Shown here one piece after another: positions 1-64,000 of a stretch of 64,000 bases of DNA. Positions within the stretch are counted from its first letter, which is position 1. Each line of letters opens with the position of its first letter. The stretch covers positions 4,762,857 through 4,826,856 of the forward strand of contig OY725491.1 in the NCBI GenBank assembly GCA_963281255.1. Direction: 5' to 3'. The DNA comes from Aphrocallistes beatrix. Lineage: Eukaryota; Porifera; Hexactinellida; Sceptrulophora; Aphrocallistidae. The translations under genes and the position numbers were made by a program. The notes below the pieces were generated by a model. That model did not search any database and was not told the origin of the DNA. It saw only the letters and a list, made by a program, of their open reading frames with translations.

Positions 1-1190
1 AAGATGACACGAGGTCCGCTATTGCCCACATACACGAAGTCGAAGAGGGGTATTCCAGGTCACGACGCAGCATAGTGTTGTACATGAGACGGCGGTTGTG
101 GTGCCAGTTAAATGGAACGGCAAACCCATCAATGTAATGATGGACACGGGGGCAGATCCTTCAGTGGTGGACAGAGGCACCGTACAAAAGATGAATATCC
201 CTTACAGCACAAAGTACAGTCAAGTGTATGGGCTAGGGCGGACAGCCCTTGCAGTCTGTGGTACGGCCTGCGTGGCGATAGATGTGGGGATGGTCGACCA
301 CTAGAACACGAAATCGATGTACTCGATACTAACAATAGGGTGGTTATATTGGGACAAAGCTTCAAGAATACTACTTTCGATTGGGAAAACATGAGAGTTA
401 GGCTAGGTGGTTGTTGGAAAACCTCTAGCTGCGGCACGCGGGGGATACGCGGCGACTAGAACAGAAATTATGCAGACTGAGATGGGAAAAGAGGGAGATA
501 GCTGGCCAGGTTCGATATAAACCCGAAACTATCACCGCGAAAAGAGACAGCCATACGCAAGGTGCTGTCGAGATGGAAAGACGTTTTCGCAGGGAGAACT
601 TGAAGTGCCCCCGCGAAATTGGAACCGCGGAACACGTTATCACTCTTCTGGATGAGCGGCCGACCAGAAGCCGCCGTTGCGTGTTTCTCCGGAAATTGAG
701 GCGGAGGTATCCAAGCAGATAGATGATATGCTCGAGAATGGGATCATACGTCCCTCTTCTTCCTCTCGGGCAAGTCGAGTGATTTTAGTGAAGAAAAAGG
801 GCGGGACCCATCAATTTGCCGTAGATTACCGGGATTTCAATGATGTGACGAAGCGAGATGCCTATCCGATGCCGGATCCCCGAGATGTTTTCGATCGTAT
901 GGGAGGGGCAACTGTATTCTCTACACTGGATGGGCCATGGGGCATCCGCATACTGGAGCGTGCCTGTGAAGGAAAAGCATAGGGAGTTCACTGCGTTTGT
1001 TTCAACGCGCGGCCAGTTTGAATTCAACCGCATGCCTTTTGGATTGTTAAACTCACAGGTTACCTATCAGCGAGCGGTAGACCAGGCTCTACGAGGGTGT
1101 CCAAATGTACAGGCATTTGTTGATGACACATGTGTCCACTCGCCCAGTTTCTGTACGCACCTGGAGCATTTGGATGAGGCTCAGTTGGAT
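1..1190 (+). pseudogene. Ty3/gypsy-type pol remnant (protease and reverse transcriptase)
   Basis: Two pol domains of an LTR retrotransposon are readable but broken. A retropepsin-like stretch with the active-site motif DTGA lies near 140-300 and stops at 302. Reverse transcriptase begins near 680: VILVKKKGG and VDYRDFN blocks up to about 930, then the frame shifts around 935-955 and continues through FVSTRGQFEFNRMPFGL to a catalytic FVDD near 1115-1126. The order protease then RT and the block wording fit Ty3/gypsy (family knowledge). The homology ends abruptly near 1190. Stops plus a frameshift make it non-functional. The 5' part lies outside the window. Confidence 0.85.
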
Positions 1191-1616
1191 ATTCTAAAAA
1201 TTGAGGATGAAGAATATGAGGATTGGACTTTTGAGTGTACTGGTTGCTGTATTGCAAGCATCAATGTCCCAATCATCCCCTGCTTAAGGTACAGAAGTAC
1301 ATATATACTATTCAAACTAAACGAGGAGCACATAAAACACGCCTATATAGGAACAACAAACATACAAAAAACTAACATTTGCAACGTGGGTAAATACAAC
1401 AGGATACGCATACATCTAAAGGAAAGAACAAACATCGGATGGCAATACCTAACATTATACGGTGCGAAAGACAAAATGCCACAAGGCGAAAAAACAAGGA
1501 AACACAAAGAATGGGAAAAGAAAATTAAACATAAATACCCCAGAATCCGATTGTTTTCTACAGACGAACTCGTAAGATTTTACGAGATATGCGACACGTA
1601 TAACCCAGAATAAAAA
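1191..1616 (+). other. Unrecognised in-frame extension after the RT fragment
   Basis: The RT frame stays open past the end of recognisable gypsy homology and continues for about 140 codons to a stop at 1611-1613. The extension is lysine, tyrosine and isoleucine rich (for example KTRKHKEWEKKIKHKYPR), unlike the preceding RT. I recognise no domain. It may be DNA joined to the RT by a deletion or insertion, or part of another element; whether it is a protein is unknown. Confidence 0.3.
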
Positions 1617-2680
1617 GGCCCCCAAATCTTCTAAACTCGTTCCTACCCCCGCATCTAAATCCCCTCGAACTTTCATAACACCGGACGAAAAAAACCCCAT
1701 ATCACACTGCACTCACACAACATCGAACAGAAAAACCCCTCAAATCTCCCCCGAATAACTACATTCCCCAACCAAAACACCATTACCCCTTTTATATGAC
1801 TCGTTTCTTTACACTATCCAACTTTTTGCTACTTTTTTTAATTGAAGAAACCACAACCTACTACTCTTTCATACAATTCAAGAAACCGCAACCTACTACT
1901 CCTTTTTTCTAATCCAATATACTACTCCTTTTTAATCCAAGACTACTCCTTATTTCTAATCCAATATACTACTCCTTTTTAATCCAAGAGAACTCACCCC
2001 ATAAACCACGACAACTCCTACCTATACTCAGAACTAACTACAGCAACAGCTAATTAGAACATTAAAGTAGCAACAGTAGACTACCAGTGCTATTACACTT
2101 TAGCTACTACATTCCTACTACATTCCAACTACAGCATTTCAATTACTACATCAACTACTACATCCTATATTAGAATACTTCCAACTACATCTGAAAATAG
2201 AATACGATGATTTACAGCTAAAATACCAGAAACAGAAAGCGTAGCAACACAAGCACGCAAACTTAACTTAACACAGAAACTGCACAGAGAACTAAATAAA
2301 GAATAAAACCAAACGTCACTGACTCGAACACAACACGAACTAAATACAGAACTAAATACAGAACTAAATACATAACTAAAAAGGCACAAATCAGAACATT
2401 GAAACATAGAAAGATAAAGAACTTGAAGAGACTTAAATAGTCGAAAGATTAACAATTGTACATCTTGTTCAACTTATTATTACTGTAATTTTGCTAATTG
2501 ATTATTATTAAACTCAATATGCTACGTTGTATTTTAATGACTTCAAGTAACTGTTTACTCGACAACAAGGCCAAGAATATTACTTCTACCACCTCTTGTC
2601 CAAATATACTCAAAGGAAGATACTTAAACTTACCTCTAATTAATATATGTATTTATATACACCTATATATTTATGTAGTA
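1617..2680. repeat. Low-complexity and short tandem-repeat tract
   Basis: No gene seen. The tract is C/T/A rich with short imperfect tandem units: ACTACTCCTTTTTAATCCAA-like units at about 1855-1990, CTACTACATTCC-like units at 2080-2170, and three adjacent copies of a GAACTAAATACA unit at about 2338-2370. Confidence 0.6.
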
Positions 2681-3178
2681 CAAGCGCGCTTCGCTTGCTT
2701 GCGCTGCGCGGCTGGCGGACACTTCGTGTCCGCCGGAGGCTCCCTTCGGTCGCCTGGAGGTGACATTGGTTAATTATAAGGGAGAAACCATCTCAAAATA
2801 TGTCCTTCTTAGTTTTAAAATCGATATCACTCGAAAAATCACCAAATTTGTCAATTTTTAAAATTTTGATAAGTAATGATGACTCATAACAAAGTGATGA
2901 GTTATCATTTTTGATGATAGTTGCATCATATGTGAGGTATGTTAGTCTACAGATTCTATTAAAATTTCAGCCTTCTATCTCCTATAATGGCTGTTATGTT
3001 CGAATAACTCTGTTGCTTAACTTTTAAAAATGTGACAATGACGTCATAATTCCATGATGAGTCGACATTTTGCTCTGAGCTCAGAACTTACTGGAGCCAT
3101 AGCCAAAAGACTCCCACATGCCAAAAATTAGCTTTCTATGACCGGCAGTATCTAATTCTAAAATCAATTCGTTACAGA
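2681..3178 (-). mobile_element. Helitron-like family A, copy 1 (near full length)
   Basis: 498 bp, minus strand. Read on its own strand it begins TCTGTAACGAATTGATT after an A, runs through GAGCTCAG and TGACGTCA-rich interior, and ends in the GC-rich tail with a GCGCGCTTG terminus followed by T. No protein coding. No target duplication is seen. The A|TC...CTTG|T boundaries resemble Helitron insertion (A|T target, TC start), but CTTG differs from the canonical CTRR end, so the class is inference. Confidence 0.7.
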
Positions 3179-3204
3179 TATATATATATATATATGAATA
3201 AATA
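3179..3204. repeat. (TA)n microsatellite between two A copies
   Basis: An uninterrupted TA run followed by a few other bases separates the head of A copy 1 from the tail of A copy 2. A similar TA run follows copy 2 at 3657-3672. Confidence 0.8.
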
Positions 3205-3656
3205 CAAGCGCGCTTCGCTTGCTTGCGCTGCGCGGCTGGCGGACACTTTGTGTTTGCCGGAGGCTCCCTTCGGTCGCCTGTAGGTGACATTAGTTAATTA
3301 TAAGGGAGATATCATCTCTAAATATGTCCATCTTAGATTTAAAATCGATATCACTCGAAAAAACACCAAATTGTCAATTTTTAAAATTTTGATGCGTAAT
3401 GATGACGTCATAACAGAGTGATGAGTCATCATATTTGGATGAGAGTTGTACCATATGTGAAATATGTAGTATACAGATTCTATTAAAATTTCAGCCTTCT
3501 ATCTCCTAGAATGGCTGAGTTATGTCCGAATAAAATGTGACAATGACGTCATTTTCGTCTGAGCTCAGAACTTACTGGAGCCATAGCCAAAAGACTCCCA
3601 CATGCCAAAAATCAGCTTTCTGTACCGAGCTGTTTCTTCAATCAATTCGTTACAGA
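3205..3656 (-). mobile_element. Helitron-like family A, copy 2 (near full length)
   Basis: 452 bp, same orientation as copy 1 and directly beyond a TA run. Tail CAAGCGCGCTTCGC at the left, TCTGTAACG head at the right (minus strand). It lacks about 40 bp of the middle around the second TGACGTCA relative to copy 1. Confidence 0.7.
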
Positions 3657-3680
3657 TATATATATATATATAAACAAACA

Positions 3681-3735
3681 ATAATCGAGTTTTAATAGTA
3701 AGGATACATTAATCGAGTTTTAATAGTAAGGATTC
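3681..3735. repeat. Two copies of a dispersed 26-mer next to a TA run
   Basis: TAATCGAGTTTTAATAGTAA followed by GGAT occurs twice in tandem here and again at 53684-53710 and 58762-58788, each time next to a (TA)n tract. Its origin is unknown. Confidence 0.6.
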
Positions 3736-5059
3736 CTTGTCCGTCAACTAAATTATGCCAGCAGTCAGTAATATCATTATTGTGAGGTAGAGGATTTATA
3801 ACTACACGATATTAAATATATCAAAATGATATTGTGTTGAATTTCATTGTATTAAAAACTCGACTTTATCTTATCCCTGCTGGTCTAAAGGAGTGAAATG
3901 ACCTGTATGTAGTAGGCTATGGCTTAGCGTAATTTTTCTTCCCTGCACAGTGACCAATTGGATCACAACAAAAAGGGTTCAACAAAGTAAACCTACCCAG
4001 ATACTGCTTTTGATGATGTAGACCAGGGCTGTCCAACTATATTCACTTCGGGCTGCACAAAGCAAGGCCGCGGGCCGCCTGTTGGACAGCGCTGATGTAG
4101 ACATACGGTTTTTAAGCTGTCTTTACGGATTCCTGTTCCCCATACTAATAGTTCGATGTCCTCCTTTGAGAGTTCAATAATCTATAAAATTTCAATTTTT
4201 CCATGCGTATGTATCATCTTATGACATTCAGAGTTTTCGACAACTATTGAACAAGACCTTAACGACATGACTAATGGTCAGTTTTGGAAGAGATGTGGTG
4301 AAAGCCATTGCTCAATAGAGTAATCACATACTTAAATATGTCAAATTCCATTTCTTTCTATACATAGCAACCGTTATTTTGAATTGAAATTTAGTTGTGG
4401 TTAAGTATGAGAATTATAATTAGCTGCATAGCATTTACGGATACTTTGTATCCTTGAATAAGAAATTTCGAGAAACAATCTCAATTCGTAGGTAAGTACG
4501 ATGTATGGGAACAAACTTAGACTGCAAGCTTAGGAACATATCAGAAATTTTAAAATATCACTGGTTGCGGTCATTGACAGCGAAACTGAAATAACTCGAA
4601 GGGAATACTTCAAAACCAAACCAAAATTTCTACGCATTGCAAAGTCTGTATATACAGCAAGATAGAAGACTAAAATGGTAATTTTGTGACGTCATAAGTC
4701 TGGAACCAGTTGACCAAATGATTTGAAAATTGAACATAATAAATGACTAGCATAGAGCTATGGATGGACCGACTTTCCAACAAATCGGTTGATGTTGGTG
4801 AAATGGCTGGTTGTTGACATGGAATTCCCCTATATTCTTATTTATGTGTTAGATACGATAGCGACGAATTTTCAACCATTCTGTAAAATTAAAGTTATGA
4901 GATTTGCATTAGTATTTAAATTGTTTACGAGACTATACTAGACTGCTAGTTTGAATGGTACGTAGTAGGAATTCGTATCTAGTTTCAGTATATGGTGAAG
5001 ATGCATACAGTGCAACCCCATATCAGGGCATTTCTCTGGAATTGTATTTCATTAGGCGT
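3736..5059. other. Intergenic, no gene seen
   Basis: AT-rich sequence without a credible ORF. The only resolved structure is the 71-bp hAT MITE at 4024-4094. The rest is unexplained. Confidence 0.5.
4024..4094. mobile_element. 71-bp hAT-type MITE with exact 8-bp target duplication
   Basis: Ends are CAGGGCTGTCCAAC and GTTGGACAGCGCTG, a near-perfect inverted pair. It is flanked on both sides by ATGTAGAC (4016-4023 and 4095-4102). An 8-bp duplication and CAG...CTG-type ends are hallmarks of the hAT superfamily. Too small to encode anything. Confidence 0.85.
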
Positions 5060-5222
5060 ACTGTAGAGTATATATGTGCAGAGAAATTGAGCTAACTATT
5101 CAAGAAACTACTCAACTCAAAACAAACGAATTAAAAAAATCAACAACTCAACCAAAACAAACGAATCAAGACAATCAACAACTCAACTCGAAAAAAAGCA
5201 GTTCGAACACACATTCAAGTGA
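5060..5222 (+). promoter_or_regulatory. Candidate TATA box, non-coding first exon and splice donor
   Basis: A TATATATGTG box near 5070 is followed by an A/C-rich, CAACTCAA-repetitive stretch of about 120 bp with no ATG ORF and then AAGTGAGTAT at about 5216, a good 5' splice donor. It could be a 5' UTR exon of a downstream + strand gene such as NLR1, whose start codon sits behind an acceptor at 11987. This is speculative: no transcript evidence exists in the sequence. Confidence 0.2.
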
Positions 5223-5681
5223 GTATATATTGTTATTTTAAAATATACTTGTGTGTACGTATTATTCTTAATTCGTTTCCAAGCCTTCGCGATACGACTC
5301 AATTTGTACAACCACTTCATTACTGTCGATGGTAATAGTAACTGTTTATTATGAACTACAAGTAATTATACCATATGTCCATAACTAGAGCATCGATCCT
5401 TTGGAGTATTGATTGTGAAAGTATTTTATGGAATCAAGTACTGAAGTATCATCTCCAATGGAGACGCAAATTTCAGCTCAGCATCCAAATTTAATCCTCT
5501 CTAACTTTATTTTATTAATTGTGCCACTGGTTCTGGGTTATTCTAAAAAATGTCGGCTGAAAGTGTAGTTCCAGTAAGTAATCGAAGGGACATAGAATGC
5601 AAATATCGTAATACATTGGAAATATTCATTTTAAAGCTTTCTAACTGTGAAATCTTTGAAGTCCACATAGTGGAATGAATA
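5223..5681. other. Intergenic, no gene seen
   Basis: AT-rich DNA. I see no ORF, RNA gene or clear repeat here. Confidence 0.5.
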
Positions 5682-5689
5682 CCTTACTT

Positions 5690-5843
5690 CAGACTTGTCA
5701 AACTGGTGGCCCGCCAGCCAGTTGCGAAAAAATATTATAATTGAATGAATCAAAAGTTAAAATTTATTCGTTTCTATCATGGCCCGGGGAAGAGCTGGGG
5801 TTATGAAATTGACCCACTATCCGATTCGAGTTTGACACACCTG
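5690..5843. mobile_element. hAT-type MITE with exact 8-bp target duplication
   Basis: 154 bp. Ends CAGACTTGTCAAACT and CGAGTTTGACACACCTG are inverted; CCTTACTT lies at both borders (5682-5689, 5844-5851). No coding capacity. Confidence 0.85.
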
Positions 5844-5869
5844 CCTTACTTAGTCGTTGAGATCGCACT

Positions 5870-6420
5870 AGGATGCGGCGCAAAATTATTGGATTGAACC
5901 TTCGCTGTGTAAGGTTTCATTTGGGGGGAACACCCCCATTCGAACACATATGTAGGTTTCATTTGCCCCCTCCCAAATTTGGAGGGTATCCCCCATTTTT
6001 AAAATTTTATGGCTTCGATTTGGGGGGCGGGGTGGTTCCCTACATTTTAGCACAGTATAACTCGGATAAGACGTACCCCTTCGGGAAGGAATTATTAGTA
6101 CGTACTATCCGTAAGTACGTCCTAGCTGAGTTTGTACTACATAGAAATCTATATTATAGATGGATTTTGGTTCAGAGAAATGAGTACGTACTAACCGAGT
6201 TCTACTGTATATGTAGGATTTCGGCGATTAAAAATGTGATGAATTGCATGACATCTGAAGCGATACGACTGGTAATGCCATGGTCTTACCACTTTTTTTT
6301 TAATAAACAGTATTAGTTCCATGGACGATTAGGTAGATGAACCTTACCACTTTTATTAACTTCGGATGACATGGGATTTTTCTATTTATAGTTTGGACCC
6401 AACATTTCTAGGTTTCCCCG
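5870..6420. other. Repeat-derived tract with G/C runs; long ORF not credible
   Basis: G-run and C-run blocks around CAAATTTGG recur in related form at 7533-7800, so this looks like an old dispersed repeat. A 147-codon open frame covers it, but the frame crosses the MITE at 6053-6206 and has glycine/proline runs produced by the homopolymers, so I do not call a gene. Confidence 0.45.
6053..6206. mobile_element. CAGT-type MITE (pogo/mariner-like)
   Basis: Ends CAGTATAACTCGG and CCGAGTTCTACTG are inverted, with a TA just outside the right end. TACGTACT-type motifs repeat near both ends. A related right end is at 16180-16253. Confidence 0.6.
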
Positions 6421-6894
6421 ACCAAATGATCGGAAATGAGTTAGCAAATCCATATTTTATTGGCATGTGGGAGTCTTTTGGCTATGGCTCCACTAAGATC
6501 TGAGCTCAGACCAAAATGTCGACTCATCATGGAATTATGACGTCATTGCCATCTTTTTTATAGTTAGAAGTTTCAGTTTTTCGACTATAACTCAGCTATT
6601 TTAGATGATAAAAGGCTGAAATTTTAAAAGAATGTGTATATTAATATATCTCACATATAATATAACTATCATAAATAAATAATGACTCATCACTTAGTTA
6701 TGACGTCATCATTACGCATCAAAAAAAATTTATTTTTCGTGCGATATCGATTATAAAAGTAGGACAGACGTATTTAGAGATGTTATCTCCCATATATAAC
6801 TAAATAATGGTGACCACAGGCGCGCCCTAAGGGCGTCTCCAGCGGACACTTTGTGTCCGCCAGCCGCGCATCGCAAGCAAGCGAAGCGCGCTTG
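6421..6894 (+). mobile_element. Helitron-like family A, copy 3
   Basis: Plus-strand copy with a decayed head (the GGCATGTGGGAGTC block is at 6461) and an intact tail ending GCGCGCTTG at 6894, followed by T. The interior carries TGACTCATC and TGACGTCATCATTACGCATC. Confidence 0.65.
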
Positions 6895-7357
6895 TTATTA
6901 ATATAGTGATAAATTGACAATAGTCTTAACACTTCCTATGAGCTTCCGACGGTAATGAATTGTGCGTTAAGACTATGCAGTGGTTATTTTAAATAGACCT
7001 TATTCAATTTCTCTCAATTAGTAATTGTTGTTCTGCAATAAATCACTTTCTTCAAATATGGCCAAGAATTTGCCAATACTGATTGTATCGAAATGTTTAG
7101 CACACTATAATTTCAACGAACATCTATAGGATCTCTGCAGTACTGTACCGCAGTAGGCTACAATATGAAATTGAAAAGTAATTTTTTTCCAATTTAGCAA
7201 TTTTATATAAAAAATCCATGAAGCATTTTTTTGAACGATGTGCTTTTCAAAAACATTGCACTCATGAAAGTGTCAAATTGTTAACATTTCCCTTCACCGG
7301 AAAAGTTTATTTAAAGTAAATGGTAATTGCAAAACAATTGAAACTTGTTTTCATATA
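6895..7357. other. Intergenic, no gene seen
   Basis: AT-rich, no supported feature. Confidence 0.5.
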
Positions 7358-7530
7358 CAGTAGATATTGGATATAGTGATATTTTATATAGTGATACTTG
7401 TATATTGGGTATAGTGATAAGTTCGTTGGGTTCGAGTCGATGACATTCCATACTTTTTTAATTGGATATAGTGATAATTTGATCAAAAATTCCCTGTCCC
7501 TGGCACTATCACTATATCCAATATCTACTG
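7358..7530. mobile_element. TA-flanked MITE (GATATAGTGATA family)
   Basis: 173 bp with inverted ends CAGTAGATATTGGATATAG and CTATATCCAATATCTACTG and TA on both sides (7356-7357, 7531-7532). GGATATAGTGATA recurs inside near the ends. A decayed relative lies at 50224-50285. TA duplication and CAGT ends suggest mobilisation by a pogo or other Tc1/mariner-group transposase. Confidence 0.8.
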
Positions 7531-7532
7531 TA

Positions 7533-7800
7533 GAACTTAAAAATGGGTGGTACCCCCAAATCGAATCCATAGATTTAATAACAACAAAAAAGATAAACCA
7601 TAGATATGGCATCCAGAATATAAACAGTTCTAAACTTTTAATCAAATAATTATTGCAGGATTTCATTTAAGCTCCCCCCAAAATCAAATCCATAAAATCA
7701 AAAATTTGTCTCATCAACGAATTGAAAAAATGCGGGATCCCCTCAAATTTGGGGATGCCCCATGCCGTGTGTGCTGCACCCTTGCTACGCCACTGTTCTA
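7533..7800. repeat. Dispersed repeat fragment
   Basis: CCCCCAAATC and CAAATTTGGGG blocks match the style of 5900-6030. The right end reads GCTACGCCACTG, which looks like a transposon terminus, but no left partner was found. Confidence 0.35.
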
Positions 7801-7892
7801 ACTTAAGATACAACTTTATACCAGGTATGAAAATGTGTATAGCTTATGCATACAGTAGTATATTAATAACTGATAAAATATTCAAATTATTA

Positions 7893-8319
7893 CAATGGAA
7901 CGCCAGTTATCCGAACATGTTAGGACCAAAGGAGGTTCGAATAAGTGAAATGTTCGGATAACTGAAGTTTGAAAAACTGGAGTTCAAATACGTGACTTTC
8001 TACTGCAGCCCTATAACTTATGTTGAACTGAAAATAATTTATGTAATGTGGTTGAGTGACACTATTCTAAAGTGATGAAACGAACCAGGAATGTGATGTG
8101 CTACTATTTATATGGATTACATATTGGTTGAGTTCTAGGTATAGCATATTATGATTGTGTCTTATCGATAGTAGTTAATTTTGTGGACTTAATGCTTTCG
8201 ATTCTCTAGACTTAAATAGAGTCATTTATAATATTTCCATTTGTACTAGTCTGGTTACCCGGGGGTTGGATACTTGAAATGTTCGGATGATAGAAGTTCG
8301 GGTAACTGACATTCTACTG
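7893..8319. mobile_element. CAGT-type MITE (TTATCCGAAC family)
   Basis: Left end CAATGGAACGCCAGTTATCC after a TA; right end GGTAACTGACATTCTACTG. AGTTATCCGAAC and TTCGGATAACTG motifs are repeated inside. The related copy at 49927-50221 has the same motif. Confidence 0.6.
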
Positions 8320-9032
8320 TCTTTTCAAAGTACGAAAATCGGATTCTCACAAATTGAAATTCACCTATATTAGCTAATCTTTGAGACCTCGCTTCCTGCT
8401 CAAAATATTTAAAAGGTGTGAAAATATGTAACACATACAGTGGAATTCGTTTATTAGAAACTCGAGTTAGTCCACGAAAAGGTTGCTAAGGGAACATAAT
8501 AATACACATACTGATACTTGAAATTTGGATATTAATGCATAGAGCAATGTTGTTAATAGTTGAAGTCTGCATAGTATGTTAATAACAAAAGCTTTCCAAC
8601 GGTGGGAATTCTAGAAATATGACACCAAACGTCCGGACGCATCCGGAACCCTTTGGACGAAAATGACTGTCTTGAATTTTTTTAACTCCATGATTTTTCA
8701 CTTCTTTTGGGTATACTAAATGCTTTCTAATCTAGATATATGTTTATTGTTAACTCTAATTGTCTTAAATACGAATACATTGATAATGGAGTATACCTGG
8801 TGTGTCATTGTATTTTCTCTTAAGATTGGAGTTCCCTCGAATGTTTTTTTTGTTAATTGAATCTATGCACAAGTTGTATGCTATCAATTGTGTTAAATAT
8901 TAATTAAACCGAAGTATTTCATGGCATTCCTGACTAAATTCGAATTGAAATAAGAGTTATGGTGCAGTGTGAGTTGTTACAAAAGTGATTAACTTCATAT
9001 ATTGTTTCATAAATATCGTCCATAATAGTATA
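8320..9032. other. Intergenic, no gene seen
   Basis: AT-rich. CAGTGGAATTCGTTTATTAG near 8441 could be one end of another CAGT MITE, but its partner was not found. Confidence 0.45.
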
Positions 9033-9160
9033 CATGCCGCTTCGCTTGCTTGCGCTTCGTGGCTGGCGGACACTTTGGGCTCCTGGGGTCACATTGATTA
9101 ATTATAAGGGAGAAAGCAACTCTAGATATGTCTGTCCTACTGCTACTTGTATAATCGGAG
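9033..9160 (-). mobile_element. Helitron-like family A, tail fragment
   Basis: Tail block (CTTCGCTTGCTTGCGC, GGCGGACACTTTG) and the adjoining TTATAAGGGAG and TGTCCTACTG blocks, minus strand, then homology stops. The terminal CTTG is mutated. Confidence 0.65.
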
Positions 9161-11481
9161 TCATGTAAGTTCTTTTAGGCTAGCTAGGTGTGAAAAGATG
9201 GATTCTTTTGAAAATCCAAAAAGTTGTTGACTCTAGAAAATCTTCAATTGCCAATTTAATTGCCTGAGCAAAGTCGATTCTAGTTTTAATGCAGCTAACA
9301 TTCTCTGTAACTTTTGTTTCCTTCCTCAGGGCTAAGCAGATATTTCAAAGTACGATATGGATGGGAATTTTCTTAGCCTGTTTGGTTTCTATTTCCTTCT
9401 TTGAAATCGTAACATGACTACTGTTTCCTCTGCTACTGCAAGTGGTCCCAAATATTTGGGTTTCATCATGCGAGTTCATCATGGAACTTTTCGTAGATTC
9501 TAGCAGCTGAGATTTCAAGGGGCTTCCAGAGCCATTTCAGTGCCTTTCACGTTCACTCTCTATCAATTAAAATGATAGATTATATAAATAATTTGGCACA
9601 GTTGGGTGATTTTAGTCCTTTCCAAAATATCTAATGAATCGATTTGTACCAGATTGGCACCTGGAATGATATCTAAGACAATTTATCAGTAAAGAATACA
9701 TTGATATAGTAAGTACCAACATATTTTAAGTAGTTGTTACTTATAACGACTTCGAAGCTGACTAACTCCCAATTTTATAAAGAAAGTATTTTTTTTACAT
9801 CTTTTGCAAAGGGAAATATGTTAAAATAAGTGTAATACAGTCGAATCTTTTTCCATACTATTTCTTTACAGGTTCAACAAGTAAGGAAAAGTCGATGGAA
9901 GTTAATATAGAAAAACTTTCGATACTCATAAATATTCTGAGATAGTAAGAAAAAACGATAAGTGAAAAACCTGGTGTAAGAAAATACCGGTTCGACCGTA
10001 TTCATAATTGCTAAGAACAATCCAATTTTATCGCAATTAGAGCTCTCTTTATTTGTTATAGCACCATTATCTATAGCATGGTTTTACGACATTGATTTGA
10101 ATTACAGTATAAAAATGTCTTCATCACTCAATATTTATGTTACGAATAATTATTCCTGTAACGGCTGATGAATTCAATTTTCAAGTCGATGGGATTTAAC
10201 CTATCTCTAAATACCTTTTGATTAGTCAAATTATTACGCGTATATGTATTGACTTCAGGTAAGAACATAGCAAATGCCATATCAAAAGAAATTATTGATT
10301 CGAATTCATAATCTTACTTTTAACTTCACAAACTTCATATTCAATGTTGAAATTAACCTTAATTATCTTGAAAACTAATAACTTAAAAGAGAAAACAATT
10401 GCAAAGCTTTGTAGCATATCGTAGTGCTTAAATTGGTTACAGAATTAACTAAGTGTGTGGATGACCAGCCTCTCTTAGGCGACATAAATCGACTTATTTA
10501 AGTCTGCTAAATTAAAATATCATCCCAGCTTCCCAGCTTGGACCAACTCTTTTCCACTCCTGAGAATTTATTAGTATTATCAGAGTTCTCTTTTTGCTCA
10601 TAATCCTATGTAACTAGCCTGCTAAATAGTTAATTGGCATGAAAGAGCGTTATTAAGCTGCAAATTTAAAGATTAATATTTAAGGAAATTGATTTGTTTA
10701 TTCCTAAATCACTGGGTACGTGATTTTTAGAAAATAAAATTGGCATGGCGCATGGAATCTGGTCAAATTTAATGCAAATTTCAATATAAATGACTTTTTT
10801 GGGTAACCGAAAAATATATCTTACAAATATATATCTATCTAGAGCGCGTTGATTTGTTAAGGCTAGATGAAGCCCTGAAGGGATGCTAAAAGAAAAAAAA
10901 TTCAAATAAGCTAATAAAGAAATATATAAAAACAAACCTAAGAATCTAGTCTCCGATAAAATTGGGAGACACTTTTCCTTTATAATTCTATTTCGTCCTC
11001 CGTGACACCAATGCCTCCTCAGGGTAAGTTTCGTCCGTATTAAACCTAATTATCCCGTGAATTCGTCCGAGTCCATTTCAAAACAGAAAAATAAAATAAA
11101 ATAAAATCAAAAATATGGATATAAATTTTATTTTCGAAATACAAAACACAATATTAATTTCTTTGTCAGTATTTATACTAGAGTTAAATGTGTACTAATG
11201 CCTCAAAATACGATAGTATACACTTTTCATTCCTGGTCCAGTAATATAAACGCCTCAAAATCCATATACAAAAGTACTACTGATATTGAAAAAATACAAC
11301 AATTATCAAAATATAATTAACATACCACAAGTACTTGTGTAGAGTGAAAATGTTTGCTAAACTTTTTAGTGATGCTAAGAGCAGGGTATTATACGCCCCT
11401 AGTCTCAAACCAATAAATTTATACGCCTTATTAATCGCTAAATAGCATTATAATATAGAGTAAATTGGGTAATATTCTAAA
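9161..11481. other. Intergenic, no gene seen
   Basis: Over 2 kb of AT-rich DNA without a credible gene. It holds one MITE (9838-9998). Short ORFs here lack codon structure or any recognisable domain. Confidence 0.5.
9838..9998. mobile_element. TA-flanked MITE (ACCGGTTTCGACTG family)
   Basis: 161 bp: CAGTCGAATC left, GGTTCGACCG right, TA outside each end. A better preserved copy is at 54958-55128. Both contain TTTACAGGTTCAA and GTAAG-AAAA motifs. Confidence 0.7.
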
Positions 11482-11568
11482 CAAGCGCGCTTCGCTTGCT
11501 TGCGCTGCGCGGCTTGCAGACACTGCGTGTCCGCAAGCCGCGCAGCGCAAGCAAGCGAAGCGTGCTTG
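11482..11568. repeat. 87-bp palindrome made of two Helitron-like tails
   Basis: The tail sequence of families A and B is present twice, facing inwards, so the locus runs CAAGCGCGC ... GACACTGCGTGTC ... GCGTGCTTG. The centre is the CGGACAC/GTGTCCG palindrome of the ordinary tail. Both outer ends keep the CTTG|T border. No head or body is attached on either side. Confidence 0.8.
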
Positions 11569-11987
11569 TTAATAATATATGCAGTATTATGCACTAATTT
11601 CATCTGGTATAGATTCATCTGGTATTGTTTGTTGTGTATAATGTGGAAGAGTTAAACTAAAATTGTTGGTTCTTAGAGCCAAAATAGAAGGAGATCGATA
11701 GTTGAGCATCTTTTTTTTTCTGGGGGCAAGCCTCTCAGACCCTCCTTCCCTTCGCTCCCTACGCTCGCTCTTTGCTTCCCTTTCATAAATCCTGATTCCG
11801 TCTATTTATTAGTACATTTATTTTTACTTTTCAGTTTATTTATAGTTACTTACTAAATCACTAGCGGTCTCCTTTCATAATCTAAAATACCATACCATCG
11901 GAAGAGTAGTAATGTTACTAAATATTTGATTTTTACGCCTTATACTGTTAAGTGTACAGAAAATTATTTATTCATTGCACTTTCTAG
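11569..11987 (+). promoter_or_regulatory. NLR1 5' flank ending in a splice-acceptor-like sequence
   Basis: TTCATTGCACTTTCTAG stands directly before the NLR1 ATG, a pyrimidine tract plus AG typical of a 3' splice site. It implies that the 5' UTR is spliced and the upstream exon lies further left. NLR2 shows the same arrangement. A purine/pyrimidine-rich stretch lies at 11710-11790. No promoter is identifiable. Confidence 0.4.
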
Positions 11988-14900
11988 ATGTCTGCCCTTT
12001 CTCATCTCAAAGATTTCTCAGATGCATTGAGCATACACGACATCCAGCAACTGCATGATTCTCTATCAGTACCAGTTGGTATCTGTGATCGAGACAGTGA
12101 TGCATTACAATTTCTCTCATCTCTGAAAAGATGGAAAGAATTTGATCCATTTATTTTCCATCAATCACTGTTAGCCATCCGACCAGATTTAGTACGCATA
12201 GCGCTTACCATTAGTTGGTTGTGTGTCGATGTTGCTGGAATGCATTCTGATCGACCATTAACAGTAAAAGGCTTTGTCCAACTTTTACAATGTGGAATAT
12301 CAATTGGAAATCTGCACTTAATCCAAGCTAAATACGACTCAGAAGAGAGCGAAGTGAAGTTCGAAAACACAATGAAATTACTACTCAAAAATAATGTCAT
12401 ACAAAAAGATTTGATAGAATTGTCTCTCTTACTTATTGATGTTAAACTTGACGCAATAGCTGAGAAGCTCGATGCTTATAGTAAAGCGTTCCAAAGTATG
12501 TGCGACCATGAATTCACATCCTCATTCAAAAAAGAGGTAGCTCGCTTAGGAAAGCAAATAATAGAATGGAAACGTTACTTGAAGAAATTTCTAGAAACAC
12601 AATTTCGAAATGTGAAGCAAATGTTAGGCAACGATGATGCTGTCAGTCTCGAGAAGGTTTATGTCGATCTCACTATAGTGAAAGGGGAGCCTCGACTCGT
12701 TTCATACGATGACGAGACAACCTATAATGAGATAGCCTATCTCAGAAAGATAGCGAACAAAGAAGTCCAAATAACTCCCATAGACTTCATGGAAGAAATG
12801 AAACCATGCGTCCCGTCTAAACCTGAGATTAAATGTTTCATCGGAAACCCCGGTAGCGGAAAAACATTTCTCTGCAACAGAACGGCGCTGAGATTCGGAA
12901 ATAATGAACTTTCCGAATTCTCATACTCACTGTGCATTCCCTGCCGGGAACAAGAGTGGCACGAGATGGAGTCCTCACGAATCGAGGCAGGTCTCCCCAT
13001 TACCACCGCTTTTATCTGCGAATGGCTTCTCCTCGGTTTACCAGTCGGCCCCAGCTGGACCACAGACCTGGTTAAACACATCACAGAGACAGATGGAGAG
13101 GGACTATTACTCATTATTGACAGTCTAGACGAATTCACAAAAGATGTCCCCTTCGAGAAAACACTTCTCTACTTCCTCCTAAAAAGACAGGTCCTCACAC
13201 GGTCCTTCATCCTACTGACCAGCCGGCCTGGTGCCTGGACAGACATTTCTACTTCGCACCAGTTCCCCAACACCTCCTTCTACCATGTGCTAGGATTCTC
13301 TCCTGCACAGAGGGACATCTACTTCAAAAAACAATTCGATGATGACGCCATACAAAAGCGATGCACCCGTCTCCTCGACAGATACGATGAGATGAAGCAA
13401 CTGTCACTAATCCCAGTCAACGCATCCCTGTTCGCTAACCTCCTGAAAAGTGAAGACGGTGCTCACATCCACACCCTGACAAAGCTGTACTATGAACTGA
13501 CATTGTACCTGATTCGACGACAGCTCACACGAATGCGACTGGAAGAATTGTCGAAAGTGAGCAAATTATCCGAATTGGACAGCAACGTTTTAGAGTGTCT
13601 CCACTCAATCGGGTATATCGCGTATCAGGGCGTGGCCTTTAGGGAGATGATCTCTGACAAAAAGGTACCGTTGCGAGTTGGTAAGGTGTTAAAGTCAAGT
13701 GAGTGCCTGGGTTTAGTGCAAGAATATACAAAAGTGGGTAAAATGGGTATTTTTACGAAGGTGTGGTCATTTGCTCATTTAACAATCCAAGAGTTCATTG
13801 GTGCCATCTGGTTGAAGAGCACCAGTTGGCGTGATCAGTGTTTGTCTGTTCGTTTTATCGTGCATACGAACGACGTTTTCTCACTGTTCCGTATGTTGGT
13901 GAGATTCTTGTGCGGACTCTTATCCAACGAGTCGGTGAATGTGTACTACCTCCTCTATAAACATGTGACTCCTCGCCCTATTCCCACTCACCAACTTCCT
14001 GAGTATATCCAACTAAAATTTGAGGACCTTAATGATTTATTCCGAATCACAGGCTGGAAGGAATTTACTGAAAATTTCCTGCAACTAAGTGCAATCTTGT
14101 CAGAATCTGATTGCGATTCTATTCCTGATTACTTCCAAGTGTCCAGACGTTTTCTTCCTGACTCAGTCTGCTTCTACATTGAAAGTGCAGTGACCCCTAA
14201 CGAATGGATCTGTTTTCTCGAATCTCTCCCACGTTTCGAACACATCCACCTTATCTATGTGGAATCTCGCTACGTCACTCCGGAACAACTCTTTGATTTA
14301 TTCGAGTCTATTAACCCATGCTCTGTGAGTTGTGTAGCACTGAAGTTAGAGTGCGAATCTAACGCCGAAGTACTCGATTATACAAATGCCATCCAACGCA
14401 CTCAGTTAACTAATCACACGAAGCTAAGTTTAGAACTGTATAAGTGCAAATTAACTGATAAGGAAACAATTGAGGTTTTATCCACCCGCTCAGCCAATCA
14501 AATTCTCTCAGGACTGAGTTTAGATGATAATGAATTCTCTCGTGACACTCTCAGTCTCCTAAAAAATCAGATATCGACTTGCCATAACTTAAAGTATAGG
14601 TACATTAATTCCTCTGAGCATAAAGTTATATTTTCAGGTCTCTCCTCTGCCACACACATCAATGGGGTGCACCTTTTTCGAATTCCAACAAAATTTCACA
14701 AACAACTGTACTCTCTGCTACCTTCACTCTCTAACCTCAGAGAAATAACATGGAATGCAGATAACCCCAACTCAATACTACCTTACATAAGCCACCTCTC
14801 TACTCTCTCCTACCTGCATATGGAAGGCAAACAACATACTCCTGACATAAGCCTCTCAGACAGTCTGCTACAGCTGCTAGACTCAAACAAAAGCTCAATC

Positions 14901-15344
14901 AGAGTATTGACATTAGTTGACCTCGAGAACATTGGATTCAACCGTTTCGATGGATTTCTCAGTTGTTTGAAGTCCTGTACTAATTTAGTGAAGTTGGAAC
15001 TAGCATCTGCTCGCATAAATTGTGATGACGTCACTCTCTGGTATTCGACAGTTCACAGTCTCACCTCTTTGCTACATATGCGACTTCATTATGTCTCTAT
15101 TTCCGATTCAGAAATGTTGAGTCTATGCAAAGGTCTCCTCTTCCATCCTACCATCAAACGTTTGCTAATATCTGGATGTGGACTGAGTTCCGATTCTTGG
15201 CCTCCTCTCACAAATCTTATTCCTACTCTGAAACAGCTGAAGTTTCTCGAGCTGGATGAACTCGCCGAACCAAAACCTGAACATATGGAACTCCTAAAGT
15301 TAACAGCTGATCAGTATAGTATAGAGCATGACCTCGATTATTAG
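11988..15344 (+). CDS. NLR-type immune receptor, tandem DED-like + NACHT + LRR (NLR1)
   Basis: 1118 aa on one exon. Residues about 5-75 and 93-170 each have the helical spacing of a death-effector-like domain, with FLSSLKRW...LLAIRPDLV in the first and LLKNNVIQKDL...LLLIDVKLD in the second. A linker (LTIVKGEPRL, ETTYNEIAYLRKIA) leads to the NACHT ATPase: Walker A GNPGSGKT at 286-293, Walker B LLLIIDSLDEF with D378, D381 and E382, then sensor-like LLTSRPGAW. Winged-helix and helical regions follow, and leucine-rich repeats run from about 760 to 1110 (LREITWN, LVKLELA, LKFLELDEL). NLRs sense danger or microbial signals in the cytosol and oligomerise through NACHT to expose their death-fold domains (family knowledge). 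The ATG is the first in frame and sits behind an acceptor. A paralog lies at 42486-45959. NACHT is certain; DED assignment is from pattern only and could be another death-fold type. Confidence 0.9.
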   Translation: MSALSHLKDFSDALSIHDIQQLHDSLSVPVGICDRDSDALQFLSSLKRWKEFDPFIFHQSLLAIRPDLVRIALTISWLCVDVAGMHSDRPLTVKGFVQLLQCGISIGNLHLIQAKYDSEESEVKFENTMKLLLKNNVIQKDLIELSLLLIDVKLDAIAEKLDAYSKAFQSMCDHEFTSSFKKEVARLGKQIIEWKRYLKKFLETQFRNVKQMLGNDDAVSLEKVYVDLTIVKGEPRLVSYDDETTYNEIAYLRKIANKEVQITPIDFMEEMKPCVPSKPEIKCFIGNPGSGKTFLCNRTALRFGNNELSEFSYSLCIPCREQEWHEMESSRIEAGLPITTAFICEWLLLGLPVGPSWTTDLVKHITETDGEGLLLIIDSLDEFTKDVPFEKTLLYFLLKRQVLTRSFILLTSRPGAWTDISTSHQFPNTSFYHVLGFSPAQRDIYFKKQFDDDAIQKRCTRLLDRYDEMKQLSLIPVNASLFANLLKSEDGAHIHTLTKLYYELTLYLIRRQLTRMRLEELSKVSKLSELDSNVLECLHSIGYIAYQGVAFREMISDKKVPLRVGKVLKSSECLGLVQEYTKVGKMGIFTKVWSFAHLTIQEFIGAIWLKSTSWRDQCLSVRFIVHTNDVFSLFRMLVRFLCGLLSNESVNVYYLLYKHVTPRPIPTHQLPEYIQLKFEDLNDLFRITGWKEFTENFLQLSAILSESDCDSIPDYFQVSRRFLPDSVCFYIESAVTPNEWICFLESLPRFEHIHLIYVESRYVTPEQLFDLFESINPCSVSCVALKLECESNAEVLDYTNAIQRTQLTNHTKLSLELYKCKLTDKETIEVLSTRSANQILSGLSLDDNEFSRDTLSLLKNQISTCHNLKYRYINSSEHKVIFSGLSSATHINGVHLFRIPTKFHKQLYSLLPSLSNLREITWNADNPNSILPYISHLSTLSYLHMEGKQHTPDISLSDSLLQLLDSNKSSIRVLTLVDLENIGFNRFDGFLSCLKSCTNLVKLELASARINCDDVTLWYSTVHSLTSLLHMRLHYVSISDSEMLSLCKGLLFHPTIKRLLISGCGLSSDSWPPLTNLIPTLKQLKFLELDELAEPKPEHMELLKLTADQYSIEHDLDY

Positions 15345-15917
15345 GTAATAATAAGTTTAATTTAGGATTTGTATCTACATTCATTTTATACATATTATGA
15401 ATTTACAACTTCAGTAGATATATAAATACCCGTCTATCTATGGTATTTATCAGATACGAATATTATTCCTTGGAGCCTGTTTGCTAAACTATTTACACAT
15501 TACGCTTAAACTAATTAAATGCTTTGTTTTGCTAAGTATTACAACTCTGTAAAATCCTTGATTAAATATTTAGTTTCCGATAAGCTTTTATTTAGTTTCC
15601 GATTAAGTTTTCTAAACTTGTTATTTAATTTTATGCAAATTGATCAATTTTACTTTTTAACTGAAAAAAGTAAAGTTTACACACTTTCAATCATGCTGTA
15701 AATTTTTTTGTTCCACTTTTATGGCATGAAAGGATCAAGGTCATCCTTTCTTGATGTTGCGTATATTTTTAGTACTTAAGAATTAAATTAAATAATTCTT
15801 TACCCTTACAAAATATCTCACCATCAATTAAAAGCATATCTCTGATGGCACTTGCTCTTTTCCTCCTTGAAGTTGATTCAGCTAACAGCTTAGTGAGGCA
15901 AATAGTGTTTCGAGATG
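15345..15917. other. NLR1 3' flank, no gene seen
   Basis: AT-rich 3' UTR and intergenic DNA. A GTTTCCGAT motif repeats at 15570-15605. No ORF is credible. Confidence 0.5.
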
Positions 15918-15925
15918 GTTTAAAT

Positions 15926-16325
15926 TAGAGATGCACCAGATATCCTGTTCATATCCTGTATCCTGCTTTTTGTCACATACTGGCTGTCCAGTCCGCCGGA
16001 TAGTACTATTCATTGACAAAATGCATAAATTGATTTATTACCCTAACAGATTCAAAATACCTAGACTAGATCACTGGACAACACGAGACATACTATAACA
16101 ATACTACCACAATATTTTTAGATCTAATAATTGTAGAAGTTTTCTGAATAAACAGAAGACGTTCACCATTCTCTGGTAACAATTTATTACGCTGTACATA
16201 CTTACGTACTAATAATTCCTCCCCGAAGGGGTATGTATTATCCGAGTTCTACTGTAATAAGTGTTGTGTATAATAATTAATAATATCCGGTCGGATAGGG
16301 AATTTCCCTATCCGGTGCACCTCTA
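15926..16325. mobile_element. hAT-type MITE with exact 8-bp target duplication and a nested MITE end
   Basis: 400 bp. Ends TAGAGATGCACC and GGTGCACCTCTA are inverted; GTTTAAAT flanks both sides (15918-15925, 16326-16333). Inside, 16180-16253 is the right end of a CAGT MITE related to 6053-6206, showing a later insertion. Confidence 0.85.
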
Positions 16326-16333
16326 GTTTAAAT

Positions 16334-16947
16334 CACCTCACTTCAATTTCTTGAGACTGTTTTTTTTCAGATTGTATTGCAACTTACCATGGTATCTCTC
16401 AACCATCTGTATAATGGTGCATCGTTATTGTATCGGATTCACTGGCTTATTTTACTGCAAAGGAATATATTTCAAACCAAGGAGGGCAAATACATGAAAC
16501 TGTTGAATATGAATTATTTCCCGAATTCTGAACATTTTATATTTGTAAAATATTTTATACTTATTTATGCATCCAAGTGAACACGGTAGCTGAGTTCTTA
16601 ATAGCCATGGCCTACTCAATAATTTCCTTAGAATAGCATATGACACGATTGTAACAGCTATGCGACCTCGTTATTGCTTACTTAATATTAATACTTGTCA
16701 ACCTCAATGCTCTGTTTCGTATTTCAGTGAGGTTATTTTCTTTTTTTCTCTATTCTCTAGATATCTACTGCATACACCTCAATACTCTCTCACACATTTC
16801 TATTACCCCATTCTATTAGAACTTTATTTCTATAACTTTGTTGCTTTTGTTGTTATTTACATTTGAATCTAATTTTGTCATGAGGTTCTACTGTATATTG
16901 TCAAGTTATTTTTAATTCATTAGCATTTGGAACATTTCTGTTTAGTA
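16334..16947. other. Intergenic, no gene seen
   Basis: AT-rich. Small open frames of about 65 codons show no domain and no codon pattern. Confidence 0.45.
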
Positions 16948-16955
16948 ATTAAGAT

Positions 16956-17693
16956 GGAAACGCTGCATTAGTTCGAATATCACAGTAGCCGTTAGTTCGA
17001 ATTTTGCATGTAGTCGTTAGTTCGGATCGAATTTGGGCATGTTGTCGTTAGTTCGAATTGGAATTTGGGCATGTCATTTGTTCGAATCGCAATTCGGAAT
17101 TAACGTAAATTGAAGAAGAATATTAGTTCGAATACTACTGTCATTAGCTTGAATAGATTTTCAATGTAGCACTGCCATTGAGTGGCATTTGGAAATGATA
17201 TATTTAAAAAAACCTGGGGGAAAAGCAGCATTTTATTTAGAGAATAATAGAAAATTGAGGATGAAAAAGGCATTTCTAAATGAAGGGGGTAGTTGAATGC
17301 CTTTATGGAGAGTTATTTATAAGAACTGAGGGAAAAGCAGCATTTTCTGCTGAGAATATGAGAAATTGAGGAAACTATTAAAAATTGTATTATAGATGAA
17401 ATTCGTACCTCAAAAGTACGTTGTCAACTTCGGTGTTAGCAACAAATTAATGTTGGTCATAGTATATTCGAACTAATGACAGCACATTGAAAATCAATTC
17501 AAACTACTGACATTATTTTGAAATTCAATTCGGACTAAAGGCTACATCACAAAATTCGATTCGAACTGACAGCTACATTACTAAATTCTAATTCGAACTA
17601 ACGACTACATGCCCAAATTCGATTCGAACTAACGATTACATGCAAAATTCGAACTAACGACTACTGTGAAATTCGAACTAATGCACGCGCCTC
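16956..17693. mobile_element. 738-bp inverted-repeat element with 8-bp target duplication
   Basis: ATTAAGAT lies at both borders (16948-16955, 17694-17701). Inverted arms share TGCATTAGTTCGAAT, and each arm repeats a CGTTAGTTCGAATT motif three to four times, spaced by GGGCATG. The repeated subterminal motif looks like an array of transposase binding sites. No coding. Confidence 0.75.
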
Positions 17694-17734
17694 ATTAAGA
17701 TTCCTGTTCATAAGATACTAATTAAATTTGTTTA

Positions 17735-17765
17735 CAAGCGCGCTTCGCTTTTTCTGCTGCTCGGT
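17735..17765 (-). mobile_element. Helitron-like tail fragment
   Basis: CAAGCGCGCTTCGCTT with the usual T-side border, then divergence. Only about 30 bp remain. Confidence 0.5.
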
Positions 17766-17870
17766 TTATTATAAACACACATCCACCTCAGTACCTAATG
17801 GAACCAAACAGCAATACAGAACATCTCGTGTATGATATTGAAAGTTTTGGGACAATCCTAACCCTAGCAG

Positions 17871-19069
17871 CTACAGCTCGATTGTATCAATGGCCTGCAG
17901 TATCTGCTTGTTGTTTGGAATCTCTGCCACATCTTCCTCTGGCTTAATGATCTCGATAGGTGGAATTGCCTGGACAGAAGCTTCATTCAGCTGGTCATTC
18001 AATTCAGTCACCACCACGTCAAACAGTTCTTCTGGCTCCATAACGGGGGGAAATATGTCTATCTGTTCCTCCTCAGCCGAGAGCAGAGTATCTACCTCCA
18101 TCCCCTGCTAGGGCTGCCTGCTGTGGCTCAATTATCTCCCCGGCTTCAGAGAACCCGCAGTGGGCGAAGCACTTCATGATGGTTGCTGGCTTGAGGTCGC
18201 GCCAAGCTTGGAAGAGCCACACAATCACCCTTGAAATATTGATTTCCTTGTACGGGTACATTCTTTCCCCACCTTCATGCGTGAGAGTGCTGAGAATGAT
18301 GTTATGCAGCTGCTTCCGATAGAGAAGCTTTACAGTCTGGATGATACCAGCATCACATGGCTGAGTGCAATAAGTTGTGTTCTTGGGGAAGAACACAACC
18401 TTGACGGCCCTGAGTTGCATTAGTTCGACACTGTTGTGAACAGTTGCGTTGTCTTTTCTGGGATTTATAGGAAATCGCCATGTTGTCAAGATCCGCACCA
18501 CGAAGACACCTCGGCCTGACAGACTTGCCTATGATGAGGGAGGGGTTTCACTTTTTCGCCCATTCAAGAGCAGCATATGAGTAGGGTGATTCGCTCCTTC
18601 TGAGCCTTACCGCCATGACAGGAATCACCGGGCATTACCAGCGAAAGTGATGTGGACTGTTTGTAGTAAAGACCAGTTTCATCACAATTAAAAACATCTT
18701 TCTGGTTGTAACCTTCGATCAGTTCTGGGATCTGTTTCATCCAGTTTGTCACTACTACCTTGTTGACCGATGCCGCCTCGCCACTGAGTTGCCTTCCGCG
18801 AATCCCATGGCGTCTCTTCACACGATCAAGCCAACCTTCAGAGGCAGAGAACCCTTGGATGTTGCGGTTCTCAGCCTCGCGCAGAGCAAGAGTGCGCAGC
18901 ATTGGGCCTATTACCGGGATTCCATGCTCTTTGGCTCTCTCAAGAAAAAGCACGCATGCATTCTCGATCTCACAGTACTTTGGCGTTATGTCTACAAGTT
19001 TTCTCTTCTTGAGGTTGTTCGGAATGTTTCCCTGAACGTCCTTGAGATTCTCGATCTTGTCACGCTGAT
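17871..19069 (-). pseudogene. pogo/Tigger transposase, catalytic part (broken)
   Basis: Minus-strand coding for most of a CENP-B/pogo-type transposase: the second helix-turn-helix region (FSASEGWLDRVKRRHGIRG), first catalytic Asp in NCDETGLYYK, then after a frame change a KDNATVH block (second Asp) and QPCDAGII (third Asp), giving the DDD pattern of this family. A further frame change near 18100 leads to an acidic tail ending at 17871. The N-terminal part lies at 21267-21409, beyond an inserted 2.2 kb element. Frameshifts near 18500-18560 and 18100 plus the insertion make it dead. Such enzymes cut and paste at TA sites, so an intact relative could mobilise the CAGT MITEs in this window (inference). 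Confidence 0.85.
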
Positions 19070-19693
19070 CATGGCTTACTATATATACGGCTAGCTAAGC
19101 AAAGAATTGCCAAAATAATTTCCAGGCCATTGATTATATTCTGTTTGATCATGAATAATTGCAGATATCATTACAAATTCAAGTGTAAATAGGTTTTCAC
19201 ATACGACGGAAACATCTAGAATATTTTTGAGAATGATTTCTCACTAAATTTAACCACTATGACGCAGCAAAAAATAAGATCCATATATGGTAATTGTACT
19301 AATTTTAGATGCATTTAACTCAATTTTTCCTGCGATTTAACAAGAAAATGTATCTCTATTAACATTCTACTTAATATAAGCTAGTAAATACTCATAAAAA
19401 TCGTTTTATGATCACACAACATCGTTATGACTTAGCTCTATATTTTGTTGATATCAAACCACAAGTTTAAGAATTTGATGAATGAATAAATAGATAAAAT
19501 TCTTTTTACAATCATAATACACTTCTAAACCTATATTCTACGTTTTACTATAATATATTATCCGTACAACCCCATGACTAACCTAGTTAAAGGTTCTCAC
19601 AACTTATGTTATAAATTTAGGGTTAATATATAGCTTATCTTATGCAGAATTTACTATTTAGCATTCAATTCTCAATTAGAAATCACATTATTG

Positions 19694-20569
19694 ATGCCTA
19701 ATAAATGTTCTATTGTTGGTTGCAACTCTGGCTATAAGGATGGACCTAATAACCCTTGCTACAAGTTTCTTCAGGACAAAGAATTGTCTGGTAAATGGTT
19801 GCGTTTTCTCAACAGACCCGCAGACTTTGTTATAACTAAAAATTCTTTCATTTGCTCGCTTCATTTTGATGATAAATTCCTGAAACTTACTCCCCAGAAT
19901 TTCACAAGATTGAATTACAATATCAAACCAATTCCTACTATCCATCCACCTTCAACTCCTCTTAGTCAGGCTATTATTCCTACTAATTCACGTCCACCAC
20001 CGAAAGTCCGCGCCTTACAACCAGATCGAATTTCCATCTACGAGGAAAAGTACAGAATTCAAAAATTTCAGGATGTTGTTGATTTCCTCGAAAAATCTCC
20101 TGAGTTTGCCAGTTTTAAAGTACACATAGAAGACAGTTTCGTAACTGCTTACCATCTTGTTATTAGCTCTGGGCTTGCTAGTATAAAGGAATGTATTACT
20201 ATCTACACAGACTTCCAAGTTAAACTAAGTTTTGAAAATTCACAGATTCCTCTTCCTAGTTATATCCAAAATTCTACTGACCACAAGCTAACACATTTAG
20301 ATGCTCTTGAGAATTTACCAAGTTATTGTCGGAATTTTAACTCAAAGTATGATGTCGATGTTATAAAGGAACCAATTCAACTTTGTTATTTCAGTCCTCG
20401 CGGCAGACCGAAGTACTCATCACAGGTTCTGCGTTTCTCTCTAATGCTTAGATATACTTCTAATTCCGCTTATAGTTTACATCTCAGGGTATATATCTTT
20501 GAAGCTATCAGAACATACCCACTGTCCTGTCTGTTTGAGCTCCTTGAACAACAATCTTATTTCGTCTGA
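19694..20569 (+). CDS. THAP-domain protein, N-terminal part of a P-like transposase
   Basis: 291 aa from the ATG at 19694. The first 85 residues form a THAP zinc finger: CSIVGC near the start, WLRF, then FICSLHF as the C..H pair, closing with PIPTI in place of the usual AVPTIF. THAP domains bind transposon ends. Further on, YSSQVLRFSLMLRYTSNSAY matches the wording of the helical segment before the catalytic core of P transposases. The frame stops at 20569 before any DDE core. In P elements such truncated THAP proteins can act as repressors (established for KP in Drosophila); that role here is inference. Confidence 0.8.
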   Translation: MPNKCSIVGCNSGYKDGPNNPCYKFLQDKELSGKWLRFLNRPADFVITKNSFICSLHFDDKFLKLTPQNFTRLNYNIKPIPTIHPPSTPLSQAIIPTNSRPPPKVRALQPDRISIYEEKYRIQKFQDVVDFLEKSPEFASFKVHIEDSFVTAYHLVISSGLASIKECITIYTDFQVKLSFENSQIPLPSYIQNSTDHKLTHLDALENLPSYCRNFNSKYDVDVIKEPIQLCYFSPRGRPKYSSQVLRFSLMLRYTSNSAYSLHLRVYIFEAIRTYPLSCLFELLEQQSYFV

Positions 20570-20597
20570 GTATGTTAGCAACTTAAACTAAGGTGGT

Positions 20598-20909
20598 TTG
20601 ACTCTACCCTGTACTTCATTACAACACTATGTATTGAGTGCATTTTGTTTGCTTGAAGTTTCGGAAAAAGAAATTAGAAATTCCAGATTTCCTTGGAAAT
20701 CTCTAGCACAGACACTACTCAGTATAGCAACAGTTGAGTGGGATTCTAGCTTTGCTTGTGTAGATCACTCAGAAAAGTCAAAAGAATCAGTTAACAAAAG
20801 CGTTTCCAACATCTACTTTAATAACTTAAGGAAACAGGTCTGTGAAACTCGGCGTAAGGACCAAGTTACTGCTTTCAAATCAAACAAACGACGTAAATGT
20901 CAAACCTAA
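20598..20909 (+). pseudogene. Possible C-terminal remnant of the THAP transposase
   Basis: A second open frame of about 100 codons between the THAP ORF and the right arm, lysine-rich at its end (KSNKRRKCQT), in another frame from the THAP ORF. By position it could be the transposase C terminus left after an internal deletion. No domain recognised. Confidence 0.4.
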
Positions 20910-21266
20910 GTGTGTTACAACAGTATATTATATAATTAGTATCTTCAGTTTAATTCTTTTCATGTATCACTCCTCATATCTATAAACGATGCTCCTACTC
21001 ACTCCTATATTTGTTCTTAGTGCTATATACTGTATTAATACATTACCATATATGGATCTTATTTTTTGCTGCGTCATAGTGGTTAAATTTAGTGAGAAAT
21101 CATTCTCAAAAATATTCTAGATGTTTCCGTCGTATGTGAAAACCTATTTACACTTGAATTTGTAATGATATCTGCAATTATTCATGATCAAACAGAATAT
21201 AATCAATGGCCTGGAAATTTTTTTGGCAATTCTTTGCTTAGCTAGCCGTATATATAGTAAGCCATG

Positions 21267-21576
21267 CGCTGATCTCTAAGAATTCTTCCGACCTGACCCT
21301 TACTACTTCCAACCTGCAAGGCGATCTGCCTCTCGGATCTGCCTGCCTTGCTTAGTTCAATGACCTCAGCACGTGTCTCTATCGGGAGTGGGTGCCGCTT
21401 AGCGGCCATTATAGAGAAATACTAAGTTTTCAAGCACAAAATGTATGTTACTTGACGGAACAAAATCTCTGGCGGGGGACCCCGATAAGCGAATGACGCC
21501 CCAATACGCGGGGTTCACTTTTAGTGAAAAAAAAACAAATTCCCATCCTACCGCCCCGATACGCGGGGTTCTACTG
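21267..21576 (-). pseudogene. pogo/Tigger transposase N terminus and 5' inverted end
   Basis: ATG at 21409 (minus) opens MAAKRHPLPIETRAEVIEL and an HTH of the pogo type (ERQIALQVGSSKGQVGRIL), running into the P-like element at 21266 and continuing in frame at 19069. Upstream on this strand are two GATACGCGGGGTT-type motifs, and CAGTAGAACCCCGCG ends at 21576 with TA outside, the element's 5' terminus. No left terminus is recognisable near 17770-17870. Confidence 0.8.
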
Positions 21577-21664
21577 TATTGAGTAACTTCAGGCGCCCGC
21601 AGGGCGACTCTGCGGATACGAAGTGTCCGCAAGCCGCGCAGCGCAAGCAAGCGAAGCGCGCTTG
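21577..21664 (+). mobile_element. Helitron-like family B tail fragment
   Basis: TTGAGTAACTTCAGGCGCC, then the GC-rich tail ending GCGCGCTTG before T. The B body is absent; the fragment abuts the pogo terminus TA. Confidence 0.7.
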
Positions 21665-21894
21665 TTATGTATTAAGAACAAAGCAGTGTCGCACAGCACT
21701 TCTGTTTTTAAGAACCTACCATAATACACAGACTTGAATAGTTTATTTATAGATGTTATTATATGAGCCTCAATGTTTTTATATTTAGTAGTTAATTCTT
21801 CGAATCGATTAACTATTCTAATTGTACTGTCTTCTGTACAACAACAAATACTCTAGTATCATATTCCATTACAGTTGAGCTCTAGAAATTCAGG

Positions 21895-23169
21895 ATGGCG
21901 GCGACAAGTATTTTACCGTTAGCGGCTGAGGTAGGGGATGAATTATGTCGTGTTAAGCTACAGGAAGGTTCTTTAGGAGGATACAGGCGTGAAATACTAA
22001 CTGAGAAGCTAACTGAGAGGGAGGTGGCTATCTATAAGTGTCCGAGGTGTGAAGGAATAATGAAGGATGGTTCTATTTCCGACAAAGGAGAACAGTTTTG
22101 TGCTTGTTGTTTCAAAGAAGGAGAAGAAGCACATTGCGATGCGCCTGTTCGTAACACAATCCTGTCACTGAAGTGCTGCTGTCCCTTATCCAATCGAGGC
22201 TGTGATTGGATGGGTAAGCTGGAGAGTGTAGAAAACCACCTCAGTACTTGTGGTCGCGTGTATGCTTTGTGTGAACTGATGTGTGACGTGGTATCAACAC
22301 GTGATGAGATGAAAATACACGTGAGAGAGGAATGTCCACAACGTGAAGTGTCATGTTTACACTGTTCGGGGGTGCATAAGGCGTTTGAGATGGCAGGGCA
22401 TGTAGAAGTGTGTGAGAAGGTAGAAGTGCTGTGTGAATTAGGATGTGGGTCGCTTGTACGTCGCGAAAATATTTCGTGTCACAGAGAGAGTGAATGCACT
22501 GAAGAGATGATTGCCTGCCCGTATGAGAAGTACTGGTGTAGAGCGAAGGTAAAGCGACGAGAGTTGAAGCAACATTTGAAGGGAAATGAAATTAAGCATA
22601 TGGAATTGAAGTTAGATGAAATGGAGTATCAGATAGAACGGAAACTTCACATATTGGAAGGGAAGATCCAAATTTTAGAATTTAAATTGGAAATTCAAGA
22701 CAAAGAGATCGATTTCTTTAAAGAAGAACTTAATCTTAACAAAGTGATGTTTTTCGAATGGAGCATTGTGAATATTCTTAATTACCTCGAACCGAATCGG
22801 GAAACTCCCAATTCTTCTGAAACGTTTTTCCTTGAAGGTTACAGTAATTTTTATCTGATGCATAAAACCGATGCTCTAAATTTCAACCTTTATGTTGATA
22901 TTTTTATGGGAGACGATCACTATTCGTTAGAATGGCCTCTAAGGGCTACATTTATCACACGATTGATTTGTCGTACAGACAGGAAGCGATCTATGGTTAT
23001 AAAAAGTCCAATTATTGAATATTTGAAAGAAGACTGTCAAAGGTTTTGGGACAATCCTAACCCTAGACGAATAGGTTCTATTCCTCTCTGCACTGATCTG
23101 AGGGATTTTATCAGATCAAACAGTTTAGATTTAGAAGTTACACTTCGTATCCTTAAAAACAAATACTGA
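21895..23169 (+). CDS. TRAF-type adaptor (RING-like, TRAF zinc fingers, coiled coil, MATH)
   Basis: 424 aa. Residues 49-82 are a short, atypical RING-like cysteine cluster (CPRC...CACC...HCD). Residues about 92-232 hold TRAF-type zinc fingers with repeated CELMC, CLHC, CELGC and CPYEKYWC motifs. A charged coiled coil covers about 232-283, and 285-424 fit a MATH/TRAF-C domain (FEWSIVN, FLEGYSNFYL, YSLEWPLRATF, LRDFIRSNSLDLEVTLRI). TRAFs link receptors to NF-kB/JNK signalling and often act as E3 ligases in the cytosol (family knowledge); the reduced RING makes ligase activity doubtful. CAG directly before the start codon region (21891-21893) may be a splice acceptor. It lies between two NLR genes. 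Confidence 0.88.
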   Translation: MAATSILPLAAEVGDELCRVKLQEGSLGGYRREILTEKLTEREVAIYKCPRCEGIMKDGSISDKGEQFCACCFKEGEEAHCDAPVRNTILSLKCCCPLSNRGCDWMGKLESVENHLSTCGRVYALCELMCDVVSTRDEMKIHVREECPQREVSCLHCSGVHKAFEMAGHVEVCEKVEVLCELGCGSLVRRENISCHRESECTEEMIACPYEKYWCRAKVKRRELKQHLKGNEIKHMELKLDEMEYQIERKLHILEGKIQILEFKLEIQDKEIDFFKEELNLNKVMFFEWSIVNILNYLEPNRETPNSSETFFLEGYSNFYLMHKTDALNFNLYVDIFMGDDHYSLEWPLRATFITRLICRTDRKRSMVIKSPIIEYLKEDCQRFWDNPNPRRIGSIPLCTDLRDFIRSNSLDLEVTLRILKNKY

Positions 23170-23321
23170 ATAGTATCCATATTCCTATTTTATTTTATTC
23201 TAAATATTTACCATCTCTTTTTTTCTAATTTCTAGAATCATTTTCAATTATACCTTTTGCTTTATGCTGCATTTAATTTAGTTTCATAAACGAGTTGTCT
23301 AATCAGATATATCCACGAACA

Positions 23322-24881
23322 TCTTATATATTAAAATGCTAAGATTTTTTTGTTTTGTCCGAATTGATTGAAGAATTGGGAAGTTATAGAGATGTGAAAA
23401 TTGGCATGTAGGTGTCAAATGATATGGCTACGATTAATTTCTTTTAAGCGAAATTTTCACACCTTTTCTATACTACAAGCACGCTTCGCTTGCTTGCGCT
23501 GCGCGGCTTGCGGACACTGCGGGCGCCTGTAGTTACTCAATCTAACATATTTTGGGAATTTTTCCTTTATATAAATATCGTAAACAAAGGTCAACGAATA
23601 ATTTCTCATATGGATCCGAAAATATAATATTCGAAATCTAGAGCACTAAAAATCCCATGTCAACCGTTGGAAGCTAGTCTCTAACCCATTTTTGTAATTT
23701 GTATACTTTATGTATCTATTTTTAAAAAAGTAAACAAATTGATCGTCAAATTTACTCGAAAATATGATATTCGAAATCTACGCCCCTGAAAACCCCATGT
23801 CAACCGTTGGAAGCTAGTCTCTAGCCTATTTTTGTAATTTGTTTACTTTATGTATCTATTGTAAACAAAAGTAAACAAAGAATTTATCATATAGATCTGA
23901 AAATATGATATTCGAAATCTACACCCCTGAAAACCCCATGTCACCCGTTGGAAGCTAGTCTCTAGCATTATTTTCAAAATTCATCAAATGGTGTGAAAAT
24001 ATGTATATAAAGGTGTGAAAATATGCACATAATCTTTTTTTTATAGCCATACACTATAATACATTTAAGATATCAAACATAAGTTGTGGTTTTGAAGTAT
24101 TAATAACAATGACGATCTATTTATTGTAGTGTCGTACTTGTACAATGATTTCTATTGTGATAGTGTAGTCATATATTTTGTATAGAAAAGGTGTGAAAAA
24201 TTGTTTTCCATTTTTTTTGCAGAGGTGTGAAAATTTCGCTTAGCTTTTCGAACTTAATCCTAGATTCATCATTTGACACCTACATGCCAATTTTCGTATT
24301 TCTACGACTTGCCAATTCTTCAATCAATTCGGACAAACAAACAAACAAAAAATCCTAGCATTTTAATATATAAGATGTATGGCTTCATCCTCACAATAGA
24401 AATCATTGTACGAAATTATTATAGGCTGTCATTGTTTTTAATACTTCAGATGTCTCAATTATACTTAGTGTATAGCAATAGAAAAGGTTATGTATATATT
24501 TTCACACCTTTATATACATATTTTAACACTATTTGACGAATTTTGAAAATTATGATAGAGACTAGCTTCCAATGGTTGACATGGGGTTTTAGGGGTGTAG
24601 ATTTCGAATGTCATATTTTCAGATCAATATGATAAATTATTTGTTTACATTTGTTTATATTAGATACATAAAGTAAACAAATCTCAAAAATATGCTAGAA
24701 ACTTGCTTTCAACGGTTAACATGGGGTTTTCAGGGGTGTAGATATCGAATATCATATTTTCAGTACTATATGAGAAATTATTTGTTAACTTTTGTTTACA
24801 ATATTTATATAAATTACCAATTTCCCAAAATAGGCTAGATTGAGTAACTCCAAGCGCCCGCAAGCAAGCGAAGCGCACTTG
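23322..24881 (+). mobile_element. Helitron-like family B host copy (split by a second B)
   Basis: Head 23322-23475 (TCTTATATATTAAAATGC after an A, then GAATTGATTGAAGAATTGG) and body/tail 24376-24881 ending CACTTG before T. The two parts are separated by the nested minus-strand B at 23476-24375. Rejoined flanks match the uninterrupted sequence near 30750-30790. Its tail has lost part of the GC-rich block. Confidence 0.75.
23476..24375 (-). mobile_element. Helitron-like family B nested copy
   Basis: 900 bp, inserted in the other B. Own-strand start TCTTATATATTAAAATGC, own-strand end GCGTGCTTG. Host bases on the two sides are A and T with no duplication. It contains three tandem copies of a roughly 150-bp unit with GATATTCGAAATCTA and CCCATGTCAACCGTTGGAAG. 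No coding. Confidence 0.8.
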
Positions 24882-25313
24882 TATCTTATTAATTTCTTAT
24901 ATGAATATTTTATAGTAGACTAGTTGTATATATTTATCTGAATTCAGAGCTGTTCCTGTGACATTTCTAAACTTCATCTGTTCTGTACTGATTTTGTGAA
25001 GCAATTCTCCTCTGATGAAGACAGTGAAATGAGAAATCTATCAAGATAATATTGTTCGGTTGATCTAAACAGAAGAACAAAGGTTTAGTCAGAGGAGTAT
25101 ACTAATCACAACTCTCTCTCTCTCTCTAACAAACTGATGCAAGTATTTGAATAGACGAATACTATTATAATATCCTGTCTCAATACTACAATCTCATTCT
25201 GAGCTAGCTCGATGCTGTGGCAGGAAGATATTAAAGCGTTACAGTTACAAGACAATCCGACTAGAAAGGATTCCAATACTTCTGTGAAAGCCAATGCAGT
25301 GACTTACCATGTA
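24882..25313. other. Intergenic, no gene seen
   Basis: AT-rich, with a (CT)n run at 25111-25127. No gene supported. Confidence 0.5.
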
Positions 25314-26590
25314 GTGTGACAGTCATCATATTCGGATGAGAGTTTTATCATATGTGAGATCATAGCCTACTATAATAGGGCCTCAGAGTAACTTGCGAAT
25401 TTGGGACTAGGGATGCGGTAGAAGATGGTTGAACTAATACATGAGCTGCCTTAAATCATTAACAAAGCACAATGGAGCTTAGGAATGTATTACCAGAATA
25501 TATAAATATGGTGTCAAGGTACCCATATCCATTGTTACAATTTAGATTAGTCACCAAATGGTTGCGCAATAGGTGATATTTGCGACAAATTTGGTGATTT
25601 TCAGAGGCCGTTTAGGGGCACTTCTAAGTGTTTTTATTATAAAGTTTTTCGCATAGAACTGAGATATGAATGGGTTAATACGAAAAATTTGGATTTTTTT
25701 CATGGAATGTTGCTACATTCCAGTGTTGCTATGGAAACGTGTTTTGGTCAGTTGGGGTTATATCTATGAACCGCGATAGCTAGACATTCAAATATAATTC
25801 CATTTGATAGCAAATAGGCTATTTCCTATTAAGCGATAATATATTTTCGACGTCTAAATTCCATGGTTTACGAGATATTCGACAAATTACCGAATGTAAC
25901 CAATATGATAAATTGTCTAATAACTCGTAAACAATTAAATTTAGACAAATAAATTATATTATCACTTAATAGCAAATAGTATATTTGCTATCGAATGGTA
26001 TTACTTTCGAATGTTTAGCTATCGCGGTTCTCAAGATATAACCCCAACTGACCAAAACACGTTTCCATAGCAACACTGGAATGTAGCAACATTCCATGAA
26101 AAAATTAACCCATTCACATCTCAGTTCTCTGCGAAAAACTTTATAATAAAAACACTTAGAAGTGCTCCTAAACGGCCTCTGAAAATCACCAAATTTGTCA
26201 AATATAACCTATTGCGCAACCATATGGTGACTAATCTAAATTTTACATTGGATATGGGTACCTTGACACCATATTTATATATGCTAGTAATACATTCCTA
26301 AGCTCTATTGTGCTTTGTTAATGATTTAAGGCAGCTCATGTATTAGTTCAACCATCTTCTAACGCATCCTTGGTCAAGTTACTCTGAGTCCTTATATTTA
26401 GTAGGCTATGGTGAGATATATTCATATACACATTCTATTAAAAATTTCAGCCTTCTATCACCTAAAATGGCTGAGTTATAGTCGAAAAACTGAAATTTCT
26501 AATGTAAAAAGGTGACAATGACGTCATAATTCCATGATGAGTCGACATTTTCGTCTGAGCTCAGAACTTAGTGGAGCCATAGCCATAGAT
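25314..26590 (-). mobile_element. Helitron-like family A copy split by a foldback element
   Basis: A-family sequence on the minus strand at 25314-25360 (GTCATCATATTCGGATGAGAG) and 26411-26590 (CAGCCTTCTATC through GAGCTCAG to GGAGCCATAGCC). The foldback element 25361-26410 lies between. The tail end is missing. Confidence 0.7.
25361..26410. mobile_element. Foldback element FB1, 1.05 kb, 7-bp target duplication
   Basis: The element is essentially one long inverted repeat: arms start CATAGCCTACTATAATAGGG and end with CTATTATAAATATAG-like divergence, ACCTATTGCGCAACC in both arms, meeting near 25900. GTGAGAT borders it on both sides (25354-25360, 26411-26417). No coding. The outer 14 bases resemble the P-like element at 19070. 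Confidence 0.85.
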
Positions 26591-26653
26591 TTCGAATACT
26601 ACCCAATCTAACCTATTTTGAGAATTTGTTTTTCCTTTATATAAATATGTATA
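26591..26653 (-). mobile_element. Family B interior fragment joined to family A
   Basis: ATAGATTTCGAATACTACC then CAATCTAACCTATTTTG: B-interior pieces directly behind the A fragment. The joint TTCGAAATCTATGGCTATGG recurs at 31676-31696. Confidence 0.5.
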
Positions 26654-27570
26654 TCTTATATATTAAAATGCTAGGATTTGTTTTTTTGTTTGTTTGTTTG
26701 TTCGAATTGATTGAAGATTTGGCAAGTCGTAGAGATACGAAAATTGGCATGTAGGTTTCAAATGATGAATCTACGATTAAGTTCTAAGATCTAAGCGAAA
26801 TTTTCACACCTCTGCAAAAAAAATGGAAAACAATTTTTCACACCTTTTCTATACTAAATAAATGACCTACACTATCACAATAGAAATCATTGTACAAGTA
26901 CGACACTACAATAAATAGATCGTCATTGTTAAAAATACTTCAAAGCAACTTATGTTTGATATCTTAAATGTATTATAGTGTATGGCAATAAAAAAGATTA
27001 TGTGCATATTTTCACACCTTTATATACATATTTCCATTTGATGAATTTTGAAAATAATGCTAGAGACTAGCTTCCAACGGGTGACATGGGGTTTTCAGGG
27101 GTGTAGATTTCGAATATCATATTTTCAGATCTATATGATAAATTCTTTGTTTACTTTTGTTTACAATAGATACATAAAGTAAACAAATCTCAAAAAACCG
27201 CTGGAAACTTGCTTTCAACGGTTGATATGGGGTTTTCAGGGGTGTAGATTTCGAATATCATATTTTCGAGTAAATTTGACGATCAATTTGTTTACTTTTT
27301 TAAAAATAGATACATAAAGTATACAAATTACAAAAATGGGTTAGAGACTAGCTTCCAACGGTTGACATGGGATTTTCAGTTCTCTAGATTTCGAATATTA
27401 TATTTTCGGATCCATATTAGAAATTATTCGTTGACCTTTGTTTACGATATTTATATAAAGGAAAAATTCCCAAAATATGTTAGATTGAGTAATTCCAGGC
27501 GCCCGCAGGGCGACTCTGCGGACACACAGTGTCCGCAAGCCGCGCAGCGCAAGCAAGCGAAGCGTGCTTG
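26654..27570 (+). mobile_element. Helitron-like family B, full-length copy
   Basis: 917 bp. TCTTATATATTAAAATGC after an A at the left; (GTTT)n, GAATTGATTGAAGA, repeated CATGGGGTTTTCAGGGGTGT units, then the GC-rich tail ending GCGTGCTTG at 27570. No coding. A second B starts at the next base. Confidence 0.8.
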
Positions 27571-28465
27571 TTATATATTAAAATGCTAGGATTTGTTTGT
27601 TTGTTTGTTTGTTTGTTCGAATTGATTGAAGAATTGGCAAGTCGTAGAGATACGAAAATTGGCATGTAGGTTTCAAATGATGAATCTACGATTAAGTTCT
27701 AAGATCTAAGCGAAATTTTCACACCACTGCAAAAAAAATGGAAAACAATTTTTCACACCTTTTCTATACTAAATAAATGACCTACACTATCACAATAGAA
27801 ATCATTATACAAGTACAACACTACAATATATCGTCATTGTTATTAATACTTCAAAGCCACAACTTATGTTTGATCGCTTAAATGTATTATAGTGTATGGC
27901 AATAAAAAAATTATCTATATATTTTCACACCTTTATATACATATTTTCACACCATTTGATGAATTTTGAAAATAATGCTAGAGACTAGCTTCCAACGGCT
28001 GACATGGGGTTTTCAGGGATGTAGATTTCGAATATCATATTTGTTTACTTTTGTTCACAATAGATACATAAAGTAAACTAATTGCAAAAATATGCTAGAA
28101 ACTTGCTTTCAACGGTTGACATGGGGTTTTCAGGGGTGTGGATTTCGAATATCATATTTTCAGATTTATGTGATAAATTATTTGTTTACTTTTGTTTACA
28201 TTAGATACATAAAGTAAACAAATCTTAAAAATATGCCAGAAACTTGCTTTAAACGGTTGACATGGGGTTTTCAGGGGTGTAGATTTCGAATATCATATTT
28301 TCAGATCCATATGAGAAATTATTTGTCGACCTTTGTTTACAATAGTTATATAAAGGAAAAAATTCCAAAATATGTTAGATTGAGTGACTCCAGGCGCCCG
28401 CAGGGCGACTCTGCGGACACGCAGTGTCCGTAAGCCGCGCAGCGCAAGCAAGCGAAGCGTGCTTG
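27571..28465 (+). mobile_element. Helitron-like family B, second copy in head-to-tail tandem
   Basis: 895 bp following the previous copy without spacer. Its head reads TTATATATTAAAATGC and lacks the initial TC. Tail ends GCGTGCTTG at 28465 before T. Same tandem internal units. Confidence 0.8.
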
Positions 28466-29022
28466 TTGAATACTAAATATGAATTGTCAGTCCGGGGTCA
28501 AACAACTTCGACAATTAAAAGTATAAAAATCGAGGATGTCAAATGATTGATAGAATCTAATTTTCCATGAAAAATTAGTCTCCCAGACAATTTTTTCTGA
28601 AAGAAATGGTCCCCGGACCAATATTCCCTGAAAGAAATGGTCCCCCCGGACCAATATTCCCTGAAAAAAATGGTCCCCCCGGATCAATTTTCCCTGAAAA
28701 AAATGGTCCCCCCCAGGACCAATTTTCCATGAAAAAAATGGTCCCCCCGGACCAATTATTCCTGAAAAAGTGGTCCCCCCCAGGACCAATTTTCCCTGAA
28801 AAAAATGGTCCCCCCGGACCAATTTTCCATGAAAAAAATGGTCCCCCCGGACCAATTTTCCCTGAAAAAAATGGTCCCCCCCCAGGACCAATTTTCCATG
28901 AAAAAAATGGTCCCCCCCGGACCAATTTTCCCTGAAAAAAATGGTCCCCCCCGGACCAATTTTCCATGAAAAAAATGGTCCCCCCGGACCAAAAAAATTC
29001 CATGGAAAATTGGTCCATAATA

Positions 29023-30390
29023 CAGTCTGTTTCATAATTATTTCCAATTTTTGAGGTGATTTTGAATGACCATAACTTACTATGAAATCTGTTAGGCAGT
29101 ACTTCAATGCAATTTTTCTCAACTATACACTCATCCTAACGATTTCTATTGATACCTTTCCAACTCTTTGATACTCAACTTTTTTATTTTTAATTTTTTC
29201 ACTTCCGGCGGGCTTTTTTCTCTTTTTGGTCTCGAAGTTAATTCTGACAAGCTAGTTAAGGCAATTCAACTAATTTTCAGCGAATAATGCAGAAACAACG
29301 TAGAGAAGACGTGGCTAAGCTCATTAAAACTTCAAAACTTCCAATGAAGGACATTGCTCCTATGTGCGGTGTCACCCTGAAGACGGCCTATAATGTTAAG
29401 CAACGAATTTCAGCGGGCGAAAGCATTGAGCACAGGGGTGGAGCTGGGCCTAAAAGGTGCCTCAACAGAGGAGACAGGATCTCACTCTCTCTAAATATTA
29501 AAAACAATCCCCGAATTTCTTTGCGGACTATGCAGAGTAGTCTAAAGGTTTCACGAGGCGTTGATGTGTCGTATTCAACGGTGAGGAGATGCATCAAAGA
29601 GATGTCCTATTCCAAGAAAACTGCAATCAAAGGACCAAATATTACTCCCTCCCATGAAGCATTGAGAGTTTTATGGGCTAAGAAACACAAGTTCATCAAT
29701 TGGAACAAGATCTTCTTTACCGATGAGTGTTCCATTTGGCTTTGTGGCGGGAAAGTACAGATGTGGACCAAGGGTACTCAAAAGCCCGTCATCAACATTC
29801 CGAGACATTCACCCAAGATCCATATTTGGGGAGGGATATCTACTCGAGGAACTACTCCTGTGCATATTTTTAGAGAGAATTTCAATTCTATCGCATATTG
29901 TAATGTGATAAATGAATGTTTGACAGAGACAGCAGACCTACTCTACCCAGACGGTTGGAAACTCCAGGAGGATAATTCGAGCATTCATAAATCCAAGCTC
30001 TCTGTCTCATACAAAGAGGAACGCGCCATTAGATGTATAGATTGGCCATCCTGCAGCCCTGATTTGAATCCTATAGAGAATTTATGGGCTGTTCTGAAGA
30101 AAAGGATTCTAAACAGGGCTCCTAAGACGATTGAAGATGTAAAAAACTATGTAGATATAGAGTGGGGAACCTTTGATCCTGAATTCATTGGCAACTTCAC
30201 AAAATCTATGCGTAAGCGGTGCGACCTTGTGATAGCTGCTCAAGGCAAAAAGATTAACTATTAAACCATATCCTATTTAATTGTTACTAAGGGGCCATAG
30301 AACCAAAATAAAACTTGAATGAGTACATATCGACTTGAGTTTTCAAGTTGCATTGGGTATAATAATTGTAAATAATTATGAAACAGACTG
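29023..30390 (+). mobile_element. Tc1-like transposon, apparently intact
   Basis: 1368 bp with inverted ends CAGTCTGTTTCATAATTATT (left) and AATAATTATGAAACAGACTG (right) and a TA on both sides (29021-29022, 30391-30392). One full transposase ORF fills the middle. Identical outer 20 bases and the clean TA duplication suggest a recent insertion. Confidence 0.92.
29287..30264 (+). CDS. Tc1-like transposase (DD34E)
   Basis: 325 aa, uninterrupted. Two N-terminal helix-turn-helix regions (about 1-40 with MKDIAPMCGVTLKTAYNVK, and 75-110) bind the inverted ends. The catalytic triad is D146 (FFTDECS), D229 (LQEDNSS) and E264 (SPDLNPIENLW); 34 residues separate the last two, the DD34E spacing of the Tc1 family. 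WGGIS lies between. The second block reads EDNSSIH rather than the common QDNAPCH, but both acidic residues are kept. The enzyme excises and reinserts the element at TA. Length is normal for the family (about 340 aa). Confidence 0.93.
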   Translation: MQKQRREDVAKLIKTSKLPMKDIAPMCGVTLKTAYNVKQRISAGESIEHRGGAGPKRCLNRGDRISLSLNIKNNPRISLRTMQSSLKVSRGVDVSYSTVRRCIKEMSYSKKTAIKGPNITPSHEALRVLWAKKHKFINWNKIFFTDECSIWLCGGKVQMWTKGTQKPVINIPRHSPKIHIWGGISTRGTTPVHIFRENFNSIAYCNVINECLTETADLLYPDGWKLQEDNSSIHKSKLSVSYKEERAIRCIDWPSCSPDLNPIENLWAVLKKRILNRAPKTIEDVKNYVDIEWGTFDPEFIGNFTKSMRKRCDLVIAAQGKKINY

Positions 30391-30562
30391 TAGGACCAAA
30401 ATTATCAGGAGAGGACCAATTTTCCATGAAAATTTTGGTCCCCAGGACCAAACTTTCGTGACAGGCCCATTTCCGACGCCTATGATATCTGTATATCTGT
30501 AATTGAGAGTTTCATTCAACATATTAGCGATGTGATTATATTGATTCACAAGTTTGAATATA

Positions 30563-31621
30563 TCTTATATATTAAAATGCTAGGATTTGTTTGTTTGTTT
30601 GTTTGTCCGAATTGATTGAAGAATTGGCAAGTCGTAGAGATACGAAAATTGGCATGTAGGTATCAAATGATGAATCTAGGATTAAGTTCGAAAAGCTAAG
30701 CGAAATTTTCACACCTCTGCAAAAAAAATGGAAAACAATTTTTCACACCTTTTCTATACAATACTATGTACGGCTTCACTCTCACAATAGATATCATTAT
30801 AATACACTATTGTTGGCTGTCATTGTTATTAATACTTCAAAGCAATAACTTATATAAATGTATCAATTATATATTATAGTGTATGGCAGTAAAAAAGGTT
30901 ATTTGCATATTTTCACACTTTTATATACATATTTTCACACGATTTGACGAATTTTGAAAATTATGCTAGAGACTAGCTTCCAACGGTTGACAAGGGGTTT
31001 TTAGGGGTGTAGATTTCGAATATCATATTTTCAGATCGATATGATAAATTATTTGTTTACTTTTGTTTACAATAGATACATAATGTAAACAAATGACAAA
31101 ATTAAGCGATAAACTAGCTTCCAACGGTTGACAAGGGGTTTTTAGGGGTGTAGATTTCGAATATCACATTTTCAGATCGATATGATGAATTATTTGTTTA
31201 CTTTGGTTTACAATAGATACATAATGTAAACAAATGACAAAATTAAGCGATAAACTAGCTTCCAAAGGTCGACATGGGATTTTAGGGGTGTAGATTTCGA
31301 ATATCATATTTTCAGATCTATATGATAAATTATTTGTTTACTTTTGTTTACAATAGATACATAAAGTAAACAAATTACAAAAATAGGCTAGAGACTTGCT
31401 TCCAACGGTTGACATGGGGTTTTCAGGGGTGTAGATTTCGAATATCATATTTTCGGATCCATTTGAAAAATTATTCGTTGACCTTTTGTTTACAATATAT
31501 ATATATAAAGGAAAAAAATCCAAAAATAGTTCAGATTGAGTAACGCCAGGCGCCCGCAGGGCGACTCTGCGGACACAAAGTGTCCGCAAGCCGCGCAGCG
31601 TAAGCAAGCGAAGCGTGCTTG
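30563..31621 (+). mobile_element. Helitron-like family B, long copy
   Basis: 1059 bp. TCTTATATATTAAAATGC after an A, tail ending GCGTGCTTG before T. It has more internal units than the other copies: the block with AGATTTCGAATATCA and AACTAGCTTCCAACGG occurs four times at about 120-150 bp spacing, which accounts for the extra length. Confidence 0.8.
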
Positions 31622-32087
31622 TATTAAATAATGTTTAACGAATAATTTCTCAAATAGATCCGAAAATATATTATTCGAAATCTATGGCTATAGCTCCACT
31701 AAGTTCTGAGCTCAGACGAAAATATCGACTCATCATGGAATTATGACGTCATTGTCATCTTTTTTGTAATTAGAAATTTCAGTTTTTCGAACCTAACTCA
31801 GCCATTTTAGGTGATAGAAGGCTGAAACTTTAATAGAATGTGTATATTAATATATCTCACATATGATGTAACTGTCATCAAAAAATGATGATTCATCACT
31901 CTTTTATGACGTCATCATTACGCATCAAAATAGAATAAAAACTGGCCAATTTGGTGATTTTTCGATATCGATTATAACAGTAGGACAGACGTATTTAGGG
32001 ATGTTATTTCCGTTATACTTAATCAATGTAACCCCAGGGCCACGCAGGACGCCTCCGGCAGACACAAAGTGTCCGCCAGCCGCGCAG
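31622..32087 (+). mobile_element. Family A copy joined at both ends to family B pieces
   Basis: A short B-interior piece (31630-31683) joins A sequence starting GGCTATAGCTCCACTAAG; A continues through TGACGTCATCATTACGC and into the tail, which is cut at CCGCGCAGCA (32087) about 25 bp before its normal end. A minus-strand B follows directly. Confidence 0.65.
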
Positions 32088-33751
32088 CATACCCCTGAAA
32101 ACCCCAAGTAAACCGTTGAAAGCAAGTTTCTACTATATATTTGAGACTTGTTTAATTTATGTATCTATTGCAAGCGAGGTAAACAAAGGTAAACAAATTG
32201 AACATCAAATTTACTCGAAAATATGATATTCGAAATCTACACCCCTGAAACCCCCATGTCACCCGTTGGAAGCTAGTTTCTAGCATATTTTTCAAAATCG
32301 TCAAATGGTGTGAAAATACGTATATAAAGATGTGAAAATATGCACATAATCTTTTTTTATTGCTATACTACATTATGTTACATTTAAGATATCAAACATA
32401 AGTTGTGGCTTTGAAGTATTAATAACAATGACGATCTTTTGTAGTGTCGTACAATGATTTCTATTATGTTTGTGTAGTCATTTATTTTGTATAGAAAAGG
32501 TGTGAAAAATTGTTTCCATTTTTTGCAGATGTGTGAAAATTTCGCTTAAATCTTGGAAATTAATCGTAGCCATATCATTTGACACCTACATGCCAATTTT
32601 CATATCTCTATGACTTCCCAATTCTTCAATCAATTCGGACGAACACAAAAAACATCCTAGCATTTTAATATATAAGCATAGCCTACTCTAATAATGCCTC
32701 ACAGTAAAATAACCAAGGATGCGGTAATAGCCGAATGGATTAATACACGATTAGCCTAAAATCGTTAACCATGTAGGATAGGCATTAAGAATGTATTACC
32801 AGCATATATAAACATGGCATCAAAGTACATATATCCGTTGTCAAAATTACGATTAGTCATCATATCATTGCGCAACAGGTCATTTTAAGCACTATTTTGC
32901 CAATTTTCTAAGCTGTTTAAAGCCTACTTCTAAATGTTATTAAGGTATAATTTTTGTGTATAACTAAGATTAGTACGAGTTGATTTTAAAATTTTAAAAT
33001 TTTTCAATGGAATGTTGTTACATTTCTAGGTTGCTATGGTAAAGCCTTTTGATCAGTTTGAGCCATATCCTGCAAACTGTAAAAACTAGGTCTTCAAATT
33101 TGATCGTATTTGATAGGCAATTGACTACTTCCTATTAGGTAATAATACAATTTAAACTTCTAAATTAACAGACTATAGAGTTATGCGACAATTTAGTGTT
33201 TTGGTCACGTTCTTAAAATCAACCCATAACTCAAAACTCGTTGAATTTAGAAGTTCAAGTTGTATTATCACCTAATAGGAAGTAGTCCATTGCCTATCAA
33301 ACACGATCAAATTTGAAGATCTAGTTACTACAGTTTGCACGAAATGGCCAAAACTGAGCAAAATGCTTTACCATAGCAACGCAGGAATGTAACAACATTC
33401 CATTGAAAAATTCTAAATTTTTCAAATCAACTCGTACCAATCTTAGTCCGACACAAAAATCACACCTTAATACCATTTAGAAATAGGGTTAAAACAACTT
33501 AGAAAATCGCTAAAATTGTCCTTAGAATGACCTGTTGCGCAATGATATGATGACTAATCGAAATTTTTCCAACGGATATATGTACTTTGATACCATGTTT
33601 ATATATGCTGGTAATACATTGTTAATCCCTATTCTGCATGGTTAACGATTTTAGGCTAATCGTGTTTTAATCCATTCGGCTACTACTTCATCCCTAGTCC
33701 ATAATTTTCAGTCTACTGTGAGGCATTATTAGAGTAGGCTATGATATAAGA
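32088..33751 (-). mobile_element. Helitron-like family B, tail-truncated, with foldback in its head
   Basis: B body on the minus strand (CCCCTGAAAACCCC at 32091 onward) without its GC-rich tail. The head, ATTTTAATATATAAG, is interrupted at 32676 by the foldback element FB2; its last bases (GA = TC on the minus strand) reappear at 33750-33751, again followed by T. Confidence 0.7.
32677..33743. mobile_element. Foldback element FB2, 1.07 kb, 7-bp target duplication
   Basis: Starts CATAGCCTACTCTAATAATG and ends with its inverse; arms pair along nearly the whole length (for example GTTGCGCAAT/ATTGCGCAAC blocks). ATATAAG flanks both sides (32670-32676, 33744-33750). Diverged relative of FB1. No coding. 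Confidence 0.85.
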
Positions 33752-33754
33752 TAT

Positions 33755-34320
33755 ACAGTCTGTCTCAGAAAAATCTGGAATTTCGATTTATATACAGCCA
33801 TAATATTCCTTTTATCAAAGATAGTGATATTGGTTAATTCTCTCTTCGAATATGTGTGTAAAGAGTAGTCTTGATTCTAAGCATCATTTTAGCCAACATT
33901 TTAAAGTTTTTTTTCCAAAATATTTGCTCTTTAATTGTGATTACGTCATCATAAATTATTTTTGCTCCTATTTATTGAACATATTCAGTAATCTATATTT
34001 TTCTGCTCACTGACTAGCTTATTTCAATCGAGATGTCAGAAATTGAGAAGCGTAAACACTTCATGATACTTTTAGATGGTAAAAAGCATTCAGCTAAATA
34101 AATTTACGTATTGTGGGCGTATCCTTATCGACTGTTTATGACATTTTGTCACGCTTGAAAAAAGGTTTATCTTGCGAAAGGAAAGTAGGCAGTGGTAGAC
34201 CGTCTAGACAACTTCCAATGATTGCAAATAGTGTGGCACAACAAATTAGAAGAGCACCACATATATCATTACGAGTCTTTTCTTTTTTTTTCGAATTTGG
34301 GAAGGTTTAGATGGATTTAT
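33755..34320 (+). pseudogene. Degraded Tc1/mariner-type element with transposase HTH remnant
   Basis: CAGTCTGTCTCAG at the left, after TA, resembles the end of the intact Tc1 at 29023. Around 34034-34310 are transposase N-terminal remnants: MSEIEKRKHFMILL, then VGVSLSTVYDILSRLKKG and GSGRPSRQLP, the classic second HTH and GRPR-like region. Stops and a frame change break it, and no catalytic domain is seen. Confidence 0.75.
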
Positions 34321-34600
34321 TTGTCCAATAGAATTTCCAGGAACGAAGAGACGGTCGTTATACGCCTTCATGGCATAACAGGGGCATAGACTAGGGACGA
34401 GGATTGGTGGGCTATTTTTGACACATATTGTTATTATGGCGAATAGAAGATAATAGTCTTCGACAAATTGTTGGTATGGCACAACCAACCCCTACCGGAG
34501 TCAACGCCTATGACGCTTCAGGAATGCTTTCTTATATAATTATTTTGTAAATATAAGGATATGTTTAATTAGATTAGATTCAATCCAATTTAGAATCAAT

Positions 34601-36013
34601 ATGGAACCTGAGTCTGAAACCGAATCCATTTACGAATCAGCTGAAGAAGGATCTGAGTACTTGAGTCTGTCAGATAGTAGAGAGGAGATAGAGTTTGATG
34701 GTGATTTTGGTGATCAGGATAATCATCGTGAAGATGAGAGTGTTAGCAGTAGACATGTTCCTATGGGAGTTTCAAGACGTTCCATTCGGGTTATGAAAAA
34801 TGAAGGGACAAAAATGGCTCAAAAACCAGGGATTCAAACATGTCCGACAATTTTGCACAAACGCCCTCTTACCTCGCATAATGGCCTTAAAACCATTAAA
34901 AAGCTGTATCAATGTACGATTTGCTCTAAATCGTTGCTAACTCCTTCATTACTTAAAACGCACATTCGTACTCCTACAGGAGAGAAGCCATATACATGCA
35001 CTACTTGTTCCAAGTCGTTTTCTAAATTGTCACATCTGAAAGAACACATCCGTACTCATACAGGAGAGAAGCCTTATGAATGCCCTACTTGTTCTAAATC
35101 ATTTTCTACTTCATCATATCTCAAAGCACACATCCGTATTCATACAGGGGAGAAGCCATATGAATGCTCTACTTGTTCCAAATCGTTTCCTCGATTGCCA
35201 ACTCTGAAAGAACATATTCGCCGTACTCATACAGGAGAGAAGCCTTATGAATGCCCTACTTGTTCTAAATCATTTTCTACTTCATCATATCTCAAAGTAC
35301 ACATCCATATTCATACAGGAGAGAAGCCATATAAATGCACTACTTGTTCTAAGTCGTTTTCTAAATTGTCAAATCTGAAAGAACACTTCCGTACTCATAC
35401 AGGAGAGAAGCCTTATGAATGCTCTACTTGCTCTAAATCATTTTCTACTTCATCATATCTCAAAGCACACATCCGTATTCATACAGGGGAGAAGCCATAT
35501 AAATGCACTACTTGTTCCAAGTCGTTTTCTAAATTGTCAAATCTGAAAGAACACTTCCGTACTCATACAGGAGAGAAGCCTTATGAATGCCCTACTTGTT
35601 CTAAATCATTTTCTACTTCATCATATCTCAAAGCACACAGCCGTATTCATACAGGAGAGAAGCCTTATGAATGCTCTACTTGTTCCAAATCGTTTCCTCG
35701 ATTGCCAACTCTGAAAGAACATATTCGCCGTACTCATACAGGAGAGAAGCCATATAAATGCATTACTTGTTCTAAGTTTCTTTCTACTTCATCAAATCTT
35801 AAACATCACATTCGTACTATTCATGCAGGAGAGAAGCCCTATAAATGCATTACTTGTTCTAAATCTTTTTCTACTTCATCATATCTTAATAAGAGGCACT
35901 TTCGTACTCATACTGGAGAGAAACCTTTTGAATGCTCTATTTGTTCTAAATTCTTCTCTCAATCCTCAAGTCTCAAGAAACATGTTTTAAACGTGCATCA
36001 AAGAGACAAGTAG
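34601..36013 (+). CDS. C2H2 zinc-finger protein with 13 tandem fingers
   Basis: 470 aa on one exon. An acidic, serine-rich N terminus (residues 1-60) is followed by 13 fingers at about 105-466 joined by TGEKP linkers. Finger 1 has lost its second zinc-binding histidine (HIRTPTGEKP). Fingers 3, 5, 7, 9 share the FSTSSYLK helix, 2, 6, 8 share FSKLS(H/N)LKE, and 4 and 10 share FPRLPTLKE, so only a few DNA-contact types exist. Nucleotide units are almost identical, indicating recent two-finger duplications. Likely a nuclear DNA-binding protein; no KRAB, BTB or SCAN domain. Function unknown. Confidence 0.9.
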   Translation: MEPESETESIYESAEEGSEYLSLSDSREEIEFDGDFGDQDNHREDESVSSRHVPMGVSRRSIRVMKNEGTKMAQKPGIQTCPTILHKRPLTSHNGLKTIKKLYQCTICSKSLLTPSLLKTHIRTPTGEKPYTCTTCSKSFSKLSHLKEHIRTHTGEKPYECPTCSKSFSTSSYLKAHIRIHTGEKPYECSTCSKSFPRLPTLKEHIRRTHTGEKPYECPTCSKSFSTSSYLKVHIHIHTGEKPYKCTTCSKSFSKLSNLKEHFRTHTGEKPYECSTCSKSFSTSSYLKAHIRIHTGEKPYKCTTCSKSFSKLSNLKEHFRTHTGEKPYECPTCSKSFSTSSYLKAHSRIHTGEKPYECSTCSKSFPRLPTLKEHIRRTHTGEKPYKCITCSKFLSTSSNLKHHIRTIHAGEKPYKCITCSKSFSTSSYLNKRHFRTHTGEKPFECSICSKFFSQSSSLKKHVLNVHQRDK

Positions 36014-36491
36014 AAAACTATTCTTAGTCAGATTATCTAACTATCCAATCATATTTTTAATACGAAAATGAAATCAGCTCTCTTAATTAATTAATCAAAC
36101 TAAGGGGTAGAGAATTCTAAAAGAGTGAGGGGCATCAGATGAATACATAAATAATAATTCCGCACAGAACGAGCAACGATACCCCCCCCCCCTCCAGGTT
36201 AGAAAATGTGTGGAAACATCGTTGTGTTGCTATCCAGGAATATGAGTATTAGAGACTTTCATAGAACTGAAGTGACTTTTATCAAGAAATTACCATTAAC
36301 CTATCAAAAGGGGTATGTCTAGAACCCGGAATGGGCCCAGGACTCCTCTTTTCAGAGTCTTTAAACTATTTCAACCTCAATAATAAGTTCTTTTTTCCTG
36401 GCTTACTCCTAGGATTTTTTAAAATCTTAGACGCTCTATAGATTTTCAGCTACTTTTGTTGAGCATAAATAATATTTTTTTGAATTTATCT
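36014..36491. other. Intergenic, no gene seen
   Basis: 3' flank of the zinc-finger gene, with a poly-C run at 36181-36193. No supported feature. Confidence 0.5.
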
Positions 36492-36496
36492 TACTG

Positions 36497-36610
36497 CAGG
36501 GCTGGCGTCACTGGTCCGGTTGGTACGGTTTAAACTGGACCAATTTTCAAAAGTTGTCCGGTTGGTTAGGTAAAAACTGGACCACTTCTAAAACCGTGGC
36601 GCCAGCGCTG
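36497..36610. mobile_element. 114-bp MITE with 5-bp target duplication
   Basis: Ends CAGGGCTGGCG and CGCCAGCGCTG are inverted; TACTG lies on both sides (36492-36496, 36611-36615). Repeated GGTCCGGTTGG and ACTGGACCA motifs inside. Related to 51705-51868. Confidence 0.7.
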
Positions 36611-36900
36611 TACTGGTAATATTTTTCAGGATTTGAAGCATACTATGTTTCACCAAATTAGTGATAAACCTCTGAATAGTATGAGGGCCCACTTTGCCCA
36701 AGTTTATGCCTATGACTACAATTATAGTATCATAACTAAACAAAAGTAACATATTTAATTTATGATAATATAGTCAAGGAATATAAGAAGTTAGAAATCT
36801 CTAACAATTTCGAAATTGGTTCAATTAATAGGGAATGCCTAATTTCCGGAACGGGATTCCGTCCCGTCCCGGAAATTAGGTATCCCAGATGTTCCGGGTC

Positions 36901-37280
36901 CAGAGTTGCACGCGGGTCGGCCCGGTCTGCAGGCCTGCAGGCTGCGGGCCGACTTTTCTTATCGGCCCGCGGGCTGTGCGGGCCGAATATACTAGTCCGC
37001 GGGCCGGAAATCTTGGCAGGATTCCCCGCGATGACAACCGAGACGATGTTTTTAACTGTCACGAGGTACAAATTAAGGAATACTTACGTAAATGGAACCT
37101 TGTTAGTTTCCACTTATTTTTGTTTGCAGAAACTCACTCCCATAAAAGGATTCCCTAAGTGTCTCTCTATAGTTAGTAACTTACAAAGTGGGCCAAAGAT
37201 ATTTGTGCGGGCTTCTTGCGGGCCGGGTTAACTTAAAATTGCGGGCCGCGGTTACAAATTTCGGGCCGCGTGCAACTCTG
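36901..37280. mobile_element. hAT-like MITE rich in GCGGGCCG
   Basis: Ends CAGAGTTGCACGCGGG and GCGTGCAACTCTG are inverted. GCGGGCC motifs repeat near both ends. The flanks match only partly, so the duplication is eroded or the host is itself repetitive (CCCGTCCC on both sides). Second copy at 51462-51986. Confidence 0.7.
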
Positions 37281-37366
37281 GTCCCGTCCCAGAAATTAGG
37301 CATGCCCCAATTAATAGAAGAAAAAATCCTTCTTTAGGGCCTAATTCATCACTTAGTTGTGTTTCA

Positions 37367-37637
37367 AATTAGACTATGCATAAATTGTTGATGCAATGTT
37401 GATAGCCTTGGCAGTTATACTCGTAGCATCGAGTTCCTTTTATATAAGGCCGCTGTCCATTATAATTACCGCCAGGAGCATAATCACACATAATGATTGT
37501 TCCATTGCCTCAACATACAGTTTGGTCCTTTTTCGCACATCCGACTTCGATTGTTGTTGCCCAAACTATTTGAGTATAGTTACCACAAACTTTCTTCCAG
37601 GTATTTTGGTTGTAGTTATAGAATTGTTCTTCATCGA
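37367..37637 (-). pseudogene. CAP-domain protein, C-terminal part (cut off, with stop)
   Basis: On the minus strand the sequence directly behind element C encodes VDEEQFYNYN, KKVCGNYTQIVWATT, VGCAKKDQTVC, then an in-frame TGA near 37509, then GNGTIIMCDYAPGGNYNGQRPY. These are the CAP signature blocks (GHYTQxVW and CxYxPxGN). It continues the reading frame of the N-terminal part at 38372-38711. The insertion and the stop show the gene is dead, unless an unseen splice removes them. Confidence 0.8.
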
Positions 37638-38371
37638 CCTGTCACGAAAATTTTGGTCCGGGGGACCAATTTTTTCATGAAAAATTGGTCCTCCCCTGAA
37701 AATTTTGGTCCTACTATGGACCAATTTCCATGGAATTTTGGTCCGGGGGGGACCATTTTTTTCAGGGAATATTGGTCCGGGGGACCATTTTTTTCAGGGA
37801 ATATTGGTCCTGGGGGACCATTTTTTTCAGGGAATATTGGTCCTGGGACCATTTCTTTCAGGGAATATTGGTCCTGGGACCATTTCTTTCAGAAAAAATT
37901 GTCTGGGAGACTTATTCTTTCATGGAAAATTAGATTCTATCAATCATTTGACATCCTCGATTTTTTGATACTTTTCAATTGTCTAACAACCAAGCTGTTT
38001 GACCCGGGACTGACAATTCATATTTTAGTATTCGATACATATTTAGCTAATCTCTAATCTAAGAAGTGTATTTTATTTCTTCTGCTCTCTAAAATCTGAA
38101 CTCTCTTCCTATTGAGTACCTATTTATTCCAACTATAATAACGTTATGGCGGACCAAAATTCCTTATGGAAAATTGGTCCCCCGGACCAAAATTCCCTGA
38201 AAAAAATGGTTCCCCGGACCAATTTTCCCTGAAAAAAATGGTCCCCCCGGACCAAAATTCTATGGAAAATTGGTCCATGTAGGACCAAAACTTTCAGGGG
38301 AGGACCAATTTTCCCTGAAAAAATTGGTCCCCCGGACCAAAATTTTCGCGGACCATTTTTCCAGTGACAGG
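37638..38371. mobile_element. Palindromic minisatellite element C, complete copy inside the CAP gene
   Basis: 734 bp. Ends CCTGTCAC and GTGACAGG are inverted. Each arm holds repeats of GGACCAATTTTCCCTGAAA-type units that are palindromic (left arm 37650-37895, right arm 38145-38360); the centre of about 250 bp is unique. The same centre is at 28466-28600. No transposase and no clear target duplication seen. Confidence 0.75.
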
Positions 38372-38711
38372 CCCATGAATTAATAGCTTGTGTGTAATTA
38401 GTCAAATTACTACTTCCAAGATACATATTTTCGCCCACATAAGCTGGTGAAATGTTTGTCAGACAGCCCTTTTCCTGAGCATCCCTGGTTCTATTTGGAT
38501 TATGCTTAAATCCAGGACAGGAAACAAGATAATCACTTTCCACACTCGCTAGACAATCGCTCCTATCAAGTGCGATCATGTTAGAAGCTGTTGGGGATAC
38601 GGAACCTCTTATTTTATTATGAAGATAAATAATTTCGTTTGCATCAGGATTGGTGCGTCCATATATGATAGAAACAAAAAGTAGAAATATGTTCGATAGT
38701 GCCAATTTCAT
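38372..38711 (-). pseudogene. CAP-domain (SCP/CRISP) secreted protein, N-terminal part
   Basis: Starts MKLALSNIFLLFVSIIYG, a signal peptide of about 18 residues, then CAP blocks: IIYLHNKIRGSVSPTASNM, GENMYLGSSNLTNYTQAINSW. Cysteine-rich as expected for an extracellular CAP protein. Coding breaks off at the codons after INSW where element C begins (38371) and resumes at 37637. CAP proteins are secreted and varied in role; no specific function can be given. Confidence 0.8.
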
Positions 38712-38840
38712 TAGGATTTTCGAAGAAGGATTACAGTTGTGATTTACTCAAAGTAGATCAATTTATATTCTCCAAATATATTGTGAAGTTTTAGAGGTTC
38801 TCAAATGAATTTATACTTTTTTGACTATTATGAATTAGTA

Positions 38841-39284
38841 CAGTGGAACCTGTATATAACGGCCACCCAAGGGACTGGACAAAATTGGCCGTTATACACA
38901 GGTGGCCGTTATATACAGGTGATTGTCTTAATCCCCAAAGGTATCAACGTAGTGAAATGAATATCAAGCTTCTAGAATCTATTACTTGAAGTAATATAAT
39001 GAAACTTGTTTATCGTTCGTAACAGGTCCTGTCATAAACACATAAAAAGGTGAAAAAGGTGATGGCCGTTATAAACAGGTAGTGACCATTATAGGCAGAT
39101 GATGGCCGTTATACACAGTTTTTGGGTCCGTAAGGGACTGCAAATGGGTGGCCGCTGGCCGCGTTGAGCAGGTGACCGCTATACACAGGGTAAATATTAT
39201 GGAATTTCGGACGGGACTGTTCAATGGTGACCGCTATAGACAGGTGACCGTTATACAGAGTGGCCGTTATAGCAGGTTCGACTG
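38841..39284. mobile_element. TA-flanked MITE (GGCCGTTATA family)
   Basis: 444 bp. CAGTGGAACCTGTATATAAC left, AGCAGGTTCGACTG right, TA outside each end. The motif GGCCGTTATA(C/T)ACAGG is repeated about ten times in both orientations. Partial relatives at 46475-46605 and 50283-50432. Confidence 0.75.
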
Positions 39285-39607
39285 TATTTGCGCCTAAGAT
39301 CTATGTATATGTGATCTATTCATTTGATGTAGTGATTTTTGTGATGAGATGAGATAAACCCCGAAAAGTAGTGGTTAGATAATGGATAAAAGGAGAAGGT
39401 CCAATTTACATGCATTAGAATTCATATGATTTTATATATATATTATTATCTCATATTATTATAATACTATTATTATCAAATCATCGCCGTATCATTTCAT
39501 ATACTTTTTAATGAACATGTCAAATAAATTTGGACGTTTCGTAGCTTTCATTCACTTTGATATTTCTAAGAAAAGGCACAATCTAATGAGTCTATGGAAT
39601 TAATTCG
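39285..39607. other. Intergenic, no gene seen
   Basis: AT-rich, with ATTATTATCTCATATTATT-type runs near 39440-39480. Nothing else seen. Confidence 0.5.
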
Positions 39608-39945
39608 AAGTACGAATAAGACCTAAAACGTGCGAAGTAGGAATAATACCTAAAATATTTTCGAAGTAGGAATAAAACCTAAAACGTACTAAGTCAGAAT
39701 AAGACCTAGAATTGGAGGGAGAGAGAAAGTGAGCATTTTTATACGTAAGCGGGCCGGGGGGTACTGTGTGGCATTTTAGGTCTTAATCCTACTTAGCAGT
39801 TTAGGTCTTATTCCTACTTAGTACGTTTTAGGTCTTATTCCTACTTAGCAGTTTTAGGTCTTATTCCTACTTAGCAGTTTTAGGTCTTATTCCTACTTAG
39901 CAGTTTTTAGGTCTTATTCCTACTTAGTACGTTTTAGGTTACTAG
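39608..39945. repeat. Inverted pair of a 26-bp minisatellite
   Basis: AGTAGGAATAAGACCTAAAA-like units occur four times at 39608-39715, and the inverse, TTTTAGGTCTTATTCCTACT, about seven times at 39765-39945, so the two arrays can pair. A GC-rich spacer (GCGGGCCGGGGGGTAC) lies between. Confidence 0.75.
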
Positions 39946-39947
39946 TC

Positions 39948-40605
39948 CTCTATTCGACCTCATTAGGTCCCACCTCCCCGACATGCACTGCTATGCCGAC
40001 GATACTCAGGTCTATCTTTCTTTTAAACCCGGTGTCATCTCTTCTGAAGAATCTGCTTTCTCCGCCATCCAATCTTGCATCTCCGCGATCCGTTCCTGGC
40101 TCCACACCAACAAGTTGCTTACCTCCACTGGCTGCCTGTTAAACATCGTATCCTATTCAAAATCCTCCTCATAACTTACAAAGCCATCCATTCTCTTGCT
40201 CCGGACTATATCATCCAGCTCATACAGGTTAAGTCATCCAATCGTACTCTACGATCATCCAACGCCATCCTCCTTGAGCATCCTACTATCAAATCTTCCA
40301 AAACTCTGGGTGATCGTGCATTCACTTTAGCTGCGCCTGTTGAGTGGAATCTTCTGCCTCCGAGCATTCGGAATACCCCCTCACTCCTTCTCTTCAAAAA
40401 ACTCTTGAAAACTCATCTTTTCCGTATCGCGCACGACACATCCACTTAAATTAATTTCAATGCATTCAATGCATATACCTTACAAGCATACATACATACA
40501 TACATACATGCATAACACACACCTACTTTTATTGAATTGTACAGCGCACTTGAACATATTAATATGGAATCTGCGCTATATAAATGTAGTATATTATTAT
40601 TACCG
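39948..40605 (+). pseudogene. 5'-truncated LINE (CR1/L2-group) reverse transcriptase end and tail
   Basis: In frame: HLPDMHCYADDTQVYLSF, the RT catalytic YADD box, with an IRSWLHTNKL block; then a frame change and the C-terminal region LHWLPVKHRILFKILL, LGDRAFTLAAPVEWNLLPPSIR, FKKLLKTHLF typical of CR1/L2/Rex1-type LINEs. The 3' end has TGCGCTATATAAATG and an ATT microsatellite, a usual tail of this group. Internal deletion and 5' truncation: dead copy. Confidence 0.85.
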
Positions 40606-40868
40606 TATTGCTTCTAATAAGCGCCCGGACGCTTTTTTATTTCGTGCACCCTTTAGACCCGGCGCTTATTTTTTTCATTCGCTATTTTGACCCGGCGCTC
40701 TTTTTTTTGTTTACTACATTGACTGGCACTTTTATTTTTGCCACAACTGAGAATGTTAGTTATATTAAAAAAGGATAATGTAAAGTTTCAAAAGCACTTG
40801 TATCTATGCCACTACTGATAATACTAGTTTGATATGATGTTCAGAGAATATATATATATATATATATA
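40606..40868. repeat. GCGC-rich repeat fragment and TA microsatellite
   Basis: TAAGCGCCCGGACGCTTTTT, then two GACCCGGCGCT motifs, resemble the subterminal repeats of the CAGT MITEs. A (TA)n run stands at 40850-40868. Confidence 0.4.
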
Positions 40869-40977
40869 TACAGTTGACTCCGCTTAATAGGGTCACATCG
40901 GTCAGAGGACATTTTGTCCCGATTAAGCGGAGAACCCTATTAACCGAAAATATTATTGTATCAGCTTCTATGTGTGA
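40869..40977. mobile_element. CAGT MITE fragment (CCGCTTAATAGGG family)
   Basis: CAGTTGACTCCGCTTAATAG after TA, then ATTAAGCGGAGAACCCTATT. Cut off where a family A copy begins. Complete copy at 58507-58694. Confidence 0.65.
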
Positions 40978-41460
40978 GAACTATTCTACTAAGTTCTGAG
41001 CTCAGATGAAATGTCGACTCATCATGGAATTATGACGTCATTGTTTTTATAATTAGAAATTTCAGTTTTTCGACTATAACTCAGCCATTTTAGGTGATAG
41101 AAGGCTGAACTTTTAATAGAATGTGTATATTAATATATCTCACATATGAATTTTTGCCATTTTTAAAATTTTGATGCGTAATGGTAACGTCATAACAGAG
41201 TGATGAGTCATCTTTTTTTTTATGATAGCTGTCAAAAAACGTCATAACAGAGTGATGACTCATCACTCTGTTATGACGTCACCATTACGCATCAAAATTT
41301 TAAAAATAGCAAAATTTGGTGATTTTCTGTGCGATATCGATTATAATAGTAGAACAGACTTATTTAGAGATGTTATCTCCCTTATCATTTATCGATGTGA
41401 CCCTTTTGCGGATACAAAGTATATGCCTGCCGCGCAGCGCAAGCATGCGAAGCGCGCTTG
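40978..41460 (+). mobile_element. Helitron-like family A copy with internal inverted duplication
   Basis: Lacks its head; starts near TACTAAGTTCTGAGCTCAG, runs to GCGCGCTTG at 41460. At 41181-41285 the GTCATAACAGAGTGATGA block is present in both orientations, forming a perfect hairpin CATAACAGAGTGATGA with its inverse. Confidence 0.7.
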
Positions 41461-41599
41461 TTCTATATAATGGCACAACTAATATAAAACTTGAATGAAC
41501 AATGATGAGTAAGAAGATTCGATTAATTTTAAAGTATGCATAAAATGAGTATTGTTTCTTATAAAACTGAAATTATCAGAATAGCGTAAAATATCTCGG

Positions 41600-41980
41600 A
41601 GATCTGAGGAAAGTACGCGGGAGAGTTTTAGAGGTATCTTTACATAATATGATCCAGTTAGCGATGCCCAAAATTGGAAATATCAAAAAGGAAAATATGC
41701 ATGTGTATACGTTTGAAACGAGAGGAACCACGGAAGGTCACTAGGAGCCGGAACCACAGGAAGCCCAAGAATCGGCATAGAAGCTAATCCCGCAGGTGAT
41801 CTGGAAGAGGCAGGAGTCCTCGCAGATCTATCCCAGAAAATCGAGAGGCGATACCTGCAGCGGACTAGACGACTTCCAAAGCGATTTGAAGATTTCGTCA
41901 GTTGGGATGTGAGCCCCGAATGGTCAGAGATAGTAGGGGAACAGACGCGGGTGATTCAAGTCAGGACCCAACTTGGGAGG
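41600..41980 (+). pseudogene. Ty3/gypsy-type element, 3' end of the internal region
   Basis: A coding-like, GC-richer stretch: from about 41855 the frame reads RRLPKRFEDFVSWD and continues to the border, like the end of a gypsy-type polyprotein. It ends in a purine-rich TTGGGAGG directly before TGTGATGTTATG, as a polypurine tract stands before a 3' LTR. Upstream it is decayed; no integrase core is readable. Confidence 0.5.
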
Positions 41981-42290
41981 TGTGATGTTATGAGTTTCTA
42001 CATAGCATCTACATAGCAGCAGTGTAGTGCGGGCAACACCCCCAAATAGAATGTAGTAGACCCACAGTTATGCTAACCATATAGACGTATACCGTTATGT
42101 TAGTTAGTATTGTATGGCGGTAGTACTGTTTAGTATTTCTTACAGTAAATTCAGTGATCTAGTATCTGCTTACTTAACTACATGTTGTTGAAATTTATAG
42201 TGACAAATTTATTATGTTTTATGGAAGAGTTAATGTATATTTGTTCTCTAAAATTAAAGGGAGGACATATTTTCTGGAAATTGTGTTACT
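41981..42290 (+). repeat. Possible 3' LTR of the gypsy-type remnant
   Basis: Begins TGTGATGTTATGAG behind the purine tract, consistent with the TG start of an LTR. The far end could not be placed, and no partner LTR is in the window. Confidence 0.35.
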
Positions 42291-42485
42291 AGCATTAGAA
42301 GTTTTCAAGAAGTAAATTTAGGCTAGGAATAGCACATGTATCTTGTTCCATTCTACTCAATCCCGTGTCTATGTATAGAACAAAACGAACTGAACTAATA
42401 CGACAGAGATACAAAGGAATTCTTGATTGTTTCTTACAAATACAAATACTGTAACAAAGTAAAAGGGAACAAAAATAAAAAAGAT

Positions 42486-45400
42486 TCAAATCTCAAAAAA
42501 AAGAATCTCCAAATCCTCCTGATTTGTAACTTCAAGAGTTACAGAATATTGCTTAGCTGTTTGCTCAAGAAGTAGGAAGGGTTCAGGATTTGGTTTATAA
42601 ATGTTATTATCTTCCAGGTTTAGTCTCTTCAGCTGTAGTAGAGTCGGTATGAGGTGTGTGAGAGGATCGCAAAAGTTGGAATTGAGGTCACACAACCTTA
42701 GTCCTAAGTACTGGATAGTAGGATGGTAGATGAGTCCTTCAAACATATAAAACAACACAATTTCATCTATTGGAACAAAATATAAATCCAAATAGACCAA
42801 AGATCTGAGTCTATTCACTGCTGTACTGAGGAGAGCGACATCATCCTGTTGTAGTAGTAGAGCGTTGCTTAGTTGAATAAGTACTAAGTTGGTACATGTG
42901 CTTATTGAGCTGAAGAATTCATCCCAACGAGTTAGTACAACTATGTCTAAATTAGATAACTCCAATCCTCTCAGAGTGTGTTTGTTAGTATTCAGGACTC
43001 GTAGTAGATCTTCATCTACGGTGGCCTCAGGTGCCAAGACGGAGGGCTCTAGATGTAGGTATGTAAGCCCGGATAGATTGCAGAGGTGAGGTAGTTGTGA
43101 GTGTGTATCTCCTCTATTCAATGTTATCTCCTGTAGATTGGAGAGTAGAGGGAGTAGTGTTTGTAATTTCCGTTCATATCCTTTAATACCATAGAGATGT
43201 AGACCGGTGAGCTGTGTAGCATCAGGGACGATATAATTGGTACGGCTGGACCACTTTTTTAGTTTTTGAAAGAACTTCTTTGGTTGTTCCTGTTCAGGGA
43301 TGAGAAGTGGAATCAAAGTTTGATATTCTTTGGAGTCTCTGGGATGAAAGTACAAGTTATCAGTGGACTTTAATTGATTCCCTATTTGCTGAAGAAAATC
43401 AGGCTGGAATTGAGCATTATAGAAACACAAACTCGTGGATAGTTTGAGGATTTGAAGATTGGACAAATAGTCACTGCCTGAGAGGTTACACAGTTCAAGT
43501 TTCAAACTAAGCTTAGTTCCAGGAGGTAGCTGAATCTCTTCCAGGACTTCATTGTAAGAAAGGAGAGTGAATGAACCTATAACACCAAACCTCACTGCTA
43601 AGTAGCTTAGGGAACAAGGGTGCAGATGCTCCAGTAATGATCTGAACTGAGACAGAGAGAAGTATCGTATATCGAAATATATTAGTTGTATGGAACGGAG
43701 GAGACGTAGTGACTTTAAGAAACACTTCCACTCGTTAGGAGATATGGAATCATCCAAATAGAAGTATAGCGACTCAGGAAGGAAACGATGAAATTTCAAA
43801 AATGATTTTAAAACCGATTTGGAGTCGCATTCAAAAAGCATTTCAGACAAAACTAAGAAATCTCGAGTAAATTCTTTACAGCCCGAATATTCGAGAAATT
43901 TGTAATCTTCGTGAGGATAGTTGAGTTGCCATACCATTGGCATCTGGATCATATCAACTGTCTTCGTTGGAAGGAATTTGTACAGGATGGAGAGAATCAG
44001 GTCTGCATCGTCGGACAATAAACCACACACAAACCTCACCACCATTTTAAACACTGAAAAGTTGTCATCGGAGTTGACAATGTAGCGAGTGCTTAGGCAT
44101 TGGTCCCTCCATGAACAATTGCGCAACCAGTTGGCACCGACAAACTCTTGAATGGTCAGGTGGGAAAAACACCACACACGGACCACTTTGCCATGAGGGA
44201 GCTTCTTGATGTGCTCTTCTGCCAGGCCCAAGCACTGGCATGCCTGATCTACTCCGTCCACGTTAAGGAGGATGTCCTTCGTGGAGGTCAGTTCTCGGCT
44301 GGACACTCCGAGATAGGCTACCTCGCCGATGCGATGCAGACAATCCACTACATTTGGATGCATTTGGGGAAACAACTGTTTCTTGGCCAGGTGCTTCAAG
44401 TTCATTCTTGAGAGTTGTCGCCTGATGAGGTAGCTGATCAACTCTGTGTATAGGAGTGTGAGGGTGAATGCGCTCACATGATCATTTTCACGAACAAGAG
44501 CTGCGAATAATGACGCGTTTACTGGCACGAGAGAGAGCTGGTTTATATCATCGTGGAGGTGGATTAAATATTTCAACTGATCCAGTTTCTCCTGTTCTGG
44601 TAGTTGGATGCGGAAGTAGAGGTCTCGGTTCTCTGGAGAGAATCCGAGGACCTGATAAAAGCGGTCAATGTTGAGTTTGAAGTTGGAAGAAATGTTTGTA
44701 TAAGCACCTGGACGGCTCGTCACGAGGATGGTAGAGGATTTTAGGACTTTTCTCGTGAGGAGAAGGAAGAAGAGAGTTCGTTCGAAGGGGACTTCTTTGG
44801 TGTACTCGTCTAGACTATCAATGATAATGAGAAGTCCTTCACCGTCTGACTCGACGAGATGCTTCGCAAGGTCGGAACGCCAGCTGGCATCGACTGGCAT
44901 GGATAAGCAGAGCCAGTTTTGGATGAATTCCTTATTGATGCCAACAGACACTTTCTTACTCTGCTCCATTTGGTGCCATTCTCCGTTCCGACAGGGAATG
45001 GAAACAGCGAAGGAGAATTGAGGAAGTTTGCTTTGGCCGAAAAGAAGGCCTATTCTATGGCAAAGAAATGTCTTGCCGCAGCCAGGATTCCCGATGAGGC
45101 ACCAAATTTCAGGATTTGAGGGAAAATATTCGTGTAATTCGTTGTCGAAATCGACAGGTGTGATGTGGATTTGTTTGCTGGCTATTTTACGCATAAATTC
45201 GATTTCATTGTAGGTGGTCTCGTCCTCTGGATTCACTAATCTTGGCTCTTCTTTGATAATCGTCAGAGGAACGAATACCGATTCGAGATCCACCTTTTCT
45301 TCGTCATCTAGCATTTGTTGCACTTTCTTATTCTGAAGCTCTAGGTATTTCATGAGGAAAACATTCCATTTACAAATACCTTTCTCCATGGAGTTGATAT

Positions 45401-45959
45401 GTTTTTCAAAGTTGGATGCCAAATCTGGAATTCCTGAAAACACCTGTCGGTATTGTTGCACGGATGTTGCAATGTCGTTTCGTTCGATTATTGTCAATAG
45501 TTGAGTCAACTTTGAGAGATCTGAAGCGATGTAACCCTCTTGAAGCAGTGATTTCAATTTGGCATCAAAAGTCATGGAAGCATCAATCTTCTCGTTAACG
45601 AGGTAAATTCCATGCCAATCTTCGCTACTCAGTGTATCTTTCAATTCTTTTACGAGCTTTTTAACTGAAAATTCCTTTTCGGGCACAGTTCGTTTAACTG
45701 GACATTCTGAAGCCAACCAGGGATACTGTTCAGCTTTTTCTAGGAGATCGGCGCGACCAATCTCTTGCAAGCCTTGGTAAAAAACATTTGGATTGTGTTC
45801 CCCCCACTTTCGCAATGTCGACAAGAGATTCACTCCGCTTGTTATCTTTTCGCCGAGGCCAGAAGGAATGTTGAGGAGGTTTACGAGTTTTTGGACGTCT
45901 GAACGTGATAATTGTTTGCCCAAGTAAATAAGGTCCAATTTGGATCTGTCGTCTGACAT
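42486..45959 (-). CDS. NLR-type immune receptor, tandem DED-like + NACHT + LRR (NLR2)
   Basis: 1157 aa, one exon, paralog of NLR1. The ATG at 45959 follows TTTTTTGTTTAG and a few bases, so an acceptor lies just upstream and the 5' UTR is probably spliced; the open frame extends 6 codons further, but across that acceptor. Residues about 5-75 (LIYLGKQLSRSDVQKL...LLSTLRKW...LQEIGRADLLEKA) and 93-170 (LKDTLSSEDW...LLQEGYIASDL...LLTIIERNDIA) look like two death-effector domains. Walker A GNPGCGKT is at 290-297, Walker B LLIIIDSLDEY with D381, D384, E385, then LVTSRPGAY. LRR-like repeats fill about 780-1130 (LTGLHLYGI, LQEITLNRG, LTYLHLEPS, LKRLNLEDNNI). Cytosolic sensor by family knowledge. No stop or frameshift: likely functional. 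Confidence 0.9.
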   Translation of the reverse strand: MSDDRSKLDLIYLGKQLSRSDVQKLVNLLNIPSGLGEKITSGVNLLSTLRKWGEHNPNVFYQGLQEIGRADLLEKAEQYPWLASECPVKRTVPEKEFSVKKLVKELKDTLSSEDWHGIYLVNEKIDASMTFDAKLKSLLQEGYIASDLSKLTQLLTIIERNDIATSVQQYRQVFSGIPDLASNFEKHINSMEKGICKWNVFLMKYLELQNKKVQQMLDDEEKVDLESVFVPLTIIKEEPRLVNPEDETTYNEIEFMRKIASKQIHITPVDFDNELHEYFPSNPEIWCLIGNPGCGKTFLCHRIGLLFGQSKLPQFSFAVSIPCRNGEWHQMEQSKKVSVGINKEFIQNWLCLSMPVDASWRSDLAKHLVESDGEGLLIIIDSLDEYTKEVPFERTLFFLLLTRKVLKSSTILVTSRPGAYTNISSNFKLNIDRFYQVLGFSPENRDLYFRIQLPEQEKLDQLKYLIHLHDDINQLSLVPVNASLFAALVRENDHVSAFTLTLLYTELISYLIRRQLSRMNLKHLAKKQLFPQMHPNVVDCLHRIGEVAYLGVSSRELTSTKDILLNVDGVDQACQCLGLAEEHIKKLPHGKVVRVWCFSHLTIQEFVGANWLRNCSWRDQCLSTRYIVNSDDNFSVFKMVVRFVCGLLSDDADLILSILYKFLPTKTVDMIQMPMVWQLNYPHEDYKFLEYSGCKEFTRDFLVLSEMLFECDSKSVLKSFLKFHRFLPESLYFYLDDSISPNEWKCFLKSLRLLRSIQLIYFDIRYFSLSQFRSLLEHLHPCSLSYLAVRFGVIGSFTLLSYNEVLEEIQLPPGTKLSLKLELCNLSGSDYLSNLQILKLSTSLCFYNAQFQPDFLQQIGNQLKSTDNLYFHPRDSKEYQTLIPLLIPEQEQPKKFFQKLKKWSSRTNYIVPDATQLTGLHLYGIKGYERKLQTLLPLLSNLQEITLNRGDTHSQLPHLCNLSGLTYLHLEPSVLAPEATVDEDLLRVLNTNKHTLRGLELSNLDIVVLTRWDEFFSSISTCTNLVLIQLSNALLLQQDDVALLSTAVNRLRSLVYLDLYFVPIDEIVLFYMFEGLIYHPTIQYLGLRLCDLNSNFCDPLTHLIPTLLQLKRLNLEDNNIYKPNPEPFLLLEQTAKQYSVTLEVTNQEDLEILFFEI

Positions 45960-46474
45960 TTTCCAAAATCTAAACAAAAAATAAACAAATAAATAAGCAA
46001 ATTCGGACGGAAATTGAATAGAATCTAGATTTGAATATTCGAATTAATCGCATTTCGAGAATTTAAATATTTTCAGTATTTAATTAAATTATCCAAATGC
46101 GAGGGTAGGTATGGCTCAGGGTTCGACCAACGACGCATACGGAACAGACATGTAAGATTCTAGTGAGACATATAAAGTTGAAGGTGCTAACAGGAAATAA
46201 AAGGTACTGATGCAGAATTAAATATGGTGCTAGTATAGGTCATATAGTTTGCTAGTGAGACATATCGAGTATTAGTATGCTATGCCACTGACGTACAGTA
46301 TAAGATATAATCTAAAATGGTAGTGCCTAGCTTTTCACTTTGAATCTCGACTATTCGAAGTTGCAACATACTTGCCAACTATCTCGTTTTTAGTGGGACA
46401 TTATTACAATGAGAAAGACAAGGAAACTAGCTCAGAATTTGAGATTTTCAAAAGGGTAATACATCCAATGGAAT
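45960..46474. other. NLR2 5' flank, no gene seen
   Basis: The acceptor-like TTTATTTTTTGTTTAG (minus strand) stands at about 45968-45985. At 46150-46290 loose GCTAGTGAGACATAT-like units recall the tandem array at 47.9 kb. No other feature. Confidence 0.4.
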
Positions 46475-46605
46475 TTACTATAACGGCCACTTAAAAACTG
46501 CTCCATCGTCGACTTTCCCACTATAAATTAACCCCGAAATAATAGTCACCTGTGCATAAAGGTGATTTTTGTTAGTCCCTTGGATGGCCGTTATAGATTT
46601 CACTT
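46475..46605. mobile_element. Decayed GGCCGTTATA-family MITE
   Basis: CTATAACGGCCACTT and GGATGGCCGTTATAG with GTCACCTGTGCATAA between; a shortened relative of 38841-39284. Confidence 0.5.
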
Positions 46606-46639
46606 TCCTACTTATACATGTACAAATAGGTTGAGTTAT

Positions 46640-46870
46640 GTTACATCTTTAATATGCATGCCAACCGTCACGTTTTTGGTGGGACATCCCTCTTCTCTAA
46701 CTCTATATTGAGTGAATTTTCGCAATTGTTCCATTTGTTCATGAAATTTGTTCATTATGTCCCGCTTTTTGGATTGCATGTATAATACTTTTCAATTGCG
46801 TTCTGGCCACGCCCTGCGAAATTTACGCTGAGTCCCGCTCAAATTATGGTTCAGGTTGGGTTGTTTGATG
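46640..46870. mobile_element. MITE copy (GTCCCGCTTTTT / TTGGCATG family)
   Basis: CATGCCAACCGTCACGTTTT, TTCATTATGTCCCGCTTTTT and GAGTCCCGCTCAAATTATG: same sequence family as 49226-49431 and 54182-54410. A further end, CATACTTGCCAACTATC, is at 46369. Confidence 0.55.
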
Positions 46871-47464
46871 TAAATTACAAGAATTTCATCGAAAATTGTC
46901 TTGGATAAACTATTTTATTCTCTAAAATAGACCATAAAGTATAGAAATTTTAAATACTTGGGGCATTCAATAAGTACTGATCCCATATCTATATCTCAAA
47001 TGATGGTGGAAATGGGATATTTTCGATTTGTCTATTCTATTCTTCCAATTTGTACTGGTTTATTTTAAAGGGACAATAATTGTCGTTCCTACATTAGATT
47101 TTTGTACATCGGTTGAAGATAGTCCCTTTGATATATTTCAGTTCTGAGCAAATTTAGATTTAAACTGATTCTGCCATCGAATTCTACGCATAAACTAACA
47201 TATAAATTGGATCATCTGAAATATTCTTTTAGGTTGTTTTAGGCTGAAGGAATAATGTGTTTTGAAGTGGTTGTTTACTACCATTTTTGTCCCACTTTTT
47301 AAGTGGTGAAAATTGATCAAAAATCCACTAAAAGTGGCATAATATTTTTTCAACAGGAGCAATTATATTAAACTCCTCCCGCTTACTCTTTCACATTGGT
47401 TCTTAATTATGTAACCTTTTAATGATCTTATTTTATGACTTCACAATTTTAATTTAGTTATAAG
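46871..47464. other. Intergenic, no gene seen
   Basis: AT-rich DNA. TTTTTGTACATCGGTT and its inverse AACCGATGTACAAAAA (47102, 47692) bracket 47.1-47.7 kb and hint at another inverted-repeat element enclosing the MITE at 47465. Confidence 0.4.
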
Positions 47465-47643
47465 CAGGGTTGAAACCGCTTCAATCAAATACTACCAATA
47501 TATTTTTTGACCGAATAATGGTCAAACAGAATAATTTGATCAACCGAATAGCAAATAATGATATTTGGTTACAAACCGAATATCAACCATTTGTAAATAT
47601 TATTTGGTAAAACCGAATAATCAACTATTCGGTTGCAACCCTG
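47465..47643. mobile_element. hAT-like MITE (CAGGGTTGAAACCG)
   Basis: 179 bp. Inverted ends CAGGGTTGAAACCG and CGGTTGCAACCCTG; ACCGAATA repeats inside. Flanks GTTATAAG and GTTTAAG match only roughly. Confidence 0.6.
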
Positions 47644-47755
47644 GTTTAAGTTATTTTCAATGGGAAGATTCTAATTTTCGACATTACTCTAAACCGATGT
47701 ACAAAAATCTAATGTAGGAACCACAATAATTGTCCTCTTAATATAAACCAATATA

Positions 47756-47940
47756 CAGTCAGGTTCGCTTATTATGAACTCGCTTAATATGAACATTCGT
47801 TTATTGTGAACAAACTCTCTGGTCCCAATTAAACAGGTTCCATAGGATTTGTATTAGGTCAAGTTCGCTTAATATGAAGTCTCTCTATTATGAACAGACT
47901 TTTTGGTCCCCAAGGTGTTCATAATAAGCGACCCTGACTG
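47756..47940. mobile_element. TA-flanked MITE (CGCTTATTATGAAC family)
   Basis: 185 bp. CAGTCAGGTTCGCTTATTAT left and ATAATAAGCGACCCTGACTG right, TA on both sides. The GCTTAATATGAAC motif is repeated about five times. Confidence 0.85.
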
Positions 47941-47942
47941 TA

Positions 47943-48975
47943 TAACGAGTATGATGTTAGTTGGACGAAGAAAGTGCTAGTGCGACAAATAAAATGTTAG
48001 TGGGACGAATAAGTTGATAGTGGGACGAATAAAATGCTAGTGGGACGAATAAGATGCTAGTGGGACAAATAAGGTACTAGAGCAGTGATTCTCAAAGTGA
48101 GCCGTAGAGCCCCCCAGGGGGCGCTGAAAGGTTGTTGGGGGGCGCTGGGGGGGCGCTAATGTATTTTGTTAGCAATACAACTACGATATTTGAACCAAAA
48201 AATGTGTATTCCAGAATATTGATAGTCAATCTTTGAAACAAATTTCAACATTCACTGTATTTGTTAGAGCTAGACAGTACAATAATCACACTATCAATGG
48301 TTTCTCGTGACTAATTAATACAATAATTACATTGTTGATGGCTTACGGATCATGAGTAAGGGGAGGGGGCGGTGTCGATAGTAAAATCCTGATTAGGGGG
48401 CGGTGTGCTAAATTAGTTTGAGAAACACTGTACTAGAGGAACGAATAAGGTGCTAGTGGGACAAATAAGATTCTAGTGTAACGAATAAGGTGCTAGTTTG
48501 AAGAATAAGATGTTCATGGAACGAATTAGATGCTATTGGGACGACGAATGCGCTAGAGGGACAAATAAGTTGCTAGTGTGACAAATAAGATGTTAGTCGA
48601 CGAATAAGTTGCTAGCTTGAAAAATGAGATACGAATGGAAAGAATAAGATGCTAGCTTGAAGAATGAGATGCTAATGGAAAGAACAAGATGCTAGTTGGA
48701 CGACTAAGGTGCTAATCGACGAATAAGATGTTAGTTCGAAGAATGAGATGCTAATGGAACGAATAAGTTGCTAGGGCGACAAATAAAATGCAAGTGGAAC
48801 GAATAAGGTGTCAGTGGGACGAATAAGGTTCTAGTTGGGAGAACAATATGCTAATGGCTCGAATAGGATGCTATTGGGACGAATAAAGTGCTATTGGGAC
48901 AAATAAGAAGCTATTGTGACGAATAAGGTTGTAGGGGGCCATTAAGATGCTAGTGGAACGAATAAGCTGCTATTT
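47943..48975. repeat. Imperfect tandem array of a 20-bp unit
   Basis: Unit GATGCTAGTGGGACGAATAA with many variants (AAGGTGCTAGTTCGAAG and similar), roughly 30 units, interrupted by the hAT MITE at 48083-48430. Not a CRISPR: units are contiguous, without unique spacers. Not coding. Confidence 0.85.
48083..48430. mobile_element. hAT-type MITE inside the tandem array, exact 8-bp target duplication
   Basis: 348 bp. Ends CAGTGATTCTCAAAGTG and TTTGAGAAACACTG; TACTAGAG on both sides (48075-48082, 48431-48438). GGGGGGCGC blocks near the left end. Related ends at 62477-62619. Confidence 0.88.
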
Positions 48976-49179
48976 TTGAATTGCGAATTTTGCAATTCTA
49001 ATCACAATTTCTCTTCCAACCTTAACATTTTTGCTATTGCAGTTGTTCCCTCTATACTTTTAGTCCATTCCCCACTTCCAAGAATTTCCTAATCAAACAA
49101 TTTCAGAGATAGTAAAACTGAAAATAAATTTACACATTCTCGAAAAAGAAAGTGAAAAAAACGTTTAAGGGGTGGTTCA

Positions 49180-49215
49180 GGTGGACACAAAGTGTCCGCT
49201 AACAACGAGGCGTAA
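49180..49215 (-). mobile_element. Tail-like fragment (GGACACAAAGTGTCCGC)
   Basis: Only the central palindrome of the Helitron-like tail is recognisable; orientation is uncertain. Confidence 0.3.
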
Positions 49216-49225
49216 AGCTGTTAGT

Positions 49226-49431
49226 ATACATGCCAACCTGAGCCATGATAAAAGCGAGACACAGCGCTGAATTTCGCGGGACATGGCGGGAGTCGATAGA
49301 AAAGTCTTATACATAGAATTTAAAAAAAGCAGGACATAATGGAGAAATTTCATGAAATAGCGAGACACTCGTGAAAATAAGCTCAATAGAAGAGTGGAAA
49401 AAGCGGGACAGTTGGCAAGTATGTGTTAGTA
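49226..49431. mobile_element. MITE copy (TTGGCAAGTATGT family)
   Basis: 206 bp. ACATGCCAACCTGAGCC left, CGGGACAGTTGGCAAGTATGT right. GCGGGACAT/AGCGGGACA motifs repeat. Relatives at 46640-46870 and 54182-54410. Confidence 0.6.
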
Positions 49432-49926
49432 TTAATAGCGATTAATATTAACGAATTCAACTCACATGAGATATGGATAGTCTCGAATAGATTCGTGTAA
49501 ATTGCACTTGTGTTAGTTTGTATGAGATGAAATGATTAGATACGAGATCTTATTCAAATTCTTCTCAAATACAAACTCTTATATACTTTTACTCTGCCTA
49601 CAGTAAGATTCAATTTCTTTATATTATCATAAGATATCTTAATAGCAATGAATAAATATTAAAATGCTTATGGAGTCAGTTTTTTAGCGATTAAGTATTT
49701 TGGCGAAAAATATTGAAGAAATGAAAGAATTCATAAGAACTAGAATTAAGGTGTGAGATAGATCATGATAGAGAACTAAATTGGTTAAAAATCGAATAAG
49801 ATTTGAGATTGTAGCGTTATTAAATATTAAATTTATAATCAAAATGGATTCGAACTAATTTTCAATGGTGAAATTATATTCAATATTGTACAGTAGAAAT
49901 CGGTTATGTATAATGTTATTGGATAT
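49432..49926. other. Intergenic, no gene seen
   Basis: AT-rich. CAGTAGAAATCGG at 49891 looks like a single MITE end. Confidence 0.45.
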
Positions 49927-50221
49927 CAGTAGGACGTCAGTTATCCGAACGGGTTGGGACCGCGGGGGTTCGGATAACTGAAGTTGTTATGTGATTATAT
50001 AGAAAAGTTGGTCAGTAGTACTAAGTAGTCATAATGATGAATATGGATAAAATACTTATTAGCTTATGTAGGTATCATCAATAGTATATAAAATGATGGC
50101 AGTGTAATAATTTCAATTCTCAACTCAGGATGCATCATTTGTACGTACATTTATTATATTTTAGTTTGGTCAACCAAGGGGTTCGGATAACTGAAGTGTT
50201 CGGATAACTGACGTTCTACTG
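49927..50221. mobile_element. CAGT-type MITE (TTATCCGAAC family)
   Basis: 295 bp. CAGTAGGACGTCAGTTATCC left, GGATAACTGACGTTCTACTG right, TA after the right end. TTCGGATAACTGAAGT is repeated. Relative of 7893-8319. Confidence 0.75.
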
Positions 50222-50282
50222 TAGTAATATATATTGGATAGAGAATAATTTGGTCAAAAATTCCGTGATACCAGGCAATATC

Positions 50283-50639
50283 ACTACAAACGGGTGGCTG
50301 CTGGCCGCGCTAAGCAGGTGACCGCTATACACAGGTTCAATATTATGGAGTTTCGGACGGGACTGTTCATTGGTGACCGCTATAGGCAGGTGACCGTTAT
50401 ATAGAGTGGCCGTTATAGCAGGTTCGACTATATATATATATATACTAGGGTCACATCGGTCATTAATAGGGTCACATCGGTCAGAGGACTTTTTGCCCCG
50501 ATTGGGGAGAACCCTATTAACCGAAAATATTTTGTATTAGCTTCTATGTGTGAGAGCTATTCCGGTCCTGCCAAAAGTGGCCCGATTAAGCGGTTGACCC
50601 GATTAAACAGTGCCCCCCTATTAAGCGGAGTCGACTGTA
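50283..50639. mobile_element. Two truncated CAGT MITEs in a row
   Basis: 50283-50432 is the right part of the GGCCGTTATA family (GCAGGTTCGACTATA end). 50448-50639 is the CCGCTTAATAGGG family, ending CTATTAAGCGGAGTCGACTG then TA. Its left end is scrambled, with GGGTCACATCGGTCA duplicated. Confidence 0.6.
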
Positions 50640-50641
50640 TA

Positions 50642-51133
50642 TCTGTAACGAATTGATTGAAGAAACTGCCTGGCGCAGAAAGCTGATTTTTGGCATGTGG
50701 GAGTCTTTTGGCTATGGCTCCAGTAAGTTCTGAGCTCAGACGAAAATGTCGACTCATCATGGAATTATGACGTCATTGTCACCTTTTTTATAATTTGAAA
50801 TTTCAGTTTTTCTACTATAACTCTGCCATTTTAAGTGCTTATTAGAAGGCTAAAATTTTGAATTTGTATATTATTATATCTCACATATGATACAACTCTC
50901 ATCCAAATATGATGACTCATCACCTGTTATGACGTCATCATTACGCATCAACAATTTACAAATTGACAAATTTGATGATTTTTCAAGTGATATCGATTTT
51001 AACAGGAAGACAGATGTATTTAAGAGATGTTTTCTCCCTTATTATTAATCAATGTGAGCTTAGGTGCCCGAAGGGCGCTTTTGGCAGACACAGTGTCCGC
51101 CAGCCGCGCAGCGCAAGCAAGCGAACGCGCTTG
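50642..51133 (+). mobile_element. Helitron-like family A, best full-length copy
   Basis: 492 bp. TCTGTAACGAATTGATTGAA after an A at the left; GGCATGTGGGAGTCTTTTGG, GAGCTCAG, TGACGTCATTG, later GATGACTCATCACC and TGACGTCATCATTACGC; the tail GCCAGCCGCGCAGCGCAAGC ends CGCGCTTG before T. The last 17 bases can fold (CAAGCG against CGCTTG). No coding. Confidence 0.8.
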
Positions 51134-51461
51134 TATATATATAAACATTGATTTTTGATAGTAAAGATAATCTCAAACCTCGAGTCCCAGCCCTTGGCTG
51201 TCGATCCTGGTAGAATTTCTTAACTTCAGATAGGCACCTATTTAAGTGAAATGATCCGGTAATAGTTTTATTCTTGGAGACACAAATCTAGCACAATGGA
51301 CCTAAGAATCAAAACATATGCAGTACATAACCTCGGATTCCGGAGTAGTATACGAATCTTTACATAGACTCAAGGGCGTAGGGAGGGTTTCAGGTGCCCT
51401 TCCTGGCTGGGTAAAGGCTGAATATTTATTTATTAAATTTAAAAATAATTGATGAGAAGGG
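51134..51461. other. Intergenic, no gene seen
   Basis: Short TA run next to the A copy, otherwise featureless DNA. Confidence 0.45.
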
Positions 51462-51986
51462 CAGATTTGCACGCGGGCCGCGGGCCGCGGGCCGACTTTT
51501 CTCATCGACCTGTGGGCTGTGCGGGCCGAATATAATAGTTTGCGGACTCCGCGGGCCTTTGTTAGTTTCCACTTATTTGTGTTTGCAGAATTAACCTCAC
51601 GAAGATCGCTTCTTTCACCAAAATACGTATGTCAATTCATTTGAATTTATATCTGCTGCTCATCGAGCAGGACTTGGCACATTTTGAAACATGAATATTT
51701 AATCCAGGGCCGGCGGAACTGGTCCGGCTGGTCCTTGGCCGGACCAATTTTATGCCATTATGGCTTATTTTCATATGCAAATTTGCTTTTGGCCGGACCA
51801 ACTTCCACTTTGGCCGGACCAACTTCCGCTTTGGCCGGACCAATAAAAAGTTGCTTCCGCCGGGTCTGTAATCTACTTATTATTAGTTTATAGTTAGTAA
51901 CTTAAAAAGCGGACCAAAAATATTTATGCGGGCCGAATAATTTAGTTTGGGCCGCAGTGTCAAATTTCGGCCCGCGTGCAACTCTG
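51462..51986. mobile_element. hAT-like MITE rich in GCGGGCCG, with nested MITE
   Basis: Ends CAGATTTGCACGCGGG and CCCGCGTGCAACTCTG. Flanks AGAAGGG and AAGAGGG are similar but not identical. The internal GTTTCCACTTATTTGTG matches 37107. A second MITE (51705-51868) is inserted. Confidence 0.7.
51705..51868. mobile_element. 164-bp MITE with 5-bp target duplication
   Basis: CAGGGCCGGCGGAACTGG and GCTTCCGCCGGGTCTG are inverted ends; TAATC on both sides (51700-51704, 51869-51873). TTGGCCGGACCAACTTCC repeats inside. Same family as 36497-36610. Confidence 0.75.
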
Positions 51987-52199
51987 AAGAGGGGAGTGTC
52001 ATCGGAGTAATTTGTATTTCTAGAACCTCAAAATTAGATAAATCTGTGCAAATTGAAAATGGCTTTGCCCCTGGACCTCATTGGGAGGCTTATAGCGCCC
52101 CCAGACCCACAGTTGGTTGATATGCTCTCCCTTACAAAACGTCCTGGCTACGCCTGAGCAGGGCATACAGCCCTTCCAGAGATCCTAATCTCTAGTCGA

Positions 52200-53290
52200 C
52201 CCTATTCCAGTCGATAATATTCTGGTTTCCCCTATAGGGGACACCCGCGTGGAGGCATTCGTCTACCCGAAGGAGAGGTTCGACCCAGTGGAGGACGAGT
52301 TTCTCGCCGCTGCAAACTTTCGCGGGATGTCGTGGACTCCCGGGGAACCCGCTCAAGATTTCTTCGCGAGGAAGCGGGGAGGCGAAACTGACACCGAGGA
52401 CAGCGTCCACCTCCATGGTGTCCCAAGCCCCAATCGAGACCAGCCCAAGCTGAAAGACTGGTCAAGTCAAAAGAGGATTCTCTCTCTGCAGAAGACGCAC
52501 TGGGATCCAGTTCAGTGCTGAAGAAACTGTTTTGGAAGAAAAAGGGATTCCTACAGACCGCGGGTGTTGCGCGAAATGTGTCGCCACCGTGAAGGGAGAC
52601 GAAGGAGAACAAACTCATGGGAGGAGCGATAAATCAGATGAAGGGGAACACGAAGCGTACGGAGTTCACGTAGTCGCTACCCGGAAATACAGGAGTTTAG
52701 GAAGGAGGCAGGCACCGAGATGTTACGCCTGCGGTTCGACTGAGCACCTTATCCGCGTTTGTCCGAATAGATTCTGCTCTACATGTGGAGAGGCAGCCAC
52801 AGACCCGCGAATTGTCCTAGAACGACGAAGGCAGAGGAGCATTCAGACAGCGTCCCCAGAAGTGACAATAGAAGTGAGCATAGACAGCCAGAGAGTAGCA
52901 GCGGTACTCGATACGGGGCCAGACCCAACCTCATTGACATGTCCACCGTGCGACAGCTGGGTTGGAGGGAAAGGTGATGGTCGCACCCTGCCGGGTCTTT
53001 GGACTATGCAACAACCCGGAAGAGTTCGCGGACACCTCGACGTCTCCGTTCTGGTTGGATCGCTGGATGATGTAGTCGAACGATTGCAGTTCTGGACAGC
53101 ATGGAGCCGACATTATTGCTTGGTAGAGGTTTATGAAACGCCAGGGCCAGTCACGTTCTATTGGGAGAAGGTCGAGTTCGTTTAGGTCGTATTTGGGTGT
53201 CGGCAGTGTTTACTCAGGGAGCAACCCCACTGGCTAGAGCAATGGTAGCAGGTCATTGAGGGACAAGAGCGGACAGCGTCGTTCAAAAGG
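52200..53290 (+). pseudogene. Ty3/gypsy-type gag-protease remnant
   Basis: GC-richer than its surroundings. The frame ending at 53185 carries a CCHC zinc knuckle (CYACGSTEHLIRVC, C-x2-C-x4-H-x4-C), a second broken knuckle (FCSTCGEAA) and a retropepsin-like VLDTGPDP. Frame breaks separate it from upstream gag-like sequence at 52250-52520. No RT follows; family A sequence begins near 53298. Related to the 1-1190 remnant. Confidence 0.75.
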
Positions 53291-53297
53291 CTGTGCG

Positions 53298-53663
53298 AGA
53301 AAATTTCAGTTTTTCGACTATAACTCAGCCATTTTAAGTGATAGAAGGCTGAATTTTTAATAGAATGTGCATATTAATATACCTCACATATGATGCAACT
53401 ATCATCATGCGAAATGATGACGTCATAACAGAGCAATGATGACTCATCACTCTGTTATGACGTCATCATTTCGCATCAAAAAATTTTAAAAACAAATTTG
53501 GCGATTTTTTCTTACGATTTCGATTATAACAGTAGGACAGACATATTTCGAGTTGTTGTCTCCCATATAATTAATCAATGGTGACCTCAGGCGCCCAAAG
53601 TGCGCCTCCGGCGGACACAAAGTGTCCGCCAGCCGCGCAGCGCAAGCATCCGAAGCGCGCTTG
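53298..53663 (+). mobile_element. Helitron-like family A, 5'-truncated
   Basis: Starts inside the body (TTTCAGTTTTTCGACTATAAC), directly behind gypsy sequence, and keeps the whole tail to GCGCGCTTG at 53663 before T. Hairpin block ATGACGTCATAACAGAG / CTCTGTTATGACGTCAT at 53420-53470. Confidence 0.75.
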
Positions 53664-53683
53664 TATATATATACGTTATACAC

Positions 53684-53710
53684 ATTAATCGAGTTTTAAT
53701 GGTAAGGATA
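53684..53710. repeat. Dispersed 26-mer next to a TA run
   Basis: TTAATCGAGTTTTAATGGTA plus AGGATA, one mismatch from the copies at 3681-3735. Confidence 0.6.
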
Positions 53711-53830
53711 GTTACAAAATCAGTAATTTGTTCGACTCAATGAAGACAGATCTCGTTTCTTATGACCGCGAAATCTCGTAATTACGAAGCCCTCGGGTTC
53801 TCGGTTTACTTTGCTCTAGGCACATACATG

Positions 53831-54195
53831 ATGCATAGGCGTCGGACCCACTTGGCCACCCGGCATGGGCCGTGCGGCCCTAAGGGGCTGCCCGGACTAT
53901 GTCCGGTTCTTCCCGGCATCGTCGGATAGGCCCAGAGGGCCTACCTGGCTGGGTACAAGCTTACCCGATACATTCCCAAAGTCCTAGAACCGTGTATCAT
54001 ACAGTTTAACTACTGTATCCACTAAAACATAGCAACTGACATAATGACGGACGACCGGAGAAAGCAGTAAGGATAGTCGATTTCTATAGAGTTTGAGTTA
54101 TGTTAATGAATTGTGAGTGTGATATTTATTTATTCCGTGAATGTAGCGGCCCCGGAATCGATTGGGCCGGCGGGACCATTTCCGACGCCTATGCA
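53831..54195. mobile_element. MITE with TGCATAGGCGTCGGA ends
   Basis: 365 bp. TGCATAGGCGTCGGA left and TCCGACGCCTATGCA right. Flanks TACATGA and TACATGC are near-identical. The same right end appears at 30471-30487. Confidence 0.7.
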
Positions 54196-54410
54196 TACAT
54201 GCTATCCCGTTTTTGGCTGTTTTATTTATATCTCTTGTAATGGAGCAATTTTCTCGAATGCCCCGTTTTCACTGAAATTTCTCCATTATGTCCCGCTTTT
54301 GGAGTCCATGTAAATACTTTTCTATTGTATCCCGCCATGTCTTCGAAATTCAACGCCGCGCTCTGCTTTTATCATGACTCAAGTTGCGGTTTCCAAAATG
54401 ATCCGGGCCA
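54182..54410. mobile_element. MITE copy (TATGTCCCGCTTTT family)
   Basis: CATGCTATCCCGTTTTTGG, CATTATGTCCCGCTTTTGG and ATCATGACTCAAGTTGC match 46640-46870. The left border overlaps the preceding MITE's flank. Confidence 0.5.
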
Positions 54411-54957
54411 GGTTGCCCACCACTGCTCTATATTGTAATGTTATTTGTCGATTTAAGCCTATAAAGATTTTATCGGTTTGAGTAATGTATCTCTGGAGGG
54501 CTGCCTGGGTTCACTGTATATACGTCTAGTATGTGATAGAACTGAGTGAATGCTTCACACACGAATCGTGTTCGTGATCACGGGGTATTCTCTCTAATTG
54601 TCTGCCCATTGATAATTTGCACTAGATGGACTATTGGAGAAGATTGGACAAAGGAGTATCGAGGTACTTATGTATATTACAGGGACAAATGTAATGATTC
54701 AACGTCTAGAGATATTCTATATAATATCAAATTCGTTAATTATATCTAAAAATCACTCAGTATTAATTAAGACTTTCAATCGAATACTTGTACATACGTA
54801 GTACAAATGATTCCAGCTTTGGCGCAAATCAAGAATTTTTCAGAATGTAAAATATTTCAACTTTTCTGCTCAGTAGGAATTCCTACTTGGCGCTGAACGG
54901 GAGGAGCTGTGGCGGTCATAATAGCATAGAACAACATTCCACTTTATGAATGGTATA
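54411..54957. other. Intergenic, no gene seen
   Basis: AT-rich upstream DNA of the TRP gene. No promoter recognisable. Confidence 0.45.
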
Positions 54958-55128
54958 CAGTCGAAACCGGTTTTTTCTAACTATCTCTTTACAGGTTCAA
55001 ACAGTAAGAAAAAGCCGATGGAAATTAATTTAGATTTGGAATTTTTTACATAATAAAGATTCTGAAATAGTAAGAAAAAAAACGATAAGTAAGGATAAAC
55101 CGGAGTGAGAAAAAACCGGTTTCGACTG
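54958..55128. mobile_element. TA-flanked MITE (CAGTCGAAACCGGTTTTTT)
   Basis: 171 bp. CAGTCGAAACCGGTTTTTTC and AAAACCGGTTTCGACTG are inverted; TA on both sides. Relative at 9838-9998. It lies about 340 bp upstream of the TRP start codon. Confidence 0.85.
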
Positions 55129-55469
55129 TATTTATATTGTTAAGATATCATTTACCAAACCAATTTTGGGGTCAACCAAAGATGAGTTCCTCCATGATGA
55201 TAACTAAGAGCTTAGGATTTTAGTAATTTTTTTACGTCGTAGCGTGAATTTAGAATCCAGCCCATGGAAATGTAGAATTTATTGCTAAAAGTACACTTTT
55301 TTATAATGTTAGTTGTGTTAGTTGGATTATTATCGAGACTCTTAAACCCAATTTTAAATACCATATCAATCATTCTTTACACTTTTATTGCTGATTTTGA
55401 TCGATTTCATTCTTTCACATCTTTCTAGATAAGTAAATTTTTATTTTCATTTCAAATTTTGGCGAAGAA

Positions 55470-58400
55470 ATGGCTGAAAAGGAATATGTCAAACTTGAGC
55501 CCACAGAGCAAGCAGAAGAAATAGGAGAGCCAGATGATATAATTGAAATGATAAAAGCTAACAGTTCAGAAATAAGATATTTGATGGAAGACCCCGAAAA
55601 CAGGTAATCAATCATTAATGTACAGTTGAGTGACTCGTCTTTGGAGACATTGTAAGCTATCACTGTGCTCAGGGTATGACCCATACCAGAGCATGCGGAA
55701 GGTGTGCACAGCAAGTACGGCTTTTTCAGTACCATTTTTCTCTGAATAGCATTACAGTAAGGCAACACCACATTTACCGTACCACTTTTTTTATAGAGTT
55801 TGTATCACAAGTATGGCAACGTTTTTTCGCGCTCTCAGTTTGCTTCCGCCGAGCTCTTAATCCAAATGATATTGGTATACTCTAAGTGTTATTTCTTTAG
55901 TTCATGTGACAAGAAGGTAAAAAACATATTATTTAGACATGCCAATTTTTGGGACGGCCTGAGCCGTTTCGGATATCAAGTGCATCCTATTATTTCATTG
56001 GTACGTTATTCATATACTGTGGCGGTCTGGTACTCAGTTTAAACTGTGATTCCAAACATTTTGCATTGATTTCCCCTGTTTGAAGTTTCTACTCATTCCC
56101 CCTTCCCCCAAAATTAAATAAAATCTACCTAACACTTGTTCTTGCAATTTTCGGGAAAATGGGTTGATTTTGAAAATTATAAAGCAAACAAACAAACTCC
56201 AAAAATCACCAAACGGTGCTTTTAGGGTTTTTGAGTCGAGAATGAGAAATGTTAAGTTTTTGGGCCAAATTTTGCTTTTTTTGAAATTTTCAAAATCGAC
56301 CTATTTTTACCAAATATTAACTTTAACTGTCGGATGCCCAGCAATTAAATGGCTTCAGTGTCATAGAAAATGACTGGGAGACATCCGCAATATCGGGGAC
56401 ACTGTGTCCCCACTGGGCATTCTACGGTTAATTGGGGTATGTTTTCAGTCTACAGGGTGGCTTTTAAGTTCTGTCCCAAGCTTTATTAGGTATAAAATTT
56501 CTTAAACTCAAACAATCTTAGTTATTATGGTCTTTAGAGATTGTAATTCGAAAATTCTCAATGATTTTATAAGATTTTTCGAGTCTAAGAACTGGAACTG
56601 TGTTTTGTGGAAAAAATATGTGTCCTGGAACGCAGCGAAAATCGAGAATCAGGGCCACTGCTTCTGTAAAAAATGTCTCGATAATCGATTTTCCATGACG
56701 ATTTAGCACCAGATACCTTCCATTCACCATTGAAATATTTCACAAATCCATTGAATTCATTATCAGAAACGAGATAAAGTTATTATTTCACGACTTCAAA
56801 TTAGGTACATTTTGCAAAATTCCCCAAAATGGCACTTTTTTTCACATCACCAAAAAATCTGATCCAAAAGGTTCTCAATACATACTGATCTAAACATTCT
56901 ATATTTCTACAAATTTAGATTATTCGAGGAAAATGTGAGAGCTAATTTGTTCTGAAATTTGAAGACTCTAGAAAGATAATTTGAAAAGCAGTGGTCCCTG
57001 ATTCTCGATTTTCGCTGCGTTCCAGGACACATATTTTTTTCACAAAACTCACCATACAAAACACAGTTCCAGTTCTTAGACTCGAAAAATCTTATAAAAT
57101 CATTGAGAATATTCGAATTACAATCTCTAAAGACCATAATAACTAAGATTGTTTGAGTTTAAGAAATTTTATACCTAATAAAGCTTGGGACAGAACTTAA
57201 AAGCCACCCTGTGCAAGCCATGGGGTCAAAAATGAATTGTCAAATTGTCAAAAAAACATTTTGAAGAGGCGATAATATTTTCAATTGTTTTGACTGACAC
57301 TTTCAATGCAAAACTTTATTTTTCGACACTCATATAAGGTATCTCATTGTACAGAATCAAATTTCACATTTGAAGAGTGATATTAAGTTTTTTGATATAA
57401 CGTTTGAATTAAGGTGTTACCAAGGATTTTTGGTTGGAATTTTTTGGAAAATTAACCCATCAAAAGTATGCGACCAATTGGGCTTTTGGGGATTTAAGAA
57501 AAGCCCAAGGGGTACATTTGGGAGGCTTTTTGGTATAGAATTCCAAATTTCAACATTCTCTCTTGACACAATAGAGCTTTTTTCGGATTTCCTAGTTTTG
57601 AAGGATAATAACTTTGATTGATGCCTGATAGATTGAAAGAATCCCCCAATTATTGTTGATATTGCTTAAAATTAAATTTTCAAAAACCCTTGCTTTGAGT
57701 ATGGAACATTTTATAATTTCTTATTAATGAATTAAAACCCCTAAATACACTAAAGGCTCCCTTTCCGGGCTTTGAGTGATATAATTGGCATATGGACCAA
57801 CAACTTGCAAATATAATTTTTTGCCAAATTTGAATCGAGATAGGAGCCGTTTTGGCGAATTGGGTTTTTAAAGTTCGAACACCACGGGAATCGGAGAAAC
57901 TTTCAAATGCCGTCACTCGCTAAAATGGCATTGTTTCTCAATTCTCATCCTACGTCTAATTTATAATGGGATATGTCCAGGTTGGGGCCAAAAGTTGTAA
58001 AAGGCCTATTTCTGATGTTTATATAAACTAGTAACTTTATTTTTGTGATATTTGGGGGTGATTTTATATCAGTTAATAATACATTTTAATGACCTAAAAG
58101 CTACCGGTTCGGAGATATTGGTGAAAACAGTTGAGACCATTAATAATTTCAAGTATGAAGGCTGGTCCCAACTGTTTTCGCCAATATCTCGGAACTGGTA
58201 GATTTTAGGTTATTAAAATGTATTATTAGCTTATATAAAACCACCCCCAAATATCACAAAAATAAAGTTACTAGTTTATTAAAACATCAGAAGTACGCAT
58301 TTTACAACTTTTGGCCCCATCCCGGACATATCTCATTATAAATTAGCACGAGGGGAAGGCTACTTTGCGCGACCACTAAACCATCCCCAAATTGCATGAA

Positions 58401-61400
58401 ATTTTTATGGTGAATACTTGGTGATCAAAGTAACCTATTTGCAGAGTGTGCATCTAAAGATTCAAACTTTCGAATTTTTTGGAGCACCCTAATATATATA
58501 TATATACAGTCGACTCCGCTTAATAGGGCCACTGTTTAATCGAGTCAGCCGCTTAATCGGGCCACTTTTGGCAGGACCGGAATAGCTCTCACACATAGAA
58601 GCTAATACAAAATATTTTCGGTTAATAGGGTCCTCCGCTTAATGGGGGCAAAATGTCCTCTGACCGATGTGGCCCTATTAAGCGGAGTCGACTGTATTTA
58701 TATATTTATATTTATATATATATATTTATATATGTATATGTATATATATATATCAATAAATATTAATCGAGTTTTAATAGTAAGGATATATAGTCGCCTG
58801 TTTGTGAGATTTTGGTTATTGATTGAGAATTTGTGTTATTATCTCTCACTAATGTATTTTATGAAATATTGTAGTGGAAAATATGATCTATTACACTTGG
58901 TGGCGAGACATGGAGGGAGAGAGTTGATGGAGACTGTGATCAAGGAATACTTGGAGGATTTGAAGAGTGATACGACGAATGTAGATAATTACAACATTCT
59001 GAATTCTGCTGTTGAAGCTGATAATGGAGAGACTGTCTCAATTATTTTGGGTTATATTACGAAGATGAAATCTGAAGCTAAAAGTATCGGTAAGAACGAT
59101 GTACGATTCAACCTCGATAATTTATTCACGAATTTATTAATGAATTGAATGAATTTGGTACTTTGGATTTGAAGTGTTGATACAAGGAATTTTATTGTCC
59201 TTTACATTGTTAGAGTAGTATATAATATGGCTTACATACACTTTTACATTTGTTGGTCATCATGGCGACTGGAGCCCTCAAACTCTCAGTAATTTGAATG
59301 ATGTGATTTCCAGCTTTGCTTTATTCCATTTGATAATTTCAGCCAGAATGTAGTCATTTTTAGTCAAAGACCACAGCTACAAACCCTGATCTATCCACGT
59401 ACTTAATAAGAGATATATTTTAGTGTGCTTCCTATGATCCTATATTAGTATAGGAGTACAGTTCTGAAATGAGTGTTAGTGTCCGACCGTCATGTCTCCC
59501 CTGACAAAAGTTTGAAAGATAATCACTTGAAATTTTTTATGAGGGTGAGACATGTATGTAAGTTTGCATCTGACCCTTCGATTTTCAAAATATGCCAAAT
59601 CTTCATGATTACGCAGCATTATGTGATTTTCTTCTTTTGATTATAACTCGAAAACTATTCAACATATTGGTTTCATATTAATACCAGAGATACACTATAG
59701 ATGCTCAGAAAAATTCGAAAGTTTGAATCCTTAGATGCACTCCATTCAGATATTTTATCTTTGATTACCTGATATTTGCCACATAAAAGTTTCAAGCAAT
59801 TTGGAGATGATTTAGTGGTCGCGCAAGGTAGGTTTCTCTCGCGCAGATTTATAATGGGATATGTCCTGTAATGCGTACTTCCGATATTCAAAGAAACTAG
59901 AAACAGTTAGGAGCAGCCTTCATACTTGAAATTATTAATTGTCCCAACTGTTTTCACCAATATCTCCGAACCTGTAGATTTTGAGCCATTAATATGTATT
60001 ATTAGCTAATATAAAACCACCCCCAAAATATCTCAAAAATAGAATTACTAGTTTCTTTTAATATCAGAAGTGTGCCTCTTTTGCAACTTTAAGCCCCAAA
60101 CCGGACCCCATTATATTCCATTATAAATCTGCACGAGGAGCCTACCCCGCGCGACCACTAAATCATCTCCAAATTGCTTGAAACTTTTATGGCGAATATC
60201 TGGGTATCAAAGTTAAACTATTTGAACAGTGTGCATCTAAAGATTCAAACTTTTAGATTGTTTGGATCACTCTAATATTTGTTATCTCCCTTGAGAAGCA
60301 CAGCGAGAAATCCAAGCACACGTTTTCTAAACTGAAAAGAATGATAAGAGATAGGATTAAAGTTCTGAGTGATGAAATGTTCAGTATCAATGTCTCCACA
60401 ATATTATGTTATGTTAATAAGTTAGAGCACACTCCCATCCCGGTAAACGGAAGTTTCGTCGCTGATATTTTAGAATGGAATTACAAACTAATGGGAAACA
60501 TGAATTTGTTCTAAAGCTGAATAGATTTATAGGAGAGTGAGCATTTTGGAGAGTATTATACATAAGAGCAAAGAGAAAGTGGGCATTTTGAGTAATAATA
60601 TAAAATGGCACGCGAGAGTAGTATTTTTATTTCGTGAGGGTGGGTATTGTCATTTATTATTTGTTAGAATGAATGGGAGAATGAAAGTGACAGGGTTGGG
60701 TTTTGTCCTGTCCAAAACTGGTTTTGGACGGACAGTGGGAAAAACCCGGTTTTTACCGGTCAAAACTGGTCAAAACCGGTCAAAACCGGTCAATACTGGT
60801 CAATACTATATTCTTGGATAATATGAAACTGAAAACGTATGAAACTTGTTAAGATATCTTATTTTGAGTTGGTAATATGCTATTGACACTGGTTTACAAT
60901 GAAACAGTGAAGTGATAAAATGTGTGGTTTCAACCAATTAAATTCTAATCAAGTATACGCTCTTTCTAAAGGGGCAAACTTATCGAAAGCATTTGTGATA
61001 TTATTTAAATTGAATAATTTCGTACAGATTGTTTATCTTACTTGAATTGACCAATTTGAAATGGCACAAGGAGGAAGGCCTATTGATTCAGTGTGGAAAT
61101 TTTTTCTTCAACATAAATTCTTCAAAAATTATGTATTCAGCATATTTATGTACATCTTAATAAAATATAAAAGTAAGAACTAACATGCATTAGTATTATA
61201 ATTAGGTTTTGACCAGTTTTGTCCAGTCAGGAGGTTTTGGACGGACGGTTTTTACCACATGGACAAAACCTTCCAACCCTGGAAAGTGAGGATTCAATCA
61301 TTTCATTCAAAGAAATATCAGCGACGAAACTTCCGCCATTCTCCCATCCCGTCTGTGAATTAAAAAAAATATTTTTTGATTTTCCTTCACACAGGTGAGA

Positions 61401-64000
61401 TGCTGGATAACGATTGTGGCGATGATGTGAATACTCCGCTACACCAAGCTTACAAGAATAAGAGCTATAAGATAATGTATGAGCTGGTCAAGGCAGGAGC
61501 AAATCCATCTCTCACAAATGACTTCGTCTACCACACACTGCACTATGCTGCAGCTGATAACGACATAGAGGCCGTACAGGCTGTTGTAGACGGAGCGAGA
61601 GATGGAGGAGAAGAAGCGGAGGCGAAACTCAAAGAAGCGAGAGAGCGAACCGACTACAATGATCTACTAGCCGGAATGGCAACTGAGAACGAAAAGATGA
61701 TCAGGGTAGGAAACTAAATATTCAACTTTTTTTATAAAGTCATTTTGCAGAATTCGTTTCTCCACGGTAGTGATAAATATCTCATTTGATATTCCTACTA
61801 GCTTCTACTACATGACGTGGATGTGGAAAACGATTCGCTTCTTGATGAACAAGGCTCAATGCTGCACTACGCCTGTGACCAGAACAAAGTTAATCTATCC
61901 AAATATCTGATTGAGAAAGCAGTGCCTCTCAACACAGAGAATCCTCTGAAAGTGACTCCTCTCTGCATCGCAACACATCGTGGCTATGAAGACATTTGCA
62001 TTGCTTTGTTAGAAGCTGGCGCTGATCCCAACCAAATCCTGCTAGACAGCAAACTGTGTCCACTGAACTATGCAGCGAAGTACGGGAGGGCTCGACTTGT
62101 GAAGGAATTAGTGAAGTATGGAGCTACAGCGAACAGAGATGACATTTCTGAGCCGATTATACACTCAGCTGTGTCTGGTGGCAATTATGATGTTACCAAG
62201 TACGTATCTGGTTTTAGACACAGATATTTGAGTTCAATTTAAGCCTGTATCAGTTAGTCGTTATTTTGGTTTAACTCAAATGGCATTTGGGGTTGAACCA
62301 AGTGTATTGTAATAAGCTAACTAGTACTCGCTCCAAGTGAGGTAAACTTGAATTCACTACTAGAAAGATTCAAGTTGTGGTTACGAGTTAGTAGGTCTGT
62401 TTCATCTCTTGATGGTTTAGAACTTGTTCATCGTATCTTAATAACCACCACGAATGAACAACATCTACTTGTATGCCAGTGGTTCTCAAACTTTTACACG
62501 ATGTACCATTTCAGCAAATATTAAGGCCTCCGCGTACCGCCCATAATGACAGATATTTAAACTTTATATTTTTAACGTAAAATGAGATACCTCCACGTGC
62601 CACAGTTTGAGAAAGGCTGATCTATGCTATTGTAACTTGATACACGCCATGGACCATAATCATTAGTTCGAAAGTATTTTGGGAAAATTGTCATTAATTC
62701 GACTAGACTTTTGGACAGTTAATATTCCCAATTCATGACTCCATTATTAACTGCGTGCTTAATATTCTAACACCTACTCAATGTTATAATTGTACTTCCA
62801 ATAGATTACTATTGGAAGAATGTGGTTGTGAAGCTACAACAGAATACGAAGTGAATACGATAGTTAAGAAACCATTATGCATCGTTATTGAGAATGGATT
62901 CGTCCCTCTCATCAAGCTGCTGCTAGACAATGGTGCCAGTGTTGTGGAGAGTGTCAGCTCCTTTGATAAGCAGAAACCTATCCACATCGCGATCAGAAGT
63001 AACCAGAGACACGCACTGCAGATACTGCTGGAGAACGGAGCCAACCCAGACGACAAGACAGAGTCAGAAGCCACTCCAGCACAGCTAACCATGACTGACA
63101 GTAAAGACGCAGCTAACCTCCTCGCACTGCTGATCTCTTACGGGATCAGCTTCACCAAGAGAGATGTGTACGATAACACGTTGCTGCACACGATAGCCAA
63201 CCAAGGAGCTGTCAGATGTGCAGACTTCTTCCTCAAGTACCTCTACGACCACCACTTCAACCAACTGAAAGGACTCCTGGTGGAAGAGAAAGGACTGAGA
63301 GATGAGACACCACTTCAGATGGCGATCAGTACGAAGAGTGAACAGGTGTTGATGGTGTTCTTCAGACACATCATTGATGTGGACCCGGATTATTTCCGAG
63401 ACAATCCCTCAATCTTCCACAAACTCATTGAAAACGAGCTTTACGAAGCACTGAAGTCCCTCTTAGATTGTCACGTCTATGAGAGGTTCGTTGATGTGGA
63501 ATTGCAGCCCAAATTCCTCGACTCAATCGACTCCGAAAATCCCTACCCTGATAATCCGAAGTATAATCAATTCGAGCAGTCTTTCCTCCATAAATTACTC
63601 GATTGTCCAGATCCGTTAGTGAAGTACCATCCGATGGTTAGCATTGTGGTGAGGGAGAAACTACGTTTCTACCGTTGGTGGTATGTGTTCACTGGCCTCC
63701 TTTATCTATTCTTTCTAATTTCTCTGTACTATGCATTGATTCAGGCTTCATATCTCTGTGATGACATGCTCTTGCTTTATGATGATGATTTCAGCAAGGG
63801 GAGAGCATTCTGTGAGGTCGTAGTGGTTATCTATGGCATATTCTTCGCAATTGATATCATTTTAAAATTGTTAGTATTTTACATTCGAGTGCATAAAAAA
63901 GTCCAATTAGAAGCAGAAGGTGCAAGTCACTTATATTTCTTCTACAAAATATTTTTCCGCTCCATTTGCAGCGTGCATTGTATCAGTATATATTCTACGA
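55470..64000 (+). CDS. Ankyrin-repeat TRP channel, TRPA-like, 5' part (five exons, runs off the window)
   Basis: Exons: 55470-55603, 58875-59089, 61395-61705, 61802-62199, 62805 to the edge. All junctions have GT donors and AG acceptors, and the phases fit (2, 1, 0, 2), giving about 751 residues in the window. The ATG at 55470 opens an acidic N terminus (MAEKEYVKLEP). Ankyrin repeats start in exon 2 (KYDLLHLVARHGG) and continue through exon 5 (TPLHQAYKNKS, MLHYACDQNK, TPLCIATHRG, PIHIAIRSNQ, NTLLHTIANQG, TPLQMAISTKS). Then comes LDCPDPLVKYHPMVSIVVRE, as found before the first membrane segment of TRPA channels, and two hydrophobic segments at about 646-668 and 690-712. TRPA channels are cation channels gated by irritants or temperature (family knowledge). 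Pore and C terminus lie beyond the window. Class TRPA is likely, subtype unknown. Confidence 0.85.
56452..57213. mobile_element. 762-bp inverted-repeat element in TRP intron 1
   Basis: ACAGGGTGGCTTTTAAGTTC left and GAACTTAAAAGCCACCCTGT right; the arms pair over at least 200 bp (TCTTAGTTATTATGGTCT, CCAGTTCTTAGACTCG). No coding or transposase. Confidence 0.8.
57955..58495. mobile_element. Foldback element FB3, copy 1 (intron 1, left end missing)
   Basis: Inverted arms share CAACTGTTTTCGCCAATATC and ACCACCCCCAAATATCAC; right end GATTCAAACTTTCGAATTTT. About 130 bp of the left arm is absent. Second copy at 59697-60279. Confidence 0.7.
58507..58694. mobile_element. TA-flanked MITE (CAGTCGACTCCGCTTAATAG)
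   Basis: 188 bp with inverted CAGTCGACTCCGCTTAATAG ends and TA outside each end. CCGCTTAAT repeats four times. Complete version of the fragments at 40869 and 50448. It sits about 180 bp before TRP exon 2. Confidence 0.88.
58762..58788. repeat. Dispersed 26-mer next to a TA run
   Basis: ATTAATCGAGTTTTAATAGT plus AAGGATA, directly after TATATATATATC. About 85 bp before the exon 2 acceptor. Confidence 0.6.
59697..60279. mobile_element. Foldback element FB3, copy 2 (TRP intron 2)
   Basis: Arms pair from TTCGAAAGTTTGAATCCTTA to its counterpart at about 60240-60260, with GATGATTTAGTGGTCGCGC and GCGCGACCACTAAATCATC in the two arms. No coding. Confidence 0.75.
60280..60690. other. TRP intron 2 sequence with half of an inverted repeat
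   Basis: GGAAGTTTCGTCGCTGATAT at 60450 has its inverse at 61309-61330, so the hAT MITE at 60691 is nested in an older inverted-repeat element. No exon seen here. Confidence 0.5.
60691..61281. mobile_element. hAT-type element with exact 8-bp target duplication (TRP intron 2)
   Basis: 591 bp. CAGGGTTGGGTTTTGTCC and GGACAAAACCTTCCAACCCTG are inverted; GAAAGTGA on both sides (60683-60690, 61282-61289). ACCGGTCAAAACTGGTCA repeats near the left end, likely binding sites. Confidence 0.88.
62477..62619. mobile_element. hAT-type MITE (TRP intron 4)
   Basis: 143 bp. CAGTGGTTCTCAAACTTTT left and AGTTTGAGAAAGGCTG right. Flanks TTGTATGC and ATCTATGC match at six of eight positions. The ends resemble those at 48083-48430. 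Confidence 0.75.

Follow-up and report, generated by a model that had tools for sequence, protein, structure and literature searches.

Nested insertion and element borders

At positions 23322 to 24881 of the window, the 64,000-nucleotide stretch of the Aphrocallistes beatrix genome analyzed here, one copy of a repeat that we call B lies in reverse orientation within another. This arrangement raises the questions of where the element begins and ends, what class of transposon it represents, and which protein could mobilize it. A textbook Helitron has a CTRR 3′ end with a hairpin 10 to 12 nt upstream of that end. The initial annotation had proposed Helitron-like behavior for B, with CTTG in place of CTRR and a terminal hairpin that includes the end itself. 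The relevant features of the window are as follows.

23322..24881, plus strand: outer B copy, an interrupted non-autonomous Helitron, with A|TC at 23322 and CTTG|T at 24881
23476..24375, minus strand: inner B copy, inside the outer copy, bordered A|TC...CTTG|T without target duplication
23476..23495, minus strand: right end of the inner copy, with the 3′ terminal palindrome AAGCAAGCGAAGCGTGCTTG and half of the upstream hairpin lost
24356..24375, minus strand: left end of the inner copy, with the 5′ end TCTTATATATTAAAATGCTA
26654..27570, plus strand: B copy, first member of a head-to-tail pair
27571..28465, plus strand: B copy, second member of the head-to-tail pair, beginning TTATATATT
30563..31621, plus strand: uninterrupted B copy with an intact upstream hairpin (TGCGGACAC-AAA-GTGTCCGCA) and the empty-site equivalent A30766|T30767

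The outer copy begins A|TCTTATATATTAAAATGC and terminates in GCACTTG followed by T, and the reverse complement of the 900-bp inner copy reads TCTTATATATTAAAATGC...GCGTGCTTG, with A before it and T after it in its own orientation. The flanks of the inner copy (...TTTTCTATACTA | TGTATGGCTTCATCC...) correspond to ...TTTTCTATACAATACTATGTACGGCTTCACTC... at the same place in the uninterrupted copy, with which they are collinear except for a 5-nt indel and a few substitutions; the empty site falls between A30766 and T30767, and zero bases were duplicated by the inner insertion. The initial annotation had described a minus-strand B within a plus-strand B, joined flanks collinear with an uninterrupted B, and an insert that starts with TC after A, ends with CTTG before T, and made no target duplication; the nesting is correct to the base, and the empty-site comparison bears out the rest. 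Chance similarity is not an issue here, because both ends are far more frequent in the window than shuffled sequence predicts: allowing up to 3 mismatches, there are 6 instances of the 20-nt 5′ end (0.04 expected) and 14 of a 15-nt 3′ end (0.89 expected).

Open reading frames around the nested insertion encode NACHT, TRAF zinc finger, THAP, C2H2, Tc1-like, and Tc5-like domains, a set that by itself would suggest an animal genome. The two large NACHT-domain frames lie at 11988 to 15344 and 42486 to 46043, one of them with a death-effector match just below the Pfam cutoff, and short repeats such as GGACCAAATTTTC in Gly/Phe-rich open frames were seen by eye at 28487 to 29135, 37497 to 38057, and 38133 to 38747.

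B copies across the genome

We searched the A. beatrix genome (100.5 Mb in 28 contigs) with the inner copy as the query. Because 40 of 3832 candidates were scored, the counts are lower bounds: at least 79 matching stretches, at least 41 other places matched over at least 800 of the 900 bases, and at least 28 places matching all 900 bases, at 88 to 94% identity. For the analysis of borders we used 31 clean copies, comprising 28 of 38 fetched loci together with 3 window copies; the 10 loci left out are tandem, truncated, or complex and include two (L045 and L060) in which the 5′ end follows another tail, with G before TC. All 31 clean copies start with TC, end with CTTG, and have A before and T after, so the borders proposed from the nested insert hold throughout this set. 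Identical flanks of 2, 4, 6, and 8 bp were found in 16, 6, 3, and 2 of the 31 copies, compared with 15.7, 3.0, 0.8, and 0.5 expected from re-pairing, and identical flanks of 1, 5, or 7 bp in none; we attribute the slight excess at even lengths to copies within TA- or AAT-repeats. No target duplication of constant length was present among the 31 copies. Across the whole genome, 4414 of 4494 occurrences of the exact right end AAGCAAGCGAAGCGYGCTTG have T as the next base (80 have another base) and 732 of 756 occurrences of the exact left end TCTTATATATTAAAAYGCTAGG have A as the preceding base (24 have another base); the reversed control patterns gave 0 matches. G accounts for 19 of the 24 non-A bases, and 16 of those 19 are head-to-tail junctions.

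The presence in the window of a Tc1-like frame (29260 to 30264) and a Tc5/pogo-like frame (18073 to 19094) could suggest that B is a cut-and-paste (DDE) non-autonomous element whose target duplications have decayed. We consider this extremely unlikely, given that a constant-length duplication is absent both from the 31 copies and from the nested empty site, that T follows nearly every exact tail, and that no terminal inverted repeat is apparent by eye in the ends read. Of the two outcomes that the initial annotation named as refuting, neither a constant target duplication nor a DDE partner sharing the ends came to light in the copies and elements analyzed.

Autonomous elements with the same ends

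The Helitron_like_N domain (PF14214) has 106 matches in the A. beatrix genome and 0 in 14 control genomes. One autonomous element, on the minus strand of contig C7 (523431 down to 513922; 9510 bp), has the ends of B. It starts A|TCTTATATATTAAAACTC, read further as A|TCTTATATATTAAAACTCTAGG, matches B positions 1 to 29 and 24 to 154 at 93% and 95%, and finishes with ...GCAAGCAAGCGAAGCGCACTTG, the same CTTG-terminated tail as B; the TC of another element, 618 bp long, directly adjoins its right end. Its single open frame of 1947 amino acids matches 6 Pfam families, with Helitron_like_N, PIF1, Pif1 2B, and OTU domains. A 1389-amino-acid part of this frame aligns with residues 15 to 1383 of Helraiser (PDB 7LCC; 1036 bits), including the HUH region (GLPHAHILII) and both catalytic tyrosines (YLYKYVYKG in the C7 protein, YLFKYIYKG in Helraiser); the available text of PMC5876387 describes Y731 of Helraiser as a required residue. 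A Rep/helicase protein in an element sharing the ends of B, for which the initial annotation had advised a search, is therefore encoded in this genome, which makes B a non-autonomous Helitron with a candidate mover.

Elements at 4.5 Mb on C2 (1970-amino-acid frame) and 2.03 Mb on C11 (1531-amino-acid frame) also have a B-like left end, 92 to 95% alike over about B positions 24 to 154, and the autonomous left end differs slightly from that of B (AAAACTCTAGG versus AAAATGCTAGG). A second intact frame, of 1959 amino acids, lies at C2:3996331 with the same tail downstream of it, which ends at L071:5164; the left end of this element was not found. Two further features of the C7 frame (G000:C7:513922-523431) are a repetitive N terminus, with 23-residue units such as EKAERLEAQVEYQTAYREMQSSQ recognized by eye, and the fusion of a C-terminal OTU-type domain to the RepHel. 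Near the right ends of the autonomous copies at C7:513 kb, C2:4.00 Mb, and C2:4.50 Mb (L069, L071, and L074) there are two to three tail-like sequences about 100 to 145 bp apart, with the match of the inner ones to the B tail stopping at position 890 or 897 (of 900), which gives them the look of older terminators that had been bypassed.

These elements share with canonical Helitrons (Helitron1) a RepHel with an HUH motif, two tyrosines, and a Pif1 helicase, a 5′ TC in all 31 clean copies and in the autonomous C7 copy, and insertion at A|T without duplication. They depart from them in the 3′ end, which is CTTG and not CTRR in all 31 copies, and in having, instead of a hairpin at 10 to 12 nt, a 9-bp hairpin at 33 nt and a palindrome abutting the end. 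Since Helitrons with CTTG ends have been published (described in the accessible text of PMC4289320), we do not take CTTG as excluding the canonical class. A Helentron/Helitron2-type element, defined by asymmetric terminal inverted repeats, a T|T target, and an AP endonuclease, might be suspected from the OTU domain, which is reported to be frequent in Helentrons (PMC5148889, in the part available), and from central repeats of about 140 bp that by eye recall DINE-1/HINE elements. This assignment is nevertheless very unlikely, as the target is A|T and not T|T in 31 of 31 copies, the 5′ end is TC, the Pfam search of the 1947-amino-acid frame matched no AP endonuclease domain fused to the RepHel and no endonuclease among its 6 families, and the match to Helraiser is full length.

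Structure of the right end

Many tails contain a 9-bp hairpin 33 nt before the 3′ end, usually in the form GGCGGACAC-AAA-GTGTCCGCC or TGCGGACAC-NNN-GTGTCCGCA. We examined 39 chromosome 1 tails (of 40 fetched regions, one was too short), which were taken from the exact matches irrespective of hairpins. A perfect stem of at least 7 bp lies in the region from −80 to −25 in 19 of them, and one of at least 8 bp in 17; a stem of at least 7 bp occurs in 2 of 195 shuffled sequences. In 132 in-register tails, the set remaining after 26 out-of-register tails had been removed from 158, 84.8% of hairpin cells are Watson-Crick paired; sliding the register by 1 or 2 gives 17 to 36%. T-A forms the outer pair in 61 tails and G-C in 50, a double change common to subfamilies, and the remaining double changes comprise 7 cells in five pairs. 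Because the slid control also contains double changes (7 of 9 pairs with any, versus 6 of 9 in the hairpin), it is the outer pair and the pairing rate that carry the argument for the hairpin, and the double changes, mostly at this one outer pair, may reflect a single inherited event.

Downstream of the hairpin, a GC-rich palindrome (AGCCGCGCAGCGCAAGCAAGCGAAGCGCGCTTG) runs into CTTG. For the last 21 nt alone, the predicted folds both include the end and consist of CAAGCA/TGCTTG in the T form and CAAGCG/CGCTTG in the C form, and in longer context 6 of 8 tails are predicted to form a larger imperfect hairpin that leaves CTTG partly or wholly free. Because the tails of the covariation set were collected by their last 20 nt, conservation of the pairs in the terminal palindrome is built into that set. 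The C/T change in GCG[C/T]GCTTG could be taken for a switch that preserves the fold, but a CpG transition is the same change. Its mirror image, GCGCACTTG, occurs less often (141 versus 427), which fits propagation of the T by subfamilies and is no proof of a structural role.

Neither the inner nor the outer nested copy has an intact upstream hairpin, whereas the uninterrupted copy at 30563 to 31621 does; the nested copies either moved without it or lost it later. The loss in both may explain why the initial annotation saw a terminal hairpin only. Its statement that the hairpin includes the end stands insofar as the predicted terminal palindrome covers CTTG, but it missed the additional hairpin that many tails carry 33 nt upstream; similarly, CTTG in place of CTRR holds for all 31 clean copies but is not novel, CTTG ends being reported in the accessible parts of PMC4289320 and PMC4778049. 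The combination of a 33-nt hairpin spacing and a palindrome running into the end was not found on a Helraiser-type element in the literature searched, and neither was a description of a Helitron palindrome that includes the end (Repbase and many subscription papers lay outside this search).

Target preference

Insertion sites share features beyond A|T. The 3′ flank is AT-rich from +2 to +12 (9.6 of 11 positions, versus 7.1 at A|T sites of the window), and A occupies position +10 in 77 of 95 flanks of a first set (109 flanks, from which 14 tandem-like ones were dropped) and in 26 of 38 flanks of a second, later-fetched set (from 40 regions). The control rate of A at this position is 33% at all A|T sites of the window and 51% at equally AT-rich ones, against which the second set alone gives binomial P values of 0.00001 and 0.024, respectively. 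The preference for A at +10 is well supported as a tendency and less so as a strict rule. AT-rich DNA, most of all on the 3′ side, is also preferred by Helraiser according to the accessible text of PMC4778049, in which we found no mention of A at +10.

Head-to-tail junctions

The pair at 26654 to 28465 of the window belongs to a larger class of head-to-tail arrangements; at its junction, two bases of TCTTATATATT are absent, so that the copy at 27571 starts with TTATATATT. Genome-wide there are 41 CTTG|TC junctions with up to 2 mismatches (21 without mismatch), and junctions with a TA spacer are nearly as numerous (37 with up to 2 mismatches). A tail directly precedes 16 of the 756 exact left borders. 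Spreading the 4494 exact tails over the roughly 19.8 million oriented A|T sites of the genome, a total scaled up from the window, predicts about 0.17 such cases; this figure is an underestimate, since decayed tails do not enter it. A scan of distances gave 55 matches, of which 49 have at most 10 nt between CTTG and ATTAAAA, with 13 at the exact border spacing and 11 at +2 by hand count. At 12 of 55 junctions, the downstream element starts with TTATATATT or TATATATT right after CTTG, as if 2 to 3 bases were missing.

The abundance of these junctions and their excess at exact left borders would also be expected if head-to-tail pairs were rolling-circle concatemers of one copy and not serial insertions, and comparison of 40 junctions with one another gives 31 pairs that agree by at least 90% on each side, with some family pairings recurring. 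We regard concatemers as unlikely, however: in 3 tested pairs the two copies are 88.8, 92.1, and 85.5% alike, against a median of 92.0% for random copies, and each has a closer relative elsewhere; the upstream partner is 66 to 95% like B in the 40 fetched junctions and so belongs to several families; and the element next to the right end of the autonomous C7 copy is 618 bp long. Two junction pairs (L157/L158 and L189/L190) are at least 98% alike, and a few junctions may therefore be copies of one event. Overall, the junctions fit repeated insertion at the A|TC border of a resident element more than they fit concatemers, and it seems that later insertions are concentrated at resident 5′ borders as hot spots. 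For a maize pair, the available text of PMC2267711 puts forward two explanations, one of them being insertion at the A|T of the left border of the resident element.

Target mimicry by the left end was rejected as the full cause of the hot spot, since the left end stands at the 86.8th percentile of A|T sites in the window, a rank too modest to account for an excess of about 90-fold; regional clustering may contribute. Head-to-head junctions at the same A|T number 0, versus 41 head-to-tail, an absence that we do not treat as proof because by rough reckoning few would be expected, given the smaller number of such left ends and an oriented target.

Proposed mechanism and significance

We conclude with high confidence that the B repeats are non-autonomous, canonical Helraiser-like Helitrons, probably moved by the RepHel of the approximately 9.5-kb elements that have the same ends; the Helitron-like behavior first proposed for the nested copy is strengthened by this partner. 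Its candidacy as the mover follows from the shared ends, read in the light of Helraiser work, and the published work on Helraiser likewise suggests the order of events. The RepHel would nick the A|TC border at the B left end, peel off one strand, and stop and nick after CTTG, near the 33-nt upstream hairpin, which would serve as terminator, and the GC-rich terminal palindrome. The single strand would then be joined, probably via a circle, to an A|T site before an AT-rich tract, without duplication. The inner copy would represent one such insertion into an older copy.

A more speculative reading joins the right end to the hot spot. Its first element, a redesigned terminator (hairpin at 33 nt, CTTG within an alternating palindrome) coupled to use of the A|TC border as a landing site, is tentative at best. 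Two competing folds, one hiding CTTG and one mostly freeing it, might be part of such a design, a doubtful proposition for now. It is conceivable, though unlikely, that an A|TC border nicked by the transposase draws other copies and so gives rise to head-to-tail arrays.

A. beatrix, whose 100-Mb genome contains more than 4,400 exact right ends together with intact RepHel frames, offers a clean natural data set on how Helitron right ends are defined. How far Helitrons depend on CTRR and on a hairpin spacing of 11 nt matters for read-through gene capture, and Helitron-finding software keyed to these two features would probably miss the B family.

Comparison with known systems

The closest resemblance is to Helraiser/Helibat of Myotis, as described in the available text of PMC4778049 and PMC5876387: both systems have a RepHel with HUH and two tyrosines, a TC left end that is AT-rich, an A|T target without duplication, an AT-rich preference strongest on the 3′ side, and head-to-tail junctions. 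They differ at the right end, where Helraiser has CTAG and a hairpin 11 nt upstream and B has CTTG, a hairpin at 33 nt, and a palindrome reaching the end, and in the protein, since the A. beatrix RepHel, unlike Helraiser, has an OTU domain and a repetitive N terminus. By its description in the accessible part of PMC4289320, the fungal element HELPO2 of Pleurotus ostreatus has an AT target, a CTTG 3′ end, and a subterminal hairpin, and CTTG ends are also mentioned in PMC4778049, in the part available, for maize and for events made with altered right ends. Helentron, Helitron2, and DINE-1 elements, to the extent covered by the available text of PMC5148889, PMC4067079, and PMC9741609, are alike in that some of them have an OTU domain and central repeats, but they have T|T or T-rich targets and asymmetric or subterminal inverted repeats, and Helentrons have an AP endonuclease, whereas the A. 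beatrix frame has no match to this domain and the target here is A|T. Head-to-tail Helitrons of maize have a comparable CTAG|TC junction without the host A; the accessible portion of PMC2267711 presents one pair and cites bat cases, compared with the 41 junctions (up to 2 mismatches) found here, in which partners are mixed among those read. CTTG right ends, head-to-tail junctions, OTU domains, and AT-rich targeting are thus already in print in these sources as far as they were accessible. The B family is a Helitron variant whose odd part is its 3′ end, in which a hairpin at 33 nt is combined with a palindrome that runs into CTTG.
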